Positions 1-64,000 of a stretch of 64,000 nucleotides of DNA are shown one piece after another. The notes under the pieces are model-generated. The model did not search any database and was not told the origin of the DNA. It saw nothing but the letters and a program-made list of their open reading frames with translations. Origin of the DNA: Saprospiraceae bacterium. GTDB taxonomy: Bacteria > Bacteroidota > Bacteroidia > Chitinophagales > Saprospiraceae. Each line of letters starts with the position of its first letter. Positions within the stretch are counted from its first letter, which is position 1. The DNA lies in the NCBI GenBank assembly GCA_029251525.1, contig JAQXDE010000030.1, forward strand, positions 1 through 64,000, in the 5' to 3' direction. A program made the position numbers and the translations under genes.

Positions 1-92
1 TGCATCGGATTTTCTGTAAAATCCAATTGACTAAACCCATTTATAGAAATTAGTATGAATGTAATTTGAATGATTATATTTTTGATGGTCAT
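1..92 (-). CDS. N-terminus of a secreted protein (partial, runs off the left edge)
   Basis: Reading leftwards from the ATG at 92, about 30 codons stay open to the window edge. They begin MTIKNIIIQ and look like a signal peptide: a short Lys-containing start, a hydrophobic stretch of about 12 residues and a polar end (SINGFSQ) typical of Bacteroidota signal peptidase I sites. The mature part begins LDFTENP. The function cannot be read from so short a piece. The call rests only on the open frame and the signal-peptide shape, so it could be fortuitous. Confidence 0.45.
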   Translation of the reverse strand, partial: MTIKNIIIQITFILISINGFSQLDFTENPM

Positions 93-287
93 TTTTTCTT
101 TTTTCTTATTGGCTGTAACTTGTTTATATACTTACTTGGTGCATATATATGTCAAATAAATTAATTTATGTAATTCGGTTTTGATGCCGTGTAATTCATT
201 GAAAATGAATTGTTTATATTTTTTTTAATTGGTTTTTTATATAACATATTATAAATATTTATAGACCAGTTAATATATATTAATAAA

Positions 288-1736
288 TCAACTTTGATTT
301 TCTTTTATTATGTCTAAAGGACTTTTAAGTTTTTTTAATGCTTTGTTTGAAATATGTAGATATCTTTCAGTTGTTTTTATAGATCCATGTCCTAATGCTT
401 CTTGAAGAAGTGCAACACTAAAGCCATTCTCAATACAATGGGTTGCATAACTATGGCGCAAGGTGTGGACTGTTCCGTAAGCAAAAACACGGGACTTTTG
501 TAAAGCAATTCTAAACACTTTTTGAATACTACTCCTACTGTATTGCCCTCCATGTTGCCCTTCAAATAACCAGTATTTTGGGTTGTATCTCTTTTTGTAT
601 TCATCCAAATATGGAACTACTTGTTCAGCTAAAGTTACAAATCTATCTTTTTTTCCTTTACCGTTCTTAATAAATATAGTTCGTCTATGCAAACTTATAT
701 CTTTTTTGCGAATGTTAATCACTTCACCTAATCGTAGCCCTCCAGAATAAATTATTAGTAATATTAATTTGTGTTTTAAATTTTTAGGCGATTCTATCAA
801 TTTCAATACCTCTTCTTGAGAAAAAATATTTGGAAGTGATTTTGATTTTTTTGGTCTTGGAATATTAATAAATTCCTTTGGACGCTTTAATACTTTTTCC
901 CAGTATGCTTTAATTGAATTAATAATGGAATTCTGAGTTGATTCAGATATTTTACTAAATTTTATTTGATGTAACAGATACTTTTGAATATCAGTTGAAG
1001 TTAAGTCAATAGGATCGATATGCTTGAAAAATAAGAAGATTTTAATTAAGTTAGATTTATATGACTTTAAAGTAGAATGACTATATCTCAGTAAAATTAT
1101 TTGTTCCTCGGTTTTTTGTAAAGCTTCTACCTGTTGATCATTTAATTCCTCTTTCTTTGTTTTTGAACTGAATTGTTTTGATGACCGAATATTTCCATTA
1201 AATTGATATGCCTCTGGTATATCTTTATCGATAACAAAGTCAAATACCAAATATTTCATTCCGATTTGCTTTTTAATCCTCCTGTAACTTGCTTTTACAT
1301 TTGGGATTTCCCAGCAAACTTTTTCCATATTCCATTTTCTTCCATCAATGTTCTTTAGGACATCTGCCCATCCTTTTTTATCAAATGGTACATATACTTT
1401 TAACCATTTTTGGTTCTTCTTTTTAATAATTATTTTTTCTCCAACTATCTTATACTTCGTTTTCCCTTCTGACTGGTAGGAAGCAAAAGAAACTTTAGGA
1501 GATGGCTGATCGGTTACAACAGGTATCTTTTTAGTAGGAAAAACTAATTGCTCTTTTCCAAAAGTGGATTCTAATTGATCAAATGAATTTTTTAGATAGG
1601 GTAGATGCCAACATTGTTTGCTTTGGCTCCATCTTGCACCAATGGATTTTATTTTTTGAATAAGTATATCATCATACTCAAACTTAATAGCAATCCGAGT
1701 ATCCTTTCGGTGTTCGATTTTGGATAAATTAATCAT
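288..1736 (-). CDS. Tyrosine recombinase/integrase with two N-terminal W-x6-W repeats
   Basis: Site-specific recombinase that would cut and rejoin DNA through a 3'-phosphotyrosine. The C-terminal catalytic domain (about residues 305-470) has all the expected residues: R335 in GGLRLGE, a Lys near 360 in NGKGKKDR, H424 and R427 in HTLRHSYATH, H450 in LGHGSIKTT and nucleophile Y459 in TERYLHI. A SAM-like core-binding domain (about 205-290) precedes it. Unusual for the family, residues 1-165 hold two copies of a roughly 45-residue module, each with W-x6-W and a CWx[LI]P end (W36/W43 and W135/W142), separated by a Lys-rich linker. At 482 aa it is well above the roughly 300 aa of XerC/D. It stands alone between a secreted protein gene and the redox operon. 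It could serve an integrative element or a chromosomal inversion switch, but no att site or cassette array was seen. Confidence 0.9.
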   Translation of the reverse strand: MINLSKIEHRKDTRIAIKFEYDDILIQKIKSIGARWSQSKQCWHLPYLKNSFDQLESTFGKEQLVFPTKKIPVVTDQPSPKVSFASYQSEGKTKYKIVGEKIIIKKKNQKWLKVYVPFDKKGWADVLKNIDGRKWNMEKVCWEIPNVKASYRRIKKQIGMKYLVFDFVIDKDIPEAYQFNGNIRSSKQFSSKTKKEELNDQQVEALQKTEEQIILLRYSHSTLKSYKSNLIKIFLFFKHIDPIDLTSTDIQKYLLHQIKFSKISESTQNSIINSIKAYWEKVLKRPKEFINIPRPKKSKSLPNIFSQEEVLKLIESPKNLKHKLILLIIYSGGLRLGEVINIRKKDISLHRRTIFIKNGKGKKDRFVTLAEQVVPYLDEYKKRYNPKYWLFEGQHGGQYSRSSIQKVFRIALQKSRVFAYGTVHTLRHSYATHCIENGFSVALLQEALGHGSIKTTERYLHISNKALKKLKSPLDIIKENQS

Positions 1737-2409
1737 AGAAATAGATTTGATTCCTCTTTTTGAAAAAAAAGGAGTCGAGCTTTAGTATTTTCTTTACTGT
1801 CGCTTAAGTTAATAAAAGATTTAGTAAAATAAAATTTTCAAAACTTGAAAATACTTTTTAATTTTTAAATAAGGGATAGAGAGGATAAAAGTTCCAAATT
1901 ATTAACTCCAGAAAGAAAATTGGTTTGACAGGTGTTTCCAATAATTTCATGATTTAGAAAGTTTAAGTCATAATTATCCAAACCATTATGGGGGGACTAA
2001 ATTTGCTTCAACTATTGATTTTCTTTTCGTTTAGTTTGAGGCCTTAACATGACTAAGACTTAATCTTTAATCACTGGTCATCGATAAGAAAGATTGCCTA
2101 TATCCATTATTATACGAACGGAAAATGGTTTGAATATTAAAAAATCATCCTACTTTTTTCAAGGTATAATTTTTAGAGAAAAACAGTTTCTTTTAAAAAA
2201 ATCACCGATCTACTTCATTATAAAGATTCATTTTTAATGGATAAATCTATTGGGTTATAAGTTTTTACTTGGTGTGTTGGGCTTACTAAAGATTTACTTT
2301 TTGAATCTGAGAGTTGCTCTATATTTTGAACAAAATATTCAAAGGGAATAATATGGTTTTATAATAATTGCTTGTAATCGAAATCTTACTATTCAGTTTA
2401 CTATCATTC
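1737..2409. other. Intergenic stretch, no gene seen
   Basis: About 670 AT-rich bases between the start of the recombinase gene and the end of the redox operon. All frames are broken by frequent stops. No convincing promoter, repeat or RNA gene was recognised. Any attachment or inversion site for the neighbouring recombinase could lie here, but no inverted repeat stood out by eye. Confidence 0.5.
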
Positions 2410-2877
2410 TTAATTATAATAAAAGACCAACCAAATATGAAGAATCACCAACATGATAATTTGTACTGACATAAAAATATGAAACGTAATTCCGATGTGG
2501 TAATACCTTTTTAAAGAGTCACTATTTATTGAAAGGCCTATTAGCATATTTATGAAAAATACAACTGTTAGAAAAAGTAGTATGCCGTAATCTGGTCTGG
2601 TGCTGTGGAGGTAAAAAATAACTGGGGAAATCACTCCAAGCCAATTATGAGAGGAGATCATTCTTTTCATGTCTTTGTCGGTAGCATTAAAGAAAAATCT
2701 TTGGACTGGTAAAAACCACTGACTAAGAATAAATAAAAAAAGTACAAACCCACTCCAATATTGATAAGTAGAATTAGTTTGTAGTTGGTTTAAATAGTCA
2801 AATTCTAACTTTACTAAGTATTGCACTAAATATAAGGTGAACAGTATTAGACCGACACGATTTTTAATCTTTTCCAT
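2410..2877 (-). CDS. Small ferric-reductase-like bis-heme b membrane protein
   Basis: A 155-residue integral membrane protein with about five hydrophobic segments (near 8-25, 38-58, 76-94, 98-118 and 127-153). Two histidine pairs have the exact spacing used by NADPH oxidases and ferric reductases to hold two stacked b hemes: H77-x13-H91 on one helix and H133-x13-H147 on another. It lacks the FAD and NAD(P)H domains of a full ferric reductase, but the first gene of the same operon encodes them. Its start overlaps the end of the upstream monoheme gene by 14 bases, which indicates translational coupling. Inferred role: carrying electrons across the inner membrane between the cytoplasmic flavin/2Fe-2S unit and the external c hemes. 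The family match is by motif only. Confidence 0.75.
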   Translation of the reverse strand: MEKIKNRVGLILFTLYLVQYLVKLEFDYLNQLQTNSTYQYWSGFVLFLFILSQWFLPVQRFFFNATDKDMKRMISSHNWLGVISPVIFYLHSTRPDYGILLFLTVVFFINMLIGLSINSDSLKRYYHIGITFHIFMSVQIIMLVILHIWLVFYYN

Positions 2878-3691
2878 ATAAAAAACTCTTAATTAAATCT
2901 AATGCTGCAACATTAAGTATTGTGTCAGAAAAAGAATTCGTATTAGGTAAAAAATATCCTTCACTAGGCCATCTTACTCCTATTTTTATTTTATTGGTGT
3001 TTTGAAATGTTTTTGTTTTATCTAAATAGGAGGAGTATGTACGATTTGCACTTTGGCTATAAACATTAATCCAATTGATAAGCTCATTTGTAGTGATGGA
3101 ATCCCTGGGGAACGCCCATGTTGTTGCGCCCATTATATCATTGAGGATCCAGTCTTTTTTAGAGGAATTAGGGTGGTTGTTGTGACAACTGACGCAAGCA
3201 TCCGTAGAGGCGAAGTCAGGGAACATGCCAATATATCGATTGGTTTCATTATCTCTAAAGAACTTTGGCTCTAAATCTTTTTTTATTTCTTTAAACTTTT
3301 CTGCTTGAATGCCTTTTAATAGGTTTGAACCAGATATAGGGAAGTCTGATCCGAGATATAAGCTAAGAGGGACAGGGCTTTTTTCTAGATAAGCGGATGT
3401 TGACCTTAAAAATAGCGCAGGTAAAGGGCCTGCTTCGATCTCATTATTCTGCCAATTTTCATCGAATTTCATCCCTGCTCTTGTCCCATCTCCAACTATC
3501 AATTTAGTATAGCAAGTCCTGTATTTATCATTGAGGTTTGCGACTATTTGGAAGCCATCATTGACGGAGTAGGTATAGGATTCTTTCCTGTACATTTTCT
3601 TGAGAGGTTCAGGAGCTGTAAAAAACAAATACGAGTTTAGTGTTAAAAACACCAAGGTGATTAGGAGTAAAAATATGTTTTTTTTAGTCAT
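2864..3691 (-). CDS. Membrane-anchored Tll0287-like (DUF3365) monoheme cytochrome c
   Basis: A 275-residue protein with an N-terminal signal anchor (residues 5-24) and one c-type heme site, CVSCH, followed by NNHP. The segment LPALFLRSTSAYLE and the later CVSCHNNHP/MGATTWAFP pattern match the Tll0287-like heme domain, which in other bacteria occurs alone or as a sensor input domain. No kinase or cyclase output domain is attached, so here it is more likely an electron carrier or a redox-sensing subunit exposed outside the inner membrane. It is the middle gene of the redox operon: 12 bases after the upstream fusion gene and overlapping the downstream heme b gene. Confidence 0.75.
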   Translation of the reverse strand: MTKKNIFLLLITLVFLTLNSYLFFTAPEPLKKMYRKESYTYSVNDGFQIVANLNDKYRTCYTKLIVGDGTRAGMKFDENWQNNEIEAGPLPALFLRSTSAYLEKSPVPLSLYLGSDFPISGSNLLKGIQAEKFKEIKKDLEPKFFRDNETNRYIGMFPDFASTDACVSCHNNHPNSSKKDWILNDIMGATTWAFPRDSITTNELINWINVYSQSANRTYSSYLDKTKTFQNTNKIKIGVRWPSEGYFLPNTNSFSDTILNVAALDLIKSFLYGKD

Positions 3692-3703
3692 TCTGAAAGG
3701 GGC

Positions 3704-5419
3704 TTAATTTTGGTTTTTTATCGAATCTACTATATATCTTTTTACTTCGCCATAGGGATCATCTCCACCTAGAAAATAGTTTTTCACGCGCTGCAATGAA
3801 ATAGTGTCTGTTAAGTTTTTAGGGACTTCATAAATATGATTGCCATGGAAATCATGACATTGTAAACAAGTACTCCATTGCTCTGTGAGCATTAAATGCT
3901 CATGACTGGTTTCCAAAGGGTCATTATTTATTTTTATGTCTTGGTGGCAATGCTTACAGAAATCAACTTGGTCTATTGATAAACGTTTTCCAGTATGTTC
4001 ATTATGACAACTCGTGCAATTTTCTGGATGTATTTCCATCCTTGCATTTACAAATCTAGGCTCGATAAACCGGTGAGTTGGATGAACATCATTTGGGCGA
4101 ACATGACAATTCAAACACTTATCATTGTCAACTTTCATTTTGCCAAACTCTACATATTCATCATCGATTAAGTTTAAAAATGTTTTGGCGTTATTTTGTA
4201 GCTGCTGCCTAATAGTGCCATTTGCTGCTGTATGACAATCAACGCATCTTAAGTTTTCATGTCCTGTATTCATATGACCTTTGGCTAAATACAATTCATT
4301 TGACTCGTCAGTAAGAGATAAGAGAAGAAAAAATGAAAAGAAGATACTGATTATTATTAGGTAATTTCTTTTGATAATGGACTTAAATAGGCTTTTATCA
4401 AAATCAACTACCACTTGGTCATTTATTGGAAAAGAAGTACATGTTAGAATCTTGTTGGATCTAACTTGATATTTATTTATTGAATTCACTCTTCCGGACT
4501 TAAGCGCAGCCTTGCACGATTGGCAATTTCCTATTTTGCATTCATAATCAATTTTATAACCAGCCTTCAGCGTTGCGTCCAAAATACTCTGGTTGGCGTT
4601 AACGGTAACGTTATGAGTCAGTCCCTTTAGCCTTATTTTTATTTGTTGCGATTTTGACGAAGGGTTTTCAGCACGAGAGGCAACAAAGAAGTTTTCAAAT
4701 TTTATATCCGTATGATTAACTTTATTGTCTTTTAGATGATTGAGTGTGTTTTCTATAATTATGGAGGGCCCCGTTGTATAGAAGATAGAATCATCGTAAG
4801 GTATGTTGTACTTTAAAAAGATTTCATCAATTTTTGCTATTGAAAGCTGTCCTACTTCCCCAGTCCAATTTTCACTGGGTTCATCTATCGTGAATATAAA
4901 CTGGCAATTGGATTGTTTTACATTTTGAAAGTGTTTAAAAAATATGATACTGTTGGCGACTCTGTTAGCATAGATTAGGAAAATTCGGCCATCGAATTTA
5001 TTAATCAGAGCATGATTTATCATGGATTTTATTGGTGTAATACCACTCCCGCCGGTTACAAAAACAAGGTTTTGATAATTATTTAAGATAGAATTATTTA
5101 AAATGAATTTTCCTTTTGGGGGGCTTACCTGCAATGTATCGCCAATATTATATTCAAAATGCAATAAGTTTGAAACTATACCACCTGGAACTAGTTTTAC
5201 GCAAAAGGTAATATTTTGCGAGTTGATGGAATTAGTTATTGAATAGTGTCTACTCTGCTTGACGCCATTTTTATCTTTTAAATGAATTATTATGTACTGA
5301 CCAGGAATGTATAGGAATTCACTTTTTAATTCATCAGTAATACGAAGCGTGTAGCAATAAGAATCAGGAGATTCTTTATATTTCTGTATAATATTTAATG
5401 TAAAGATTTGTTGTTTCAT
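3704..5419 (-). CDS. FAD/NAD(P) reductase - 2Fe-2S ferredoxin - pentaheme cytochrome fusion
   Basis: A 571-residue fusion of three redox modules. Residues 1-240 form a ferredoxin-NADP reductase-type domain: RHYSITNS is the FAD motif, VTGGSGITPIKSMI the NAD(P)-binding start and FYTTGPS the C-terminal motif. Residues about 260-345 form a plant-type 2Fe-2S ferredoxin with Cys spacing C-x4-C-x2-C and a distal Cys in ILTCTSFP. One membrane segment follows (about 355-373). The outer part carries five c-type heme motifs: CVDCH, CLNCH, CTSCH, CKHCH and CLQCH. Predicted topology: flavin and iron-sulfur domains in the cytoplasm, hemes in the periplasm. It is the promoter-proximal gene of the operon with the Tll0287-like and heme b proteins. 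The domain calls are secure. The electron flow NAD(P)H to FAD to 2Fe-2S to heme b to heme c, and the final acceptor, are inference. Confidence 0.88.
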   Translation of the reverse strand: MKQQIFTLNIIQKYKESPDSYCYTLRITDELKSEFLYIPGQYIIIHLKDKNGVKQSRHYSITNSINSQNITFCVKLVPGGIVSNLLHFEYNIGDTLQVSPPKGKFILNNSILNNYQNLVFVTGGSGITPIKSMINHALINKFDGRIFLIYANRVANSIIFFKHFQNVKQSNCQFIFTIDEPSENWTGEVGQLSIAKIDEIFLKYNIPYDDSIFYTTGPSIIIENTLNHLKDNKVNHTDIKFENFFVASRAENPSSKSQQIKIRLKGLTHNVTVNANQSILDATLKAGYKIDYECKIGNCQSCKAALKSGRVNSINKYQVRSNKILTCTSFPINDQVVVDFDKSLFKSIIKRNYLIIISIFFSFFLLLSLTDESNELYLAKGHMNTGHENLRCVDCHTAANGTIRQQLQNNAKTFLNLIDDEYVEFGKMKVDNDKCLNCHVRPNDVHPTHRFIEPRFVNARMEIHPENCTSCHNEHTGKRLSIDQVDFCKHCHQDIKINNDPLETSHEHLMLTEQWSTCLQCHDFHGNHIYEVPKNLTDTISLQRVKNYFLGGDDPYGEVKRYIVDSIKNQN

Positions 5420-5438
5420 AATTGACTAGCTGTCAACA

Positions 5439-5462
5439 TTGTTGCATTGGTGAAAGCAACAA
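5439..5462. promoter_or_regulatory. Inverted repeat upstream of the redox operon
   Basis: A perfect 7-bp inverted repeat, TTGTTGC-N10-GCAACAA, centred about 30 bases before the start codon of the fusion reductase gene. Its position suggests an operator or a hairpin in the mRNA leader. No T-run follows it on either strand, which argues against a terminator. The binding protein is unknown. Confidence 0.4.
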
Positions 5463-5729
5463 CTTTATCTTTATTTTCATTAATAAGTTCTACCTTTTAA
5501 TGAAAATTTCATAGTGTTTGAATTTAATATCAATGCGTTTATCTTTGGGACATGAGTTTTTAGAAATAACCAAACAGCTACATATAAATTTTATAAGTAA
5601 GGAATAGATTGATTACCGTGAAGATATATTTGAGTAGAGAGTGGATTGTTTTCACTAGAAAGGAATTTCTAGTGTTTTAAATCTCAAACTAAATTAAAAA
5701 AGAAAAGTGAAATTTAAAATAAACTAGGA

Positions 5730-5797
5730 GATTTATTGAAAAAGAAAAGAAAGTCATACTAATTTTTGTCAAATCAATAAATTAGAGATGACTTTCT
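5730..5797 (-). terminator. Intrinsic terminator of leuS
   Basis: A 10-bp stem (AGAAAGTCAT with ATGACTTTCT, 5748-5757 and 5788-5797) enclosing a second 6-bp stem (TAATTT/AAATTA). On the minus strand the stem is followed by a T-rich tail (TTTTCTTTTTC). It lies just downstream of the leuS stop codon, so it should end the leuS transcript before the redox operon. Confidence 0.65.
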
Positions 5798-5823
5798 CTT
5801 GATTATTTTACAGCAAGGGAGAT

Positions 5824-8721
5824 TTATCCCACTACAATATTTACCATTCTTTTTGGAACAACAATTACTTTACGAACTGTTTTCCCTTCCGTGTACTTTT
5901 GAATTGCCTCCATTGCTAGAGCAGTAACTTCAATGTCTTCTTTTGATGCATCAGCAGGGAAGGTCGCTTCTGCCCGTTTCTTTCCATTAATGGAAATCGG
6001 GTAAGTGATAGAATCTTCTACTAAGTAGGATTCATCGGCTTGTGGGTAAGTTGATTTATGCACAGAAATTACTTCCTCCTGATGGCCTAATTTATTCCAG
6101 AGTTCCTCTGTTACGTGTGGAGCAAATGGTGCCAATAGTTGTACTAAGGGTGTCAGCACTTCTTTTTTATTGCATTTGATTTTTTTCAAATCATTAGTCG
6201 CTACCATAAATCCACTCACACAAGTATTGAAGGAGAACCGTTCGATATCATCGTTTACTTTTTTGATCGCAGTGTGCAAAATTTTCATTTCATCTTTAGT
6301 CGCAGGTTCTTCAGAAATAGAAAAAATATTTTCATCTGTATTGTTCTCATGAAACAAGCTCCAGAATTTTCTCAAAAATTTAGAAACACCATCGATCCCC
6401 TTTGTATCCCACGGCTTTCCTTGTTCAATTGGCCCTAAGAACATCTCATACATTCTAAAACAATCAGAACCATATTTTTCAACTACATCATCAGGGTTAA
6501 CTACATTAAAGTATCGTTTGGACATTTTTCCAACTTCTGACTTTGTAATTAGTTGGCTATCAGTTGTATCGCCATTTGGGGTGAAACTTCCTTTGGCGTA
6601 CTTCCCCATTCCACAAACAAATTCAGCATCTGCATACTCGGGCCTCCAATCAATAAATTGCTTGATGCTGTCGATGTTCAAATATGAGTTAGGTACACCG
6701 TAATCTTTCACAAAGTCAACATGAATTGGAATTTTGGCAAATTCTACCCCTTCTTTCATCTGTGCATCTGCAATTTTGGAACAATAAAACTGAGTAATGC
6801 CATTCTGCTTTTCTTTTTTTAAGTAAACATATTCAATAACTCCTTGGATCATTCCTTGGTTTACTAATTTTTTAAATGGTTCTTTAGTAGGAACCATTCC
6901 TTTATCAAAAAGGAATTTATGCCAGAATCTTGAATACATTAAATGGCCAACAGCATGTTCTGTTCCACCTACATACAAGTCCACTTCTTTCCAATATTCC
7001 AATGCTTTGGGACCAGCAAATGCATTGTTATTTTCTGCGTCCATATACCTTAAAAAATACCAACTAGATCCAGCGTACCCTGGCATAGTATCAGTTTCAC
7101 GAGTGAACCCTGGTTTTTCATTTACCCAGTCTGTTGCTCTAGCCAAAGGGGATTTTCCACTTGCCGTAGGTTTGAAGTCATCAAGAATAGGTAGCTCAAC
7201 AGGTAATTCATCTTCTGGAACAGCATGAGCTACACCATCCTTGTCAAATAAAATAGGATAGGGCTCTCCCCAATATCTTTGCCGGGAGAAATTGGCATCA
7301 CGTAATTTATAATTGATTTTTCCAGCACCAATACCCATTTCTTCGATTTTGGCAATAGCAGCCGTGATTGCCTCTGGCACTTCCATTCCATTCAAAAATC
7401 CAGAGTTAATCATAACTCCTAGTTTATCGTGCAAAGACGCATTTGGATATTTAGACTTGTCGACTACATCTATAATTTCAAGATCGAATTTTTTTGCAAA
7501 CGCTTGATCTCGATCATCATCACTCGGTACCGCCATGATGGCACCTGTACCATAATCCAATAGTACGTATTCTGAAATCCATATGGGTAAATTTTTACCT
7601 GTAATTGGATTGAATGCATAGGCACCAGTGAAAGCTCCAGTTACTTCTTTTACTTCGGACATTCGTTCTCTTTCTGATCGAGAGTTTACATATTTTTTGT
7701 AGTCTTCAACTGATTGCTTTTGTTGAACGGTGGTCAACTTTTCTACCAAAGGATGCTCTGGGGCTAGTACCATAAAGGTGGCTCCAAATATAGTATCAGG
7801 TCGAGTGGTGAAAACTTCAATTTGATTTTCCTCTTCTGTTCCTTCAATATTGAAAAAAACTTGTGCACCCTCTGATCGCCCGATCCAATTTTTTTGCATG
7901 GTTTTTAAAGAGTCAGACCATTCCAAATCATCAAAGTCGTTGATTAATCGTTCTGCATATGCGGTTATTCTTAAAGACCATTGCATCATTGCTCTTTTCT
8001 CAACGGGATGCCCACCTCGCTCTGAAACACCATCCTTGACTTCATCATTTGCTAAGACGGTTCCTAATGCTTCACACCAATTTACGTATCCAACTTTTTG
8101 ATAACCTAATCGGTAATTCATTAGGATTTCATCTTTTTGCTTTGGTGTCATTGTTGCCCATTCGGCTGCACTAAAAATAGTATCCTGAGTGGTAGATGCA
8201 TTGACGTTGATGTTCCCTTCTTTTTCAAATTGAGCAATTAAATCAGAGATTGGCTGTGCTTTATCTGTATTTTTGCAATAATAATGTTTGAATATTTGCA
8301 AAAATATCCATTGTGTCCATTTATAGTATTTAGGGCTGGACGTTCGAACTTCTCGATCCCAATCAAATGAGAAACCGATATTATCTAATTGTTCTCTGTA
8401 TCGTTGGATATTTATTCGGGTCGCTTCAGCAGGGTGGATGCCTGTTTGTATTGCATACTGCTCTGCGGGTAAGCCAAAAGCATCATAACCCATAGGGTGT
8501 AATACATTAAACCCCTTTAATCTCTTATAACGAGCAAATATATCAGAAGCAATATACCCTAGTGGATGACCTACATGGAGACCTGCGCCAGAGGGATAAG
8601 GGAACATATCTAGAACATAATATTTAGGTAAATCAGAGTCATTGGAGACTTTATAAATCTTATTGTCTTCCCAATAATTTCGCCATTTTTTCTCGATCTC
8701 TCTAGGATTGTACATTGCCAT
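5824..8721 (-). CDS. leuS: Leucyl-tRNA synthetase
   Basis: Charges tRNA-Leu with leucine in the cytoplasm (class Ia synthetase). The HIGH motif appears as HVGH at residues 49-52 after FPYPSGAGL. The editing (CP1) domain shows the TTRPDTIFGATF and GTGAIMAVPSDDDRDQ motifs. The second catalytic motif is KMSKR at 732-736 instead of KMSKS. At 965 aa it is about 100 residues longer than the E. coli enzyme. The extra length lies mainly around residues 160-195 and just before KMSKR (about 630-730), which I take to be lineage insertions. The second codon pair allows a start one residue pair later (MAM), with no effect on function. It is monocistronic, with its own terminator downstream. Confidence 0.97.
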   Translation of the reverse strand: MAMYNPREIEKKWRNYWEDNKIYKVSNDSDLPKYYVLDMFPYPSGAGLHVGHPLGYIASDIFARYKRLKGFNVLHPMGYDAFGLPAEQYAIQTGIHPAEATRINIQRYREQLDNIGFSFDWDREVRTSSPKYYKWTQWIFLQIFKHYYCKNTDKAQPISDLIAQFEKEGNINVNASTTQDTIFSAAEWATMTPKQKDEILMNYRLGYQKVGYVNWCEALGTVLANDEVKDGVSERGGHPVEKRAMMQWSLRITAYAERLINDFDDLEWSDSLKTMQKNWIGRSEGAQVFFNIEGTEEENQIEVFTTRPDTIFGATFMVLAPEHPLVEKLTTVQQKQSVEDYKKYVNSRSERERMSEVKEVTGAFTGAYAFNPITGKNLPIWISEYVLLDYGTGAIMAVPSDDDRDQAFAKKFDLEIIDVVDKSKYPNASLHDKLGVMINSGFLNGMEVPEAITAAIAKIEEMGIGAGKINYKLRDANFSRQRYWGEPYPILFDKDGVAHAVPEDELPVELPILDDFKPTASGKSPLARATDWVNEKPGFTRETDTMPGYAGSSWYFLRYMDAENNNAFAGPKALEYWKEVDLYVGGTEHAVGHLMYSRFWHKFLFDKGMVPTKEPFKKLVNQGMIQGVIEYVYLKKEKQNGITQFYCSKIADAQMKEGVEFAKIPIHVDFVKDYGVPNSYLNIDSIKQFIDWRPEYADAEFVCGMGKYAKGSFTPNGDTTDSQLITKSEVGKMSKRYFNVVNPDDVVEKYGSDCFRMYEMFLGPIEQGKPWDTKGIDGVSKFLRKFWSLFHENNTDENIFSISEEPATKDEMKILHTAIKKVNDDIERFSFNTCVSGFMVATNDLKKIKCNKKEVLTPLVQLLAPFAPHVTEELWNKLGHQEEVISVHKSTYPQADESYLVEDSITYPISINGKKRAEATFPADASKEDIEVTALAMEAIQKYTEGKTVRKVIVVPKRMVNIVVG

Positions 8722-8880
8722 TTTTTTGATTGTTTTTAAACTCTATAGCGTATTACACGATTAAAATTAAATTCGGTTAAAATAAAGGTGCGAAAATATA
8801 AAATAAGTAGGAATAATGATAGTAGTTGATAGAGTTACTACATTATTTCGTCTCAAATATTTACACGTAGAAAGAAGAGA

Positions 8881-8913
8881 TTTGTTTTTAGTTTCTGGAT
8901 TGTATTATCTTTG
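8881..8913 (+). promoter_or_regulatory. Bacteroidota-type promoter for the coiled-coil protein gene
   Basis: TTTG at 8881-8884, 21 bases, then TATCTTTG at 8906-8913, matching the Bacteroidota -33/-7 pattern (TTTG and TAnnTTTG). Transcription would begin near 8920, about 50 bases before the chosen ATG at 8970. Confidence 0.6.
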
Positions 8914-8969
8914 TGTATTAGAAAAAAACTGCTACCAAGTTGATATCGGTGGCTACAAACTCAAGTACT

Positions 8970-9440
8970 ATGATTCGTTCTATTGTGAAATTTGGTGTCT
9001 TATTGGTGGTAGGATTAGTTTTCTTTAATTATTTTTTAGGAACACCTGACGAAAAGGCAAAAGCAAAAAATACAATTTCTAAAGCAAAAGAAGCTGGTAA
9101 AGTGATTGGAGGTGTTTTGTTGGACTTAGGAAAAGATGGTGTTGCTTTGTTAAAAGAGGAAAAAGCAAAATTTGATGAGGGGAAATATGATAACGCAATA
9201 AAAGAAGTTGGAGAGTTGATATCCAATATAAAGAATCAAGTTGAAGGAGTTGATGGGGAAATGTTAGACCGGATCAATGATTTAGAAAAGCAAAAGGAAT
9301 CGATAGAAGGGGAATTAGAACAATCACAGGGGTCGGGTGGAGAAATATCAAAGGAAAAAATAGAAAAATTAAAAAAGCAGTTTGAAAATTTAACTGAGAA
9401 AACGGGGCAAGTGTTGAAAGATTTAAAGAATGGGAATTAA
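8970..9440 (+). CDS. Small membrane-anchored coiled-coil protein, unknown function
   Basis: A 156-residue protein with one N-terminal membrane segment (about residues 5-22, IVKFGVLLVVGLVFFNYFL) and then a highly charged, Lys/Glu-rich helical region with heptad character, especially 85-155 (LEKQKESIEGELEQ, IEKLKKQFENL). I use the ATG at 8970. A TTG 30 bases upstream is in frame, but the ATG puts the anchor at the very N-terminus, and a good promoter sits about 57 bases before it. The protein probably faces the periplasm or the cytoplasmic rim of the envelope. No family is recognised. The neighbours (leuS and a secreted protein) read away from it or towards it, so it is a single-gene unit. Confidence 0.65.
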   Translation: MIRSIVKFGVLLVVGLVFFNYFLGTPDEKAKAKNTISKAKEAGKVIGGVLLDLGKDGVALLKEEKAKFDEGKYDNAIKEVGELISNIKNQVEGVDGEMLDRINDLEKQKESIEGELEQSQGSGGEISKEKIEKLKKQFENLTEKTGQVLKDLKNGN

Positions 9441-9558
9441 TGATGGAGAGAATTGAGACAAGTCTGGGTTGTATCATCTTAGACTTGTCTAAATGAAAAT
9501 TATTGTTCGTTATTTTATATCCTAATATGAATTTATTCCGTTTGTATAAATGGTTTTA

Positions 9559-10197
9559 TTATATTTTTCCTGATAAAATAAATGTATCATTCTTCTCTAA
9601 CATAGCTCGATCACACTTTTTTATTTGAGATAAATTATCAAGCAGAATGTTTCCTTTGTACGAAATGTAGACACCATCAGCAAAGTGAGCTTCAAAAATT
9701 ATATAGTTGATGTCATTCTTTGGATAAAAATCGAATTTATATTTTCGCCATTCATTATGCTTGACAAATCTAGTTTCTGCTAATAATTGATTCCTTCCAC
9801 ACTTAGTGGAACTTCCCCATATTCTTAATTTTAGCGGTAGATTATAACCTGCATATTTTTTTGTGTAAGACAACATTAAATCGAATTGGTAACATTCTCC
9901 TCGCCTCATTGGTTGACTAATTCTTTGTTCGATGCTTTCCCATGTACCATTTTCTCTAGATATCAATCCCAAGAAAGTATCACCTTCATATGCTTCTTTG
10001 GTTACTCCCCAAGGGCCAGGTAGTAGATCTGGTGTAGTTCCATCTGCGCATTTATGCCAGCCTGCTGGCATAATAGCATCCTCGGGAATTCCTTCAAAGG
10101 AGGCATTGTCAAAATATATTTGACTAGATAGATCTGAACTAAAACAGAAAAGTCCTATCACAAATAAAAAATAACTTGATTTTGGAATTAAATTCAT
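9559..10197 (-). CDS. Secreted jelly-roll-like protein
   Basis: A 212-residue exported protein: signal peptide at 1-26 (ending SSDLSSQ), then a single domain. The pattern of an opening with FDNASFEG, a central GDTFLGLISRENGTWESIEQ and an ending with ILLDNLSQI resembles the galactose-binding/carbohydrate-binding jelly-roll domain seen in Bacteroidota surface proteins, often ahead of an OmpA domain. No OmpA part or T9SS sorting domain is present here. Cysteines (four in the mature part) could form disulfides. The role is unknown; glycan or peptidoglycan binding is a guess from the fold. Confidence 0.6.
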   Translation of the reverse strand: MNLIPKSSYFLFVIGLFCFSSDLSSQIYFDNASFEGIPEDAIMPAGWHKCADGTTPDLLPGPWGVTKEAYEGDTFLGLISRENGTWESIEQRISQPMRRGECYQFDLMLSYTKKYAGYNLPLKLRIWGSSTKCGRNQLLAETRFVKHNEWRKYKFDFYPKNDINYIIFEAHFADGVYISYKGNILLDNLSQIKKCDRAMLEKNDTFILSGKI

Positions 10198-10412
10198 ACA
10201 ATAATTCTAATTTTTATGTAAATATATCGCTTTTAAAGAAAAACGAACCTTAAAATCTTAAAATTGCATATTTAGCTTGGTTATGTGAAAAATGAATCCA
10301 ACTAGGGTTTGAAATTCTAATTGATAGATTTTAAATAGTTCCATTAAAGAAAATAAATTAGCACTTTCTATTTGTTAAGTAGAAACACTTAAAAAATTAA
10401 AACAATATTTCT

Positions 10413-10420
10413 TACTTTTG
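10413..10420 (+). promoter_or_regulatory. Candidate -7 element for ftsX
   Basis: TACTTTTG fits TAnnTTTG and lies 66 bases before the ftsX start. No TTTG was found at the usual distance upstream, so this is a single-element match. Confidence 0.4.
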
Positions 10421-10486
10421 TCCTACCTTATTTTGTTTTGATCTGAAAGAATGATTCCCAAAAACGCTGATTAAGAATAAAGAAAA

Positions 10487-11380
10487 ATGATGTCAAATCC
10501 ATCTGGAACAAACCAATCCAATAAAAACAAACCGAGTTACACTTATGTAATATTGAGTGTTTCTTTGGTGTTATTTCTTTTGGGGTTTTTTGGGTTGTTT
10601 TTGTTGCATGCTCCCAAATGGATTAAGGTTTACAAAGAGCAGGTTAATGTAATGATTGAAATAAAAGAAAAAGCTACTGAGGAAGAAATATTAGAAATAA
10701 CTAATTATTTGCATCAACAGAATTATGTAAAAAATGAATCTGTCAAGTTTGTTAGTAAAGAGGAGGTAGCTGAAGAAATGAAAGAAGAATTAGGTGCGAC
10801 TGAGAATACTTTAGATATGATGAATCCTTTTTATGATATGGTTCATTTTAATATGAATGCGAATTTCATGCAAGATGATAGAATGCGGATTATTCGAGAA
10901 AATATTATGCAGAATAATTTTGTCAGGGATGTATTTTATCAAGAATTATTAGTTGATCAGATTAATGAGAATTTAAAGAAAATTGGTTTGGTAGCTTTGT
11001 GTTTAGGTTTCTTTTTTATTATTGTTGCAATAGTACTCATTCACAATACCATAAGACTTGCAATGTATTCTAATCGTTTTGTGATAAAAAATATGCAACT
11101 CGTTGGTGCAACTTGGAGTTTTATAACAAAACCATACCTTACAAAAGGGTTATCAAATGGATTTTGGAGTGGATTAATTTCAATTATTTTATTGTCTATT
11201 TTAATCACATTAATCAATATTCAATTTCCTGAGCTTCGATTAGATATTTGGTTGGAGGATATTCCAGGTTTATTTTTAGTGATGATTGGTCTTATTTTAT
11301 TAGGTGTCTTGATCTGTTTTACAAGTACCTATTTTGTAGTTAATCGATATTTGAAAATGCGATTAGATGATTTGTATTGA
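10487..11380 (+). CDS. ftsX: Cell-division ABC-type permease FtsX
   Basis: A 297-residue inner-membrane protein with the FtsX plan: a cytoplasmic N-tail, a first membrane helix (about 20-42), a large periplasmic domain (43-160) and three more helices (about 165-190, 215-240 and 260-285). With the ATPase FtsE it relays division-ring state to periplasmic peptidoglycan hydrolases. The periplasmic part contains the usual N-terminal strand MIEIKEKATEEEILEI and a later conserved stretch VRDVFYQELLVDQINENL. No ftsE lies beside it, as is common in Bacteroidota. It heads the conserved set ftsX-DUF3098-uppP-truB. The start could be either of two adjacent ATGs. Confidence 0.9.
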   Translation: MMSNPSGTNQSNKNKPSYTYVILSVSLVLFLLGFFGLFLLHAPKWIKVYKEQVNVMIEIKEKATEEEILEITNYLHQQNYVKNESVKFVSKEEVAEEMKEELGATENTLDMMNPFYDMVHFNMNANFMQDDRMRIIRENIMQNNFVRDVFYQELLVDQINENLKKIGLVALCLGFFFIIVAIVLIHNTIRLAMYSNRFVIKNMQLVGATWSFITKPYLTKGLSNGFWSGLISIILLSILITLINIQFPELRLDIWLEDIPGLFLVMIGLILLGVLICFTSTYFVVNRYLKMRLDDLY

Positions 11381-11448
11381 TTTACGGCTTTTAAAAATAA
11401 ATAGGAATCATTTATCCATCAATTTAAAAATAAAAATATTTTAAACAT

Positions 11449-11766
11449 ATGAGCAAAAGTAAATCAAAGAAAAAGGTTACTGTTGGTAAAAAAAGAGAAG
11501 TTACCGCTACTACCTCTAGAAGAACACGTACTTCTTCCATTTCTACTCAACCAGAAACTTTACTTTTTGAAAAAACTAATTTCACCTTTGTTATTGGTGG
11601 CGCAATTTTAGTATTTTTTGGAATGATGATGATGTTGGGAGGGGGAATGCCAGATCCAAATACGTGGGATCCAGATATAATTTATTCCTCAAGAATAACG
11701 GTTGTTGGTCCGGTATTAATTATTGCTGGATTGGTGTTGGAGATTTACGCTATTTTTAAAAAATAA
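11449..11766 (+). CDS. DUF3098 family small membrane protein
   Basis: A 105-residue protein with a basic, Ser/Thr-rich N-tail (residues 1-40) and two membrane helices (about 48-66 and 82-103) joined by a short loop GGGMPDPNTWDPDIIYSSR. The loop and the position directly after ftsX identify it as the DUF3098 family, confined to Bacteroidota. The function is unknown. Its constant place beside ftsX suggests a part in division or envelope work. A strong terminator lies just downstream, separating it from uppP. Confidence 0.82.
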   Translation: MSKSKSKKKVTVGKKREVTATTSRRTRTSSISTQPETLLFEKTNFTFVIGGAILVFFGMMMMLGGGMPDPNTWDPDIIYSSRITVVGPVLIIAGLVLEIYAIFKK

Positions 11767-11783
11767 GACTTTCTCTGTTATGT

Positions 11784-11829
11784 AAAATCTTCTTTATTCC
11801 CTTGAATAAAGAAGATTTTGTGTTTTTAA
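11784..11829 (+). terminator. Strong intrinsic terminator after the DUF3098 gene
   Basis: A perfect 16-bp stem (11784-11799 with 11804-11819) with a 4-base CCTT loop, followed by GTGTTTTTAAAA. It closes the ftsX-DUF3098 transcript. Confidence 0.8.
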
Positions 11830-11901
11830 AATATAAGTTTAGGTAATTGATTCCCGTTATTTAAGTTTATTTAATCTAACAATAAAATTGATTGATAATA
11901 A

Positions 11902-12699
11902 ATGAGTGATCTAATAGAAGCTATACTGCTAGGTATTATTCAAGGATTAACTGAGTTTCTCCCTGTAAGTAGTAGTGGTCATTTAGAGTTAGCCAAAGTT
12001 ATGTTTGGTTACGATAAATCTGCTGAGGAAAGCATGTTACTAACAGTTATTTTACATGCTGCAACTGCTCTAAGTACAATGGTGATTTTTCGAAAAGAGA
12101 TTATTGAAATAATTACTGGACTTGTTAGTTTTGATAAAGAACAAGTTGATTTTTCAGGTAAGATTATTTTGTCTATGATTCCTGCTGCTATTGTAGGAGT
12201 TCTATTTGATGATCACTTGGAAGCATTGTTTGATAGACAGATACTACTTGTTGGTTTGATGTTAGTGCTAACAGGGGCACTTTTATTCCTAGCTGATCAA
12301 GCTAAAAATACAAGTAAAAGAGTGAGTTGGGGAAATGCTTTTATAATAGGAATTGCTCAAATGGTTGCCATCCTTCCAGGGATTTCAAGATCAGGAGCTA
12401 CCATTTCAACCTCTGTCCTTTTAGGAATAGACCGGACTCGTGCTGCAAAATTTTCATTTCTGATGGTAGTTCCATTGATATTGGGAAAAATGGCAAAGGA
12501 TATTCTTAGTGGGGAAATTACTTATGCAGAAGGTGAATTAATTCCTCTGGCAGCAGGATTTGTTGCTGCATTCGTAACTGGCTTGCTTGCTTGTACTTGG
12601 ATGATAGCTTTAGTTAAAAAAAGTAAATTATCTTATTTTGCATATTATTGTTTTATGGTAGCAGCTTTTGCCATTGCAAAAGGATTGGGTTGGTTCTAA
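11902..12699 (+). CDS. uppP: Undecaprenyl-diphosphatase
   Basis: A 265-residue multi-pass membrane enzyme that removes one phosphate from undecaprenyl diphosphate, recycling the lipid carrier for peptidoglycan and other glycans. Both family signatures are present: QGLTEFLPVSSSGHL at about residues 14-28, with the catalytic Glu, and LPGISRSGATIS in the middle, with the catalytic Arg/Ser. The length fits the BacA/UppP family. The truB gene starts 15 bases after the stop codon, so the two form an operon. Confidence 0.95.
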   Translation: MSDLIEAILLGIIQGLTEFLPVSSSGHLELAKVMFGYDKSAEESMLLTVILHAATALSTMVIFRKEIIEIITGLVSFDKEQVDFSGKIILSMIPAAIVGVLFDDHLEALFDRQILLVGLMLVLTGALLFLADQAKNTSKRVSWGNAFIIGIAQMVAILPGISRSGATISTSVLLGIDRTRAAKFSFLMVVPLILGKMAKDILSGEITYAEGELIPLAAGFVAAFVTGLLACTWMIALVKKSKLSYFAYYCFMVAAFAIAKGLGWF

Positions 12700-12714
12700 T
12701 AAATTAAAAATTAA

Positions 12715-13440
12715 ATGTCTGAATTTTCTCCTCCGTATGATTTTAAAGCTGGTGCTGTTTTATTGGTTAACAAGCCGTTGACTTGGACTTCATTTGACGT
12801 TGTCAACAAACTTCGATATACAATTAAAAAACACCTAGATGTAAAAAAAATTAAGGTCGGTCATGCTGGAACGCTTGATCCCTTAGCGACAGGTTTACTC
12901 ATTATTTGTACAGGTAAATTTACCAAACGGCTAGAGTCTTTTCAATCTCAAAAGAAGGAATATACGGGTAGTTTTTTACTCGGAAAAACCACTCCTTCTT
13001 TTGATGCGGAACAAGAACCCAATGCATTTTTTCCAACGGAACATATCACTTCAGAATTATTGGAAGAGGCTCGACTGAAATTTGAAGGTGATTTGGAACA
13101 ATATCCACCTCAGTTTTCAGCTATCAAAGTTGATGGAGTTCCGTTGTACAAGTCTGCCAGAAAGGGAGAAAGGGTAGAGGTTAAACCTAGGCCAGTCCAC
13201 ATTTTTAAATTTGAGATTGATGCCAAAAGATTCCCAACAATAGACTTTTATTCCGATGTAAGTAAGGGGACTTATATTAGATCCTTAGCTCATGATTTTG
13301 GTAAATCAGTTGAAAGTGGAGCGTACTTAACCAAATTAGTTAGAACATCTATTGGTGATTTCCAACTGAGGGATGCTTGGGAATTAGAAGATCTTTTGGC
13401 TCATATAGACGGGTTGGAGAATATTTATTCAAAAGATTGA
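12715..13440 (+). CDS. truB: tRNA pseudouridine(55) synthase
   Basis: Makes pseudouridine 55 in the T-loop of tRNAs. The catalytic Asp is D55 in HAGTLDPLATGLL. Other TruB motifs are KPLTWTSFDVV, the KEYTG strand, QYPPQFSAIKVDGVPLYK and GTYIRSLAHDFG. At 241 aa it is shorter than E. coli TruB (about 314) because it lacks a full C-terminal PUA domain, as in other Bacteroidota. It is the last gene of the uppP-truB unit. Confidence 0.95.
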   Translation: MSEFSPPYDFKAGAVLLVNKPLTWTSFDVVNKLRYTIKKHLDVKKIKVGHAGTLDPLATGLLIICTGKFTKRLESFQSQKKEYTGSFLLGKTTPSFDAEQEPNAFFPTEHITSELLEEARLKFEGDLEQYPPQFSAIKVDGVPLYKSARKGERVEVKPRPVHIFKFEIDAKRFPTIDFYSDVSKGTYIRSLAHDFGKSVESGAYLTKLVRTSIGDFQLRDAWELEDLLAHIDGLENIYSKD

Positions 13441-13518
13441 CGTAACCAAAAAGGTGGTATCCGAAAAATAGGTGCTCATTCCTTTGAAAGAATCGACAAA
13501 GGTTTATTAAAAAAAAAT

Positions 13519-13550
13519 GCCTGCTAAATAAATAGCAGACAATTCTTGTT
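13519..13550. terminator. Bidirectional hairpin terminator after truB
   Basis: An 8-bp stem with one mismatch around GCCTGCTA and TAGCAGAC (13519-13540). It is flanked by T-rich sequence on the plus side and by nine T residues on the minus side, so it can stop transcription from either direction. Confidence 0.6.
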
Positions 13551-14176
13551 TTAAATTTAAAATAGGATTTCTCCATCATTTAAAAGTGTTGTAAATCCAA
13601 TTAGCGTTAAATCATGTTGTGTGTATTGCGCTAGCTAGCGTAGGCGAGCTATAATTAATTTCGCATTTTATACTCAACAGCTAATTGAAAATTAGTAGTA
13701 GTAGTAATAGTAATTTTATTATCCTTAGTCACACCAGCCAATATTTCATTATTATTATATGCTTTGATAACATCTGTAATGTTAGACTAGTTTCTATTAT
13801 CGGATACGATAGGGTGCTACCTGTGTTATAATATTCTGAAAATGAAAATTAACCATCGTCTTATACTACCTATGTGTCAGTATAGTGGCTAATTATCTGG
13901 TATCCCTTTTAGGAAAGTATTTAGTTTTGTAATTTTTAATAAAGTACTCTAAAGGTTGAAGAGTAGTTTTCTCATAATATGTTATATAAATATAACTTAT
14001 AATATCTGGTTTCAATAACTATGAACTACTAAAAACAAATATTATTTTTAATCAATTAAAACAAGTTGATTATCATGTTTTTATAAATAAGGTAAAAAAT
14101 ATATATGTTTAAGCTTGGTGGTGGGTGAGACGTATTTTGTTATTTTCAAACCAAAATGGAGTTGATCATAAAAGCG

Positions 14177-14215
14177 ATAAATCGAGTAAATAAATTAAGA
14201 ATTTACTTGATTTAT
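14177..14215 (-). terminator. Possible terminator of the helical protein gene
   Basis: A 15-bp stem with one mismatch (14177-14191 with 14201-14215; G·T pairing in RNA), starting 26 bases after the stop codon of the minus-strand gene. The T-run after it is weak (CGCTTTTATG), so the call is tentative. Confidence 0.4.
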
Positions 14216-14240
14216 AGTACTGTGAAGATTAATAAAAAAA

Positions 14241-14951
14241 TTAGATCTTATTCTTTTCTGCTTTTAATTGTTCTTTGCGTTTTATCTTTTGATCATTGTT
14301 ACTCTCGTAAATTGCATAGTTTTCATATTTAGCAAGGTCAGTTTCTGCCCAAATGTCTTTGCCTATATCACAAAGGGTTACCATTTCTTTATAGATCAGA
14401 TTACCTACATCGACTCTACGTTCTACCGCAATATCTCGGTCTGCCACTCGATCTTGTTGAATATTTAAGGCATTTTCAAACGCTGTGGTTGCATCAACTA
14501 CTTTGTTTATTACATTTTCATTAACTCCAACATCACTTAAAAAATCTATTTGTTGTCGAGCAACTCTGGCAACTCGACGCCCGCAAAACAAAAGTTGAGC
14601 ATCAGTCATGTCACCCATTTTTGCTGTTCCAAACTTTCGGTATCGCCCAGTTCTATTGCTAAACTTCATATTTACACGTGTCATCAAACTTCGAATCGAA
14701 GATTTTAATTTCTCAGCTGCTTTATATTTTTTATCTGTTACAACCATTTGATCTCCTACCATTTCATCATCATCTGGAAGATCTCTAAGTTTTTCACAAT
14801 TGGTCTGAAAAGTTTTTAATCGATGCTTATCATACCCGTATTTTTCAAATTCTTTAATATCACGTAATGCAAAACGAATTCTATCCATACTCTGAAGGTA
14901 TAAATCCGCATCTGGAAAGTTGTGCATCCTATTTGCTGCTTGCTTTTTCAT
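14241..14951 (-). CDS. Helical protein of unknown function
   Basis: A 236-residue soluble protein with no signal peptide and no membrane segment. It is rich in charged residues and predicted to be almost all helical (for example DRIRFALRDIKEFEKYGYDKHRL and VARVARQQIDFLSDVGVNENVINKVVDAT). There are few cysteines and no recognisable catalytic motif. The Lys-rich C-terminus (KIKRKEQLKAEKNK) could bind nucleic acid, but this is a guess. It is monocistronic, surrounded by unrelated genes. The sustained open frame and normal composition support it as a real gene. Confidence 0.65.
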   Translation of the reverse strand: MKKQAANRMHNFPDADLYLQSMDRIRFALRDIKEFEKYGYDKHRLKTFQTNCEKLRDLPDDDEMVGDQMVVTDKKYKAAEKLKSSIRSLMTRVNMKFSNRTGRYRKFGTAKMGDMTDAQLLFCGRRVARVARQQIDFLSDVGVNENVINKVVDATTAFENALNIQQDRVADRDIAVERRVDVGNLIYKEMVTLCDIGKDIWAETDLAKYENYAIYESNNDQKIKRKEQLKAEKNKI

Positions 14952-15142
14952 ATGATAATCAATTAGTTAGCGATTGGTGACAAAGCAAAGATAGAATCAT
15001 TTTTCCATTAAACAAAAATATTCATTACAAAAACAATCTGTTTTTATATCTTTTTAATTATTACTCATTTGATAATTTCTTGGTATTTTTTTTGCAAGAA
15101 TCGAATAGCTTATATTTCGAGAAAAATGCTTGTATTAGATTT

Positions 15143-16303
15143 TTAAATAACTTCTAATGCTTGTTTCAGATCTTCAATTAACCATTTAGGATCCTCTAAG
15201 CCAATATAAAATCGGACTAAATTGAAAGGAAGGTTGGTATTCTCTTTTCCTGGAACATTATAAAAGGCACAAAATGGTAGTACCAATGATTCATGTCCAC
15301 CCCAAGAAACAGCTAGAGAAAATCTTTCTAATTGATGAAAAAATAATTCTGCTTTTTCAAAAGAGTCGGTTTTTAAATGTAAAGAAAATAAACCTCCTGC
15401 ACCATCCATCTGTTTTTTTGCTAAGTCAAATTGAGGAGAGTTAGGGGAGAATGGATAATTTACTTTTTCAACTTTGGGGTGATTTTCCAAATAGGACGTT
15501 ACTTCCATCGCGCTTTCATGACATCTTTTCATACGCAATTCTAAAGTTCTTAATCCCCGAATAACTAACATGGCATCGTTGGGAGAAATAATTGCTCCTA
15601 AGGTCATAAATTCAGCATAAAACATTTTTTTAATGATCTCCTTGCTAGAGCAAACTACTCCAACTATTACATCTGAATGTCCATTTAAATACTTTGTTCC
15701 AGAATGAATGACAATATCAATTCCATGTTCTATTGGTCTTTGAAAAATAGGTGAGGCATAACTGTTATCTATGGCAGTTACAATCCCATGTTTTTTAGCA
15801 ATAGCAGCGCAGGCTTTCAAATCTTGCAGTTCCAATACTATTGAGGTCGGACTTTCTAAAAATAGAAGGGTGGTGTTAGGTTGAATAGCTGCCTCGATTT
15901 CTTCTAAGTTAGTTCCATCAACAAAGGTATGACTTACTCCAAACTTGGGTAAATATTGAGTTAAAATATTATAAGTCCATGAGTATGCATTATTAACGCA
16001 AACTACATGAGCTCCATGATGAACTTGACTTAAAATAGCCATGGCATTTGCACTTGCTCCACTTCCAAAAACCAGGCAATCCTCTGCTTTTTCAAGTTTT
16101 GCAATTTTTTTTCTTAAAATAGAAACGGTTGGATTATTTCCTCTTGTGTAAATAACTGATTCCATTTCTTCTCCAAATGCTTTTCTAAAATCAGCTAAGT
16201 TTTCGAATACGAAATTGCTACTCTGAATTATTGGCGGTGAAACAGAATTATAATACTCTTTCCGGTTTTCTCCATGATGAAATAAAATATCACTTAAGTG
16301 CAT
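15143..16303 (-). CDS. Cys/Met metabolism PLP-dependent enzyme
   Basis: A 386-residue fold-type I PLP enzyme of the transsulfuration family (cystathionine gamma-synthase, cystathionine beta-lyase or methionine gamma-lyase). The PLP Schiff-base lysine is K204 in SGTKYLNGHSD. D179 in AIDNSYASP contacts the pyridine ring, and YTRGNNPTV plus FGSGASANAM hold the phosphate. The late motif AVSWGGHESLVLPF is typical. The sequence alone does not separate the sub-activities. The next gene downstream (PhzF-like) is upstream on this strand, 53 bases away, so the two may be co-transcribed. Confidence 0.88.
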   Translation of the reverse strand: MHLSDILFHHGENRKEYYNSVSPPIIQSSNFVFENLADFRKAFGEEMESVIYTRGNNPTVSILRKKIAKLEKAEDCLVFGSGASANAMAILSQVHHGAHVVCVNNAYSWTYNILTQYLPKFGVSHTFVDGTNLEEIEAAIQPNTTLLFLESPTSIVLELQDLKACAAIAKKHGIVTAIDNSYASPIFQRPIEHGIDIVIHSGTKYLNGHSDVIVGVVCSSKEIIKKMFYAEFMTLGAIISPNDAMLVIRGLRTLELRMKRCHESAMEVTSYLENHPKVEKVNYPFSPNSPQFDLAKKQMDGAGGLFSLHLKTDSFEKAELFFHQLERFSLAVSWGGHESLVLPFCAFYNVPGKENTNLPFNLVRFYIGLEDPKWLIEDLKQALEVI

Positions 16304-16355
16304 GATTAGGTTGATTTAAGTTTGCAAAAAAAAATATTATTCATGTAGTTGTTTT

Positions 16356-17144
16356 TTAAATAAATATCTTTCCCATCAAGTAAGTTTTGGCAAAGCCAGA
16401 TATCTCAACTCGGTCAATTAAATAACTACATTTTAGATTGCCTTTTCTTTTAGATAATTGAGCCGCAGTCAATTCATTTTTTCTAAGTTTATTTGCCCAA
16501 TATGGAATCATGGAAGTGTGAGCAGAACCTGTTGTTGGATCTTCGTCGACACCTACTTGAGGAAAGAAGCATCTTGAGACAAAATCTACATCTCGACCTG
16601 GAGCAGTTACGATGGTACCTCTTGCTTTAATTTTTTCTAATAGTTTAAAATTAGGTTGAAGTGACTCGATGATGGTTTGATTTTCAACAATTACCATATA
16701 ATCTGTTTTCCCTTTAAAAACTTCCATTGGTGTAATTCCTAGACCTTTAATTAGTTCAGTGGGAGCATTAACTTTTTCTAGGGTATCAGAAGGGAAATTC
16801 ATGGTGTACATGCCCTCATTTTTTCGCACACTTAGTTCTCCACTTTTTGGAGAAATAAAAAGCACTTTATCTCCTTCAAAGCCGTTTGAGAAAATTATGT
16901 GAGCAGAGGCTAATGTTGCATGCCCGCACAAATCAACTTCTATTGTTGGGGTAAACCATCGAAGTTCAAAATGATTTTTTTGGGGGACATAAAAAGCAGT
17001 TTCTGCTAAATTATTTTCCATCGCAATATTTTGCATCAAATCATCTGGCAGCCAATTTTCTAGTGGACAAACTGCGGCTGGATTGCCTCCAAATATATTT
17101 TCTGTAAAAGCATCAACTTGATAAATGGTTTGATTTTTTTTCAT
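16356..17144 (-). CDS. PhzF family isomerase/epimerase
   Basis: A 262-residue protein of the PhzF/diaminopimelate-epimerase-like fold. Family motifs are QVDAFTENIFGGNPAAVCPL at the N-terminus, a candidate catalytic Glu E48 in NNLAETAFY, DLCGHATLASAH in the middle and VDEDPTTGSAH in the second half. The members isomerise small carboxylated substrates, and the substrate here is unknown. I take the ATG at 17144; an in-frame TTG 21 bases earlier would add seven residues before the conserved MKKNQ start. It lies directly upstream of the PLP enzyme gene on the same strand, suggesting joint use in amino-acid metabolism. Confidence 0.9.
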   Translation of the reverse strand: MKKNQTIYQVDAFTENIFGGNPAAVCPLENWLPDDLMQNIAMENNLAETAFYVPQKNHFELRWFTPTIEVDLCGHATLASAHIIFSNGFEGDKVLFISPKSGELSVRKNEGMYTMNFPSDTLEKVNAPTELIKGLGITPMEVFKGKTDYMVIVENQTIIESLQPNFKLLEKIKARGTIVTAPGRDVDFVSRCFFPQVGVDEDPTTGSAHTSMIPYWANKLRKNELTAAQLSKRKGNLKCSYLIDRVEISGFAKTYLMGKIFI

Positions 17145-17598
17145 ATTTGGAGATTCTTTTAACAATTTTATAAAAGGTCAATTAGAGAGAAGTGGTCTTC
17201 AAAGCGTTTAAGTATGAATTATTCAAAACTTTGAGGCTTGATATAGATGGTTAGTAATTACCACCTCTCAGAATAGCTTTTGTATCAAATAGGAGTGAAG
17301 ATATTTTGTATACTATTTCTGTATAGGAAAATGAATTCAGCTTATGCTCAATTCATTTTTTCAAAATAAAAATCAATAAAAGGTACTAGAAGTATCAAAT
17401 TGTGTCAATCAAAAGTTTAGAGTCTCTGCTAAGTATTATTTAGAATTTCACAATAACTAAGGTAACAAAAGAAATCAGGCACTTCAAAGATTTTATTTTT
17501 TTGCCAGTGTATCAGCTGTATTACTTGATTCATCATTTCCGGCAAAATGAACTTATCTTAGTTGAAATAAATATATTTTTATCAAAAAATACTATCCG
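17145..17598. other. Intergenic stretch, no gene seen
   Basis: About 450 AT-rich bases between the PhzF gene and the end of the first FG-GAP gene. Stops are frequent in every frame. No clear terminator or promoter was recognised. Confidence 0.45.
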
Positions 17599-19041
17599 TT
17601 ATTTAACAAATTGTTTCGTTACACTATTATTATCCCCTTTAAGTTCAAGTATATAATTACCACTTGGCAAATTGGTTACATCGACAGTCATTTTTTTACT
17701 GTCTACGGATAATTGTTTTACCACTTGCCCAGAGGAATCGTATATCCTTAATGTTTCAATTGCGATCATGTTGGAAATTATTAATTCATGATTTGCAGGA
17801 TTTGGAAATAAGTACACATCATTTGTTTCAGTTACTTGTTCATAATCAGAGTTGATTATATCGTTTTTGTATAATTTTGATATTGCTTGCATAGTTGAAA
17901 CATCTCCAGTGATAAGAATATCTAAATCGGCATCCCCATCTACGTCTGCAAAGGCAATTGAAGAAGAAGATACGGCTGCAAAGGGCATATCATTTACCTC
18001 TGTGAATGTTCCATTTCCATCATTTGTGTATAAAGTTGAAATGTTTTGCGTTTGATCTATTGTCTTCCCCGTAATTAATACATCCATATCATTATCTCCA
18101 TCAACATCAGCAAAAGCAATTGAAGAGGTAGATACTGCTATAAATGGGTGATCTATCACTTCTGTAAAAATTCCAGAACCATCGTTTTTGTATAATTTTG
18201 AGATGGGCTGCATTAAATCGGAAGTATCCCCGGTGATCAAGACGTCCAAATCATTGTCTCCATCAATATCGGCAAAGGCAATTGAAGAGTTATGAACGCC
18301 ATCAAAAGGTGTTGCAGCCACTTCAGTAAATAGCCCATTGCCATCGTTAGTATATAGTTTTGATACAGGCATCGATGGTGCTGTCCAGGAGAATGCAGTA
18401 TCTCCTGTAATCAAAACATCCATATCAAAATCACCATCTATATCAGCAAAGGCAATGGAGGAGGAGGAAACACCCTCAAAAGGAGTATTGGTCAGTTCTG
18501 TAAATATTCCATTACCATCATTAGTATATAATTTTGAGATTGAATTTCCCGTAATCAAAACATCCAAGTCAGCATCTCCATCAATATCAGTGAAAGCAAT
18601 GGAAGAGCTGGCCACGCCCTCAAATGGAGTATTTTCTACCTCAGAGAAAACACCATCACCATCATTGGTATATAATTTTGAGATAGGTGGAGTAAAAGGT
18701 GAAATAGCTCCTGTAATCAAAATATCCATGTCAGCATCTCCATCAATATCAGAAAAAGCAACTGAAGGGGCAAAAACACCTTCAAATGGAGTATTTTCTA
18801 CCTCAGAAAAAACTCCATCACCATCGTTGGTATATAATTTTGAGATGGGACTTGGAAAAGTAGCAAAAGAGGGAGCTCCCGCAATCAGGACATCCATATC
18901 ATTATCTCCATCAATATCGGCAAAGGCAATGGAGGAGGAGGCAACATCCTCGAAAGGTGTCCCGGTTATTTCTGTAAATACTTGCCCATTTATGAAGGCT
19001 AGTGGCAAGGAAAGTAGAAAAAATAAAGTGTAATGTTTCAT
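17599..19041 (-). CDS. Secreted FG-GAP/VCBS repeat protein with T9SS type A sorting domain
   Basis: A 480-residue exported protein. The signal peptide is residues 1-20 (MKHYTLFFLLSLPLAFINGQ). An ATG 27 bases upstream would spoil it, so I start at 19041. The body has seven FG-GAP-like repeats of about 54 residues. Each carries a PFxxVxxSSIAFADIDGD core followed by DxDVLITG and SKLYTNDG, and the DxDGDxD loops bind calcium. The last 75 residues (VYLFPNPANHELIIS to the end) are a type A T9SS C-terminal domain, so it should be exported through the outer membrane and anchored or released. It is a neighbour and paralogue of the next upstream gene. The repeats probably form a beta-propeller for adhesion or glycan binding. 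Confidence 0.88.
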   Translation of the reverse strand: MKHYTLFFLLSLPLAFINGQVFTEITGTPFEDVASSSIAFADIDGDNDMDVLIAGAPSFATFPSPISKLYTNDGDGVFSEVENTPFEGVFAPSVAFSDIDGDADMDILITGAISPFTPPISKLYTNDGDGVFSEVENTPFEGVASSSIAFTDIDGDADLDVLITGNSISKLYTNDGNGIFTELTNTPFEGVSSSSIAFADIDGDFDMDVLITGDTAFSWTAPSMPVSKLYTNDGNGLFTEVAATPFDGVHNSSIAFADIDGDNDLDVLITGDTSDLMQPISKLYKNDGSGIFTEVIDHPFIAVSTSSIAFADVDGDNDMDVLITGKTIDQTQNISTLYTNDGNGTFTEVNDMPFAAVSSSSIAFADVDGDADLDILITGDVSTMQAISKLYKNDIINSDYEQVTETNDVYLFPNPANHELIISNMIAIETLRIYDSSGQVVKQLSVDSKKMTVDVTNLPSGNYILELKGDNNSVTKQFVK

Positions 19042-19172
19042 GTTTCTAAATTTTAAAAAGCCTGACATTAATAGATTAAATCACTCACTTATAGTCAAAT
19101 TTTATTTTTAATTTTTTGGGGTTTAATATTCTATGCTTAGATAAAGCCTTCTTTATTCTAATTACTAGACTT

Positions 19173-20624
19173 TTACAATTTCAAGATTTTTTTTGTGATT
19201 GTTTTACTATTTTCTACTTGAAATTGTAATAGATAAACTCCTAGAGGTAAGTTACTGACGTCAATAGTTAACTCTTCATTATTTATTGGTAGGTGTTGAA
19301 TAACTTGTCCCTGTGAATCATAAATCGTAACAGCATCAATGAATTTTAAGTTAGAGACCTTCAATTCATGATGTGCAGGATTTGGAAAAACTATTACATC
19401 ATTTGTTTTCTCTATCTGATTAAAAGTAGAACTGATTTGATCGTTAGAGTATAATTTTGATGTTGGTTGAAAAGAGGCATTTCCAGTCATTAGAATATCT
19501 AAATCAGTATCTCCATCAATATCAGCAAAGGCAATGGACGAATTACTGTAACCTATTATCGATGTTCCAGCCACTTCTGAGAATAAGCCGCTTCCATCAT
19601 TGATATATAATAAAGTGATAGACTGATTGAAAGTATCACCAGTTATGAGGACATCCATATCGGTATCTCCGTCAACATCGGCGAAAGCAATTGAAGAGGA
19701 GGAAACTCCCTCAAAAGGGGTATCAGCCACTTCCGAAAACATACCATTTCCATCATTAGCAAATAATTTTGCTATTGGTTGATAAGAGGAATTACGTCCC
19801 GTAATCAGAAGATCTAAGTCGTCATCCTCGTCCGTATCGGCAAAAGCAATTGAAGGTCCACGAACTCCTTCAAAAGGGGTATTGGCCACCTCTGAAAATA
19901 AGCCGCTTCCATCATTGGTATATAATTTTGGTACGAATGCTGGACTTGCTGGTGAGATTGCAGGCGTACTTCCTGAAATGAAAAGGTCCAAATCGTTATC
20001 TCCATCAATATCGACAAATGCAACTGAAGCATTAAAAACAGCATCAAAAGGGGTATTGGCCACCTCTGAAAATAAGCCGCTTCCATCATTGGTATATAAT
20101 TTTGATATTGGTTGGCTCGGCCAAGAGGGGGAAGAGTCACCGGTTATTAGTACATCCAAATCGTTGTCTCCATCAATGTCAGCAAAAGTAACAGAGGCGG
20201 AGGAGACCTTTTCGAAAGGAGTGTCAATGACCTCGGAAAATACACCAGTTCCATCATTAGTAAATAAATTTGATATCGGTTCGTAAGAAGAATTACGCCC
20301 GGAAATTAATACATCTACATCACCATCACCATCAATATCTCCAAAGGCAACTGAAGAAGAAGAAACGCCTTCAAAAGGAGTTCCAGCGACTTCTGAGAAA
20401 ATGCCATTTCCATCATTTGTGTACAACTTAGATATAGGTTCACTTTGATTAGAGGTATCTCCAGTTATGAGTACATCCAAATCGTTATCTCCATCAATAT
20501 CGGCAAATGCAATTGAAGAAAAAGAAACCCCAGCAAAAGGCGTTTCTTCTATCTCAGTAAAAGTCTGACCGAACAAAAAAGAGATAGGGAGGAAAATTAT
20601 TAAAAATAAACTTATTTGTTTCAT
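19173..20624 (-). CDS. Secreted FG-GAP/VCBS repeat protein with T9SS type A sorting domain (paralogue)
   Basis: A 483-residue paralogue of the neighbouring gene, with the same plan: a signal peptide (1-19, ending SFLFGQ), seven Ca-binding FG-GAP repeats with the DIDGDNDLDVLITG core, and a C-terminal type A sorting domain from VIVFPNPAHHELKVS. Repeat 5 is degenerate (DTDEDDDLD) and repeat 7 lacks the PF start. Two repeats share a 61-base identical stretch, so the array has been reshaped recently at the DNA level. The gene lies 131 bases upstream of its sister, in tandem, and arose by gene duplication. A beta-propeller surface adhesin is the likely role. Confidence 0.88.
   Translation of the reverse strand: MKQISLFLIIFLPISFLFGQTFTEIEETPFAGVSFSSIAFADIDGDNDLDVLITGDTSNQSEPISKLYTNDGNGIFSEVAGTPFEGVSSSSVAFGDIDGDGDVDVLISGRNSSYEPISNLFTNDGTGVFSEVIDTPFEKVSSASVTFADIDGDNDLDVLITGDSSPSWPSQPISKLYTNDGSGLFSEVANTPFDAVFNASVAFVDIDGDNDLDLFISGSTPAISPASPAFVPKLYTNDGSGLFSEVANTPFEGVRGPSIAFADTDEDDDLDLLITGRNSSYQPIAKLFANDGNGMFSEVADTPFEGVSSSSIAFADVDGDTDMDVLITGDTFNQSITLLYINDGSGLFSEVAGTSIIGYSNSSIAFADIDGDTDLDILMTGNASFQPTSKLYSNDQISSTFNQIEKTNDVIVFPNPAHHELKVSNLKFIDAVTIYDSQGQVIQHLPINNEELTIDVSNLPLGVYLLQFQVENSKTITKKILKL
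19870..20104. repeat. 61-bp perfect direct repeat inside the FG-GAP gene
   Basis: Bases 19870-19930 and 20044-20104 are identical, 174 bases (58 codons) apart, one repeat unit of the encoded protein. The flanks differ. Confidence 0.85.
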
Positions 20625-20876
20625 CTTTTATTTATTTATAGAGCTTACTAATACAGAATAATTATTTTTTATAATCGCACGTTTCAACTGTAACAACTAT
20701 TTAGACCTTAGAACTGTGGTCTCGATTTATCTAAATAGTATTAAATCAAGGGATAAATTGTAGTTCCACTTTTTTTAAAACTATTTGCCTAGGATATTAC
20801 GATTCTAAAAAAGAATATAATGCAAGAGGAGAAAATGAAACGCAATAGTAGTTTTTAAAGAATAATGTTTTTTAAG

Positions 20877-22151
20877 TTATTCCTCTGTGATAATTACATA
20901 TTTATTTTTCTTTCCATTTTCCACCATTAAATATTTTTCATGTAAAAGCGCACCTGTGGAAATATTTGTTTCATGGCTACCAATTTTATCCTTATTTACA
21001 GAGATAGAATTTCCCTTGATGGCTCTTCGAGCTTCTCCATTAGAAGAAAAAATTCCTGTGTGTTCAGTTAATAAATGAATGATGTTCAGTCCTGATTCAA
21101 ACACTTCTTTTTTGATTTTAAAAGAAGGAATTTCTTGGGAAACAATTTCCAAAGATCCTTTGTCCATAGCTAACAAGGTTGCTTTATCAGCTTTTTTAAA
21201 GAGAAGATTAGAAACATTTTGTGCAGCATCATGAGCTTCTTGTCCATGAACTCTTGTTGTTAATTCTTCAGCTAATAGACGCTTTAATTCTCTTGGATTT
21301 TCTGCATGCTCAACTTCTCTAGCTTCGATTTCTTGATGAGATTTTAATGTGAAGTAACGAGTGAATTTCTGAACGTCTTTGTCGTCAGCATTAATCCAAA
21401 ATTGGTAAAATTTATAAGGTGATGTTTTTGCAGCATCTAACCAAATATTACCCTTTTCAGATTTGCCAAATTTCTTCCCATCTGATTTTGTTAAAAGTGG
21501 GGTAGTGACAGCGTAGGCTTTTGCGCTTAGGTTTCTGCGAATAAATTCTGTTCCCGAAGTAATATTCCCCCATTGGTCAGACCCCCCCATTTGCATAGTT
21601 ACCTCATCGTTCTCGAATAATTTTTGGAAATCATAAGATTGTAATAATTGGTAACTAAACTCTGTGAAAGATAACCCACTTTCCAATCTATTTTTTACTG
21701 AATCCTTAGACATCATATAACTGACGGTCAAAGTCTTTCCCACATCTCGAAGAAAATCAAGGACATTCATTTCATTGTAATAATCAATATTATTCCTCAT
21801 AATGGCTGAATTTTCACCACAATCGAAATCTAGAAATTTATAGAAATTTTCTTTTTGAGCGGCTAAGTTTTCATCCAGCTCATCAAATGATTTTAGAATT
21901 CGCTCTTTGTCTTTCCCGGAAGGATCACCAATTCTACCAGTTGCACCACCCATTAAAACGACAGGCTTATTACCAGATAATTGGAATAATTTTAAAATCA
22001 TGATTTGGACAAAATTACCAAGAGTTAATGCCGGAGCAGTTGGATCAAATCCTATATATCCCACGCGCATTTTTTCAGCTAAATGTTCCTCGACTCCGGG
22101 GGTTGAGTCCTGTAACATGCCCCGCCATTTAAGTTCTTCGATGAAATTCAT
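20877..22151 (-). CDS. tyrS: Tyrosyl-tRNA synthetase
   Basis: A 424-residue class Ic synthetase that charges tRNA-Tyr. GFDPTAPALTLGNFVQI (residues 34-50) covers the first signature, with TLGN at 43-46 in place of HIGH. KFGKS at 227-231 is the second signature. Substrate-binding segments are MGGATGRIGDPSGK and QMGGSDQWGNITSG. A C-terminal S4 RNA-binding domain occupies about residues 355-424 (NGEARRAIKGNSISVNK). The length matches the bacterial TyrS family. It is monocistronic. Confidence 0.96.
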   Translation of the reverse strand: MNFIEELKWRGMLQDSTPGVEEHLAEKMRVGYIGFDPTAPALTLGNFVQIMILKLFQLSGNKPVVLMGGATGRIGDPSGKDKERILKSFDELDENLAAQKENFYKFLDFDCGENSAIMRNNIDYYNEMNVLDFLRDVGKTLTVSYMMSKDSVKNRLESGLSFTEFSYQLLQSYDFQKLFENDEVTMQMGGSDQWGNITSGTEFIRRNLSAKAYAVTTPLLTKSDGKKFGKSEKGNIWLDAAKTSPYKFYQFWINADDKDVQKFTRYFTLKSHQEIEAREVEHAENPRELKRLLAEELTTRVHGQEAHDAAQNVSNLLFKKADKATLLAMDKGSLEIVSQEIPSFKIKKEVFESGLNIIHLLTEHTGIFSSNGEARRAIKGNSISVNKDKIGSHETNISTGALLHEKYLMVENGKKNKYVIITEE

Positions 22152-22181
22152 AGTAAAATATAATTAGTTATTTTTTATTTG

Positions 22182-22189
22182 CAAATTTA
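22182..22189 (-). promoter_or_regulatory. Candidate -7 element for tyrS
   Basis: TAAATTTG on the minus strand fits TAnnTTTG, 30 bases before the tyrS start codon. There is no good TTTG at the standard upstream distance. Confidence 0.4.
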
Positions 22190-22412
22190 GGAAAACTATG
22201 TCAATATTGTTGGAATTAATTTCAGCTAATTCTAACATATCTATTTACTATATTTATGGTTTAAGATAGTTTTAGATAAATTGTTCCTTTGATAGAGAAT
22301 GGTGTGGAAATATTTATTTTTGATGAAATAATTTTATAGCATTGTGTATAAATGATAAAGCTGGTTTAAGGAAGATGAATGTTTAAATCCTTAAATCCTT
22401 AAAAGTAAAAAA

Positions 22413-23717
22413 TTGAACTTAGAATATTTCATAGCCACCCGAGTGTCCAAGTCAGGCAGTCAATCATTTTCAAGATTGATAATTAGAATTGCAATTGTCG
22501 CAATTGCTTTGAGTGTAACTGTTATGATTGTGGCAACCGCCTTGATTCGAGGATTTAAAAGTGAAATTAGTAATAAGATTTTTGGCTTTTGGGGACACGT
22601 TCAAATTACCGATACAAGTAGCGCTTATTTGACTGATGATGAAGTGGCAGTCGATATTAACCAAGATTTTTATCCTTCAATGGATACAGTTGGAAAAACA
22701 AAATATTTGGAATATCAAAGCTTGTTTGGCTATGAAATGGAGGATTGGAAAGTGGAAAAAGAAACAAAAGGAGGCATAAGGCATATTCAAGTCTATGCCA
22801 ATCGGGCGGGTGTCATTAAGACTAAGAATGAAATTGAAGGTATCATTACCAAGGGAATTGGAAAAGATTTTGATTGGCAATATTTAAAAAAATTCTTGGT
22901 AGAAGGGAAACCACTCAATTTGCAAGACTCTACGATGTCTCGCGAAATAATTATTTCGGAACATACTGCGAATCGACTCAATTTAAAAATTGGAGATACT
23001 TTTACTATTTATTACATCAAAAAAGGAAGTCAAGCCCCTCGGAAATTTAAATTAGCTGGAATTTATCGAACAGGTTTGGCAGAATATGATAAATTAATCG
23101 CAATCATTGATATTCGACAAATTCAAAATTTGCGTGGCTGGTCAGAAGATGAAGTAGGTGGCTTTGAGGTTTTTCTAGATGATATTGATGATTTGGAGCC
23201 CTTGACGGAACATATATATTTAGATATTTTACCCGCGAATCTTTTTGCCCAATCCATCAAGGATAGAAACCGAAGTATATTTGATTGGTTGGAATTAACG
23301 AATACTAATGAACGAGTTCTGATTGCACTAATGCTTTTGGTTGCGATTATTAATATGATGACTGCCTTGTTGATATTGATTTTAGAACGAACAAATATGA
23401 TTGGTATTCTTAAATCATTAGGACAAACTAATTGGAATATTCGAAAAATATTTTTGTACTACGCTTCCTATATTATTGTTTTAGGATTACTTTGGGGAAA
23501 TGGAATCGGTCTGCTTATTTGTTTTTTGCAAGATAAATTTAAGTTTTTCAAATTATCGGAGGAAGACTATTACTTGTCTTATGCTCCGATTGAAATTAAT
23601 TGGTGGGTAGTAGTTGCTTTAAATTTGGGGACTTTGATAGTGACTTTAATTTTCCTAATTATTCCATCCTATATGGTGACAAGGATTTCACCAGTTAAAG
23701 CCATTAGATTCAAATAA
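22413..23717 (+). CDS. LolC/LolE-type ABC transporter permease
   Basis: A 434-residue inner-membrane protein of the lipoprotein-releasing permease group. The N-terminus NLEYFIATRVSKSG followed by a first helix (about 25-48), a large periplasmic MacB-like domain (49-280) and three C-terminal helices (about 300-325, 350-375 and 395-420) is the LolC/E plan. The ending SYMVTRISPVKAIRFK is also typical. It would work with a LolD ATPase to hand outer-membrane lipoproteins to the carrier LolA. No ATPase gene is adjacent. Translation appears to start at TTG, because an in-frame stop lies just upstream and the conserved N-terminus begins there. Confidence 0.85.
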   Translation: MNLEYFIATRVSKSGSQSFSRLIIRIAIVAIALSVTVMIVATALIRGFKSEISNKIFGFWGHVQITDTSSAYLTDDEVAVDINQDFYPSMDTVGKTKYLEYQSLFGYEMEDWKVEKETKGGIRHIQVYANRAGVIKTKNEIEGIITKGIGKDFDWQYLKKFLVEGKPLNLQDSTMSREIIISEHTANRLNLKIGDTFTIYYIKKGSQAPRKFKLAGIYRTGLAEYDKLIAIIDIRQIQNLRGWSEDEVGGFEVFLDDIDDLEPLTEHIYLDILPANLFAQSIKDRNRSIFDWLELTNTNERVLIALMLLVAIINMMTALLILILERTNMIGILKSLGQTNWNIRKIFLYYASYIIVLGLLWGNGIGLLICFLQDKFKFFKLSEEDYYLSYAPIEINWWVVVALNLGTLIVTLIFLIIPSYMVTRISPVKAIRFK

Positions 23718-23992
23718 GCATGTTTTAGCCGATTAAGTTATTTTGTGATCTTTGGCCATCAATAAAAACCTAATCAATTTCAGTTTTTTTTCCAAAAGCA
23801 CTAAATTCGATGTAAATAAAACAATTATAGTTTTTTTGGATTTTTCGTGGAAACCTTCAATCCCACAAGTACATGTATCTCTTTTATGTTAGTTTATGAA
23901 TTGTTTTTTTAATTGGTTCGTTTTTTAATAATCTTTCATTCTAGTGGAATATTGCATAGGGTACTAGTTTCTATAATACTTGAGAATAAATA

Positions 23993-25507
23993 ATGGGTGA
24001 TAACTCTAAAACATACTTTTCTTTTCTATTTGTTTCCTTAATGTTAATGTCATTTGAAGGAAACAAGGGTAAGTTTGTTTTTGAGGATCTGTTTTTAAAT
24101 GGAAAACAAATTGAAGTTTACAATATTAATGAGCTCAACTCCAAGGGCTCAGATTTTTGTGCTGTTCCATTTCGAAATGGAATTGTTTTTACTTCTTCCA
24201 GAAATAGTTCTGATAAAGACGGATTAAAAAATATATTTAATAATAATTACTTCGATTTATTTTACTCTGAAAAAACTGGAAATGATCATTATACGGATCC
24301 GAAAAAATTAAGAGGAGATATAAACGGAGACTTACACGATGGTCCTGCTTCTTTCAATCAAACTAGCAGTATAATGTACTTTACTCGAAATAATGAAAAA
24401 GTTAAAGGATTGGTTTCTCTAAAAATTTATTCGGCAAAGGAGAAAAATGAAAAATGGGTTGATTTAAAGGAACTTTCATTTAATGGTAATAAGTTTTCTT
24501 CTTGCCATCCTTCACTTTCGAAAGATGGCAAAACCATATATTTTGCTTCTAATCGTCCAGGTGGTTATGGAGGGATGGATATCTACAAAACTATCATGAA
24601 AGATGGGAAATGGGGAGATCCTCAAAATTTAGGTGTTAATGTTAATGGAGAAGGCAATGAATTATTTCCATATATCAACGAAGTAGGTCATTTGTTTTAT
24701 TCTTCTGATGGATACGGGACAATTGGGAAATTAGATATTTTTTTGTGCAAAAAAAATGGAAATGGGTTTAAATATAAGATGAATATTGGAGAGCCAATTA
24801 ATTCCAAATGGGATGATTTTGGATTTTTTATTGATAAAAATGGAGAGCAAGGTTACCTTTCCTCTAATCGTAGTGGAGGAAACGGGAATGATGATATATA
24901 CGGATGGAAATTGGTTAATAAGAAAATTGTTAAAAAGATAATTGTAATAGATCAATCAACCGGTGAGAAAATAAATGGCGCAAAAATTTTTATTGAAAAC
25001 CAAAAAAATAGTTGGAGTCCTTCAATATTGAAAAATATAGAGTTTGGAACTTACGGTTATGAAATTATTGATGCAGAGATCTATAATTTAAATATAGAAA
25101 AAGAAGGGTATTTTGATTATGTTGCAATATTGACTAAGGATATTATATACAATGAAAAGGAAACAATAGTTTTACTGAACAAAAGAAAGTATAAATTATT
25201 TTTAGGGAAAATGATGGAACAAGTAAGTCAGGTATCAATGGGTAATGTAGAGATAGAATTACTTAACGAATGTGATGGAAGTAAACAAACTACAAAATCT
25301 GACGAGGATGGTAATTATAGGTTTGATATTATGTGTGGATGTGAATATGTTGTTATAGCAAAGAAAAATGGTTTTATGACAAGAACAAAAATTATTTCAA
25401 AAAGCTCTAATCCTTGCCACTCAAATCAATCAATTGAAAAAGTAATTGAAATGAAAGAAGTTTCAAAAAGCAATCGTCCGAGAGCTAGTATCTTTGATAA
25501 CAAATAG
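23993..25507 (+). CDS. PD40 beta-propeller protein (PorE-like, without OmpA domain)
   Basis: A 504-residue exported protein with a weak signal sequence (about 8-24). Residues about 60-310 hold PD40/WD40-like repeats, clearest in HPSLSKDGKTIYFASNRPGG, GGMDIYK and GYLSSNRSGGNGNDDIYGW. After this come two carboxypeptidase-regulatory-like beta-sandwich segments (about 315-390 and 400-480, the latter with DEDGNYRFDI and C-x-C-like CGCEY). This is the architecture of the T9SS component PorE and related OmpA-family proteins, but the peptidoglycan-binding OmpA domain is absent and the protein stops after the second sandwich. It ends one base before the stop codon of the convergent radical SAM gene. 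Confidence 0.75.
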   Translation: MGDNSKTYFSFLFVSLMLMSFEGNKGKFVFEDLFLNGKQIEVYNINELNSKGSDFCAVPFRNGIVFTSSRNSSDKDGLKNIFNNNYFDLFYSEKTGNDHYTDPKKLRGDINGDLHDGPASFNQTSSIMYFTRNNEKVKGLVSLKIYSAKEKNEKWVDLKELSFNGNKFSSCHPSLSKDGKTIYFASNRPGGYGGMDIYKTIMKDGKWGDPQNLGVNVNGEGNELFPYINEVGHLFYSSDGYGTIGKLDIFLCKKNGNGFKYKMNIGEPINSKWDDFGFFIDKNGEQGYLSSNRSGGNGNDDIYGWKLVNKKIVKKIIVIDQSTGEKINGAKIFIENQKNSWSPSILKNIEFGTYGYEIIDAEIYNLNIEKEGYFDYVAILTKDIIYNEKETIVLLNKRKYKLFLGKMMEQVSQVSMGNVEIELLNECDGSKQTTKSDEDGNYRFDIMCGCEYVVIAKKNGFMTRTKIISKSSNPCHSNQSIEKVIEMKEVSKSNRPRASIFDNK

Positions 25508-25508
25508 G

Positions 25509-27695
25509 TCAAACAATTAATAATCCATTTTCATGCAAAGCCTCCCATATTGGAGATTCCAATAATTCTTTAAAATCTCCCAAATTGTTTTTTTCAAAAC
25601 TAGCCTGAAATTCCTTAAATTTTAGCGGTGGATCTGTTTTAGATTTTAGTCGTAATAGTATTGTTACAATCCATTTTGCAAGTGGTTTTTCTGTTTCAAA
25701 ACCCCATTCATCTTTTTTATTGTAAAAAACTAATTCTCCAAATTCTTCACCATTATCATTTTGAATAGTAATAGATGGGATGTTACTATTCCATATAATT
25801 AAATCATTAGGCCGGTATTTATTACTGGGTAACCAGCTTAAACTATTTTCAATAAAATCATCTTCTACTGTTGTTGGTGAGGTTTCAAAATCAAACCAAT
25901 CATTAACTGGAAAATCTAAGCCAACTCCATTCATATAATTAAACAGAGATCGTTTCAAACCCTCTGAAAATAATTCATGCTCTGTTCCCGAGGGATCATT
26001 ATGAACCAAATCATTATTAGCGAACCCATTGAAGGTAGGACCAACCATTTCTACTTCAAATTCTTTTGGTGATAATCCTACTGGACTATGTGCAGTCATC
26101 GCAAACTGGTGCCAAAATCCCGATTGAATCACACCTTGCTCGAACATCTGTCTAACCATCTCTAGTGAATCAACTGTTTCTTGTTCTGTTTGAGTAGGAA
26201 ATCCATACATTAAATAAGCATGAACCATAATGCCTGCTTCAGTAAAAGCATCAGCAACCCTTGCTACTTGTGCTACTGTTACTCCTTTTTTCATCTTGCT
26301 TAATAGGCGATCAGAAGCTACCTCCAATCCTCCCGAGACGGCGATACAACCCGAGGCTTTCAGTAAGCGACACAGATCAGGAGAAAAGCTTTTTTCAAAT
26401 CGAATATTGGTCCACCAAACTACTGTTAAGTCTCTTCGAAGAATTTCAATCGCTAAATCTCGCAATAGAGCAGGCGGTGCAGCCTCATCTACAAAGTGAA
26501 AACCATTTTCTCCAGTTTGATCAGTAATTGCTTCGATCCTATCACAAAGCAATTCAGCAGTGACCGGTTCGTACCTCTTTATATAATCTAAGGACACATC
26601 ACAAAAAGTACATTTCCCCCAGTAGCATCCGTGAGCTAATGTCAATTTATTCCATCTACCATCACTCCAAAGTCGATGCATCGGATTTATAATTTCTATT
26701 ACTGAAATATATTTATCTAGGTAGAAATCTGAATAATCAGGAGTCCCAGTTTCTCTCTGAGGAATATCTAGGACTGTTGAAGTATTATGATAACAAACCC
26801 CACCATTAGTTTTAGCAAAAATTCGTTTGAGTTCAGATTTTGTTTTCTTTCCTTTTAGAAAATCTAAAAGTAATAGGAGAGGAGCTTCTCCATCATCTAG
26901 GCTGATGAAATCTAAGTAATCAAAAATACGCTCATCCGATAAACTTCGCAGTTCAGTATTAGCATAACCGCCCCCTAAGATAATTGAAATATGAGGATAT
27001 TGCTTCTTGATAAATTGTCCACACTTTAATGCTGCAAAAAGATTACCCGGAAATGGAACAGATAAACCAACTGATGTTGGGTTTTCCTTCTTTATTTTTT
27101 CATCTAGAAGTTGAATTAATATGTCAGTGACGATAGTTTCAGGAGCATTTAATGCGACTTCCATTTCATCGAAAGATGATAAAGACTGCGACAACCTCTC
27201 TGCATATCGACTAAAACCAAAGTGAGGATCAATGGTTTCTTTGATCAAGTCTCCTAGATCTTCCAAGTATAAGGTTGCTAAATGCCTTGCTTTATCCTGA
27301 ATTCCCATCGAACCAAAAGCTAAGTCCAAATCCTCCAATTCCTCAAAACGATTAGACTCTGGCAAATAACTTCGATCACATATGCTATGTGCCAATGTTG
27401 GATTGGTATTTTGTAAAAAAGAAATAACTGGATCAATAGTTTTCAAATATTCTTTTCTAAGTGAAAAAATCCTGAAACAATTATCGGAAAGGTCTAAAGC
27501 TTTTGTACTAATTTGATTGAATACACCTTGTAAGCCATTTTTAGAGAATATTTTTAAGATTACTTCAATTCCTAAGTCAACTTGATATGAATCAATATTA
27601 TGAGTATTCAGAAAACCCTTTAAATATGCAGTTGCTGGGTATGGCGTATTTAATTGGGTAAAAGGGGGAGTAACTAATAATATTTTATGGTTCAT
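25509..27695 (-). CDS. B12-binding-type radical SAM protein
   Basis: A 728-residue protein. The N-terminus (about 1-330) resembles a cobalamin-binding domain (LLVTPPFTQLNTPYPA at the start, then SVGLSVPFPGNLFAAL and IILGGGYANTELR). The radical SAM core follows (about 340-560), with the iron-sulfur cluster motif in HGCYWGKCTFCDVSLDYI. The spacing is C-x4-C-x2-C rather than the usual C-x3-C-x2-C. VSGGLEVASDRLL and AYLMYGFPTQTEQETVDSL are typical later motifs. The C-terminal 160 residues are of unknown fold. The reaction and substrate are unknown; relatives methylate or rearrange small molecules or peptides. It is a stand-alone gene, convergent with the PD40 gene. Confidence 0.82.
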   Translation of the reverse strand: MNHKILLVTPPFTQLNTPYPATAYLKGFLNTHNIDSYQVDLGIEVILKIFSKNGLQGVFNQISTKALDLSDNCFRIFSLRKEYLKTIDPVISFLQNTNPTLAHSICDRSYLPESNRFEELEDLDLAFGSMGIQDKARHLATLYLEDLGDLIKETIDPHFGFSRYAERLSQSLSSFDEMEVALNAPETIVTDILIQLLDEKIKKENPTSVGLSVPFPGNLFAALKCGQFIKKQYPHISIILGGGYANTELRSLSDERIFDYLDFISLDDGEAPLLLLLDFLKGKKTKSELKRIFAKTNGGVCYHNTSTVLDIPQRETGTPDYSDFYLDKYISVIEIINPMHRLWSDGRWNKLTLAHGCYWGKCTFCDVSLDYIKRYEPVTAELLCDRIEAITDQTGENGFHFVDEAAPPALLRDLAIEILRRDLTVVWWTNIRFEKSFSPDLCRLLKASGCIAVSGGLEVASDRLLSKMKKGVTVAQVARVADAFTEAGIMVHAYLMYGFPTQTEQETVDSLEMVRQMFEQGVIQSGFWHQFAMTAHSPVGLSPKEFEVEMVGPTFNGFANNDLVHNDPSGTEHELFSEGLKRSLFNYMNGVGLDFPVNDWFDFETSPTTVEDDFIENSLSWLPSNKYRPNDLIIWNSNIPSITIQNDNGEEFGELVFYNKKDEWGFETEKPLAKWIVTILLRLKSKTDPPLKFKEFQASFEKNNLGDFKELLESPIWEALHENGLLIV

Positions 27696-27843
27696 AACAT
27701 TAAACTTACAAGAATATTTTGAGTAGCACGTAACTTAAAACGGTTAATTACCGAATAAAAAAATCAAAACTACTTTAGATTTTCGTAGATTCAAAAACCA
27801 GTCTTATTTTTTTCTGAAAAAAGTTAAATTATTTTATTGACGA

Positions 27844-27876
27844 TTTGACATTTTGTAAAAAATTATTCTATATTTG
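27844..27876 (+). promoter_or_regulatory. Promoter of the tRNA-Gly gene
   Basis: TTTG at 27844-27847, 21 bases, then TATATTTG at 27869-27876. Transcription would start near 27883, about 45 bases before the tRNA. It is the cleanest promoter in the window. Confidence 0.7.
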
Positions 27877-27927
27877 CACCGCTTTAGTGAATAACACATG
27901 AGTTATTAATACTAACCAAAATTAAAA

Positions 27928-28000
<73 letters not shown>

Positions 28001-28002
28001 CT

Positions 28003-28030
28003 AAGTCTTCTAGTTTGAAGACTTTTTTTT
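28003..28030 (+). terminator. Terminator after tRNA-Gly
   Basis: An 8-bp perfect stem AAGTCTTC/GAAGACTT with a six-base loop and a run of T residues to 28030. Confidence 0.75.
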
Positions 28031-28085
28031 GTAGAACTGGATTAGAAGAGGCTTTCTTCATTCTTAATTCTTTCTTCATTAAGTT

Positions 28086-28169
28086 GCCCGAGTGGTGGAA
28101 TTGGTAGACACGCCGGACTTAAAATCCTGTGCTCTTCGGGGCGTGCGGGTTCAAGTCCCGCCTCGGGTA
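28086..28169 (+). tRNA. tRNA-Leu (anticodon TAA)
   Basis: An 84-base class II tRNA. The acceptor GCCCGAG pairs with CTCGGGT (one G-T pair). The anticodon loop ACTTAAAA gives TAA, the long variable arm TGTGCTCTTCGGGGCGT is present, and the T-arm is GGGTTCAAGTCCC. CCA is not encoded. A terminator follows. Confidence 0.96.
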
Positions 28170-28183
28170 CAAACCATTAGGTT

Positions 28184-28219
28184 AAACCGCTGATAATCAA
28201 CAGATTACAGCGGTTTTTT
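28184..28219 (+). terminator. Terminator after tRNA-Leu
   Basis: A 9-bp perfect stem AAACCGCTG/CAGCGGTTT (28184-28192 with 28208-28216), ending in a run of T. Confidence 0.75.
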
Positions 28220-29278
28220 GTTTATGGCAACAGTTTCTTATGTGGGCAAACGAAAGCTCAATTACTAGTTTTCTATCTCTTCCTAGGAAAATCATTCTTC
28301 CTGACTCTAATTAAAATGGGTAAATTAGAGTGTGTCAAAACCACCTGCACCACTTCGAAAAAGATTAAACCATGATTATTTAATAAAAAATCTACGAAGT
28401 GATTTCGAAAAAATACCGGATCATCGTGCACCTAACTCACCATTTACGTATCGAAGCACCATCAGACTGAGTAAAAGGGGACGAGGATTAATGGAAAATA
28501 AAATTCCTTCAGAGCTGTTGTATGTCGATAATCATCAATAACTTCTAAAGTCATCCCAGGTTCTTTGGAATATCTCTCAACCATTTCAATAGTAAAAGAG
28601 GTTTGCCGTTTCCAACTTCTCGGATAGTTCATCCATCCTTTAGGACTTCTTTAGTTGAGGAGAGTTGTTCTTCTGTTATATAATTTTTAGCTGTGATATC
28701 TCCTGAAACCTCATTTAGTATTCTTGTCATTTCAAGGTGGTCATGATGCGGGATATATTCCCCTTATTCAAATTGAATTAGGGATATTTAAAAATAAAAT
28801 TGGTAGTTTAATGTTTGGGATTCAACCAGTTTGGTCTTTTATTTTTATAGGCTTCAAATTTATTTTTGATGTTTTCAAATTCTGGAAATTACATCCAAGC
28901 AATAATTGCTTTACCTGAGTGTTATATTTTTTTTGTTCTCATGGTAATTGATGTTGGGTCTATGCTGTTTTTGAAAGGCGCTCAAAAGAAAAACATCCCA
29001 ATTTAGAGGAGTGTCAGTATTCCATTTCTCAAGATGACCATTTGCTTTTTGTGCATAGGAAGATATGGAATTGGGTTGTATCGTAATATTGACAAATCCC
29101 AAGCACTTGATTTGATAAATTATCTACGTTTATAATCATAAATAATTATTTTTGATTTAATTATTTTCAATAATTGTAATTGTATTGTTATGAATTTTTG
29201 CAATCCTTCCTCATTACTGACTATTGTCTTGACATATCTTGTAATTTTTTTAAATCTTGTTCTGTGAAATTTTCTTTT
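28220..29278. other. Decayed DNA downstream of the tRNA genes
   Basis: Apart from the transposase remnant, this kilobase has only short broken frames. On the minus strand between about 28465 and 28735 a frame reads on well (for example SFTIEMVERYSKEPGMTLEV) but is interrupted by a frameshift near 28640, so it is probably the relic of another gene. Other short frames near 28724-28918 and 28911-29102 have no recognisable similarity. Confidence 0.5.
28332..28541 (+). pseudogene. Transposase N-terminal remnant
   Basis: A 69-codon open frame from a GTG. Its middle, LIKNLRSDFEKIPDHRAPNS, looks like the N-terminus of Bacteroidota DDE transposases, which often begin with an FEKIPDHR-type motif and then a conserved tract. 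That tract is lost here: from about residue 44 the sequence becomes unrelated (STIRLSKRGRG) and soon stops. No terminal inverted repeats were found. I read it as a broken insertion-sequence relic downstream of the tRNA genes. The match is from memory of the motif. Confidence 0.45.
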
Positions 29279-29545
29279 GAAGGAGCGTTGATGGGGGCTC
29301 GGATGAATCATAGCGTTGGTGCTATTAATGATAATTCAAATTTGTTTGTTTTGGGATGGAGTAAAACTGTTGGTGATTTGCGTATTGCTCATTTCATTGG
29401 AATGCATGCTTTACAAGTGTTGCCATTGCTTTCTTTTTATTTGTTGAGAAATACGAAAGCTATTATTGTTTTGGCTTTGCTTTATGGACTTTTAGCTTTA
29501 GTGACACTTGTTCAGGCGTTGCAGGGTAAACCTCTTTTTCAATAA
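29279..29545 (+). pseudogene. C-terminal fragment of a conserved membrane protein
   Basis: About 88 codons of good coding sequence (GALMGARMNHSVGAINDN, then GDLRIAHFIGMHALQVLPLL) ending in two membrane helices. The NHSVG/HFxGMHALQVLPLL pattern is what I recall from a conserved multi-pass membrane protein of Bacteroidota and Proteobacteria, where it forms the C-terminal third. Here nothing sensible lies upstream and only a TTG gives a start, so the 5' part has been lost. It is a truncated pseudogene in the decayed zone. Confidence 0.6.
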
Positions 29546-29787
29546 GTTTTTGACATTCCTTAGTTTGATTTGGCATTCAATTCAAACGTTCCTACATTAA
29601 TTTTGACTTATATTGAAATGTTTCTTTATTTGAATTTTTTCGTATTAAAGTATGAAGTTGAAAAAAAACTAGGATAAACTCGAATGAAAAAAAATAAAAA
29701 GGTGAATAAGATGATAAGTTATTATTTATATTGTTTTCATATTTGCAAATGTATTATTTTTTTTAAAATATTACTTATTCTTTAAAT

Positions 29788-31035
29788 TTAAACTAAATCT
29801 TTTGTTACTAATTCAGCTACTTCTCTACCGGATTTCATTGCAGCATTGATAGAACCATTTAATTGAAAGTCACCACATAGATATAATCCTTTTCTGATTT
29901 TAAAATCTTGTTTAGAAATCTCATGGTGAACATTTGATTGATTAGGTAAAGCATACTCTATCACCTTAGTGTCCAGATGTTCCCAATCTTCAACAGCTTT
30001 TCCAAACCATGTTTTTAATTCACTCCGAATAGCTTTGACTATTTCTTTTTTGGAAAAATCTGATTTGCCGACAACTGAAATGGAAACTAGGCTTTTGTTT
30101 ACTGGAGCGTAGCCAGATGCAACTTGGCTTATAGTACAGATATTATTTGCCAATCTTTCTTTATTCGTATTGAGCGCAATGATGGGTTTTTTAAGTGGAG
30201 GTATTTCTGCAATAAAATGTAAATGGGTAGTGCTTTGATATCGAGTTTTTACTCTCTCAAGTTCTTTGACAAAGCTCGTAGCTTCCGTTGCGACAATAAT
30301 ATTGGGTGCAGAAAAAGCAGAACCGTCCTCAAGGTAAACTGTTTGATTTTCTATTTTTAAAACCCGTGCGTTGGTTGTTATAAGGTTTTCAGGTAAGGGT
30401 TGAGCGAGTAATTTTGGAATTTCTTCCATTCCTAAATTTGGAATTGCTGTATCAGCTTCTCCAAACATTTTAAAAACAAAATCAAACATTCTACGACTGG
30501 TCGTCAATTTTTTTTCCAAAAAAATACCTGCAAAAAAAGGAGTGAAAAATTGTTCAATCATCTGATTGCTAAATCCATAGTCACCTGATAAAGCCTCTAG
30601 AGTCGTTTTTTCTTTTTGTTGAAAAATCTCCTCAATTGTAAGTTTAGCGAGTCGAGTTTTTAATTTTAGTATTCGCAGTTTATCCATCAAATTTCCAGTA
30701 CTAGAAAATAACGTAGGCAACAGGCTAGAGAAATCTCGCAAAGGGTCTCCGATATGAGATTTCTTTCCTCCAGGCAAAAGTAATAGAGCACCTGGGGTAA
30801 AGCTTTTTAAAGCTAATTTTTTATAATCTAACCAGCGTTTGGCTTCAGGATATTCAGTCAGTAAAACTTGGAAACCTCGGTCAAGTCGAAAACCATCAAC
30901 CACCTCTGTTTTTACCCGTCCACCGATTCTCTCCGTTGCTTCGAATAATTTAAAGTCAATTCCTTGTGTGTGAAGTTGCCTAGCAGCAGACAACCCAGCT
31001 AGTCCACCACCAATAATAATTGCTGTTGATTTCAT
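29788..31035 (-). CDS. FAD-dependent amine-oxidase/phytoene-desaturase-type oxidoreductase
   Basis: A 415-residue flavoprotein. The N-terminal Rossmann motif GGGLAGLSAARQL (about residues 9-21) followed by FEATERIGGRVKTE is the FAD-binding signature of flavin amine oxidases and carotenoid desaturases. DRGFQVLLTEYPEAKRWL and a C-terminal FAD loop (GLYLCGDFQLNGSINAAMKSGREVA) complete the fold. The substrate cannot be told from the sequence. It is single, on the minus strand, divergent from the zinc island by 334 bases. Confidence 0.88.
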   Translation of the reverse strand: MKSTAIIIGGGLAGLSAARQLHTQGIDFKLFEATERIGGRVKTEVVDGFRLDRGFQVLLTEYPEAKRWLDYKKLALKSFTPGALLLLPGGKKSHIGDPLRDFSSLLPTLFSSTGNLMDKLRILKLKTRLAKLTIEEIFQQKEKTTLEALSGDYGFSNQMIEQFFTPFFAGIFLEKKLTTSRRMFDFVFKMFGEADTAIPNLGMEEIPKLLAQPLPENLITTNARVLKIENQTVYLEDGSAFSAPNIIVATEATSFVKELERVKTRYQSTTHLHFIAEIPPLKKPIIALNTNKERLANNICTISQVASGYAPVNKSLVSISVVGKSDFSKKEIVKAIRSELKTWFGKAVEDWEHLDTKVIEYALPNQSNVHHEISKQDFKIRKGLYLCGDFQLNGSINAAMKSGREVAELVTKDLV

Positions 31036-31369
31036 TTATCTAATTTCATTATAAAAAGTGAATAACAAAAGAATTGTAGAAAAGATGTAATTTTTTTTAA
31101 AAAAGATTTTCACGATTTCTAATCTTGCGGAGTTTTAAAGTGCAAACTTAAACTAATGATATTAATAGTTTCACAAACTAAAGTGGTTATAAATAATGAT
31201 GTTTTATTTATCTTCTATCTACCCCCGATTAAAATTTTATTTTATTTTTCTAATTTTTTTTTTGTAATCTAACTATTAAAAATATTTACGCCTTTCTTTT
31301 AATTAATATTTTAACTGTTTAACAAAAATATTTTGGATTTTATATAGCTAATAACTAATTTTGCTTTAG
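31036..31369. other. Intergenic region at the left edge of the zinc island
   Basis: About 330 very AT-rich bases between two divergent genes. A promoter for the rightward gene lies at its right end (separate entry). No other gene or repeat is seen. Confidence 0.45.
31332..31363 (+). promoter_or_regulatory. Promoter of the His/Cys-rich peptide gene
   Basis: TTTG at 31332-31335, 20 bases, then TAATTTTG at 31356-31363. Only six bases separate this from the ATG at 31370, so the transcript would have almost no leader. Confidence 0.5.
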
Positions 31370-31726
31370 ATGAAAAAATTAATTGTAATTTCATTACTGA
31401 GCCTTATGTTAATTCCATTACTCTTGATAAATGTGAATTTTCTGCATAATGTTGTTGCACACACTCATATATTTTGTGCGAGTGAAGATAACCATAATCA
31501 TGTCCTAATAAAAGACTGTCAGACTATCTGTAAGATTGCTCCAACTAACAAACAAAATCAAATTCCAGTTAAAGTAGAATCTAATAAGTTTAAGCAAATA
31601 GTTTTAACTTATCCTTATCTTTATTTCAAGAGTGTATTTCCAATCTCATCCTCTACCAGTACATCCCTTTCTTCTTTTTATGGTAGAATCAAGTCTGAAG
31701 ACCTTTTCCGTCCTCCTATGTTCTAA
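31370..31726 (+). CDS. Small exported His/Cys-rich protein of the zinc island
   Basis: A 118-residue protein with an N-terminal hydrophobic signal (residues 2-21). A metal-binding-looking cluster follows: H26, H31, H33, C36, H42, H44, C50 and C54 within 30 residues (AHTHIFCASEDNHNHV). The rest is Ser/Lys-rich and ends RPPMF. No family name is known to me. Its position at the head of a run of zinc-related genes and the His/Cys pattern suggest periplasmic or outer-surface zinc binding. This is inference. Confidence 0.6.
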   Translation: MKKLIVISLLSLMLIPLLLINVNFLHNVVAHTHIFCASEDNHNHVLIKDCQTICKIAPTNKQNQIPVKVESNKFKQIVLTYPYLYFKSVFPISSSTSTSLSSFYGRIKSEDLFRPPMF

Positions 31727-32067
31727 ATTAGGATAATCAATATGTTTTTAGAAAACCTTGAATAGTTTATCACATTTCATTTTTTATAAAATACTGATTG
31801 TGGTTTACTTTCATTGGAAGGAAAAGATGTCAGAGTGTTTGTTTACCATTTCATTAGTTCCTTTCGATCTCGACTACATATTGGTTATTCCGGATGAGAA
31901 TAGAGATTTTTATTTAAGTATTAAATACTCAAATAAGATATGGCCACGCCTGTAATAATTTACTTTTCTCTACACATTAGAAAATTATTCTATTAAAAAA
32001 ATAAACAAAAATAGTACTCTAATTCTATTTTTTTGACAATATCGCTTGTCTAATACTTGACAAAAAA
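31727..32067. other. Intergenic stretch, no secure gene
   Basis: About 340 bases. A 42-codon frame from an ATG near 31827 is the longest plus-strand piece from an ATG, and it has no recognisable features. No terminator hairpin or TAnnTTTG promoter was seen. Confidence 0.4.
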
Positions 32068-32802
32068 ATGTTGAAAGCAAAAAACTTAACAAAGAAATAC
32101 GGGAATTATATAGCACTTGAGAGTTTAAATTTGACTGTAAACTCTGGAGAAATATTTTGCCTTTTAGGTGCGAATGGTGCAGGGAAAACAACTACGATCA
32201 ATTTGTTTATGGATTTTATTCATCCGACAGCTGGAGCAGTTTATATCAACGATATGGAGGTAAGCAAACATAGTAGTGCTACAAAAACACACGTAGCCTA
32301 TATTCCTGAAAACTTGAACCTTTACAGTGATTTAACAGGACTGGAGAACCTCCAATTTTTTGCAGGGTTGAGTAACAAAAAACCTGATAACTTGATGGAT
32401 ACCCAACTACTCCAATCAGTTGGTTTGGCTTATGAAGCGGTAAATAAAAGGGTGTCTCAGTACTCCAAAGGTATGCGTCAGAAAGTAGGTATTGCCATTG
32501 CTAAAGCAAAGCAAGCAGAGAATCTTTTATTAGACGAACCTACCTCTGGCTTAGACCCAGAAGCTAGTAATGATTTTGGTCGCTTACTTCAAAATATGCG
32601 TGAAAATAATGTTGCGATTTTGATGGCTACCCATGATTTGTTTAGAGCAAAAGAGACAGGTACTCATATTGGGATAATGAAAGCTGGTGTGTTAATTCAT
32701 TCATTAAGAAGTGATGAAATCAAATTGAACGAATTAGAAAAATTATATTTAGAAACAATGAAAATCAATAATAATTCGAGTATTGATTTTTCTAAAACAT
32801 AA
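32068..32802 (+). CDS. ABC transporter ATP-binding protein (ABC-2 type)
   Basis: A 244-residue ATPase. Walker A is GANGAGKTT (34-42), the signature YSKGMRQKVGIA, Walker B LLLDEPTSGLDP and the switch His in LMATHD. The ABC-2 export group, including NosF-like members, has this form. Its natural membrane partner is the next gene, which is broken, so the ATPase may be an orphan or may serve another permease. It lies in the zinc island between the His/Cys-rich peptide and the second ABC module. Confidence 0.92.
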   Translation: MLKAKNLTKKYGNYIALESLNLTVNSGEIFCLLGANGAGKTTTINLFMDFIHPTAGAVYINDMEVSKHSSATKTHVAYIPENLNLYSDLTGLENLQFFAGLSNKKPDNLMDTQLLQSVGLAYEAVNKRVSQYSKGMRQKVGIAIAKAKQAENLLLDEPTSGLDPEASNDFGRLLQNMRENNVAILMATHDLFRAKETGTHIGIMKAGVLIHSLRSDEIKLNELEKLYLETMKINNNSSIDFSKT

Positions 32803-32934
32803 AAAGATGAATATTATTTATTAATACATATTGACTTTTTTGTGTTCACTATCACACGCCATTTTAGTGCATAGGCATAGTCTTCCGTCGAGTGTTCGTC
32901 GTAACACTTGACGGTTTTTTTAAAAACAAATTTG

Positions 32935-33850
32935 ATGAGGATAAGGATAGTAATGCATTTATTTCGTCACACATTTACCAACCTCTTAAAGAGTAAGGGA
33001 GTTAAGTGGCAAGTTGTTACTTTCAATATATTATTGATAATTGCTTTATCAACAGCTTTTTTTTCATTGCAAAAACATCAACATACCGTTGAGCATTACA
33101 GCAAAGAGAGTCAAAATGCTATTAATTTTTCAAAGACAATTTTACCCAATAATGTAGTTCGATTTGGAGAAATTTCAGCAGCCTTGATTTTGCAATTACT
33201 ATTACCATTATTTATTTTTTTTGGGGGATTTGTGTTGGTTGAAGGTAAACGAGAATTAGAAACACTTCGTTTGGTGTTATCTCAGGGAGTGAGCTTTACC
33301 GAACTCTTAATCGGTGAAACAATGGGACTCTTTTTTCTCTCTTTAACCCTTTTAATTCCTTCTTCTATCATTGCTTTAAAACTACTTCTCTTTAATTCAA
33401 TTTCTTTAGACGTATTATTAAGTTTTAGTTTACTCGTTTTCAGTTTCTTATTATATTTATTAGTTATGTCTCTTCTATCAGCTTGGATCTCAGCTCTATT
33501 CAAAACTTCCAAAACTGCTTTGATTCGATTAGTTGGTTGTTGGTTATTCTTTACTTTAATGTTACCCAATTTATTCTCAATGACCTTGGTCATTCAGACT
33601 TGAGTAACTACTTAAATTTTCAAAATCAGTTGATAGTATTTCATGAGGCTCAACGGTTATACTTTTATCCTAAATTTTTTGAGAGTAAATCGATTGATTC
33701 AGAGGATTGGAAAAAAAATTGAATTGGAGTATTTTAATGATAATCGAAAGGTGAATTGGTAGGAATTATTGCCATTACTTTTGGTCAGTCTTTCATTGTT
33801 ACTTTGTGCAATGAAACTTCAAAGGAGTGGAAAATGTCACTTTGAAATTT
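32935..33850 (+). pseudogene. Decayed DUF3526-type ABC-2 permease
   Basis: Residues 1-220 read cleanly as the N-terminal half of a DUF3526 permease: a cytoplasmic start (MHLFRHTFTNLLKSKGVKW), a first helix, a periplasmic loop with histidines (KHQHTVEHYSKE) and four to five further helices. At about 33580-33600 the frame shifts. The following frame gives DLSNYLNFQNQL, which in intact relatives lies about 100 residues further on, so a segment appears to be deleted as well. Stop codons then break the tail (EYFNDNRKVNW, stop, ELLPLLLVSLSLLLCAM). I start at the ATG at 32935; a TTG lies 27 bases before. Confidence 0.75.
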
Positions 33851-33932
33851 TCAAAAAAAAATGAAATTATTAATTCTTGTAAACAGTATATTAATCACTT
33901 TTCTGTTCACTCGAAAATCAGTTTAAAATGCT

Positions 33933-34571
33933 ATGATCAAAGTAAAACAGTTATCTTATAAGTACCCCAGTGGACCATTAATTCATTTTCCCGACTTTGA
34001 AGTTAAAGGCGGTGAATCTCTTTTAGTTTTAGGGGAGTCAGGTTGCGGTAAGACCACTCTACTACATTTGTTGGCAGGCTTGTTACGTCCTACCTCAGGA
34101 AAAATTTGGATAGATGATAAATTAGTTTCACAATTAAATAATTCACAAATGGATCAGTTTAGGGGAGAACAAATTGGTCTAGTCTTTCAAAAAAATTATT
34201 TTATTGAATCTCTCAATATTTTGAATAATCTTATTGTTTCTCCTTATTCAAACAATAAGGATCATGCAGTAACTATTTCTAAAAGATTAGGAATCGAGGA
34301 AATACTAAATCGTTATCCTAAACAATTAAGTGTTGGACAGCAACAAAGAGTAAGTATTGGTCGGGCAGTAATGAATGCACCTATGTTATTACTCGCTGAT
34401 GAACCTACGAGCGCCTTGGATTATCGTAATTGCAAAAATGTAATCAATTTACTTTTAGAAGAGTCTGTTAACAATAATGCGGCATTGGTGATAGTGACTC
34501 ACGATGACCGCTTGAAAAAAGAAGTTCATAATAATATTGAATTATTTCCAATCACGAACCAAATGAACTAA
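33933..34571 (+). CDS. LolD/MacB-type ABC ATPase of the zinc island
   Basis: A 212-residue ATPase with Walker A GESGCGKTT (34-42), the Q-loop region IGLVFQKNYFIESL, signature LSVGQQQRVSIGRA, Walker B LLLADEPTSALD and the switch His in VIVTHD. This is the LolD/MacB class that pairs with FtsX-like permeases. The partner begins three bases after its stop codon. The set of this ATPase, the His-loop permease and the DUF3299-type protein resembles zrgB-zrgC-zrgD of the Vibrio zinc system (from memory). It is shorter than most LolD proteins only at the C-terminus. Confidence 0.92.
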   Translation: MIKVKQLSYKYPSGPLIHFPDFEVKGGESLLVLGESGCGKTTLLHLLAGLLRPTSGKIWIDDKLVSQLNNSQMDQFRGEQIGLVFQKNYFIESLNILNNLIVSPYSNNKDHAVTISKRLGIEEILNRYPKQLSVGQQQRVSIGRAVMNAPMLLLADEPTSALDYRNCKNVINLLLEESVNNNAALVIVTHDDRLKKEVHNNIELFPITNQMN

Positions 34572-34574
34572 TCT

Positions 34575-35852
34575 ATGATTATAAAAATTGCTTGGAAAAA
34601 TTTAATTCACAAACCATGGAATACTGGATTATGTATAATTCTATTGGCTTTTGGTGTTGGCATCATTTCTCTTTTAATTTTGATGCAATATCAATTAGAG
34701 CAAAAGTTTAGTCGTGATTTAAATAATATAGATTTGGTGGTAGGAGCCAAAGGAAGCCCTCTTCAGTTAGTGCTTTCAGCAATATACCACTTGGATGCAC
34801 CTACTGGAAATATCAGTTTAGCGGAAGCTCGAAAAGTAATGGATAATCCAATAGTAAAGAAAGCTATTCCTTTAGCTTATGGTGATTCTTATCAAGGTTA
34901 TCGTATTTTAGGAACAACTATAGGGTATGTAGAAAATTATGATGCTCAAATTCGAGATGGAAGGCTATTTTCTGAAAAAATGGAAGTTACTGTAGGTGCT
35001 GATGCGGCTTTAAGGACTGGCCTAATTGTCGGTTCTATTTTTTATGGAACACATGGGGAAGCTAAAGGTGGTCATGTTCATGAAAACCATAAGTATGAAG
35101 TAGTTGGAATATTAGAAAAGTCTAATACTGTATTGGATAATTTATTACTGACAAATGTAGCAAGTGTTTGGCAAGTGCACACTAAGGATTCTGAAAATAA
35201 GAATTCTATTGATACACTTCATGCTACCACACTAGACCTCAATCATGCCCATCATGGTCATGAGCATGACCATCATCATGATCATGATGACCTAGTCATT
35301 ACTGCGGATAGTATGGACATAACTGCTATTCTGCTGAAATATAAAACCAAAAGATCTATTATGACTATACCTCGTTTCATTAACGAGCAAACTAATATGC
35401 AAGCAGTACTGCCAGCCTTAGAAATAAATAGACTTTTTTATATGATTGGTGTGGGTGGGTCTACCTTGAAATTAATAGCAGGTGGTATTATTTTGATGGC
35501 TGGTTTAAGCGTATTCTTTGGGCTTTTCAATCGTTTAAGAGAACGTAAATATGAAATTGCTCTTTTACGCTCTGTCGGCTACAAGCAACTACATCTCTTT
35601 AGTTTATTAGTTTTTGAAGGAACCTTTCTAGCGCTATTAGGGTATGGAGTAGGGTGGGGATTAAGTCGTTTAGGATTACACTTTTTAAATCAACAGGCTC
35701 AACATGATTTTAATTTACAGTTTGATAATGGATTAGTCACAGGTGAAGGAAATTTACTACTCTTAACTATTGGTGTAGGAATTCTAGCTGCCTTAATTCC
35801 AGCTTTTCAAGCGATTAGAATGAATGTATCGGCCACTTTATCAGAAAATTAA
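34575..35852 (+). CDS. FtsX/MacB-type permease with a His-rich periplasmic loop
   Basis: A 425-residue permease: helix 1 (about 17-38), a long periplasmic domain (40-285) and three C-terminal helices (about 290-315, 335-365 and 385-412), with DLVVGAKGSPLQLVLSAIYH near the start. Residues 224-237 (HAHHGHEHDHHHDH) contain nine histidines in 14 positions, and further His residues lie at 160-172 (GTHGEAKGGHVHENH). This makes direct zinc binding in the periplasm very likely. Whether the complex imports zinc, loads an apoprotein or signals zinc status is unknown. It is tightly coupled with the ATPase before it and the DUF3299-type protein after it (6-base gap). Confidence 0.85.
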   Translation: MIIKIAWKNLIHKPWNTGLCIILLAFGVGIISLLILMQYQLEQKFSRDLNNIDLVVGAKGSPLQLVLSAIYHLDAPTGNISLAEARKVMDNPIVKKAIPLAYGDSYQGYRILGTTIGYVENYDAQIRDGRLFSEKMEVTVGADAALRTGLIVGSIFYGTHGEAKGGHVHENHKYEVVGILEKSNTVLDNLLLTNVASVWQVHTKDSENKNSIDTLHATTLDLNHAHHGHEHDHHHDHDDLVITADSMDITAILLKYKTKRSIMTIPRFINEQTNMQAVLPALEINRLFYMIGVGGSTLKLIAGGIILMAGLSVFFGLFNRLRERKYEIALLRSVGYKQLHLFSLLVFEGTFLALLGYGVGWGLSRLGLHFLNQQAQHDFNLQFDNGLVTGEGNLLLLTIGVGILAALIPAFQAIRMNVSATLSEN

Positions 35853-35858
35853 TTAAAA

Positions 35859-36536
35859 ATGAGATACTTTTTACAAATAATAGTTGCGGTAATTACTGTG
35901 TTTTTGATAATCAACTTAAATGAAAATGAGGAAAACTTAAACCCTAAGGGGGTAAAAAACAATCTAAGTTCTAAGTTAATAGAAGGAACTAAAACAGGAA
36001 TGAAAGCCAATGAATCGAAACCAAATTATTTAATCAATGATTCATTGTACAAGTGGGACGAAACTTTGTTAGACTGGGTAAGTTTCCCTCCTCCAGAAAA
36101 AAAAATAGAACAGTTAATAAATCCTATTTTTACTTCCTCCCCATTGTTGAAACCGAACTCTAAGCCAATTGTTATCGATTGGGAATTATTGCAAGATATT
36201 GAATATCAACTTAAATATTACGAAGCTTTAAGTATGGAAATATATTCCCCAGTTTTTACAAAAGCATTGGAAGCCATTGATGGAAAGGAAGTAATTATTG
36301 AAGGTTTTGTGATTCCATTTGAAGAAAGTGGTGATCTACTAGCACTTTCTGCAAATCCATTTGCATCTTGCTTTTTTTGTGGTAAAGCAAGTCCCGCCTC
36401 AGTTATTAGTATGTACACTAAGAAAAAGAAGCGATATAAAATGGATGATTTTAGAAAGTTTAGAGGAGTGCTAAAATTGAATTATGATGACCCAGAGGAA
36501 TATTATTACATCTTAAGCAAGGCAGATCCAATATAA
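35859..36536 (+). CDS. DUF3299-type exported protein
   Basis: A 225-residue protein with an N-terminal membrane anchor or signal (residues 3-19). The C-terminal part (about 140-225) has the family pattern: VIIEGFVIPFE, FASCFFCGKASPASVISMY, then FRGVLKL and a short end. The CFFC pair could bind metal or form a disulfide. DUF3299 proteins accompany FtsX-type ABC modules in many Gram-negative bacteria, and one (ZrgD) belongs to a Vibrio zinc uptake locus as I recall. It is the third gene of the module, 22 bases from the convergent stop of the regulator gene. Confidence 0.78.
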   Translation: MRYFLQIIVAVITVFLIINLNENEENLNPKGVKNNLSSKLIEGTKTGMKANESKPNYLINDSLYKWDETLLDWVSFPPPEKKIEQLINPIFTSSPLLKPNSKPIVIDWELLQDIEYQLKYYEALSMEIYSPVFTKALEAIDGKEVIIEGFVIPFEESGDLLALSANPFASCFFCGKASPASVISMYTKKKKRYKMDDFRKFRGVLKLNYDDPEEYYYILSKADPI

Positions 36537-36558
36537 AAAAGCGTTAAGTAATTAGTGC

Positions 36559-36978
36559 CTAAATACAATCAGGGCAATCTCCCTCTAGCGTTAAATTTGA
36601 TCTTTTGATCTTATACCCTTTAACTTTTTTTAATATTGGCAATTCTATCTCATCGACACAAAAGGTCTTTTCACATTGAGTACAAATAAAGTGGGCATGA
36701 TTATGTTGATGTGCTTTTTCTGAACACGCTTCAGGACATATGGCGTATTTGGATACATCATTGGTGTTAGGAACTTTATGTATTATTCCTTTTTTCTCGA
36801 AAATGGTTAATGCTCGATAGATGGTTACTTTATCTTGGGTTGAGCTTATTCTCTCCTTAACATCTTTAAAAGAAAGACCATATTTAGTATTCATAAATAC
36901 CTCTAATAACTCTATTCGAAATTGTGTTTTTCTAATTTTATTGGTTAACAAAAGCTCCAGAATATATTCTTTATTCAT
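36559..36978 (-). CDS. Fur-family repressor, probably zinc-responsive
   Basis: A 139-residue Fur family protein with an N-terminal winged helix (about 1-75, KVTIYRALTIFEKKGIIHKV as recognition region) and a metal-binding C-terminal domain. The structural zinc site is C99-x2-C102 and C135-x2-C138. H90, H92, H94 and H96 plus C81/C85 form a further His/Cys-rich set. The genomic setting (zinc uptake genes on both sides) and the operators in the divergent gap argue for Zur rather than Fur proper, but this is inference. A TAnnTTTG match four bases before the ATG would make its mRNA leaderless. Confidence 0.85.
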   Translation of the reverse strand: MNKEYILELLLTNKIRKTQFRIELLEVFMNTKYGLSFKDVKERISSTQDKVTIYRALTIFEKKGIIHKVPNTNDVSKYAICPEACSEKAHQHNHAHFICTQCEKTFCVDEIELPILKKVKGYKIKRSNLTLEGDCPDCI

Positions 36979-36982
36979 AATG

Positions 36983-36990
36983 CAAAGTTA
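36983..36990 (-). promoter_or_regulatory. Possible -7 element of the Fur/Zur gene
   Basis: TAACTTTG on the minus strand fits TAnnTTTG and ends four bases before the start codon, which implies transcription from about the A of ATG. There is no clear -33 match, and the first palindromic operator overlaps that position. Confidence 0.35.
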
Positions 36991-37020
36991 ATGTAATTAT
37001 CACAAATAATTAAATTAAAC

Positions 37021-37033
37021 GCAACTAAGTTGC
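37021..37033. promoter_or_regulatory. Palindromic operator 1 (Zur-type candidate)
   Basis: GCAACTAAGTTGC, a near-perfect palindrome (one central base), in the gap between the divergent Fur/Zur and TonB-receptor genes. It covers the -33 TTG (37030-37032) of the receptor promoter and sits 43 bases from the regulator start. A second copy is 40 bases away. Confidence 0.7.
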
Positions 37034-37061
37034 ATTTAATTTATAGGTATTACTATATTTG
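37030..37061 (+). promoter_or_regulatory. Core promoter of the TonB-receptor gene
   Basis: TTG at 37030-37032, 21 bases, then TATATTTG at 37054-37061. The -33 lies inside operator 1 and the last base of the -7 is the first base of operator 2, so a bound repressor would block RNA polymerase. Transcription would start near 37068, giving a leader of about 66 bases. Confidence 0.65.
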
Positions 37062-37073
37062 CAACTCGGTTGC
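37061..37073. promoter_or_regulatory. Palindromic operator 2 (Zur-type candidate)
   Basis: GCAACTCGGTTGC, with the GCAAC/GTTGC arms of operator 1 and a 3-base centre. It begins at the last base of the -7 element and covers the likely transcription start. Confidence 0.7.
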
Positions 37074-37133
37074 GTTTTTTTACTTTAAAAGCGAAAAAGA
37101 GGCAAACTATTTTTTAAAAACACATTTACATAG

Positions 37134-39557
37134 ATGAAACATGTTCTATTTTTATTCACCTTGTTAGTAATTAATGCTCCATTATTTGCTCAAAAATCAG
37201 ATTCTTGTATTTATGAAATGAGAGGAATTATCCTAGATGCAGATACAAGAGAGGTTTTGCAATATGTTGCTGTAAATATTGAAGGGACTGAACATTTTTC
37301 ACTAACAGATCCCAATGGAGAATTTTTAATTAAAAAATTATGTAATTCATCTAATGCACTCACCATATCATGCTTAGGGTATTGTGATACCACTTGTCAA
37401 CATTTTAATGAATACAGCGAAAAATCTACCATATATTTAAAAAAAGAAAAAAATTATTTAAATACAATAACTATTACTGCAGCGAGGATTAAAGAAGCAG
37501 GAACGGCATCTATTTCACAACGAAGTCTTGATAAAGAGGTGTTATCCATTGATCCAAATCAATCGCTTGCTGCTGCCATTTCAAAAGTAGAGGGCGTGAC
37601 TTTTACCTCAACCGGAAATAATGTACAAATGCCTGTTATACATGGTTTGTATGGTAATCGTGTACTCATCCTCAACAATGGTATTAAACATGGATTTCAA
37701 AATTGGGGTTCAGATCATGCACCTGAAATTGATATTTCATCAGCTAATCGTGTGACTGTATTGAAAGGTGCCGCCGGCGTTCGTTATGGACCTGAAGCAC
37801 TAGGTGGAGCTATAATTGTTGAAGGTAATCCTCTTCGTTTAGCTCAACAATTTGAAGCTAAAGTGGGTACTGGTTATCAAACTAATGGAAAAGGTTACTT
37901 TGTAAATTCTGAAATTTCGCAAGGACTAGATAAATGGAGTTATCATTTAGGAACTAAGTATTCTCGGATTGGTGAGCGGTACACTCCAGACTATTTACTC
38001 ACAAATTCGAGTAAAGAGGAAAGAGCTCTTAATGGAGGTTTACGTTACCACTTAAATGACTTGGACTTCAAAATTTATTATAGCTATTTAAACCAAAACT
38101 TAGGACTGTTGCGGGCTTCAATTGCAAATAGCGGTACTGCATTTATTAAAGCCATTAATTCTAATGAACCAATTATCATTAATGAATTTTCTTATAATAT
38201 TAATCAACCCAACCAGCTTGTTCAGCATCATTTAGGAAAAATAGAGATAAACTGGAGATATGCGGATGATGCAAAATTGATGTTAAGGTTAGGAAGTCAA
38301 CTCAATAAAAGAGAAGAATATGATGTGCGAAGGAATGCTGATTTACCAATTATTGATCTTGATATTGTCACAAATGAAATCCAATTAGACTGGAAACACC
38401 CTGCCTGGTTTGAGCTTAATGGTTTAGTCGGCTTACAAATGTTTACACAGAATAATGACAATAACTCAGGTACTCAAACTACTCCTTTTATTCCTAATTA
38501 TAACACTTTTCGTTTTAGTGCTTTTGGTATTGAAAGTTTTAAAAAATACAAAAGCACCTTTGAACTAGGTATTCGGTTGGACCATGAATACAATAATGTA
38601 CGAGGAAGAGAAACTAGCCAAAATATCTTTAGAGACAATTATAGTTTTACAAACCTAACTACTTCATTAGGATACATTCTTCAATTTTCAGATAATACTT
38701 CATTTAGAAGTAATTTGGCAACAGCTTGGCGTACTCCTAACATGGCAGAGTTATACAGTTATGGACAAAATGGTTTTAAAACTTCCTTTGGGTTACTCCG
38801 ATATTATACAGATGATAATGAGAATGGTGCATTACGAACGGATAAAGTTGTTGACTTGGAAGAAAGTAATATTTCCCCTGAAAAGGGTTATAAATGGATT
38901 AATGAATGGATAAAACAAAAAAAGAAAAATACATATACTATAACAGTTTATACTCATTATATTCAAAATTTTATATTTAATCGACCTCTGGGAGTTATAG
39001 GAACGATTAGAGGACCAATGCCTGTTTTTATAAATGACCAAGCTGATGCTTTATTTACTGGTGCAGATCTTTCTTGGCAAAAAGAATGGTCAGATGCTAT
39101 AAATGGAACACTAGGTATAAGTTACCTCTGGTCAAAAAACTTAAAAAAAGACGAAGCACTCATTAATCAACCCCCCATTAAGATTAATTATCAATTAGAC
39201 TGGAAAATTAAAACCTTCAGTAAAGCGACATCTTCTCAACTCTCTTTAAAGCCAAGTTATCTTTTTAAACAATTCAATGCACCTCGAACAATCCAAACAG
39301 AAGATCTGATAGATGGTTCAGTTCCTATTACAAAAGATTCGAAGATATTTGATTTCAAAGATACTCCGTCAGGATATCTTTTATTTGATATTGCTTGGCA
39401 GCTTGAGTCAGAAAAAATTAAGACAGGTATATCAATCCAAAATGTATTTAATACTCGGTACCGAAATTATCTCAATGAGATGAGATATTTCGCCGACGAG
39501 CCTGGAATAAATATTCTATTATCAATTAACTATTTTTTTAATATAAAATCAAACTAA
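37134..39557 (+). CDS. TonB-dependent outer-membrane receptor, probably for zinc
   Basis: An 807-residue receptor with a signal peptide (1-19, ending PLFAQ), a carboxypeptidase-regulatory-like domain (about 27-105, ILDADTREVLQYVAVNIEGT), a plug (about 115-235 with MPVIHGLYGNRVLILNNG and VLKGAAGVRYGPEALGGAI) and a beta-barrel to the C-terminus (ending with an aromatic: LSINYFFNIKSN). The plug holds several His residues (HGLYG, KHGFQNWGSDHAPEID), as in the zinc receptor ZnuD. The operators upstream and the flanking zinc genes make zinc the likely cargo. The lipoprotein gene starts three bases after the stop codon, so the two form an operon that ends at a strong terminator. Confidence 0.9.
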   Translation: MKHVLFLFTLLVINAPLFAQKSDSCIYEMRGIILDADTREVLQYVAVNIEGTEHFSLTDPNGEFLIKKLCNSSNALTISCLGYCDTTCQHFNEYSEKSTIYLKKEKNYLNTITITAARIKEAGTASISQRSLDKEVLSIDPNQSLAAAISKVEGVTFTSTGNNVQMPVIHGLYGNRVLILNNGIKHGFQNWGSDHAPEIDISSANRVTVLKGAAGVRYGPEALGGAIIVEGNPLRLAQQFEAKVGTGYQTNGKGYFVNSEISQGLDKWSYHLGTKYSRIGERYTPDYLLTNSSKEERALNGGLRYHLNDLDFKIYYSYLNQNLGLLRASIANSGTAFIKAINSNEPIIINEFSYNINQPNQLVQHHLGKIEINWRYADDAKLMLRLGSQLNKREEYDVRRNADLPIIDLDIVTNEIQLDWKHPAWFELNGLVGLQMFTQNNDNNSGTQTTPFIPNYNTFRFSAFGIESFKKYKSTFELGIRLDHEYNNVRGRETSQNIFRDNYSFTNLTTSLGYILQFSDNTSFRSNLATAWRTPNMAELYSYGQNGFKTSFGLLRYYTDDNENGALRTDKVVDLEESNISPEKGYKWINEWIKQKKKNTYTITVYTHYIQNFIFNRPLGVIGTIRGPMPVFINDQADALFTGADLSWQKEWSDAINGTLGISYLWSKNLKKDEALINQPPIKINYQLDWKIKTFSKATSSQLSLKPSYLFKQFNAPRTIQTEDLIDGSVPITKDSKIFDFKDTPSGYLLFDIAWQLESEKIKTGISIQNVFNTRYRNYLNEMRYFADEPGINILLSINYFFNIKSN

Positions 39558-39559
39558 CA

Positions 39560-40174
39560 ATGAAAGTATTTAATTATTTTAACAAGTTCAGCCTTATCGC
39601 TTTTTTTTCGATAGGTGTTTTAGTCACAGGATGTAAAGATGATGATGTTCCTGATGAGGAAAATGAACTAGAGGTAATCACAGATGTGAAACTCATTTTC
39701 ACTAATGATGCTGATGCAACAGACGTAGTCGAAGCAAGTGCTCAAGATCCAGATGGAGAAGGAGTCGAGGAACTTGAGATTTTAGGAGAAATTACTCTTG
39801 ATGCTGACAAGACCTACACTCTGACATATGAGATTTTCAATAATTTAGAAAGTCCTGGAGAGGATATTGGCGCTGAGATTCAGGAGGAAGATGATGAACA
39901 TCAACTATTTTATAGTTTCACTGCTAATGCATTTGCTAATCCAACTGGAGATGGAAATATTGATTCTGCTTCTGATCCTATTAATTACAATGATAATGAT
40001 GGAAATGGTAACTCTTTAGGTTTGTCTACTTCTTGGACAACTTCATCCACTACTATCTCTGGAGGTACATTTGCGGTTAGACTACAACACCAACCAGATG
40101 TAAAAACCGCTTCCTCTGGTGCTACGGACGGAGATACTGATTTTGATTTACAATTTGTATTGAATATTCAATAA
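39560..40174 (+). CDS. Acidic lipoprotein partner of the TonB receptor
   Basis: A 204-residue protein with a lipoprotein signal (lipobox LVTGC, Cys at about 25), followed by a very acidic start (KDDDVPDEENELEV). The rest is one beta-rich domain (EITLDADKTYTLTYEIFNNLE, FTANAFANPTGDG and SSGATDGDTDFDLQFVLNIQ). Proteins of this kind follow zinc/metal TonB receptors in many Flavobacteriia and are often labelled only as hypothetical. A role as a surface metal-binding or receptor-assisting lipoprotein is likely. Its Asp/Glu richness could aid metal binding. Confidence 0.7.
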   Translation: MKVFNYFNKFSLIAFFSIGVLVTGCKDDDVPDEENELEVITDVKLIFTNDADATDVVEASAQDPDGEGVEELEILGEITLDADKTYTLTYEIFNNLESPGEDIGAEIQEEDDEHQLFYSFTANAFANPTGDGNIDSASDPINYNDNDGNGNSLGLSTSWTTSSTTISGGTFAVRLQHQPDVKTASSGATDGDTDFDLQFVLNIQ

Positions 40175-40176
40175 AA

Positions 40177-40222
40177 GTGAAAGCCCTTTTTACAAATATG
40201 AAAGGGCTTTCACCTCTTTTTT
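40177..40222 (+). terminator. Strong terminator after the TonB-receptor operon
   Basis: A 13-bp perfect stem GTGAAAGCCCTTT/AAAGGGCTTTCAC (40177-40189 with 40201-40213), an 11-base loop, then CTCTTTTTT. It separates the receptor operon from the small-protein genes. Confidence 0.85.
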
Positions 40223-40313
40223 ATCGAATTTACTTTGATTTTGGTTTATAACCATTGAATTGTTTATATGAATATACCAATTATTAAAATTTCTAAATCA
40301 ATAAATTTTAGAC

Positions 40314-40514
40314 ATGATACCATCTAGTTTTGAAGAATGGAAAAACTGTATTGTTAATGACTGCAATATTAAATTGACAGAAGAATTTACAAAAAAAAGA
40401 TTAAGTATTTACGAGGATTCTAATCATCCTGAAACAAAAAACTTTGAAAAATTATACGGTAAACAACATTTGAACAATATTATTTATTGGTTAAAAAAAT
40501 ATGTTGATAAATGA
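40314..40514 (+). CDS. Conserved small protein of the zinc island
   Basis: A 66-residue protein with SFEEWKNCI at the start, then LTEEFTKKRLSIYED, FEKLYGKQHLNNII and a Lys-rich end. It is amphipathic and helical, with Cys at 12 and 17. I recall similar short proteins of about 70 residues in Bacteroidota and Proteobacteria, with no known function. It stands between two terminator-free gaps just before DUF1826. Its normal codon use and family-like pattern support it as real. Confidence 0.6.
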   Translation: MIPSSFEEWKNCIVNDCNIKLTEEFTKKRLSIYEDSNHPETKNFEKLYGKQHLNNIIYWLKKYVDK

Positions 40515-40821
40515 TAATTGGGTGAAATATTTACATAACCTCTACCACGAATTTATAAGTTTAGAAATCGAAAATAAAGTATTAAGATATATAAACTTAC
40601 AATATTTTCACAAGGTATAAAATAGTAATATTTAGGAAATCGGTAAGGGAAAGACCTTGTTGATTCATCTTCAAAAGAATATTAGACACAGATAAATAAA
40701 TTTTTTGATAACTAGAATTTAAGCGATGAGAACTTATATACACCCTCGTTTTTCTATACATCTCGAAACTAAAATAAAGGAATAACAAGATTGCTATTAA
40801 ACTAATAAATAGTTAATAATA
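40515..40821. other. Intergenic stretch, no gene seen
   Basis: About 300 AT-rich bases before the DUF1826 gene. No palindromic operator like those at the TonB-receptor gene is present here. Confidence 0.4.
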
Positions 40822-41466
40822 ATGAATGAAACTAATTTTAAATTTGATAATGCAGTTATTAGTGATGATGCCAATGGCTTACAAGATATCCATATAAAAA
40901 CTAAAAACATTGCAATTTATCATCGGCAAATACAATCATTGAAAACTGCACTTGATCGTGTTACAGAACAATCTATTGAATTTAGAGCGAGTGGCAAAAA
41001 AGAGGAAATTATTGCTGCTCTCGATATTTATTTCACTAAGAATTTTCCTGAACATAGAGTCTTATTGGATGATACTTTAAACCTCTTAAGTTTATTCAAA
41101 AAAGTTTCCAACTCATCTTCTTTTCGGTTTTTATTAGCGACGATTAATACTAATATGTGTCGCAAATTTCATACAGACATCAATAATTTAAGAATGCTCT
41201 GTACTTATGCTGGCCCTGGAACATTATGGTTGCCAGAAGAAGCTGTCAATAATAAAGCTTATCGCACTGGAGGAGATGATAAAGATGTTGTGTTAGATCA
41301 AAATTTAATTCAACAGGTAGATACTGGTGATGTAGTAATTTTAAAAGGAGCATTGTACCCAGAGTCTAAAGCTATCATACACCGGAGTCCAACAATTGAG
41401 GAAACTGGAAAAAAGCGACTTTTATTACGCATTGATACTAATGAATCTGTAAACTTTTGGAAATGA
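40822..41466 (+). CDS. DUF1826 family protein
   Basis: A 214-residue cytoplasmic protein. The DUF1826 pattern is clear: SSFRFLLATINTNMCRKFHTDINNLRM..., then AGPGTLWLPEEAVN, and near the end VVILKGALYPE and IIHRSPTIE. The HxD plus the later His (FHTD ... IHRS) resembles a metal-binding double-stranded beta-helix fold, which would fit a metal-dependent enzyme. The family is often found next to CobW GTPases under zinc control. The activity is unknown. It is followed by the NTF2-like gene after 187 bases. Confidence 0.8.
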   Translation: MNETNFKFDNAVISDDANGLQDIHIKTKNIAIYHRQIQSLKTALDRVTEQSIEFRASGKKEEIIAALDIYFTKNFPEHRVLLDDTLNLLSLFKKVSNSSSFRFLLATINTNMCRKFHTDINNLRMLCTYAGPGTLWLPEEAVNNKAYRTGGDDKDVVLDQNLIQQVDTGDVVILKGALYPESKAIIHRSPTIEETGKKRLLLRIDTNESVNFWK

Positions 41467-41653
41467 TAACATCTCTTAGTTTTGTTACTCATCCCTCAAT
41501 TATTGAGGGTTAGTAATCAGATCGATAATAAAATATAAATAATGAAAATTTTTTTGAAGTAGTTAAATAATTTATTCGGCACAGAATACTTAAATAGAAC
41601 AATAAGCCTCTCTCTATAATAAACTAATTTTTGAAACTATAAAAATTATAACA

Positions 41654-42127
41654 ATGATTACAAAAGAAAAAGTTTTAGATGCACAAAACAGTTGGGGTGC
41701 AGGAGTAGTGAAAATCGGTTCACTCAAAGAAAGTCGGTCAGAGTGTGAAAATTTTGCAAAGGATTTTCTTGATTCACATTATGCGTTTGAAACTGCGCCA
41801 GTTTTATTTAAACCAACGAAATGCGCAGTAGAACAATTTAGACCAACTAAAGCGGAGGCACAATCCTACTTTATTGCAGGTGATGACCGAGCATGCCATG
41901 AGGATAATGGTTTCGCTATAGCTCCATGGACAAATGTAAGATTCGAAAACGCAGGTATTATTCTAGAAGAAAGCCGTGCAATTGCTATGGGAAATTATTT
42001 TTTTACTACTGTGGATGGTGTTGAAGTGAAAGTAGAATACACTTTCGGTTACCAATTAATTAATAATGAATTGAAAATTGATTTACATCATTCTTCTTTT
42101 CCTTACAATCCAACCCCTGTAGTTTAA
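41654..42127 (+). CDS. NTF2/SnoaL-like small protein of the zinc island
   Basis: A 157-residue soluble protein. The composition and order (an early helix, then strand-rich YFFTTVDGVEVKVEYTFGYQL and KIDLHHSSFPY at the end) fit the NTF2-like cone fold, which contains many small enzymes and binding proteins. LHHSSFPY near the C-terminus is a recurring motif I recall from zinc-related loci, where the proteins are sometimes mislabelled phosphoribosyl-AMP cyclohydrolase. The stop codon overlaps the ATG of the next gene by one base (TAATG), so the two are translationally coupled. Confidence 0.65.
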   Translation: MITKEKVLDAQNSWGAGVVKIGSLKESRSECENFAKDFLDSHYAFETAPVLFKPTKCAVEQFRPTKAEAQSYFIAGDDRACHEDNGFAIAPWTNVRFENAGIILEESRAIAMGNYFFTTVDGVEVKVEYTFGYQLINNELKIDLHHSSFPYNPTPVV

Positions 42128-42624
42128 TGAAGAAATGTTTATATTTTATTTGTCCTACGGATTGCCTTGAATCTACTATTCAAAGTACATTTCACCAAGA
42201 GAACTTTTTCTACAGTTCTCTTGGTAACTCTGTTAATTTTAACGAGTGTGAATTGAACCAAGCTAAACAATTAATTTGCGACAAAGGGATTAGAGAAATT
42301 TCTTTCATTTTAGCTGATGATAATCGAATCGTTTTAGATGCCCTGAATGAACAAAGATTTTTAAATGTCACGGGCTTGAAAAAATTCTATAGCCAGGTGT
42401 TGCTAGAAAAAGAATATTTAGAAATTTTATGGCAAATTCAAAACCCTCATTTTCTAATTCTGTCCTCGTTCTTGAATAAAAAAATTGAAGAATTAAAAAA
42501 GGGGTTAAGTGAATTAATGGTTGGTGATTTTAATTTAAGTGGTAAAATATACAGGAAAAAGGAACTCAAGTTTGATGATATTTTTTCTTATAAAATTTAC
42601 CACGAAGAGTTTACTTTAAATTAA
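42127..42624 (+). CDS. Unknown protein, coupled to the NTF2-like gene
   Basis: A 165-residue cytoplasmic protein with no signal or membrane segment. The N-terminus MKKCLYFICPTDCLES contains three Cys within 14 residues, then FFYSSLGNSVNFN, GIREISFILADDNRIVLDAL and an amphipathic C-terminus. No catalytic motif is recognised. Its start overlaps the preceding stop codon (TAATG), and the CobW gene follows after 65 bases. It is possibly a carbonic-anhydrase-like or metal-carrier protein, but nothing in the sequence decides this. Confidence 0.65.
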   Translation: MKKCLYFICPTDCLESTIQSTFHQENFFYSSLGNSVNFNECELNQAKQLICDKGIREISFILADDNRIVLDALNEQRFLNVTGLKKFYSQVLLEKEYLEILWQIQNPHFLILSSFLNKKIEELKKGLSELMVGDFNLSGKIYRKKELKFDDIFSYKIYHEEFTLN

Positions 42625-42689
42625 ATCAGTATTTAGCTCCTCAAAAAGAATAATTTACATTAAAAAAAACATTAATAAAACAATTTAAA

Positions 42690-43916
42690 ATGACTCCAAT
42701 AAAAAAATTACCTGTTACTGTGTTGAGCGGTTTCTTAGGAGCCGGAAAAACGACTCTACTTAATCATATTTTACACAACAAGGAGGGTTTAAAAGTAGCA
42801 GTTATCGTTAATGACATGAGTGAAGTTAATGTAGATGCCAACCTTGTGAAGAGTGAAAATGTGTTATCGAGAACTGAGGAAAAACTTGTAGAAATGAGCA
42901 ATGGTTGTATTTGCTGCACCCTTCGAGAAGACCTTATGATCGAAGTTGAAAAACTAGCAAAAGAAAATCGATTTGATTATTTGTTAATTGAAAGTACAGG
43001 GATTAGCGAACCCATCCCTGTAGCCCAAACGTTTAGTTTTGTTGATGAAGAAAATGGGGTTGACCTTTCTAAATGGAGCTATGTAGATACGATGGTCACG
43101 ATGGTGGACGCGTTTAATTTTTTTGAAGATTTTGGAAGCCCAGAAATGTTGGTAGATAGAAAATTGACAGATATAGATGGTGATGTCAGAACAATTGTAA
43201 ATCTTTTGACAGATCAAGTTGAATTTGCCGATGTAATTATTTTGAATAAAACGGATTTGGTGACCAAAGAGACTGTTGACTTTCTCAAAGCCGCTATCCA
43301 AAAGCTAAACCCCTCTGCTAAAATTATTAAGTCTGTTTTTGGTAAGGTCAAACCAAGAGAAATTATTAATACAGGACTATTTGATTTTGAGCAAGCAGAA
43401 CAAAGCGCAGGCTGGATAGAAGAATTGAACAAGGAAGAACACACGCCAGAAACTGATGAATATGGTATTAGTTCCTTTATTTACCGCAGTAGAAAACCTT
43501 TTGATCCAATTCGTTTATGGACTTATATTCAACATGATTTTCCTTATACCATTATTCGGAGCAAAGGTATGTTTTGGATTGCCTCTCGGCCTGAGCAAGC
43601 AATGATTTGGGGGCAAGCAGGTGGTTCCATGAGAACCGATAGTGCAGGCGTTTGGTGGGATAGTATGCCTTGGGAAAGACGAATAAATTATATTGCTTTT
43701 CTAGAAAATCAACAAATGATTGAATCCGATTGGTCCGAAACTTTTGGTGATAGAAAAAATGAAATTGTTTTTATTGGTCAAAACATGGATGAGACCGCTA
43801 TAAGAAAAACCCTTGACACATGTTTGTTGACTGATGAAGAACTTAAAACAGAGCAATGGAAGAACGGGTTTTCTGATGAATGGCCAGTACAAAAAGTTTA
43901 TACTTTAACTGAATAA
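42690..43916 (+). CDS. CobW-family GTPase, probable zinc chaperone
   Basis: A 408-residue G3E GTPase. Walker A is GFLGAGKTT (14-22), the metal motif GCICC has C73, C75 and C76, and the GTP-specificity motif is NKTDL. The C-terminal CobW domain (about 265-395) begins [12 protein letters not shown]. It belongs to the ZNG1/ZigA/YeiR side of the family, which moves zinc to client enzymes under zinc shortage. The long insert between the switch regions (about 115-155) is typical. It is followed by a second, shorter GTPase of the same family. Confidence 0.92.
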
Positions 43917-43992
43917 CCTCTAAAGGATGAATTAAATGTAAATCCGTAGGTAGGATAAATATTTTTTTAATAAACGATATATAATTTTCTAA

Positions 43993-45000
43993 ATGGATAC
44001 CAAACCTTCAACTATTTTAACAGGGTTTTTAGGTGCAGGTAAAACGACCTATTTAAATCATTTACTTAAAAGTAAACCCAATACCCGCTATGCTATTATT
44101 GAAAATGAATACGGAAAACAAAGTATTGATAGTGAATTAATTCTTCGAGCAGAAGACGATATTATCGAACTAAACAACGGTTGTCTTTGTTGCTCCTTGA
44201 ATGATAATTTATATGATATTTTAAATAAACTTTTTAGCCGGAAAGCTGAATACGACGAAATTCTGATTGAAGCTACAGGAGTCGCTGATCCAAGGGGATT
44301 AGCAGATCCGTTTATTTCTTTTCCAGCTATCAAAAATCAATTTCCACTCACTAGAATTATTTGCTTAATTGATGCAGAACTTATTGAAGACCAACTGCAT
44401 GATACAAAGGAAGCTATTAGCCAAATTACTTTTAGCGATGTCTTATTAATTAATAAAACAGATTTGGTAGCAGAGGATTATTTGAACAAATTATCCAAAC
44501 GTTTGAAAAAATTAAATCCTCTAGCAAAAATTGTATTTGGAAATTATCATGATTTCCCCATAGTAGAAATCGAAGCGCATAATTCTCAACTGGATGATAC
44601 TTTTTTTGAAAATCATAAGGGTAGTAGTCATGATAATAATAACTTTCCGATACAGAAACCTCATTCACATTATCCACATGATCATACTGACGAAGTCGAT
44701 TCTTTCACCTTGTTTTTTAAACATCCATTTGATCAAATGACTTTGCAACATCGATTATTAGTTTACTTAACATTTCAAGCTAAGAATTTGTATAGGATGA
44801 AAGGACTAATTTGGTTAGAAGGTAAAGACGAACAATTCCTTTTACAAGCGGTGGGAAAACGATTTGTGATTGAAGAAAAAAGAACTTGGAGGGCTGACGA
44901 AAACAAAGAAAGCAAAATTGTATTTATTGGAAAAAATATTCAAAAAGAGCCATTAGAAAAAATGCTAAGCCAATGTTTTGCCAAATTAATATCAAACTAA
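43993..45000 (+). CDS. Second CobW-family GTPase with a His-rich segment
   Basis: A 335-residue G3E GTPase with Walker [10 protein letters not shown] (11-19), metal motif GCLCC (C64, C66, C67) and NKTDL. A short His-rich stretch (KPHSHYPHDH, about 225-234) sits between the GTPase and the C-terminal CobW domain, as in YjiA-type members that bind zinc. It is 70 residues shorter than its upstream neighbour and diverged from it, so the two probably serve different clients. The MerC-like gene starts 18 bases after the stop codon. Confidence 0.92.
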   Translation: MDTKPSTILTGFLGAGKTTYLNHLLKSKPNTRYAIIENEYGKQSIDSELILRAEDDIIELNNGCLCCSLNDNLYDILNKLFSRKAEYDEILIEATGVADPRGLADPFISFPAIKNQFPLTRIICLIDAELIEDQLHDTKEAISQITFSDVLLINKTDLVAEDYLNKLSKRLKKLNPLAKIVFGNYHDFPIVEIEAHNSQLDDTFFENHKGSSHDNNNFPIQKPHSHYPHDHTDEVDSFTLFFKHPFDQMTLQHRLLVYLTFQAKNLYRMKGLIWLEGKDEQFLLQAVGKRFVIEEKRTWRADENKESKIVFIGKNIQKEPLEKMLSQCFAKLISN

Positions 45001-45018
45001 TTTTAAAATTATTCTCAA

Positions 45019-45435
45019 ATGCACAATTCACAATTAGTTAACACAGTCAATAATAAGTCAGACCTTTTTGGCTTAATAGCAAGTAGTTTATGTATGGTAC
45101 ATTGCTTAATAACTCCATTAATTTTTGTGGTGCAAGCATGCACTACGAGTTGTTGTGATGCTGGACCATGGTGGTGGAGTTTAATTGACTATTTCTTCTT
45201 AGTAATTTCTTTAGTAGCGATATATTACTCTGCTAAAACCACTTCACTTAAATGGATGCCTTTCGCCTTATATTTGAGCTGGGGAGTTCTTACGTTGTTG
45301 ATGTTGCATGAACGATTTTATTATTTTGATATTCCTCACACAGTAGTTTATATACCAGCTTTTAGCTTGGTCTTTTTTCATTTGTATAATCGAAAATATT
45401 GTACTTGCGAAAAAGTAAGTTGTTGTGTTGATTAA
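45019..45435 (+). CDS. MerC-like membrane protein
   Basis: A 138-residue protein with four hydrophobic segments (about 13-33, 49-68, 73-91 and 100-120). LCMVHCLITPLIF in helix 1 carries the Cys pair typical of MerC-family mercury/zinc transporters, and ACTTSCCD and a C-terminal CTCEKVSCC give further thiols. In the setting of the zinc island, zinc or a related divalent ion is a more likely cargo than mercury. It is the last gene of the run; the terminator beyond is shared with the convergent lectin gene. Confidence 0.82.
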   Translation: MHNSQLVNTVNNKSDLFGLIASSLCMVHCLITPLIFVVQACTTSCCDAGPWWWSLIDYFFLVISLVAIYYSAKTTSLKWMPFALYLSWGVLTLLMLHERFYYFDIPHTVVYIPAFSLVFFHLYNRKYCTCEKVSCCVD

Positions 45436-45595
45436 TTTTTTTAAATCCCTAATAGTTTACATGGTCAGCATTGATTTGTGTCTTTTTAAGGATAGGATTC
45501 TTCCTGAAATATATTAAGCGAAACTATGTCTGGGTTTTATGTAATTACTTTCAAGGTCAATTGAATTTTGATTTAAATAAAATCCACTCGATTAA

Positions 45596-45648
45596 TTTAG
45601 AAGCCCAATCATTTTAGAGAGATTGGGCTTCTAAAGAAAAACATTTTT
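45596..45648. terminator. Hairpin between the convergent MerC and lectin genes
   Basis: A 15-bp perfect stem (45596-45610 with 45621-45635) and 10-base loop. On the plus strand a T-run follows after GAAAAACA. On the minus strand no T-run follows, so it works best for the plus-strand operon. Confidence 0.65.
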
Positions 45649-45699
45649 TTATTCAATAAAACGAACCTTTTTATTTTTTCTAAAATTTAAAACCTCTTC

Positions 45700-48600
45700 T
45701 TACCTAATCAATGTTAAATCTCCAGATTCAACGATTTCTTCGCCAGCAGCATCTCTAAGGAAAAACAGGTAAGCATACACATCAGAGGGGGCTGATTTAT
45801 CATCAATGTATCCATCCCATGCATGACTTGTGCCACTTCCTGAATGAACCTTTTGCCCCCACCTATTAAATATTTTTAATGAGATAATTTCATAGCCATT
45901 TCCCTGAGTTACAAGTTCAAAAACATCATTCAACCCATCTCCATCAGGAGTGAATGCATTAGGGATCTCATAACCACAAGCTATGGTTAAATCCTCATCT
46001 ACAGTTATTTCAATTGAAGAAGTACAAGTTACATCAATTGTATTTTGAATAACAGTTAATTCATAAATTCCGGGCTCACATACCGAGGGAGTTAAAGTGT
46101 TTTGTCCACCAATAATATTTCCGTTGTTAGACCATTGATATGTTATATTCGCACCTGTAGAAGAGCCTGTTGCATCAAGAGTAATACAATTAACTTCGCA
46201 AGAGAGAAACTCTGGATCAGCAATCATAATTTCAGTATTGATAAAAAACAATTCAACGATTACTGTACTATCGCAACCATTCATGGCCATATAAGTATCC
46301 ATATATGTTCCAGCAGTTGTTTGTTCCGCACCACCTACAAAAATAGATTCTCCTTCACACAAAGTAACTGATTGATTTTCTGAAATATTAGGAAGAAAAG
46401 TTAACTCTGTATTTATAATGCTATCACAATTAGAAACAGAGATTAGAGTGTCACTGTAAGTTCCGCTAGTAGAATAACTAACCCCACCGACCACAAAGGA
46501 TTGACCTTCACAAAGCGTAAAAGCAAATGACATAGAGGATGGAGGAGTAAAAGATAAACTGGTAATCACCAAGCTATCACAACCCTCTATACTAGTAAAC
46601 GCATCAGTGTAAAATCCATCTGTTGTTTGTGTTCCACCTCCTACTAATAATGATTCTCCTTCACATAAACTTAAACTAATGGTGTCTCTACTAATCGTTG
46701 GAAAAACATTATCACCAGTGCATACATATTGTAAGTTAGATGCTCCTCCTGTTGATCCTGTAAATCCGCAAAAAGCCATAGAGGAACCATCAAATAGATC
46801 GGTGACAACATCCATAGTTCCTGTAATCTGAAGCACTCCATCAAAAAATATTTGATAAGTATTTATAGAAGCTTCCCAAGCAAACGTAACCTCATGATCT
46901 ACGCCATCCTCAATATTTGGAAGTATTTGGGGACCAGCAATAGTGGTTGACATATCACCATTAATATTGACCGCAATGTGATCCTGGACAGGATCCCCCA
47001 AATCAGCATTTTGCCAAGTATCAAATTCAATAATTAAGGAATTGGTAATTCCTCCAGCTCCTATTTGTCCTCCTGAGATTCCACATGCAGTAGATCCTTC
47101 CGGACTTGTTTGATAAACTAAAGTCATTCCATCTGCTCCTCCATTATTGGAACCGAAATTCATGATAATGGTATTAGTAAAGGCAACAGAAAAATCAACT
47201 TGTTCTGGTAACCAAACACAAGAGAGTTGAGTATTTATATCTCCTGTCATTTGAATGCAATCTGATGCTAGGTTGGAATTGTAAAAGGCGTCTCCTGACA
47301 ATATATACTCTGGTACGTTATAAAAAGATCCTTCCAAGAGTCCATCTAAAATACCAGGTGAGGAAAAACTAAAATCGTAATCAATTCCACCAGTAACAAT
47401 ATTTCCACTTTTATCATTTACTAAAACGACATATACCATATTGATATTCACAGGTAAAGCAGTTATAAATCCGTCTCCTGTCAAAGATTCGCACTCATCA
47501 AAAATTGTACTTCCATTAACAGGATGAGTATTGGTCAGTCCAGTTATATCTAACCCACCAGAAGTTGGATTTGAGTTTGCTCCAGTGCTTCTAACCGGTT
47601 GGTTATTTGAAATAAAAGTACAAACATCTCCATCTGGGTCAATTGGGCCCCAAACTTGAATATCGATATTTGAATTCTCTAAAGTATTTCCATTCTGTGC
47701 TAAGAAACTAAAATCTCCATTTTGTTGTGCCTGAAAAATAAACCATGTATAGTGAGCTGCTCCTTCATCAGACCAACAACCATCATTTACCGTTGGTTGA
47801 AAATACGCTGCTATCGGAGAAGTCTCTTGAGTTACTATAAAATTAGTTGGAATATCTTCACATCGATTTAGTAAATATGCTTCTTCACAAAATGCCAAAG
47901 TATTTTGTAAAGGTGGACACTCCACGTCTTGTATATCTATGCTGAAATTGGTACATGTGCCATTACTGACTACAATAAAGATTTGTTCGAAGGCTGTTAA
48001 ATTTAGATTTAAAATTGAAACAGTGTCACCTTGTATATTAAGAGATTGAGCCAAACAAGTTGTTGCACTTTCTGGACAGCCATCGTAAACTGAAAGTCCT
48101 GTGCTTAGATTCACTGCTGATAATATGATATCTATACAGCCATTGTTAAATGGGGTATAGGTAAACACGAAATCTTCTCCAGCCAAAATGGGTGCACCTG
48201 AAATACAAGGTCCATTATCCAAATCATCTCCTGATCCACATGTTGTGTTTCCCGTTTGAGAAAAGGGAAGATTTCCAATATTTTCTGTTTCTTGACAAGG
48301 AAAAAGGTCAGTTTCACATGGGATATTTGAGCAAGACCAATTTAATTCAAATCCATCCTGAGTAACACTTCCATCAGAAGTAAATTCTATTGTTACACAA
48401 TCACTTCCCATATCCAAAGATGTTGCTCCTCCACTACCTGTAAAATTCCAAACTGGGTTTCCTAAAGTTCCTGTCCCTTCATAAAAATTTAAATTATCGT
48501 AATTATTTTCAATAGTAGTACTTACTATATCTATTGTTATACAACCTGTTGGATCACTTGGGCAAATTGTAAATGTATTGTTTTCATTATTTTGATATGG

Positions 48601-49206
48601 ATCTATCAGACCTCCTGAATCAAATAATGTCCCACTACAGGAGGCTGATCCTAGGTCGGTTCCCATGTTAAATACCTGATCAGGTTCTTTGATACATAAT
48701 TCAAAATCTCCCCAATTTGGAGCCGCTGTTGCTGACCAGTCCTCAATTCTTAAATAATAAGTAATTCCTGGAGTAAGGCCAGGTAAATCCAGAGTTAGAT
48801 TTACCTCTCCAGCAAGAGAGGTTACACAAAGCAATTCGTCTAAACCATCTAACATGCAATCACCTCGATAAACTGCCATTTGAGGTTGTGTAATTGATCC
48901 ATTGGGGCCATCTACACCTGAGAGATCAATCTGGAAATCAACTACACTTCCATCGGCTGGAACAGTAAATGAAAACCATATATCTGAATTCGGTGTACTT
49001 CCATTGAAACAGGCAGGAATGTTAAGAGACATATCTGAGAAAATTAAACTTCCTGAAGCGTTGACGTTATTAAAGGTATCTATGATTGGGCAGATTGGTC
49101 CCTCTCCAAAATCTATTAAAGATGCACATTCATCATTAGGTGGTTGGGAATAGCTAGATATTGAAATTGATAAAAGGAATAGGACTAAAAGTTTTGTATT
49201 TTTCAT
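45700..49206 (-). CDS. Large secreted lectin-type protein with T9SS type B domain
   Basis: A 1168-residue secreted protein with signal peptide 1-21. Domains in order: two beta-sandwich regions (about 25-175 and 297-430), with a CUB-like domain between them (187-293, beginning CSGTLFDSGG), a region to 630, an L-type lectin domain (about 632-829, with NNGGADGMTLVYQTSPEG and SLIIEFDTW), three Cys-containing repeats of about 50 residues (845-990, LCEGESLLVGG and similar), a PKD/Ig-like segment (1000-1070) and the T9SS type B (gliding-motility) C-terminal domain from AFTPDGDGLNDVF with FNRWGQKV. It is exported across the outer membrane and probably binds glycans on particles or cells. It stands alone and is convergent with the zinc island. 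Confidence 0.9.
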   Translation of the reverse strand: MKNTKLLVLFLLSISISSYSQPPNDECASLIDFGEGPICPIIDTFNNVNASGSLIFSDMSLNIPACFNGSTPNSDIWFSFTVPADGSVVDFQIDLSGVDGPNGSITQPQMAVYRGDCMLDGLDELLCVTSLAGEVNLTLDLPGLTPGITYYLRIEDWSATAAPNWGDFELCIKEPDQVFNMGTDLGSASCSGTLFDSGGLIDPYQNNENNTFTICPSDPTGCITIDIVSTTIENNYDNLNFYEGTGTLGNPVWNFTGSGGATSLDMGSDCVTIEFTSDGSVTQDGFELNWSCSNIPCETDLFPCQETENIGNLPFSQTGNTTCGSGDDLDNGPCISGAPILAGEDFVFTYTPFNNGCIDIILSAVNLSTGLSVYDGCPESATTCLAQSLNIQGDTVSILNLNLTAFEQIFIVVSNGTCTNFSIDIQDVECPPLQNTLAFCEEAYLLNRCEDIPTNFIVTQETSPIAAYFQPTVNDGCWSDEGAAHYTWFIFQAQQNGDFSFLAQNGNTLENSNIDIQVWGPIDPDGDVCTFISNNQPVRSTGANSNPTSGGLDITGLTNTHPVNGSTIFDECESLTGDGFITALPVNINMVYVVLVNDKSGNIVTGGIDYDFSFSSPGILDGLLEGSFYNVPEYILSGDAFYNSNLASDCIQMTGDINTQLSCVWLPEQVDFSVAFTNTIIMNFGSNNGGADGMTLVYQTSPEGSTACGISGGQIGAGGITNSLIIEFDTWQNADLGDPVQDHIAVNINGDMSTTIAGPQILPNIEDGVDHEVTFAWEASINTYQIFFDGVLQITGTMDVVTDLFDGSSMAFCGFTGSTGGASNLQYVCTGDNVFPTISRDTISLSLCEGESLLVGGGTQTTDGFYTDAFTSIEGCDSLVITSLSFTPPSSMSFAFTLCEGQSFVVGGVSYSTSGTYSDTLISVSNCDSIINTELTFLPNISENQSVTLCEGESIFVGGAEQTTAGTYMDTYMAMNGCDSTVIVELFFINTEIMIADPEFLSCEVNCITLDATGSSTGANITYQWSNNGNIIGGQNTLTPSVCEPGIYELTVIQNTIDVTCTSSIEITVDEDLTIACGYEIPNAFTPDGDGLNDVFELVTQGNGYEIISLKIFNRWGQKVHSGSGTSHAWDGYIDDKSAPSDVYAYLFFLRDAAGEEIVESGDLTLIR

Positions 49207-49545
49207 TTTGCTATGGTCTAAAACTTACATCATTACAAATAATAAATAAAAGGCAATTGTTTGTTTAAAATATATTTTCTCTAATTTAAGAAGGACAAAC
49301 ATACAATTCTAAGTTTTAATAAAAAATTATGCAAAATACATTACAAAAATAGGACTGAAAATATATCAACTATATATTTAGACTATAACAGTTTGATTTA
49401 ATCCTTTAATCATAACCGCATAGATAATTTTTCTTTATAAACACAAAGTTGTTTTTATAGGGAAAGCTTTTTAAAACTTTATCCTTCTTTGGATGTTTAG
49501 TGTTTGATAGTTGAATAATATTATTTTAGACATAAAATTTCAAAG
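49207..49545. other. Intergenic region between divergent genes
   Basis: About 340 AT-rich bases that must hold the promoters for the lectin gene (minus) and the CIA30 gene (plus). No exact TAnnTTTG was found for either. Confidence 0.4.
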
Positions 49546-50088
49546 ATGAAATGGACGGCAATATTACTTTTTTCAGCCCTTTTTGTTGGAATATCCCCAA
49601 AGAAAGTTGATTTCGGAAAACATAAAGATGGTCAAAATTGGCAAATCATTAATGACGGAGTTATGGGAGGTTTATCAAAAGGGGATGCATACTTGTTAGA
49701 TAATAGTATCTTATTTAAAGGCGAAGTTTCTTTGGAAAATAATGGTGGTTTTGCCTCCTTACGAGCACCTATGAAGCGGTATGATTTAGGGAATCACGAA
49801 ATCTTTAAGTTCCGATTTAAAGGAACTGCCAGAAAATTTGCCATCCTTTTTGAGACGGATCGGGCTTTTTGGAGGCCAAATTATAAATATTATTTTACAC
49901 CAAATCCGAATGAATGGCAGACCATTGAAGTCCCTTTCACAAACTTTAAAACCCATAGAATGGGTGAGCCTTCAGGGGGGTATCTCACAGAATCTAAACT
50001 ATCAGAAATTATTCGTTACGGTGTAATTTTGTATGATAAAAAGGCAGGAGAGTTTGAGCTTGAAATGGATTTCATAGCTTTTGAATAA
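49546..50088 (+). CDS. CIA30-family exported protein
   Basis: A 180-residue protein with a short signal sequence (1-18) and a single CIA30/NDUFAF1-like beta-jelly-roll domain. The pattern NWQIINDGVMGGLSKGDAYL, NGGFASLRAPMKRYDL and a central FRFKGTARKFAILFETD is characteristic. In mitochondria the family helps build complex I; bacterial members are exported and their role is unclear, with sugar binding as one idea. It is monocistronic. Confidence 0.85.
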   Translation: MKWTAILLFSALFVGISPKKVDFGKHKDGQNWQIINDGVMGGLSKGDAYLLDNSILFKGEVSLENNGGFASLRAPMKRYDLGNHEIFKFRFKGTARKFAILFETDRAFWRPNYKYYFTPNPNEWQTIEVPFTNFKTHRMGEPSGGYLTESKLSEIIRYGVILYDKKAGEFELEMDFIAFE

Positions 50089-50523
50089 ATTTTACAATCC
50101 TAATTCAGTTTTAGGTCTTAAAATATTCAGCTGCCTTTAAATAGCTTAAGTCCCTACGATTGTATGTACAATGTTTGTTTTGTTTAAGCCTAAGAATAAA
50201 CTATATTTTTGATTCTTGAGGTTTAAAGATCAACGGTAATCTGATTAACTTCTCACTCCATTATCAATTCATCTTGATTTACACTAGTATTCAAACCCCA
50301 AAGGTCATTTTTATTTTTTTTTGCTATATCCGATAGTTAATTCTTTCATTAACTGAACTTTCATGTTTATTAGTCCTAATAAATCTTTTCATTTCTTCAA
50401 TTAGATCCTAAGTTTACCAAAGTATATTCTAAAGTTAATTGCTTATAACAAATTAGTCACCAATGACTAATTTGTTATTTTTTTTATATCTTGGTTGTAA
50501 TATTTTTAAAAAGTAAATAAAAA
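50089..50523. other. Intergenic region with a terminator close to the carboxylase start
   Basis: About 435 bases with no gene. The main element is a strong terminator-like hairpin 38 bases before the carboxylase start. The remaining sequence shows no clear leader peptide. Confidence 0.45.
50446..50486 (+). terminator. Strong hairpin terminator before the acyl-CoA carboxylase operon
   Basis: A 14-bp perfect stem (50446-50459 with 50464-50477), loop CCAA, then eight T residues. It could end the CIA30 transcript or act as an attenuator for the carboxylase operon. Confidence 0.75.
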
Positions 50524-52122
50524 ATGGCAATACTAAAATCTAAAATCAATATCCATAATGAAAAGTCAAAGAAAAATAAAGAAGAAATGCTTTCCTTGAT
50601 TGAGCAATTACTCAAACATCAAGAAGCAGGACTTTTTCAGGGAAGGGACCATCAAATAGCTCGGGCGAGGAAAAGAAAAAAGTTCCTTGCGAGAGAAAGG
50701 ATTGAATTGTTATTAGATGAAGATAGCCCATTTTTGGAACTAATGCCATTGGCAGGAATGCAGGCAAAAGGATTTGGACCCGGAGGTACTTCAGTTTCAG
50801 GAATCGGATTGGTACAAGGAAAATTATGTGTCATTAATTCCAATGTTGGAACCCGCAAAGGTGGCTCTGTTGATTATTCTACTATGGCTAAGTCATTGCG
50901 TGTAGGGGACATTACCCTTGAAAATAAATTACCATGTATTAATTTAGTAGAAAGTGGTGGAGCCAACCTTCCTGATCAAGCAAGATGTTTCAATATCGGT
51001 GGAAAAGGTTTCCGAGATATAACTAATCGATCAAAGATGGGTATTACAACCATCTCAATAGTCTTTGGAAATGCAACAGCAGGTGGTGCCTACGTGCCAG
51101 GAATGTCTGACTTTTCAATTTTTCAAAAAAAATCGGCAAAGGTATTCTTAGCAGGGCCACCTTTAGTAAAAATGGCAACAAATGAAGTTTCATCTGCCGA
51201 GGAATTAGGAGGTGCAGCAATGCATAGTCGAGTTTCAGGTGTAAGTGATTATTTAGCAGAGGACGAATTGGATGCTATCAATATTGCTAGAGATATTATG
51301 CGATATATCAAAGTAGAAGAACCTCATTTAATACCTAAAGGCAAAATCACTGAGCCTCTTTATCCTGCAGAGGAAATTCTTTCCATCGTTTCTGCAAATA
51401 CAAAATTACCTTTTGATATTCGAGAGTTAATTATGCGAATTGTAGATGGTTCAGATTTTTCAGAATTCAAACCTGAATATGGCAATACTTTGGTTACAGG
51501 ATTCACACATATCCATGGATACCCAGTTGGAATCCTTGGAAATAATGGAGTGATTTTCTCAGAATCAGCTAATAAAGGAGCCCAGTTTATTCAGCTTTGC
51601 AATAAAAATGATATTCCAATTCTTTTCATTCATAATACGACTGGCTACATGGTAGGAAAGGCCTACGAAGAAGGTGGTATCATTAAAAATGGTGCAAAAT
51701 TAATTAATGCAGTTTCTAATAGCGAAGTACCACATTTAACTTTAATGGTAGGTAACTCATACGGAGCAGGAAATTATGGAATGAATGGTCGCTCTTATAA
51801 ACCTCGTTTTTTATTCACCTATCCTAATGCTAAACTTGGTGTAATGGGTGGGGAACAATTAGCAGGTGTTATGGAAATTGTTCAACGAGCTTCTGCCAAA
51901 GCAAAAGGTGTAGAATTTGATGAGGAGCAAGCTGCTATGCTCAAAGCTATGTTAATGGCAGATGCAGAATCAAAATCTTCCGCTTGGTTTTCCACTTCAG
52001 AAATTTGGGATGACGGAGTAATAGACCCTAGAGAAACGAGGAATTATATAGCTTTTACTTTAGCAATTGTTTATAATCAAAAAATAAAAGGCACGGATGC
52101 ATATGGTGTTTGGAGACACTAG
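50524..52122 (+). CDS. Acyl-CoA carboxylase, carboxyltransferase (beta) subunit
   Basis: A 532-residue carboxyltransferase that moves CO2 from biotin to an acyl-CoA. It has the two crotonase-like halves of the family: N-half motifs VESGGANLPDQA and ATAGGAYVPGMSD, the oxyanion-hole segment FLAGPPLVKMAT, and in the C-half FIHNTTGYMVGKAYEEGG and GNSYGAGNYGM. The length and GGANLPDQA motif place it near methylcrotonyl-CoA and geranyl-CoA carboxylases. The match to actinobacterial-type acyl-CoA carboxylases is also good, so the substrate is open. It is the first gene of the set, before the biotin subunit and the TetR and enoyl-CoA hydratase genes. Confidence 0.92.
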   Translation: MAILKSKINIHNEKSKKNKEEMLSLIEQLLKHQEAGLFQGRDHQIARARKRKKFLARERIELLLDEDSPFLELMPLAGMQAKGFGPGGTSVSGIGLVQGKLCVINSNVGTRKGGSVDYSTMAKSLRVGDITLENKLPCINLVESGGANLPDQARCFNIGGKGFRDITNRSKMGITTISIVFGNATAGGAYVPGMSDFSIFQKKSAKVFLAGPPLVKMATNEVSSAEELGGAAMHSRVSGVSDYLAEDELDAINIARDIMRYIKVEEPHLIPKGKITEPLYPAEEILSIVSANTKLPFDIRELIMRIVDGSDFSEFKPEYGNTLVTGFTHIHGYPVGILGNNGVIFSESANKGAQFIQLCNKNDIPILFIHNTTGYMVGKAYEEGGIIKNGAKLINAVSNSEVPHLTLMVGNSYGAGNYGMNGRSYKPRFLFTYPNAKLGVMGGEQLAGVMEIVQRASAKAKGVEFDEEQAAMLKAMLMADAESKSSAWFSTSEIWDDGVIDPRETRNYIAFTLAIVYNQKIKGTDAYGVWRH

Positions 52123-52222
52123 AGAAAAACGTGTATATTTTGTTATAAAAAGAAATCTGTAACAATATTTATAAGTGTTACAGAGTGATTATTCAATACC
52201 TAGCACTTATTAAATTATTTTA

Positions 52223-54199
52223 ATGAAAAACATCAACTCTTTATTAATTGCGAATCGTGGTGAAATCGCTTCCCGCATTATTCGAACATGTCGTAAGATG
52301 GGAATCAAAAGTATCGCTATTTTCTCAGATGCAGATAGTGAAGCCTTATTTGTGAAAGCAGCGGATATTGCGATTCACATTGGAGAAAGTAGCCCGTCAG
52401 CTTCTTACCTAAATCAAGATAAAATAATCAAATTTGCAAAAGAACAAGGCGCAGATGCCATTCATCCGGGATATGGATTTTTGTCTGAAAATAGTGATTT
52501 TGCAGAACGGTGTGAAATAGAAGGTATTATATTTATTGGTCCAAATTCGACAGCAATTCAAACAATGGGCTCTAAGTCAAGAGCAAAGAAAATGATGCAA
52601 GATCATGACGTGCCAGTGATATCAGGTTATCAAGGAGACGATCAAAGTATGGAGCGTTTGGTAAAAGAAGCAATAAAAATTGGTTTACCAATACTTCTAA
52701 AAGCAGCTGCAGGTGGGGGTGGAAAGGGAATGCGTATAGTGGAAAAAGTGGATGATTTAGAAACTAATATTTCGGCTGCCAAACGAGAAGGAAAGTCTTC
52801 TTTTGGAGATGATGAATTAATTATCGAGAAATATATTGCAAAAGGAAGACACATTGAATTTCAAATTTTTGGTGACAAACATGGAAATGTAATCCATGTG
52901 TTAGAAAGAGAGTGTACCATTCAAAGACGGTATCAAAAAATCATGGAAGAAAGTCCATCGCCAGTTTTGAGGGAGGAATTAAGGGCTATCATGGGGAATG
53001 CAGCAGTAAAAGCTGCTAAAGCACTGAACTACGATAATGCTGGTACCGTAGAATTTATCTACGATGATACAACTAAGGATTTTTACTTTTTAGAGGTAAA
53101 TACTCGACTGCAAGTCGAGCATACCGTAACAGAGGAAGTGACTGGATTGGATTTGGTGAAATTGCAAATAGAAGTTGCGGAAGGCAAACCTTTACCATTG
53201 ACTCAGGAGGAGGTTATTGGAAATGGTTATGCTATCGAAATGCGATTGTATGCTGAGGATCCAAGCAATGATTTTCTACCAGCAACAGGACTTGTTCATT
53301 TATGGGACGTTCCAAAAGTAGAAGGTTTAAGAATAGAAACGGCAATCAAAAATAATTCTGAAATTTCAATTCACTATGATCCGATGATTGCTAAAGTTAT
53401 AATTTGGGATAACGATAGAAGTTCAGCGCATCGAAAAATGACTTATACGTTAAGGCATTTAAAATGTCTAGGTATAAAAACTAATCAAGATTTCCTTCTA
53501 CATCTAATTGAACACTCTGCTATCCAACAAGGTGATTACAATACAAATTATATTAAAAATTATTTTAACGCCGATGCCTTTAATACAAAAAATACTTTTC
53601 AAAAAGAACTGGCTGCGATTGCAAGTACATTATTATTATGGTTTTCCAAAGAGCAGAAACGTACACTCCTAAAAGGACTTCCCTCAGGGTGGCGAAGTAA
53701 TCCTTACTCACAACAACAAGTTACCTTTATCTATAATAAGGAAGAATTGAAAGCCCAATACACCTCCAAAGGAAATAAGCAGTTTGAATTTCAAATAGGT
53801 GAAAATAAAAGAACTATTTCTTTGATTAAAGTAGAACTCAGTCATGTTTCATTTAGAGTAGATGGTATTCAATACCAAGTTTCAGTAGCTCAAAATAGAA
53901 ACCATTTTTATATTCATTCGCCTCAAACTGGAAATATATCACTATTAAAAAAAGAACGTTTTCCCGCTAAAAAAGTAGGTAACCTGGAAGGTGGATACAA
54001 TGCACCAATGCCATCTCAAATTGTCAAAATTTTAGTAGAGGTTGGTCAAGTTGTTAAGCAAGGTGATGCCCTTTTGATTATCTCTTCTATGAAAATGGAG
54101 AATATAATTACGGCAGAAAAAAATGGAACTGTAATGGAGATATTTGTGATAGAGGAACAGAATATAGAGGCAGGATTTTTATTATTAAGAATGGAATAG
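52223..54199 (+). CDS. Acyl-CoA carboxylase, biotin carboxylase/carrier (alpha) subunit
   Basis: A 658-residue protein with the biotin carboxylase domain (about 1-450: IANRGEIASRIIRTCRKMG at the start, the ATP-grasp glycine loop KAAAGGGGKGMRIV, then EVNTRLQVEHTVTEEVTG), a linker and BT-like domain (450-580) and a C-terminal biotin carrier domain (about 585-658). The biotinyl lysine is K624 in SSMKMEN. It makes carboxybiotin with ATP and bicarbonate for the beta subunit encoded just before it (100-base gap). The combined size fits methylcrotonyl- or geranyl-CoA carboxylase rather than acetyl-CoA carboxylase. Confidence 0.95.
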   Translation: MKNINSLLIANRGEIASRIIRTCRKMGIKSIAIFSDADSEALFVKAADIAIHIGESSPSASYLNQDKIIKFAKEQGADAIHPGYGFLSENSDFAERCEIEGIIFIGPNSTAIQTMGSKSRAKKMMQDHDVPVISGYQGDDQSMERLVKEAIKIGLPILLKAAAGGGGKGMRIVEKVDDLETNISAAKREGKSSFGDDELIIEKYIAKGRHIEFQIFGDKHGNVIHVLERECTIQRRYQKIMEESPSPVLREELRAIMGNAAVKAAKALNYDNAGTVEFIYDDTTKDFYFLEVNTRLQVEHTVTEEVTGLDLVKLQIEVAEGKPLPLTQEEVIGNGYAIEMRLYAEDPSNDFLPATGLVHLWDVPKVEGLRIETAIKNNSEISIHYDPMIAKVIIWDNDRSSAHRKMTYTLRHLKCLGIKTNQDFLLHLIEHSAIQQGDYNTNYIKNYFNADAFNTKNTFQKELAAIASTLLLWFSKEQKRTLLKGLPSGWRSNPYSQQQVTFIYNKEELKAQYTSKGNKQFEFQIGENKRTISLIKVELSHVSFRVDGIQYQVSVAQNRNHFYIHSPQTGNISLLKKERFPAKKVGNLEGGYNAPMPSQIVKILVEVGQVVKQGDALLIISSMKMENIITAEKNGTVMEIFVIEEQNIEAGFLLLRME

Positions 54200-54233
54200 A
54201 TATTAGAAACCGCTGTAAAGTATATTTATTAAT

Positions 54234-54905
54234 ATGAAAATAACAACGAGGCAAAAGATCATCAACAAAGCAGTAGAACTATTTAACAAGAGTGGTTTTG
54301 CTTCTATTACTTTATTCGAAATAGCCGGTGAATTAAATATGACAAGAGGGAATTTGACCTATCATTTTAAAGATAAGGACGTACTTTTAAAAGCTATATC
54401 TGATGAGTTTTGGTCAACATTAGATGTTGAAAAAAATAAAAGAAGACTTTTGCCTTCCTTTGAAAATATGCATAACGAGGTACAATTATTTTATCAATTT
54501 CAAAGAAAATACTCTTTTATTTTTTTGGACTACCAAGTACTTAATCACCCTGCAGTAAAAAAACAGTTTCGAGAAATGACGAAGCAAAATGTCAAAGAAA
54601 TGGAGGTGACAATTGCCTTCGCTATATCTTCTGGTAATATGAACTCTGAACCTTTTGAAGGGATTTATCACAATTTAGCTTTTAGTACTTGGATGGTTTC
54701 ATTTTACTGGTTGCACCAACAAATATTTCATGGAGAGAAACCAGAAAAGTCTAATGTAGAGGGAGAGATGAAAATATGGAGTATGTTACTTCCCCATTTA
54801 ACAGAAAAAGGAATCAAATCTTTCAGAAAATTCTTCGGAGATGATTACCTCAAAAAAATGGGTAAATCTTTCAATTCTGATCTCGAAAAATATGTAGGAT
54901 TTTAA
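54234..54905 (+). CDS. TetR-family regulator
   Basis: A 223-residue regulator with an N-terminal TetR helix-turn-helix (about 5-50: RQKIINKAVELFNKSGFASI, then LNMTRGNLTYHFKDKDVLLKA). The C-terminal domain is helical and carries the ligand pocket; its ligand is unknown but probably an acyl-CoA, given the neighbours. It lies inside the carboxylase operon, 34 bases after the alpha subunit and 47 bases before the enoyl-CoA hydratase, and may control that operon. Confidence 0.88.
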   Translation: MKITTRQKIINKAVELFNKSGFASITLFEIAGELNMTRGNLTYHFKDKDVLLKAISDEFWSTLDVEKNKRRLLPSFENMHNEVQLFYQFQRKYSFIFLDYQVLNHPAVKKQFREMTKQNVKEMEVTIAFAISSGNMNSEPFEGIYHNLAFSTWMVSFYWLHQQIFHGEKPEKSNVEGEMKIWSMLLPHLTEKGIKSFRKFFGDDYLKKMGKSFNSDLEKYVGF

Positions 54906-54952
54906 TTTGATTACTATCTATTAACCTTAGAATTTTAAAATGGACAAAAAAT

Positions 54953-55771
54953 ATGGAATTTTATAAAGAAACAAATACAACAGATTTTTATAACCAAACT
55001 TTTGCATTTCTATTGGTTGAAGAAGTCGATCATGTACTAACTATTACTTTAAATAGAGAAAAAAAAAGAAATGCTCTTCATCCTCAAATGGTTAATGAAA
55101 TCACCTACGCTTTTCAATATGCGCATTCCAATAAAGATATTTGGATGATAGTTATTGGTGCAAAAGGAAATGTCTTTTGTGCAGGCGCAGACTTAAAAGC
55201 ATTCGTAGGTCTTGTTGAGCCAAATGATTCTACTATTCCACAACCAAAAGGGGAAATTCTTATTGGAGAGTTATTCAATAAAGTTCATAAACCTACCATT
55301 GCAAAAATAACTGGAGATGTATATGCAGGAGGGTTTTTCTTTTTGTCAGGTGCGACAATTGCTATTGCTCAAGATAATATAAAGTTTGGTTTACCAGAGG
55401 TGAAACGAGGACTTTATCCTTTTCAAGTTATGGCTTCTTTGATGCAAGTAATGCCTGCTCGAAAGGTAGTTGACTGGTGTATTCGAGGATATACTTTACC
55501 CGTCGAAGAAGCGGAAAAATATGGTTTGGTAACACAAGTGGTGAAGGCCAAAGAGATGGATAAAACAATTCATAATATTATTAAAGAATTAAAAGGCAAT
55601 AGTCCAACTGCTATTCGAAATGGTTTGGTCGCTTATGACTACATACAACCTAAAGGAGAAGTTCACAAATATCTTTACAAAATATTAATAGAAACCATGC
55701 AGTCTAAAGATGGAAAAGAGGGTTTAAAAGCATTTAGAGAAAAAAGATCCCCCATTTGGACAGGTGAATAA
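54953..55771 (+). CDS. Enoyl-CoA hydratase/isomerase family protein
   Basis: A 272-residue crotonase-fold protein. The oxyanion-hole segment GNVFCAGADLKAF (about residues 76-88) and GDVYAGGFFFLSGATIA (about 121-137) are present, followed by IKFGLPEVKRGLYPF with the Glu in the position often catalytic. In leucine-type breakdown the hydratase acts after the carboxylase (3-methylglutaconyl-CoA hydratase), and a geranyl-CoA pathway has a similar step. The operon position supports one of these. It is the last gene of the carboxylase operon. Confidence 0.9.
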   Translation: MEFYKETNTTDFYNQTFAFLLVEEVDHVLTITLNREKKRNALHPQMVNEITYAFQYAHSNKDIWMIVIGAKGNVFCAGADLKAFVGLVEPNDSTIPQPKGEILIGELFNKVHKPTIAKITGDVYAGGFFFLSGATIAIAQDNIKFGLPEVKRGLYPFQVMASLMQVMPARKVVDWCIRGYTLPVEEAEKYGLVTQVVKAKEMDKTIHNIIKELKGNSPTAIRNGLVAYDYIQPKGEVHKYLYKILIETMQSKDGKEGLKAFREKRSPIWTGE

Positions 55772-55950
55772 AATTTAAAATAGAATAAGATTTCAATTCA
55801 AACAAAATAAATTTCCTTGATAAAACAGGATAAAATAGTATTACTTTCTCAGTGTTAATTGTAGTAAGATCAGCTAGTCATTCTTAATAATTGACCAAAT
55901 CACTAGGACATAATTGTACACAGAAAGACTTACTTGCTCAAGAAAAAATT

Positions 55951-57723
55951 ATGAACAAAAAAACAACTTTTATTTTATTTTTCCTTTTGTTTTTTATTTC
56001 AAGCTGTAAAGATAAAGAGACCTTGATAATTAAAAAACCTAATATTGTTATCATAATTGCTGATGACCAAGGATGGGGAGATTTAAGCTTCAATGGAAAT
56101 CCAATTGTTAATACCTTTAATATTGACAAGCTAGCTTCTCAAGGGGTGGTACTCAATAATTTCTACGTAAACTCTGTTTGCTCTCCAACGAGGGCTGAAA
56201 TACTTACAGGCAGGTATCATGTCAGAGGCGGAGTTTACAGCACATCTGAAGGTGGTGAAAGGTTGGACTTAGAGGAAAACACTATCGCTGAAGCATTCCA
56301 AGCGGCGGGATATAAAACAGGAGCATTTGGAAAATGGCACAATGGAATGCAGCCTCCTTATCATCCAAACGCTAGAGGATTTGATGATTTTTATGGATAC
56401 TGTTCAGGTCATTGGGGAAGCTATATGGATGCAATACTGGAAAATAATGGTGAAATAATTCAGACTAAAGGTTATTTAACAGATGTTCTTACAGAGAATA
56501 CCATTGATTTTATGATTAAATATGCTGATAAACCCTTCTTTGCCTATCTTCCTTTGAATACTCCACATAGTCCAATGCAAGTTCCAGATAAATGGTTCAA
56601 TAAGTTTAAGAATGTAAACTTACCCAATCATAGATATAGTAAAAAGGAGGATACTGAAAAAACTAAAGCTGCGTATGCAATGGCAGAAAATATTGATTGG
56701 AATGTTGGTAGGGTAGTGAAGGCATTGGATTCTCTTGGTATAGATGAAAATACAATTATTATTTATTTTTCTGATAATGGCCCTAACGGGAGTAGATGGA
56801 ATAATAACATGAAAGGTCAAAAAGGGAGCACCGATGAGGGTGGTGTTCGTTCTCCCTTTGTGGTCAAATGGGGAGACAAAATATCAGGTGGACGAATAAT
56901 TCAAACAATTGCACATGCTATAGATTTATATCCTACACTGGCAGCATTGACAAAGATAAATCCTACCAATAAATTATTATTTGATGGAACCAATTTAGCG
57001 AACTTACTATTGGATGAAAAATATGTCCCTGAGGATAGAATTCTATACACTTATTGGAATGATAAATTGAGTTTAAGAAATCAACAATTTCGATTGGATG
57101 AAAATAATCAGCTTTTCGACATAGAAAAGGACCTTGCCCAAGAAAAGGATGTTGCTTCTTCTTTCCCAAAAATTCATCAACGATTAACCGCTGCAAAATC
57201 AAAGTGGGAAAGGGAGGTTTTAGCTGAATTGCCTAAAGTAGATGATCGAAGTTTTCCAATCACACACCCTGACTTTAAAATCACACAACTTCCAGCTCGT
57301 GATGCAAAGACAGAGGGAGGTATTATTCGTTCCAATCGTTGGCCGAACTGTTCTTTTTATACGAATTGGAAAAATGAACAAGATAAGATTTATTGGAATG
57401 GAGAAGTACTTGCTTCAGGGGAATACCAACCTGTCATTTATTATACTTGCTCGGAGGAGAACATTGGTGTTACTATTAATCTTCTGGATAAAAATAAGAT
57501 ATTGACGAATACAAAAGTTAAAACAGCTTTTAACTCAACACTCCGAGGAATGGAGTATGATAGAATAAAACGTGGAGAATCTTATGTAAAAGATTGGAAT
57601 CAATTAATTTTAAATCCTATTTATTTATCGGAAGGTTCAATTGAATTGACTTTAATGGCCTCGAATATTCAAGGTAATCAAGCAATAGACTTTAGACTTA
57701 TGACATTGGAGAGGGTAAATTAA
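55951..57723 (+). CDS. Lipoprotein sulfatase (arylsulfatase type)
   Basis: A 590-residue sulfatase. The lipobox FISSC gives a lipidated C19, so it is attached to an outer-membrane face. Metal ligands D38 and D39 (ADDQGWGD) and the formylglycine signature CSPTRAEILTGRY with C77 are clear. GKWHNGMQPPYHP and a later DNGP metal-binding motif complete the active site. A C-terminal beta-sandwich extension (about 440-590) is present. I start at the ATG at 55951; a TTG 60 bases upstream would hide the lipobox. A second sulfatase gene follows after 49 bases, so they form a pair for sulfated polysaccharide use. Confidence 0.92.
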   Translation: MNKKTTFILFFLLFFISSCKDKETLIIKKPNIVIIIADDQGWGDLSFNGNPIVNTFNIDKLASQGVVLNNFYVNSVCSPTRAEILTGRYHVRGGVYSTSEGGERLDLEENTIAEAFQAAGYKTGAFGKWHNGMQPPYHPNARGFDDFYGYCSGHWGSYMDAILENNGEIIQTKGYLTDVLTENTIDFMIKYADKPFFAYLPLNTPHSPMQVPDKWFNKFKNVNLPNHRYSKKEDTEKTKAAYAMAENIDWNVGRVVKALDSLGIDENTIIIYFSDNGPNGSRWNNNMKGQKGSTDEGGVRSPFVVKWGDKISGGRIIQTIAHAIDLYPTLAALTKINPTNKLLFDGTNLANLLLDEKYVPEDRILYTYWNDKLSLRNQQFRLDENNQLFDIEKDLAQEKDVASSFPKIHQRLTAAKSKWEREVLAELPKVDDRSFPITHPDFKITQLPARDAKTEGGIIRSNRWPNCSFYTNWKNEQDKIYWNGEVLASGEYQPVIYYTCSEENIGVTINLLDKNKILTNTKVKTAFNSTLRGMEYDRIKRGESYVKDWNQLILNPIYLSEGSIELTLMASNIQGNQAIDFRLMTLERVN

Positions 57724-57772
57724 ATCTTTAAAAAAAAGTAAATCTAAAACTACATCTAAACTAGTTTTTATC

Positions 57773-59344
57773 ATGAAGAATAAATACCAATATTATTGGC
57801 TAGTTCTATTTTTTTTAACAGCTATTTTAAGTTGCCAGGATACATCTAAAAAAGTTAATAGGCCGAATGTTTTATTTATTTCAATTGATGACCTTCGTCC
57901 TTCTTTAGGGCCTTATGACGATTCAATAGCAATTACTCCTAATATAAATCAACTTGCAACAGAAGGAATGACATTTAGAAATACATTTGCGCAAGTTGCA
58001 GTATGTGCACCTTCAAGAGCAAGTCTAATGACAGGACTAAGACCAGACTCCACGCGGGTTTGGCATCTCGGGAATAAATTTAGAGACATCAATCCTTCCG
58101 CTGTGACTATGCCTCAATATTTTTCAACAAACGGTTACCATACCGTAAATTTGGGGAAAATTTTCCACAATTATATGCCTGATTCTATTTCATGGGATGA
58201 ACCAGACCTTAGACCTGTGCGATATTTAAGACCAGATTGGTTAAAAAGAGATGGAGAAACATTTTACATAAGTGAAGCCGTTCATAAATCTCAAACATTA
58301 AAAAGAGATTCATTACTAAAATTAAGACCAGTAAGATATGCAGATGGTTGGAATACTGGACCAGCTTGGGAAGCTGCCGACGTTCATGACACCATGTATT
58401 ATGATGGTTCACAAAATGAATTAACCAAAAAAACCCTATCAAGAATAGCAAACCTGGATAAGCCTTTTTACATGGGATTAGGTTTTTTTCGACCTCACCT
58501 TCCATTTACAGCTCCAAAAAAATATTGGGACTTATATGATAAAAATAAAATTCCGTTACCTGAAAACCCATCATTACCAATTAATGCTCCAATCCATTCT
58601 TTGAATTCTATGTATGAATTAAGGCACTATGATGGCTTTCATCATATTGGTCACCCTACATCAACATATAGTATGAACGAGGATACAGTTCTTACATTAA
58701 GACAAGGTTATTATGCTAGCGTGAGTTATGTAGATGCTTTGTTAGGAGACCTATTTGCTCATATGAAAAAAATTGGAATTTATGAAAATACTATAATTAT
58801 TCTTTGGGGAGACCATGGTTGGAAACTTGGTGACCACAATAGTTGGGGGAAAATGACTAATTATAATATTGACCTAAAAGTTCCTTTGATTGTTAGATAC
58901 CCTAATCAAGAGATCAAAGGACAACAGACTTTTGCCTTTACAGAATTGGTCGACCTTTTTCCATCAATTTGTGATTTAGCAAATATTACAACTCCTAATT
59001 ATATGCAAGGAACCAGTTTTCTTCCTTTACTGAAAAATCCTAAATTAAATTGGAAAAATGCTGCTTTTAGCCAATTTCATCGAAGGCCAAAAGTGTCGGC
59101 TGATGGGAAACGATACATGGGTTATTCAATTAACACTCGAAATTATCACTACATAGAATGGTACGATTGGTCTCCTGACAAAGGAGAAAGAGGGATTTTC
59201 AAAATTGCTGAACTATATGATTCAGTTAATGATCCAATCGAAACAAATAACTTAGCAGTAAATGAAGAGTATTCTTCAATAATTAAGAAATTATCTGATC
59301 AATTAAATCAAGGATGGCGCAAAGCAAGACCAAATCAAAAATAA
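57773..59344 (+). CDS. Lipoprotein sulfatase (iduronate-2-sulfatase type)
   Basis: A 523-residue sulfatase with lipobox ILSC (C21). Metal ligands D39 and D40 are in ISIDDLRP, and the formylglycine signature CAPSRASLMTGLRP has C78. PYYMGLGFFRPH-like FYMGLGFFRPHLPF, LWGDHGWKLGDHNSWGK and the C-terminal Y-rich segment match the iduronate-2-sulfatase-like group. The substrate is probably a sulfated uronic acid or related sugar of algal or animal glycans. It is the second gene of the sulfatase pair. No anaerobic-type or FGE-type activating enzyme is encoded nearby. Confidence 0.92.
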   Translation: MKNKYQYYWLVLFFLTAILSCQDTSKKVNRPNVLFISIDDLRPSLGPYDDSIAITPNINQLATEGMTFRNTFAQVAVCAPSRASLMTGLRPDSTRVWHLGNKFRDINPSAVTMPQYFSTNGYHTVNLGKIFHNYMPDSISWDEPDLRPVRYLRPDWLKRDGETFYISEAVHKSQTLKRDSLLKLRPVRYADGWNTGPAWEAADVHDTMYYDGSQNELTKKTLSRIANLDKPFYMGLGFFRPHLPFTAPKKYWDLYDKNKIPLPENPSLPINAPIHSLNSMYELRHYDGFHHIGHPTSTYSMNEDTVLTLRQGYYASVSYVDALLGDLFAHMKKIGIYENTIIILWGDHGWKLGDHNSWGKMTNYNIDLKVPLIVRYPNQEIKGQQTFAFTELVDLFPSICDLANITTPNYMQGTSFLPLLKNPKLNWKNAAFSQFHRRPKVSADGKRYMGYSINTRNYHYIEWYDWSPDKGERGIFKIAELYDSVNDPIETNNLAVNEEYSSIIKKLSDQLNQGWRKARPNQK

Positions 59345-59611
59345 TTTTTTTAATAATTTATAATGAACGAGGTTGCTGTAATAATCACAAACATAAATGA
59401 GACTTTTTGAAATGAATTCTAAAAAGATCTTCCTATTTTCAGAAAGACTAATCCAAGACTTAAAAGGAAAGCCAGAATTTTAATGGTTGAGGAAGAGTCA
59501 CATGTGAGAAAAGCATTTCATTTATTGAACAAAATTTTTTTACTTACATATCTATTAACCGACTTTTACCCTCTAATATCTCAAACCCATAGGTTTTTTA
59601 AATTTTGGGGT

Positions 59612-61036
59612 TTATTTTTCTAGTTCTGATATTTTTTCTTTAAGCCATTTAACATCTGCAATTCCATCTGCTGTGTTTTCAATTTCTTCCTTTATTTTTT
59701 CAATGGCCTTATTGTCACCTGGAACAATTCGAATTAGTTTTTTGGTGAATTTGATTAAATTTCTCCGACTACGTTTCCAAATGTCAGGAATATCTTTTCT
59801 TCGATTTAGGTACACTCTAAAACTTTCTAACAATGAATACAAAGCTTCAATCTCATTATTTTCATAATAGGTAGCAATAAGTAATGATTTTGAACTTAAA
59901 CTGTAAACAATATCCTCATACTCTACTTCCTGTAAAAGTGAGATTACTTTTTCATAATCTTTCTTATAGTAATGTAACCTGGCAAGATTAAAAGTAACAG
60001 CATTTTCTCTTGATGCTTTTGGAAGCCTTTGTTTGTTTGTATGAATGAAATTTTCGGTCCAATCGTATTTTCCAACTCTTAAAGCAATTACAACTATATT
60101 TTTAAAATGAAATGGGTCTAATTCATCATCAATGTATATTAAACCCTTTTTTAGGTAATCCTCATATATATCAAAAGTTTCTAAAAGAAAATTACTATTC
60201 CCTTTATTAAGTTTTTTTACGCAATAGTTGATTGTTGAATCATAAAGTGTTTTCCCTTCAATGGAATGAAACTTTAAGCTATACTTTTTCAAAATCGACT
60301 TAAGTTGGTAGTAATGATCAACATTTTCTTCTTCTACATAAGTCAAATATATTTGATAATAAATTGCTTCTGCTGGTGTAAGGTTTGATTTCTTAGCTTT
60401 AATTAAATTAATTACCTCAGATTCAAATGAAAGATCATATTTGTGAGCACCCCTTTGCTTTTGACTGAGGGCGGCACACATATACCTTAATTTTTCAGCT
60501 AAATAAAAATTATCTAAATTTTTATCAATTTCTTCTAAGTTTTGTCTTTCGGAATGTTTAAACTCATGTTGAATAATTTCGTAATAATTCTTTTGAATTT
60601 GATATTGCTTTAAGTGAAAATCAGCATCTTCATAGGGATATTTCTCAGTTTCATTAGTTGCAATTCTCATTGCACTTGAATATAATTTCTCTATCCCTTT
60701 TATACCTACTGACTCGATTAAATTAGCTACCTTTTGAAGGTTATTTTCATCAAATATTTGTTGTGAAAGAAATCCCTCTATCATTTTTAACAAGTCAGAA
60801 TTTAGTTTCCTAAATCGAACATCATTATATTTTTGCTCAGTAAATAACTTTTTCCAGACATTTTCCTTCTCTAAAAGAGAGATTTTAGGAGAATTAATAC
60901 CTTTTAAGATAATTTCATAAAATTTGATTAATTGCTTACTTTTATTGAAATAGGGTGACACAATATATTTATGGAATTGATTTAAATCTGACTTATTAAA
61001 ATGTTTTAGGATAGTAATTAATTTATTATTGTGCAT
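59612..61036 (-). CDS. Helical repeat protein of unknown function
   Basis: A 474-residue cytoplasmic protein with no signal peptide. It is Lys/Tyr-rich and almost wholly helical, with TPR-like helix pairs in the second half (for example VTFNLARLHYYKKDYEKVISLL and LLIATYYENNEIEALYSLLE). The N-terminus LKHFNKSDLNQFHKYIVSPYFNKS is a pattern I recall from a family common in Saprospiraceae, with no assigned function. It is monocistronic, divergent from the T9SS gene. A binding or scaffold role is possible. Confidence 0.7.
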   Translation of the reverse strand: MHNNKLITILKHFNKSDLNQFHKYIVSPYFNKSKQLIKFYEIILKGINSPKISLLEKENVWKKLFTEQKYNDVRFRKLNSDLLKMIEGFLSQQIFDENNLQKVANLIESVGIKGIEKLYSSAMRIATNETEKYPYEDADFHLKQYQIQKNYYEIIQHEFKHSERQNLEEIDKNLDNFYLAEKLRYMCAALSQKQRGAHKYDLSFESEVINLIKAKKSNLTPAEAIYYQIYLTYVEEENVDHYYQLKSILKKYSLKFHSIEGKTLYDSTINYCVKKLNKGNSNFLLETFDIYEDYLKKGLIYIDDELDPFHFKNIVVIALRVGKYDWTENFIHTNKQRLPKASRENAVTFNLARLHYYKKDYEKVISLLQEVEYEDIVYSLSSKSLLIATYYENNEIEALYSLLESFRVYLNRRKDIPDIWKRSRRNLIKFTKKLIRIVPGDNKAIEKIKEEIENTADGIADVKWLKEKISELEK

Positions 61037-61529
61037 TTATCACTTTTTTTGTTATATTGAGGAAATTTTTGATATGGAAGCTTTTAGTAACTAAAATATT
61101 CCTCCTTCTTTTCTTCTGAAAATTTCACATTTCAATGAGTTTTTTTTTTAGAGTTAAGAGAAAGAAAAGTAATTATTTCTTTATCAAATCATCCAATCCC
61201 CACAATTCCGTTTACTGAGTACTATTTACAACAGCATGATATAATTTTTTTTAACGAGTTATTGTTAATTAAAATTTAATCATTTTTTTTGGTAAAAAAG
61301 TTCACAAATTTAATGAAATATTTCATTATATATTTGTAATCAGTTGATTTTCAATAACATTTTATATTTTTCTTAATATATTATGCATGGAAATATGTTA
61401 CAATTGTTTATTTTTGTCCAAGAAGTTAATAATTATAAAACCATATATTGAAAATAATTAAAATTCATGAAAATAAAATTTAGCATATCCAACTTCAGCA
61501 CTTAGATTTTGGATTTAATTTAAAGAACA
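61037..61529. other. Intergenic region upstream of the T9SS dockerin/cohesin protein gene
   Basis: About 490 AT-rich bases. TATATTTG at 61329-61336 fits TAnnTTTG, but no TTTG stands at the usual distance, and it would leave a leader of about 190 bases. No gene is seen. Confidence 0.4.
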
Positions 61530-63959
61530 ATGAACATAATTTTACAACACATTAAATTTCTTTTAATTCTTGTATTTCTTGGTGGAGCGATTGTGGCGGT
61601 CGCACAGCCTAGTAGCTATGAGAATAAAAAGATTCCAATGAACCAGGAGTATATTATAGAAGACATTCCAAATGGAATTCCTAACATACCTTCTCTCGGT
61701 AATCCTGACCACGGTACTTTATGGATAGAAATAGTAGGAGGAGATGAACACATTCACTATCTACCTGATTCCAATTATATTGGACCAGATACCTTCTATT
61801 TTCAGGTATTTAACCCGCCTGTAACAAATACGTTTGTCGGCTATGCAATTCAAGTCTCTGAAACTTTAGTTTTAACCAAGCGTGATTTTGCCAGTTCCAT
61901 TGTCAATTCAAGTGTAACAATATACCCATTAGATAACGATAGCTCAACCATAGGTACTCTTAGCCTGTTGGATGTTTCTCCGATTTTCAATGACGGGACG
62001 GTAATTATCTCAAACGGTAATGAATTCGAATTTACTCCCAATAATGGATTTAAAGGTATAACCCATATGAGTTATATCGGATGTAATGAATTTTCTGCTT
62101 GTGAAAAAGGTATTATCAGTGTTTTGGTGCATGATTACGCCTTACCATCATCTCAAACTACTGAAATTTTAACCGGAATGGAAGAAGCGATTCCCGTTCT
62201 ATTACCTTACCCTGGATATACAATCAACCAATCTCCAAGCAACGGCACCATAGAGATTCTTGAAGACTTTTCTTATTTGTATACACCAAATACTGGCTTT
62301 AGCGGTCAAGATAATTTTTCATTTAGTTTAAACAATACAAATGGAACTAGTAATTACTCAGTAATAGCTGAAGTAATGGACTTGCCTGCTCAAAATAATT
62401 TTTCTAATGATGATTACGTATACGTTTCAATTAGCTCAGGGCACGAAATTGATGTTTTGACCAATGACTATGGAAACTTATTAGAATGGACGCTAACAAT
62501 TACTTCAGCCCCAACTAATGGAATGGCATGGATAAATGGAAGCGGAATAATCAATTATATTCCAAATTCAAACTTTGAAGGTGTAGACCAATTTACTTAT
62601 AAAGTTGCAAATTCTCTTGGAATCTATGAAACTTCAACTGTTTATGTAACAGTTTCTGATTTCGTACCAGGATCCAGTGTATTCGATTTAGACACTTATG
62701 ATGATACACCTATTTATTTTGAGTATAAACCGCCGTTCTCACCGTACACACCATATTATTTTAAACTAATTAATGGGCCTTTGTACGGTACCTTAATATT
62801 AGACTCCAATTCTGTCAATTATATTCCTGTCACGGGATTTGTTGGAACTGAGTCTTTCGAATTAGAATACTGTTTAAAAGGAAATTGTTTCCCTTTTGAC
62901 ATCAATGTAAATATCTCAGCTAATCCCAATGGTGTGGCTGGATGTGTAGGAACTGAAGATTGTGTGTGGGCAGGTGATACCAATAAGGATGGTATCGTAG
63001 ATGGAAAAGATATCCTCTTTTTGTCTGCTATAGGTGAAGTAGGTGCACCGAGAATTAGTCCATCATCTGACTGGATTGGTCAACATGGAACAAACTGGAA
63101 CAACACGGTGGCTGGAATCCTTCAAGATGTAAAGCATATTGATGCAAACGGGGATAGTTTAATAACATCTGCAGATGCCAACATTATAGATATTAATTAT
63201 GGAAAAAGAAATAAAATTACTCCTCAAATTATTCCCACTCAACAAAACCAGCTAATTTTCAACACCATTAATAACGGACCTCCAGAACCAGGGGATACCA
63301 TTCAGATTGAAATTTTGATGGGAACACCTGCTAATCCAGCTATCGACTTTAGTGGAGTGACTTTCCAAATGGCATATAACCCTATTATTTTTGATACAGC
63401 TTTTGTTGCTTTCGACGAGGGTGGGTGGTTAGGGTACGATGCACCCGTAATGCAATTCAGTAAAATCCCTAATGAAGGAAATCTTGACGTTGCATTTACG
63501 AGGAGCGATGAAACTACAAAAAGTGGTTTTGGAAAAATTGGAACAGTTTCAATTGTTGTTGATGATATACAAGGAATTAGAAGTGATGAGTTTACTACTG
63601 TTAGTTTCACTAACTCCTACTCCTTAACCGGAAATGGGCACCTAACCAAACTAAATGATGTAGAAGTTCAAATAGAAATAGACGAATCAGATTTTAATCC
63701 AGATTTAAGAAAAAATCTACTAAATGTATTCCCTAATCCTGTTATAGATGGTATAGTTAATCTTCAAACAGATTATTATAATGTTATTCAACATGCAAGA
63801 GTAATTAATTTGATGGGTCAAATTATACAAACCCGTGAGGGGAATAATACTAACAAACTGACATTAGACGTTTCTAAATTAGAAACAGGAATGTACATCA
63901 TGGATGTAATGACTAGTGAGGGACCAATGACGAAAAAGTTTGAATTTTTTAGACGATAA
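61530..63959 (+). CDS. T9SS type A secreted protein with dockerin-like and cohesin-like segments
   Basis: An 809-residue secreted protein with signal peptide 1-25 (ending VAVAQ). Residues about 30-470 hold about five cadherin/Big_9-like beta domains, each with a GPDTFYFQV or GVDQFTYKV type motif. Two Ca-binding dockerin-like loops follow, DTNKDGIVDGKD (about 483-494) and DANGDSLITSADA (about 538-550). About 578-700 is a cohesin-like beta-sandwich (IQIEILMGTPANPAIDFSGV, then VTFQMAYNP and IGTVSIVVDD). The last 80 residues are a type A sorting domain (NVFPNPVIDG and YIMDV). The dockerin and cohesin pair in one chain suggests intramolecular or multimeric assembly on the surface. Confidence 0.85.
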   Translation: MNIILQHIKFLLILVFLGGAIVAVAQPSSYENKKIPMNQEYIIEDIPNGIPNIPSLGNPDHGTLWIEIVGGDEHIHYLPDSNYIGPDTFYFQVFNPPVTNTFVGYAIQVSETLVLTKRDFASSIVNSSVTIYPLDNDSSTIGTLSLLDVSPIFNDGTVIISNGNEFEFTPNNGFKGITHMSYIGCNEFSACEKGIISVLVHDYALPSSQTTEILTGMEEAIPVLLPYPGYTINQSPSNGTIEILEDFSYLYTPNTGFSGQDNFSFSLNNTNGTSNYSVIAEVMDLPAQNNFSNDDYVYVSISSGHEIDVLTNDYGNLLEWTLTITSAPTNGMAWINGSGIINYIPNSNFEGVDQFTYKVANSLGIYETSTVYVTVSDFVPGSSVFDLDTYDDTPIYFEYKPPFSPYTPYYFKLINGPLYGTLILDSNSVNYIPVTGFVGTESFELEYCLKGNCFPFDINVNISANPNGVAGCVGTEDCVWAGDTNKDGIVDGKDILFLSAIGEVGAPRISPSSDWIGQHGTNWNNTVAGILQDVKHIDANGDSLITSADANIIDINYGKRNKITPQIIPTQQNQLIFNTINNGPPEPGDTIQIEILMGTPANPAIDFSGVTFQMAYNPIIFDTAFVAFDEGGWLGYDAPVMQFSKIPNEGNLDVAFTRSDETTKSGFGKIGTVSIVVDDIQGIRSDEFTTVSFTNSYSLTGNGHLTKLNDVEVQIEIDESDFNPDLRKNLLNVFPNPVIDGIVNLQTDYYNVIQHARVINLMGQIIQTREGNNTNKLTLDVSKLETGMYIMDVMTSEGPMTKKFEFFRR

Positions 63960-64000
63960 ATCATAAAAGAATATGTTCATTTCATTTCATTTATAATCAG

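What the first reader, a model, noticed from the sequence alone, without database searches (positions are those of the whole stretch)
2410..5419. Three-gene operon reads as a split ferric reductase/NADPH oxidase joined to c-type hemes
Seen directly: a flavin/NAD(P) + 2Fe-2S + membrane segment + five-heme fusion, a one-heme Tll0287-like protein, and a membrane protein with two H-x13-H pairs, in one tight operon with a 14-base overlap. Known: ferric reductases and NADPH oxidases carry the membrane bis-heme b domain and the flavin domain in one chain. Inference: here they are split and c-type hemes are added outside, giving a complete route from NAD(P)H across the inner membrane to an external acceptor (metal, peroxide, quinone or a partner cell). 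I know of no described system with this layout.
Basis: partly seen in the sequence, partly recalled or inferred. Interest (0 to 1): 0.82.

Follow-up and report, generated by a model that had tools for sequence, protein, structure and literature searches.

The report
NAD(P)H-to-outside heme electron relay
Three neighbouring genes in a Bacteroidota genome look like a machine that carries electrons from a cell fuel molecule, NAD(P)H, through the inner membrane to iron-heme proteins on its outer side; related bacteria keep the same parts together, often beside nitrate-use genes and a globin, which hints at a role in dealing with toxic nitric oxide.

Summary
The fusion occurs in 6 of the 37; in 31 it is split into an FNR gene and a five-heme gene. 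The four histidines are the only invariant ones in 39 aligned membrane proteins. Split flavin/membrane-heme pairs are known (MsrQ-Fre); the c-heme additions and Tll0287-like subunit I found in no paper searched. I favour a transmembrane NAD(P)H-driven relay that reduces a nitrogen oxide, most likely NO, at the Tll0287-like heme. The relay is well supported; the acceptor is inference, weakened because in the window's own genome I found no globin and no nitrate reductase.

The parts
3704..5419 (-). Protein 1 (571 aa): FNR-type flavoprotein + 2Fe-2S + membrane helix + five-heme domain, one chain
5105..5395 (-). FAD-binding domain, residues 9-105; R57-x-Y59-S60
   Evidence: PF00970; R57, Y59, S60 invariant in 38 of 38 FNR parts
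4751..5062 (-). NAD(P)-binding domain, residues 120-223 (GGSGITP)
   Evidence: (PF00175)
4427..4630 (-). Plant-type 2Fe-2S domain, residues 264-331; C294, C299, C302, C327
   Evidence: PF00111; the four Cys invariant in 38 of 38
4310..4366 (-). Single membrane helix, residues 352-370; K/R before it suggest the N-terminal part is inside
   Evidence: orientation inferred
3836..4261 (-). Five-heme c domain, residues 387-528: five CXXCH and six further invariant His
   Evidence: 37 of 37 sequences
2864..3691 (-). Protein 2 (275 aa): N-terminal anchor 6-24 + Tll0287-like (heme-Cache) domain, one CXXCH
3182..3196 (-). CXXCH of protein 2, residues 166-170; H173 also invariant
2410..2877 (-). Protein 3 (155 aa): helical membrane protein, likely bis-heme b
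   Evidence: heme binding inferred
2605..2649 (-). H77-x13-H91
2437..2481 (-). H133-x13-H147
2864..2877 (-). 14-base overlap of genes 2 and 3

Best explanation
A membrane complex that takes electrons from NAD(P)H in the cytoplasm (FAD, then 2Fe-2S, protein 1 N-terminal half), passes them through two b hemes in the membrane protein (H77/H133 inner, H91/H147 outer, protein 3) to the five c hemes on the outer face of the inner membrane (protein 1 C-terminal half, a wire), and from there to the single c heme of the Tll0287-like protein 2, where the acceptor is reduced. The acceptor is most likely a nitrogen oxide, nitric oxide first and nitrite second, so the system would remove NO outside the inner membrane, complementing a cytoplasmic globin in those relatives that have one. 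Shown: the parts, their motifs, their conservation and their linkage. Inferred: heme b binding, topology, order of transfer, the acceptor. I give about 0.8 to the transmembrane relay and about 0.45 to relay plus nitrogen-oxide acceptor.
For: All parts adjacent in 37 of 38 loci, the 38th a cut contig, in two architectures: fused in 6 of 37, separate FNR and five-heme genes in 31 of 37; also, split, on a Flammeovirga plasmid. The fusion joins the FNR to the N-terminus of the membrane-anchored cytochrome, which keeps the flavin inside and the hemes outside and argues that the two proteins touch. Four invariant His in 39 membrane proteins. Five CXXCH plus six further invariant His in 37 cytochrome domains: enough for five bis-His hemes, so a wire rather than a catalytic site. 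Protein 2 has the Tll0287 fold; eight ordinary Tll0287-like proteins share an invariant Cys before the CXXCH (C84 in A8; besides a lipobox-like Cys) that the module's family lacks, so its heme may have an open side. Related heme-Cache domains fused to signalling parts bind NO (PMC12889525; abstract, Results, Discussion read). Nitrate markers in the flank of 25 of 37 loci, globin adjacent on the same strand in 22 of 37 (families). Globin without a nitrate marker in L030, L031-L033, L059 and in the 15 features shown around the Flammeovirga copy, so the globin link does not merely follow nitrate clusters. In Bradyrhizobium a single-domain haemoglobin and a flavoprotein in a nitrate-assimilation operon act against NO (PMC4724949, abstract and passages). 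SpNOX can reduce cytochrome c directly (PMC5676040 passage).
Against: In the window's own genome I found no globin and no NasC-profile match at E <= 1e-60; of its three molybdopterin proteins I read two and neither looked like a nitrate reductase to me; the third was not read. Among seven fused-module genomes (window's included) 1 has a globin and 4 match the NasC profile, but two of the four (G575, G576) are frames of 914 and 925 aa, and the G575 one stands among genes that read as a formate dehydrogenase cluster (named by eye), so only 2 of 7 (G574, G579) have the long 1,180-aa Nas-NirB form; in the class 53 of 247 genomes match and 11 of 247 in a frame of 1,170 aa or more. In G574 and G579 the nitrate cluster lies apart from the module and lacks it. 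Seven of 37 loci have neither globin nor nitrate marker in the held flank. The one stand-alone heme-Cache protein tested in PMC12889525 binds NO weakly, and its authors assign such proteins a redox role. Of the 25 loci with nitrate markers 18 are Aquimarina (titles). N-gene names are under the curated cut-offs for the NasC-, NarK-, NtrB- and NtrCD-like proteins; NapA in L029 is over.
Confidence: 0.45

Rival explanations
1. The relay feeds a periplasmic carrier chain or a separate periplasmic reductase (nitrate reductase, peroxidase, other); protein 2 is only another carrier.
For: The stand-alone heme-Cache protein tested behaves as a redox protein (PMC12889525). A NapA gene lies about 5 kb upstream of the module in L029, with cytochrome genes, regulator and globin between. 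A one-heme cytochrome gene lies in the flank in 23 of 38 loci, right after the five-heme gene in those laid out.
Against: No one periplasmic reductase recurs among the conserved clusters; NapA was named in one locus only; in the window no reductase gene is adjacent.
Confidence: 0.2
2. Extracellular electron transfer to metal, mineral or partner cell.
For: Multiheme c domain fed from inside the cell; protein 2 has a lipobox-like N-terminus in the split-type rows and in L030 (alignment, judged by eye), so could be outer-membrane or surface bound there; a putative outer-membrane barrel protein (cluster 18) lies in 8 loci.
Against: The barrel protein goes with the nitrate-transport genes; no large extracellular cytochrome stood out among the conserved clusters, though I made no dedicated search for one. 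In the window protein 2 has a plain anchor without lipobox.
Confidence: 0.1
3. Redox or NO sensing: the relay keeps the protein 2 heme ferrous so that it can bind NO and signal.
For: Cache domains are sensors; a CRP-type regulator lies in 7 and a response regulator in 9 of 38 flanks.
Against: Protein 2 has no signalling domain and one hydrophobic segment; a five-heme wire is a costly way to hold one heme reduced.
Confidence: 0.1
4. NADPH-oxidase-like or superoxide-handling activity at the membrane protein, with the c hemes as side branch.
For: Heme proteins in the fold list include superoxide oxidase (5oc0, Z 9.5) and SpNOX (Z 8.5).
Against: Helical bundles without heme score as high or higher in the same list (Z up to 11.3). 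Links to oxidative-stress genes were not searched for.
Confidence: 0.08

Closest known systems
MsrQ-Fre and the ferric reductase / NADPH oxidase group
   Same: Flavin/NAD(P) protein inside, two His pairs on two membrane helices, electrons leave outward; two separate chains in MsrQ-Fre (PMC5676040 passages).
   Different: Here a 2Fe-2S cluster is added, the membrane protein is short (155 aa) and gives no PF01794 match, and five-heme and one-heme c proteins are built in.
Bradyrhizobium narK-bjgb-flp-nasC nitrate assimilation / NO detoxification system
   Same: Nitrate genes, single-domain globin and NAD(P)H flavoprotein in one cluster (PMC4724949 abstract, passages); many split-type loci share this layout.
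   Different: No membrane b protein or c hemes named for that operon in what I read; in the window's genome neither globin nor nas gene was found.
Tll0287 / sCache_heme (DUF3365) proteins
   Same: Cache-type fold with one CXXCH (5b82 best match).
   Different: The invariant Cys of ordinary members is not kept; a separate subfamily fixed in this module; residues after about 201 are not aligned to 5b82.
MsrQ-like flavinylated extracytosolic systems
   Same: NAD(P)H to outside through a heme membrane protein (PMC8238504 passages).
   Different: Those use ApbE-attached FMN outside; here c hemes take that place.

Membership tests
Ferric reductase / NOX / MsrQ superfamily | Two His-x12/14-His pairs on two membrane helices | tested here: met
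   39 of 39 proteins; helices in the model
Ferric reductase / NOX / MsrQ superfamily | Match to Pfam PF01794 Ferric_reduct | tested here: not met
   No PF01794 row at E <= 1 for protein 3 (only Cytochrom_B561 12 bits of 23 and DUF1514); no match at E <= 0.001 in the own genome
Ferric reductase / NOX / MsrQ superfamily | Common fold | tested here: inconclusive
   SpNOX Z 8.5, rmsd 3.1, 114 aligned, among unrelated bundles up to Z 11.3; Foldseek no match at E <= 0.001
Ferric reductase / NOX / MsrQ superfamily | FAD- and NAD(P)-binding reductase part | tested here: met
   Present in protein 1, another chain
Ferric reductase / NOX / MsrQ superfamily | Binds two b hemes | not testable with these tools
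   needs spectra
Tll0287-like / sCache_heme | CXXCH in a Cache-type fold | tested here: met
   C166, C169, H170 invariant in 39; 5b82 top, Foldseek E 3.8e-3, prob 1.0, Z 9.7; hhalign prob 95, E 3.9e-8
Tll0287-like / sCache_heme | Axial Cys as described for Tll0287 | tested here: not met
   Only the CXXC cysteines are invariant in the family; window C60 is not shared. That A8 C84 is the Tll0287 ligand is my inference; the PDB alignment starts after it. Nor is a Cys ligand universal in the family (the P. azotoformans protein lacks it, PMC12889525)
Tll0287-like / sCache_heme | NO binding | not testable with these tools
   -
FNR-type reductase with C-terminal 2Fe-2S (PaaE-like layout) | FAD, NAD and Fer2 domains in this order | tested here: met
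   TIGR02160 166.4 bits over residues 12-341, under its cut-off 420.8
Cytochrome c3/c7 type multiheme proteins | Pfam match over cut-off | tested here: inconclusive
   Window PF14537 23.9 of 25 bits; L044 homologue 35.5 bits
Bjgb-Flp type nitrate assimilation / NO detoxification system | Globin and nitrate reductase with the flavoprotein | tested here: not met
   Window genome: no globin, no NasC-profile match. Relatives: globin adjacent 22 of 37, nitrate markers 25 of 37

The most novel reading that the evidence does not exclude
A new kind of NO (or nitrite) reductase that bypasses the quinone pool: NAD(P)H oxidised inside, the nitrogen oxide reduced outside the inner membrane at an open-sided heme in a Cache fold, fed by a bis-heme b protein and a five-heme wire. 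It would make a Cache domain, so far known mainly as a sensor, the catalytic end of an enzyme.
Probability: 0.25. Interest if true: 0.85.

Novelty: new variant of a known kind. Interest (0 to 1): 0.62.

Why it matters
If right, a small gene set lets a bacterium push electrons from NAD(P)H straight to periplasmic hemes without quinones, and gives a testable function to a subfamily of Tll0287-like proteins. It also suggests that some marine Bacteroidota guard nitrate use with a membrane NO defence that I found in none of the papers searched.

Tried and rejected
A scan of genome contigs with protein 1 found no relative; the second scan, with the two-row protein 2 alignment, gave the 38 loci. Its two short patterns favour close relatives, so 38 is a lower bound and distant forms are missed. 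The weak multiheme matches (E about 3e-6 to 1e-3; all but the own genome and G052) were not followed; I take them for ordinary multiheme cytochromes. PDB searches: protein 2 alone gave none, the protein 2 profile gave six chance-level rows, E 0.9 or more, the protein 3 profile none. Fold search for protein 3: no family stands out; superoxide oxidase, Dcytb, b561, cytochrome b6, SpNOX, NOX5 and STEAP1 appear among unrelated bundles. Profile comparison of protein 3 with one PF01794-matching protein and with a set of PF01292 proteins found nothing, but that set held two rows read in a wrong frame (L123, L130) and the first was a single sequence, so I draw no conclusion; against the L070-L073 proteins it gave probability 35.7, E 6.7e-5, carried by the last helix. 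The joint complex could not be modelled with the tool given. An artefact of the fusion was considered and rejected: 6 other loci carry it. L025 and L026 are near-identical and L028 appears to be the same contig as G052 (L007), so the independent count is smaller. L060 (cut contig) was left out of the neighbour counts; in L048 the five-heme gene is cut by the contig end. The labels 'NirA/Rbx', 'NrtA', 'NrtB', 'Mo-NR' are mine for clusters; one or two members of each were named by family searches.

Literature: PMC4603819 passages report a denitrification pathway in Aquimarina longa; PMC9230427 names a DUF3365 protein in a table only. PMC7726332 and the other papers not named as read were seen as search listings only. 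The statement that I found no paper on this gene set rests on searches, in an open-access library only.
Full report
What is there. Three minus-strand genes lie at 5419-3704, 3691-2864 and 2877-2410. Protein 1 has FAD_binding_6, NAD_binding_1 and Fer2 over their cut-offs, one hydrophobic segment at 352-370 and five CXXCH. Protein 2 just passes the Tll0287-like model and has a hydrophobic segment at 6-24. Protein 3 has no Pfam match over a cut-off and two H-x13-H pairs; shuffling gives two disjoint pairs in 43 of 20,000 cases. Upstream lies a leucyl-tRNA synthetase gene (5824-8721, same strand; named by eye), downstream a tyrosine-recombinase-like gene (288-1736; same remark).

Is it a unit? The multiheme half was searched in 198 genomes of the order: 9 match at E <= 0.001, of which the own genome and one other, G052, are strong (the rest under 24 bits). 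G052 has all three genes in the same order, 42-52% identical. The same query in 395 genomes of the phylum gave the own gene and nine weak matches. A scan of genome contigs with the protein 2 pair gave 38 loci; 37 hold all parts adjacent, the 38th contig ends inside the gene. This sample is drawn by protein 2, so the reverse was tried: the membrane-protein profile in 395 genomes of the phylum found the own gene and four weak matches limited to the last helix, and no full-length relative standing alone. In 31 of 37 loci the flavoprotein and the five-heme protein are separate genes, in the order protein 2 - protein 3 - FNR - five-heme; in 6 they are fused and come first. The fused ones, with the window, are one side of a supported branch of the protein 2 tree (98/94; the program warns that long branches make the order unsure).

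Chemistry of the parts. In 38 FNR parts R57, Y59, S60, the GSGxTP glycines and the four 2Fe-2S cysteines are invariant. In 37 five-heme domains the five CXXCH and six more His are invariant, enough for bis-His ligation of all five. In 39 membrane proteins four His are the only invariant ones and every protein has exactly two H-x13-H pairs. The predicted model (pLDDT 90.7) puts one pair on the helices 67-91 and the other on the last helix 120-153. By the positive-inside rule (recalled) both run inside to outside, giving an inner and an outer heme: inference. Protein 2 (pLDDT 89.5) has Tll0287 5b82 as best match (Foldseek E 3.8e-3, no match at E <= 0.001; Z 9.7, rmsd 3.7, 141 residues, next Z 6.8), and the family profile matches a profile of ordinary Tll0287-like proteins (probability 95, E 3.9e-8). 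Eight such proteins share an invariant Cys between a lipobox-like Cys and the CXXCH, which I take for the axial Cys named in PMC12889525; the module's family has no invariant Cys but the CXXC pair. That leaves an open or differently filled sixth site: inference.

Where it lives. Tll0287-like domains are common in the class (73 of 247 genomes); the window's own scores only 25 bits. Of 37 complete loci, 25 have nitrate markers (Mo-type reductase, NIR_SIR-rubredoxin protein, NrtA- or NrtB-like, NarK-like) in the held flank, 22 a globin next door on the same strand, 7 more a globin elsewhere in the flank, 7 neither (families, mostly under curated cut-offs in NCBIfam). ResB- and CcsA-like genes, for c-heme assembly, lie in the flank of 21 and 20 of 38. 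On a Flammeovirga plasmid hemA and a globin stand directly before the module. Eighteen of the 25 nitrate-type loci are Aquimarina; the others are Flavicella (3), unnamed Flavobacteriaceae (2), Wenyingzhuangia and Marixanthotalea (titles). For the fused type the link is weak: 4 of 7 genomes match the NasC profile, but two of these look like formate dehydrogenases, so 2 of 7 have the long Nas-NirB form, apart from the module, against 11 of 247 in the class (53 of 247 with any match); globin in 1 of 7. In the window's own genome neither was found.

How it most likely works. NAD(P)H - FAD - 2Fe-2S inside; two b hemes through the membrane; five c hemes outside; one Tll0287-like heme as the end station. 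The acceptor best fitting the neighbourhoods is a nitrogen oxide. Bradyrhizobium gives the precedent: its nasC operon holds a haemoglobin and a flavoprotein that counter NO formed as a by-product of nitrate assimilation (PMC4724949, abstract and passages). NO made or met outside the inner membrane would need a second device, and this module could be it. Nothing here measures NO chemistry, and the window's genome suggests that the module can also serve without globin and nitrate reductase.

Known or new. Split NOX-like pairs are known (MsrQ-Fre, PMC5676040 passages), and NAD(P)H-driven outward systems with flavinylated proteins are known (PMC8238504 passages). The heme-Cache preprint mentions fusions to cytochrome-like domains in Flavobacteria but, in the parts read and the terms searched, no such operon. 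I found no paper on this gene set in the searches listed under Tried and rejected. I rate it a new variant of a known kind: transmembrane NAD(P)H-to-outside electron transfer, with new composition.

Noticed in passing
window 288-1736 (-): A 482-aa tyrosine-recombinase-like gene (named by eye) directly downstream of the module; the module is rare in the order and sits on a plasmid in Flammeovirga, so it may move between genomes.
   Followed up: no
L070-L073: Another layout in distant members of the phylum: a 4Fe-4S protein (with a cNMP-binding piece in L070), a membrane protein in frames of 333-463 aa whose last helix resembles protein 3, His pair included, and a long multiheme cytochrome.
   Followed up: partly
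L044:3441-6998 and L117:8388-11921: NasC-like nitrate reductase fused to a front half of NirB (about 1,180 aa), followed by a 480-aa protein; in L044 that protein has a NIR_SIR half domain and ends in rubredoxin.
   Followed up: partly
L032:12445-13317 (-) and similar frames in L031, L033, L052, L054, L059, L061: About 290-aa globin proteins near the module; the one scanned with Pfam (L032) has two globin stretches in one chain.
   Followed up: no
window 17599-20624 (-): Two neighbouring, similar secreted-looking repeat proteins (FADIDGD-type repeats), likely a tandem duplication (by eye).
   Followed up: no
L068:6039-7786: hemA and a globin placed directly before the module on a Flammeovirga kamogawensis plasmid.
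   Followed up: no
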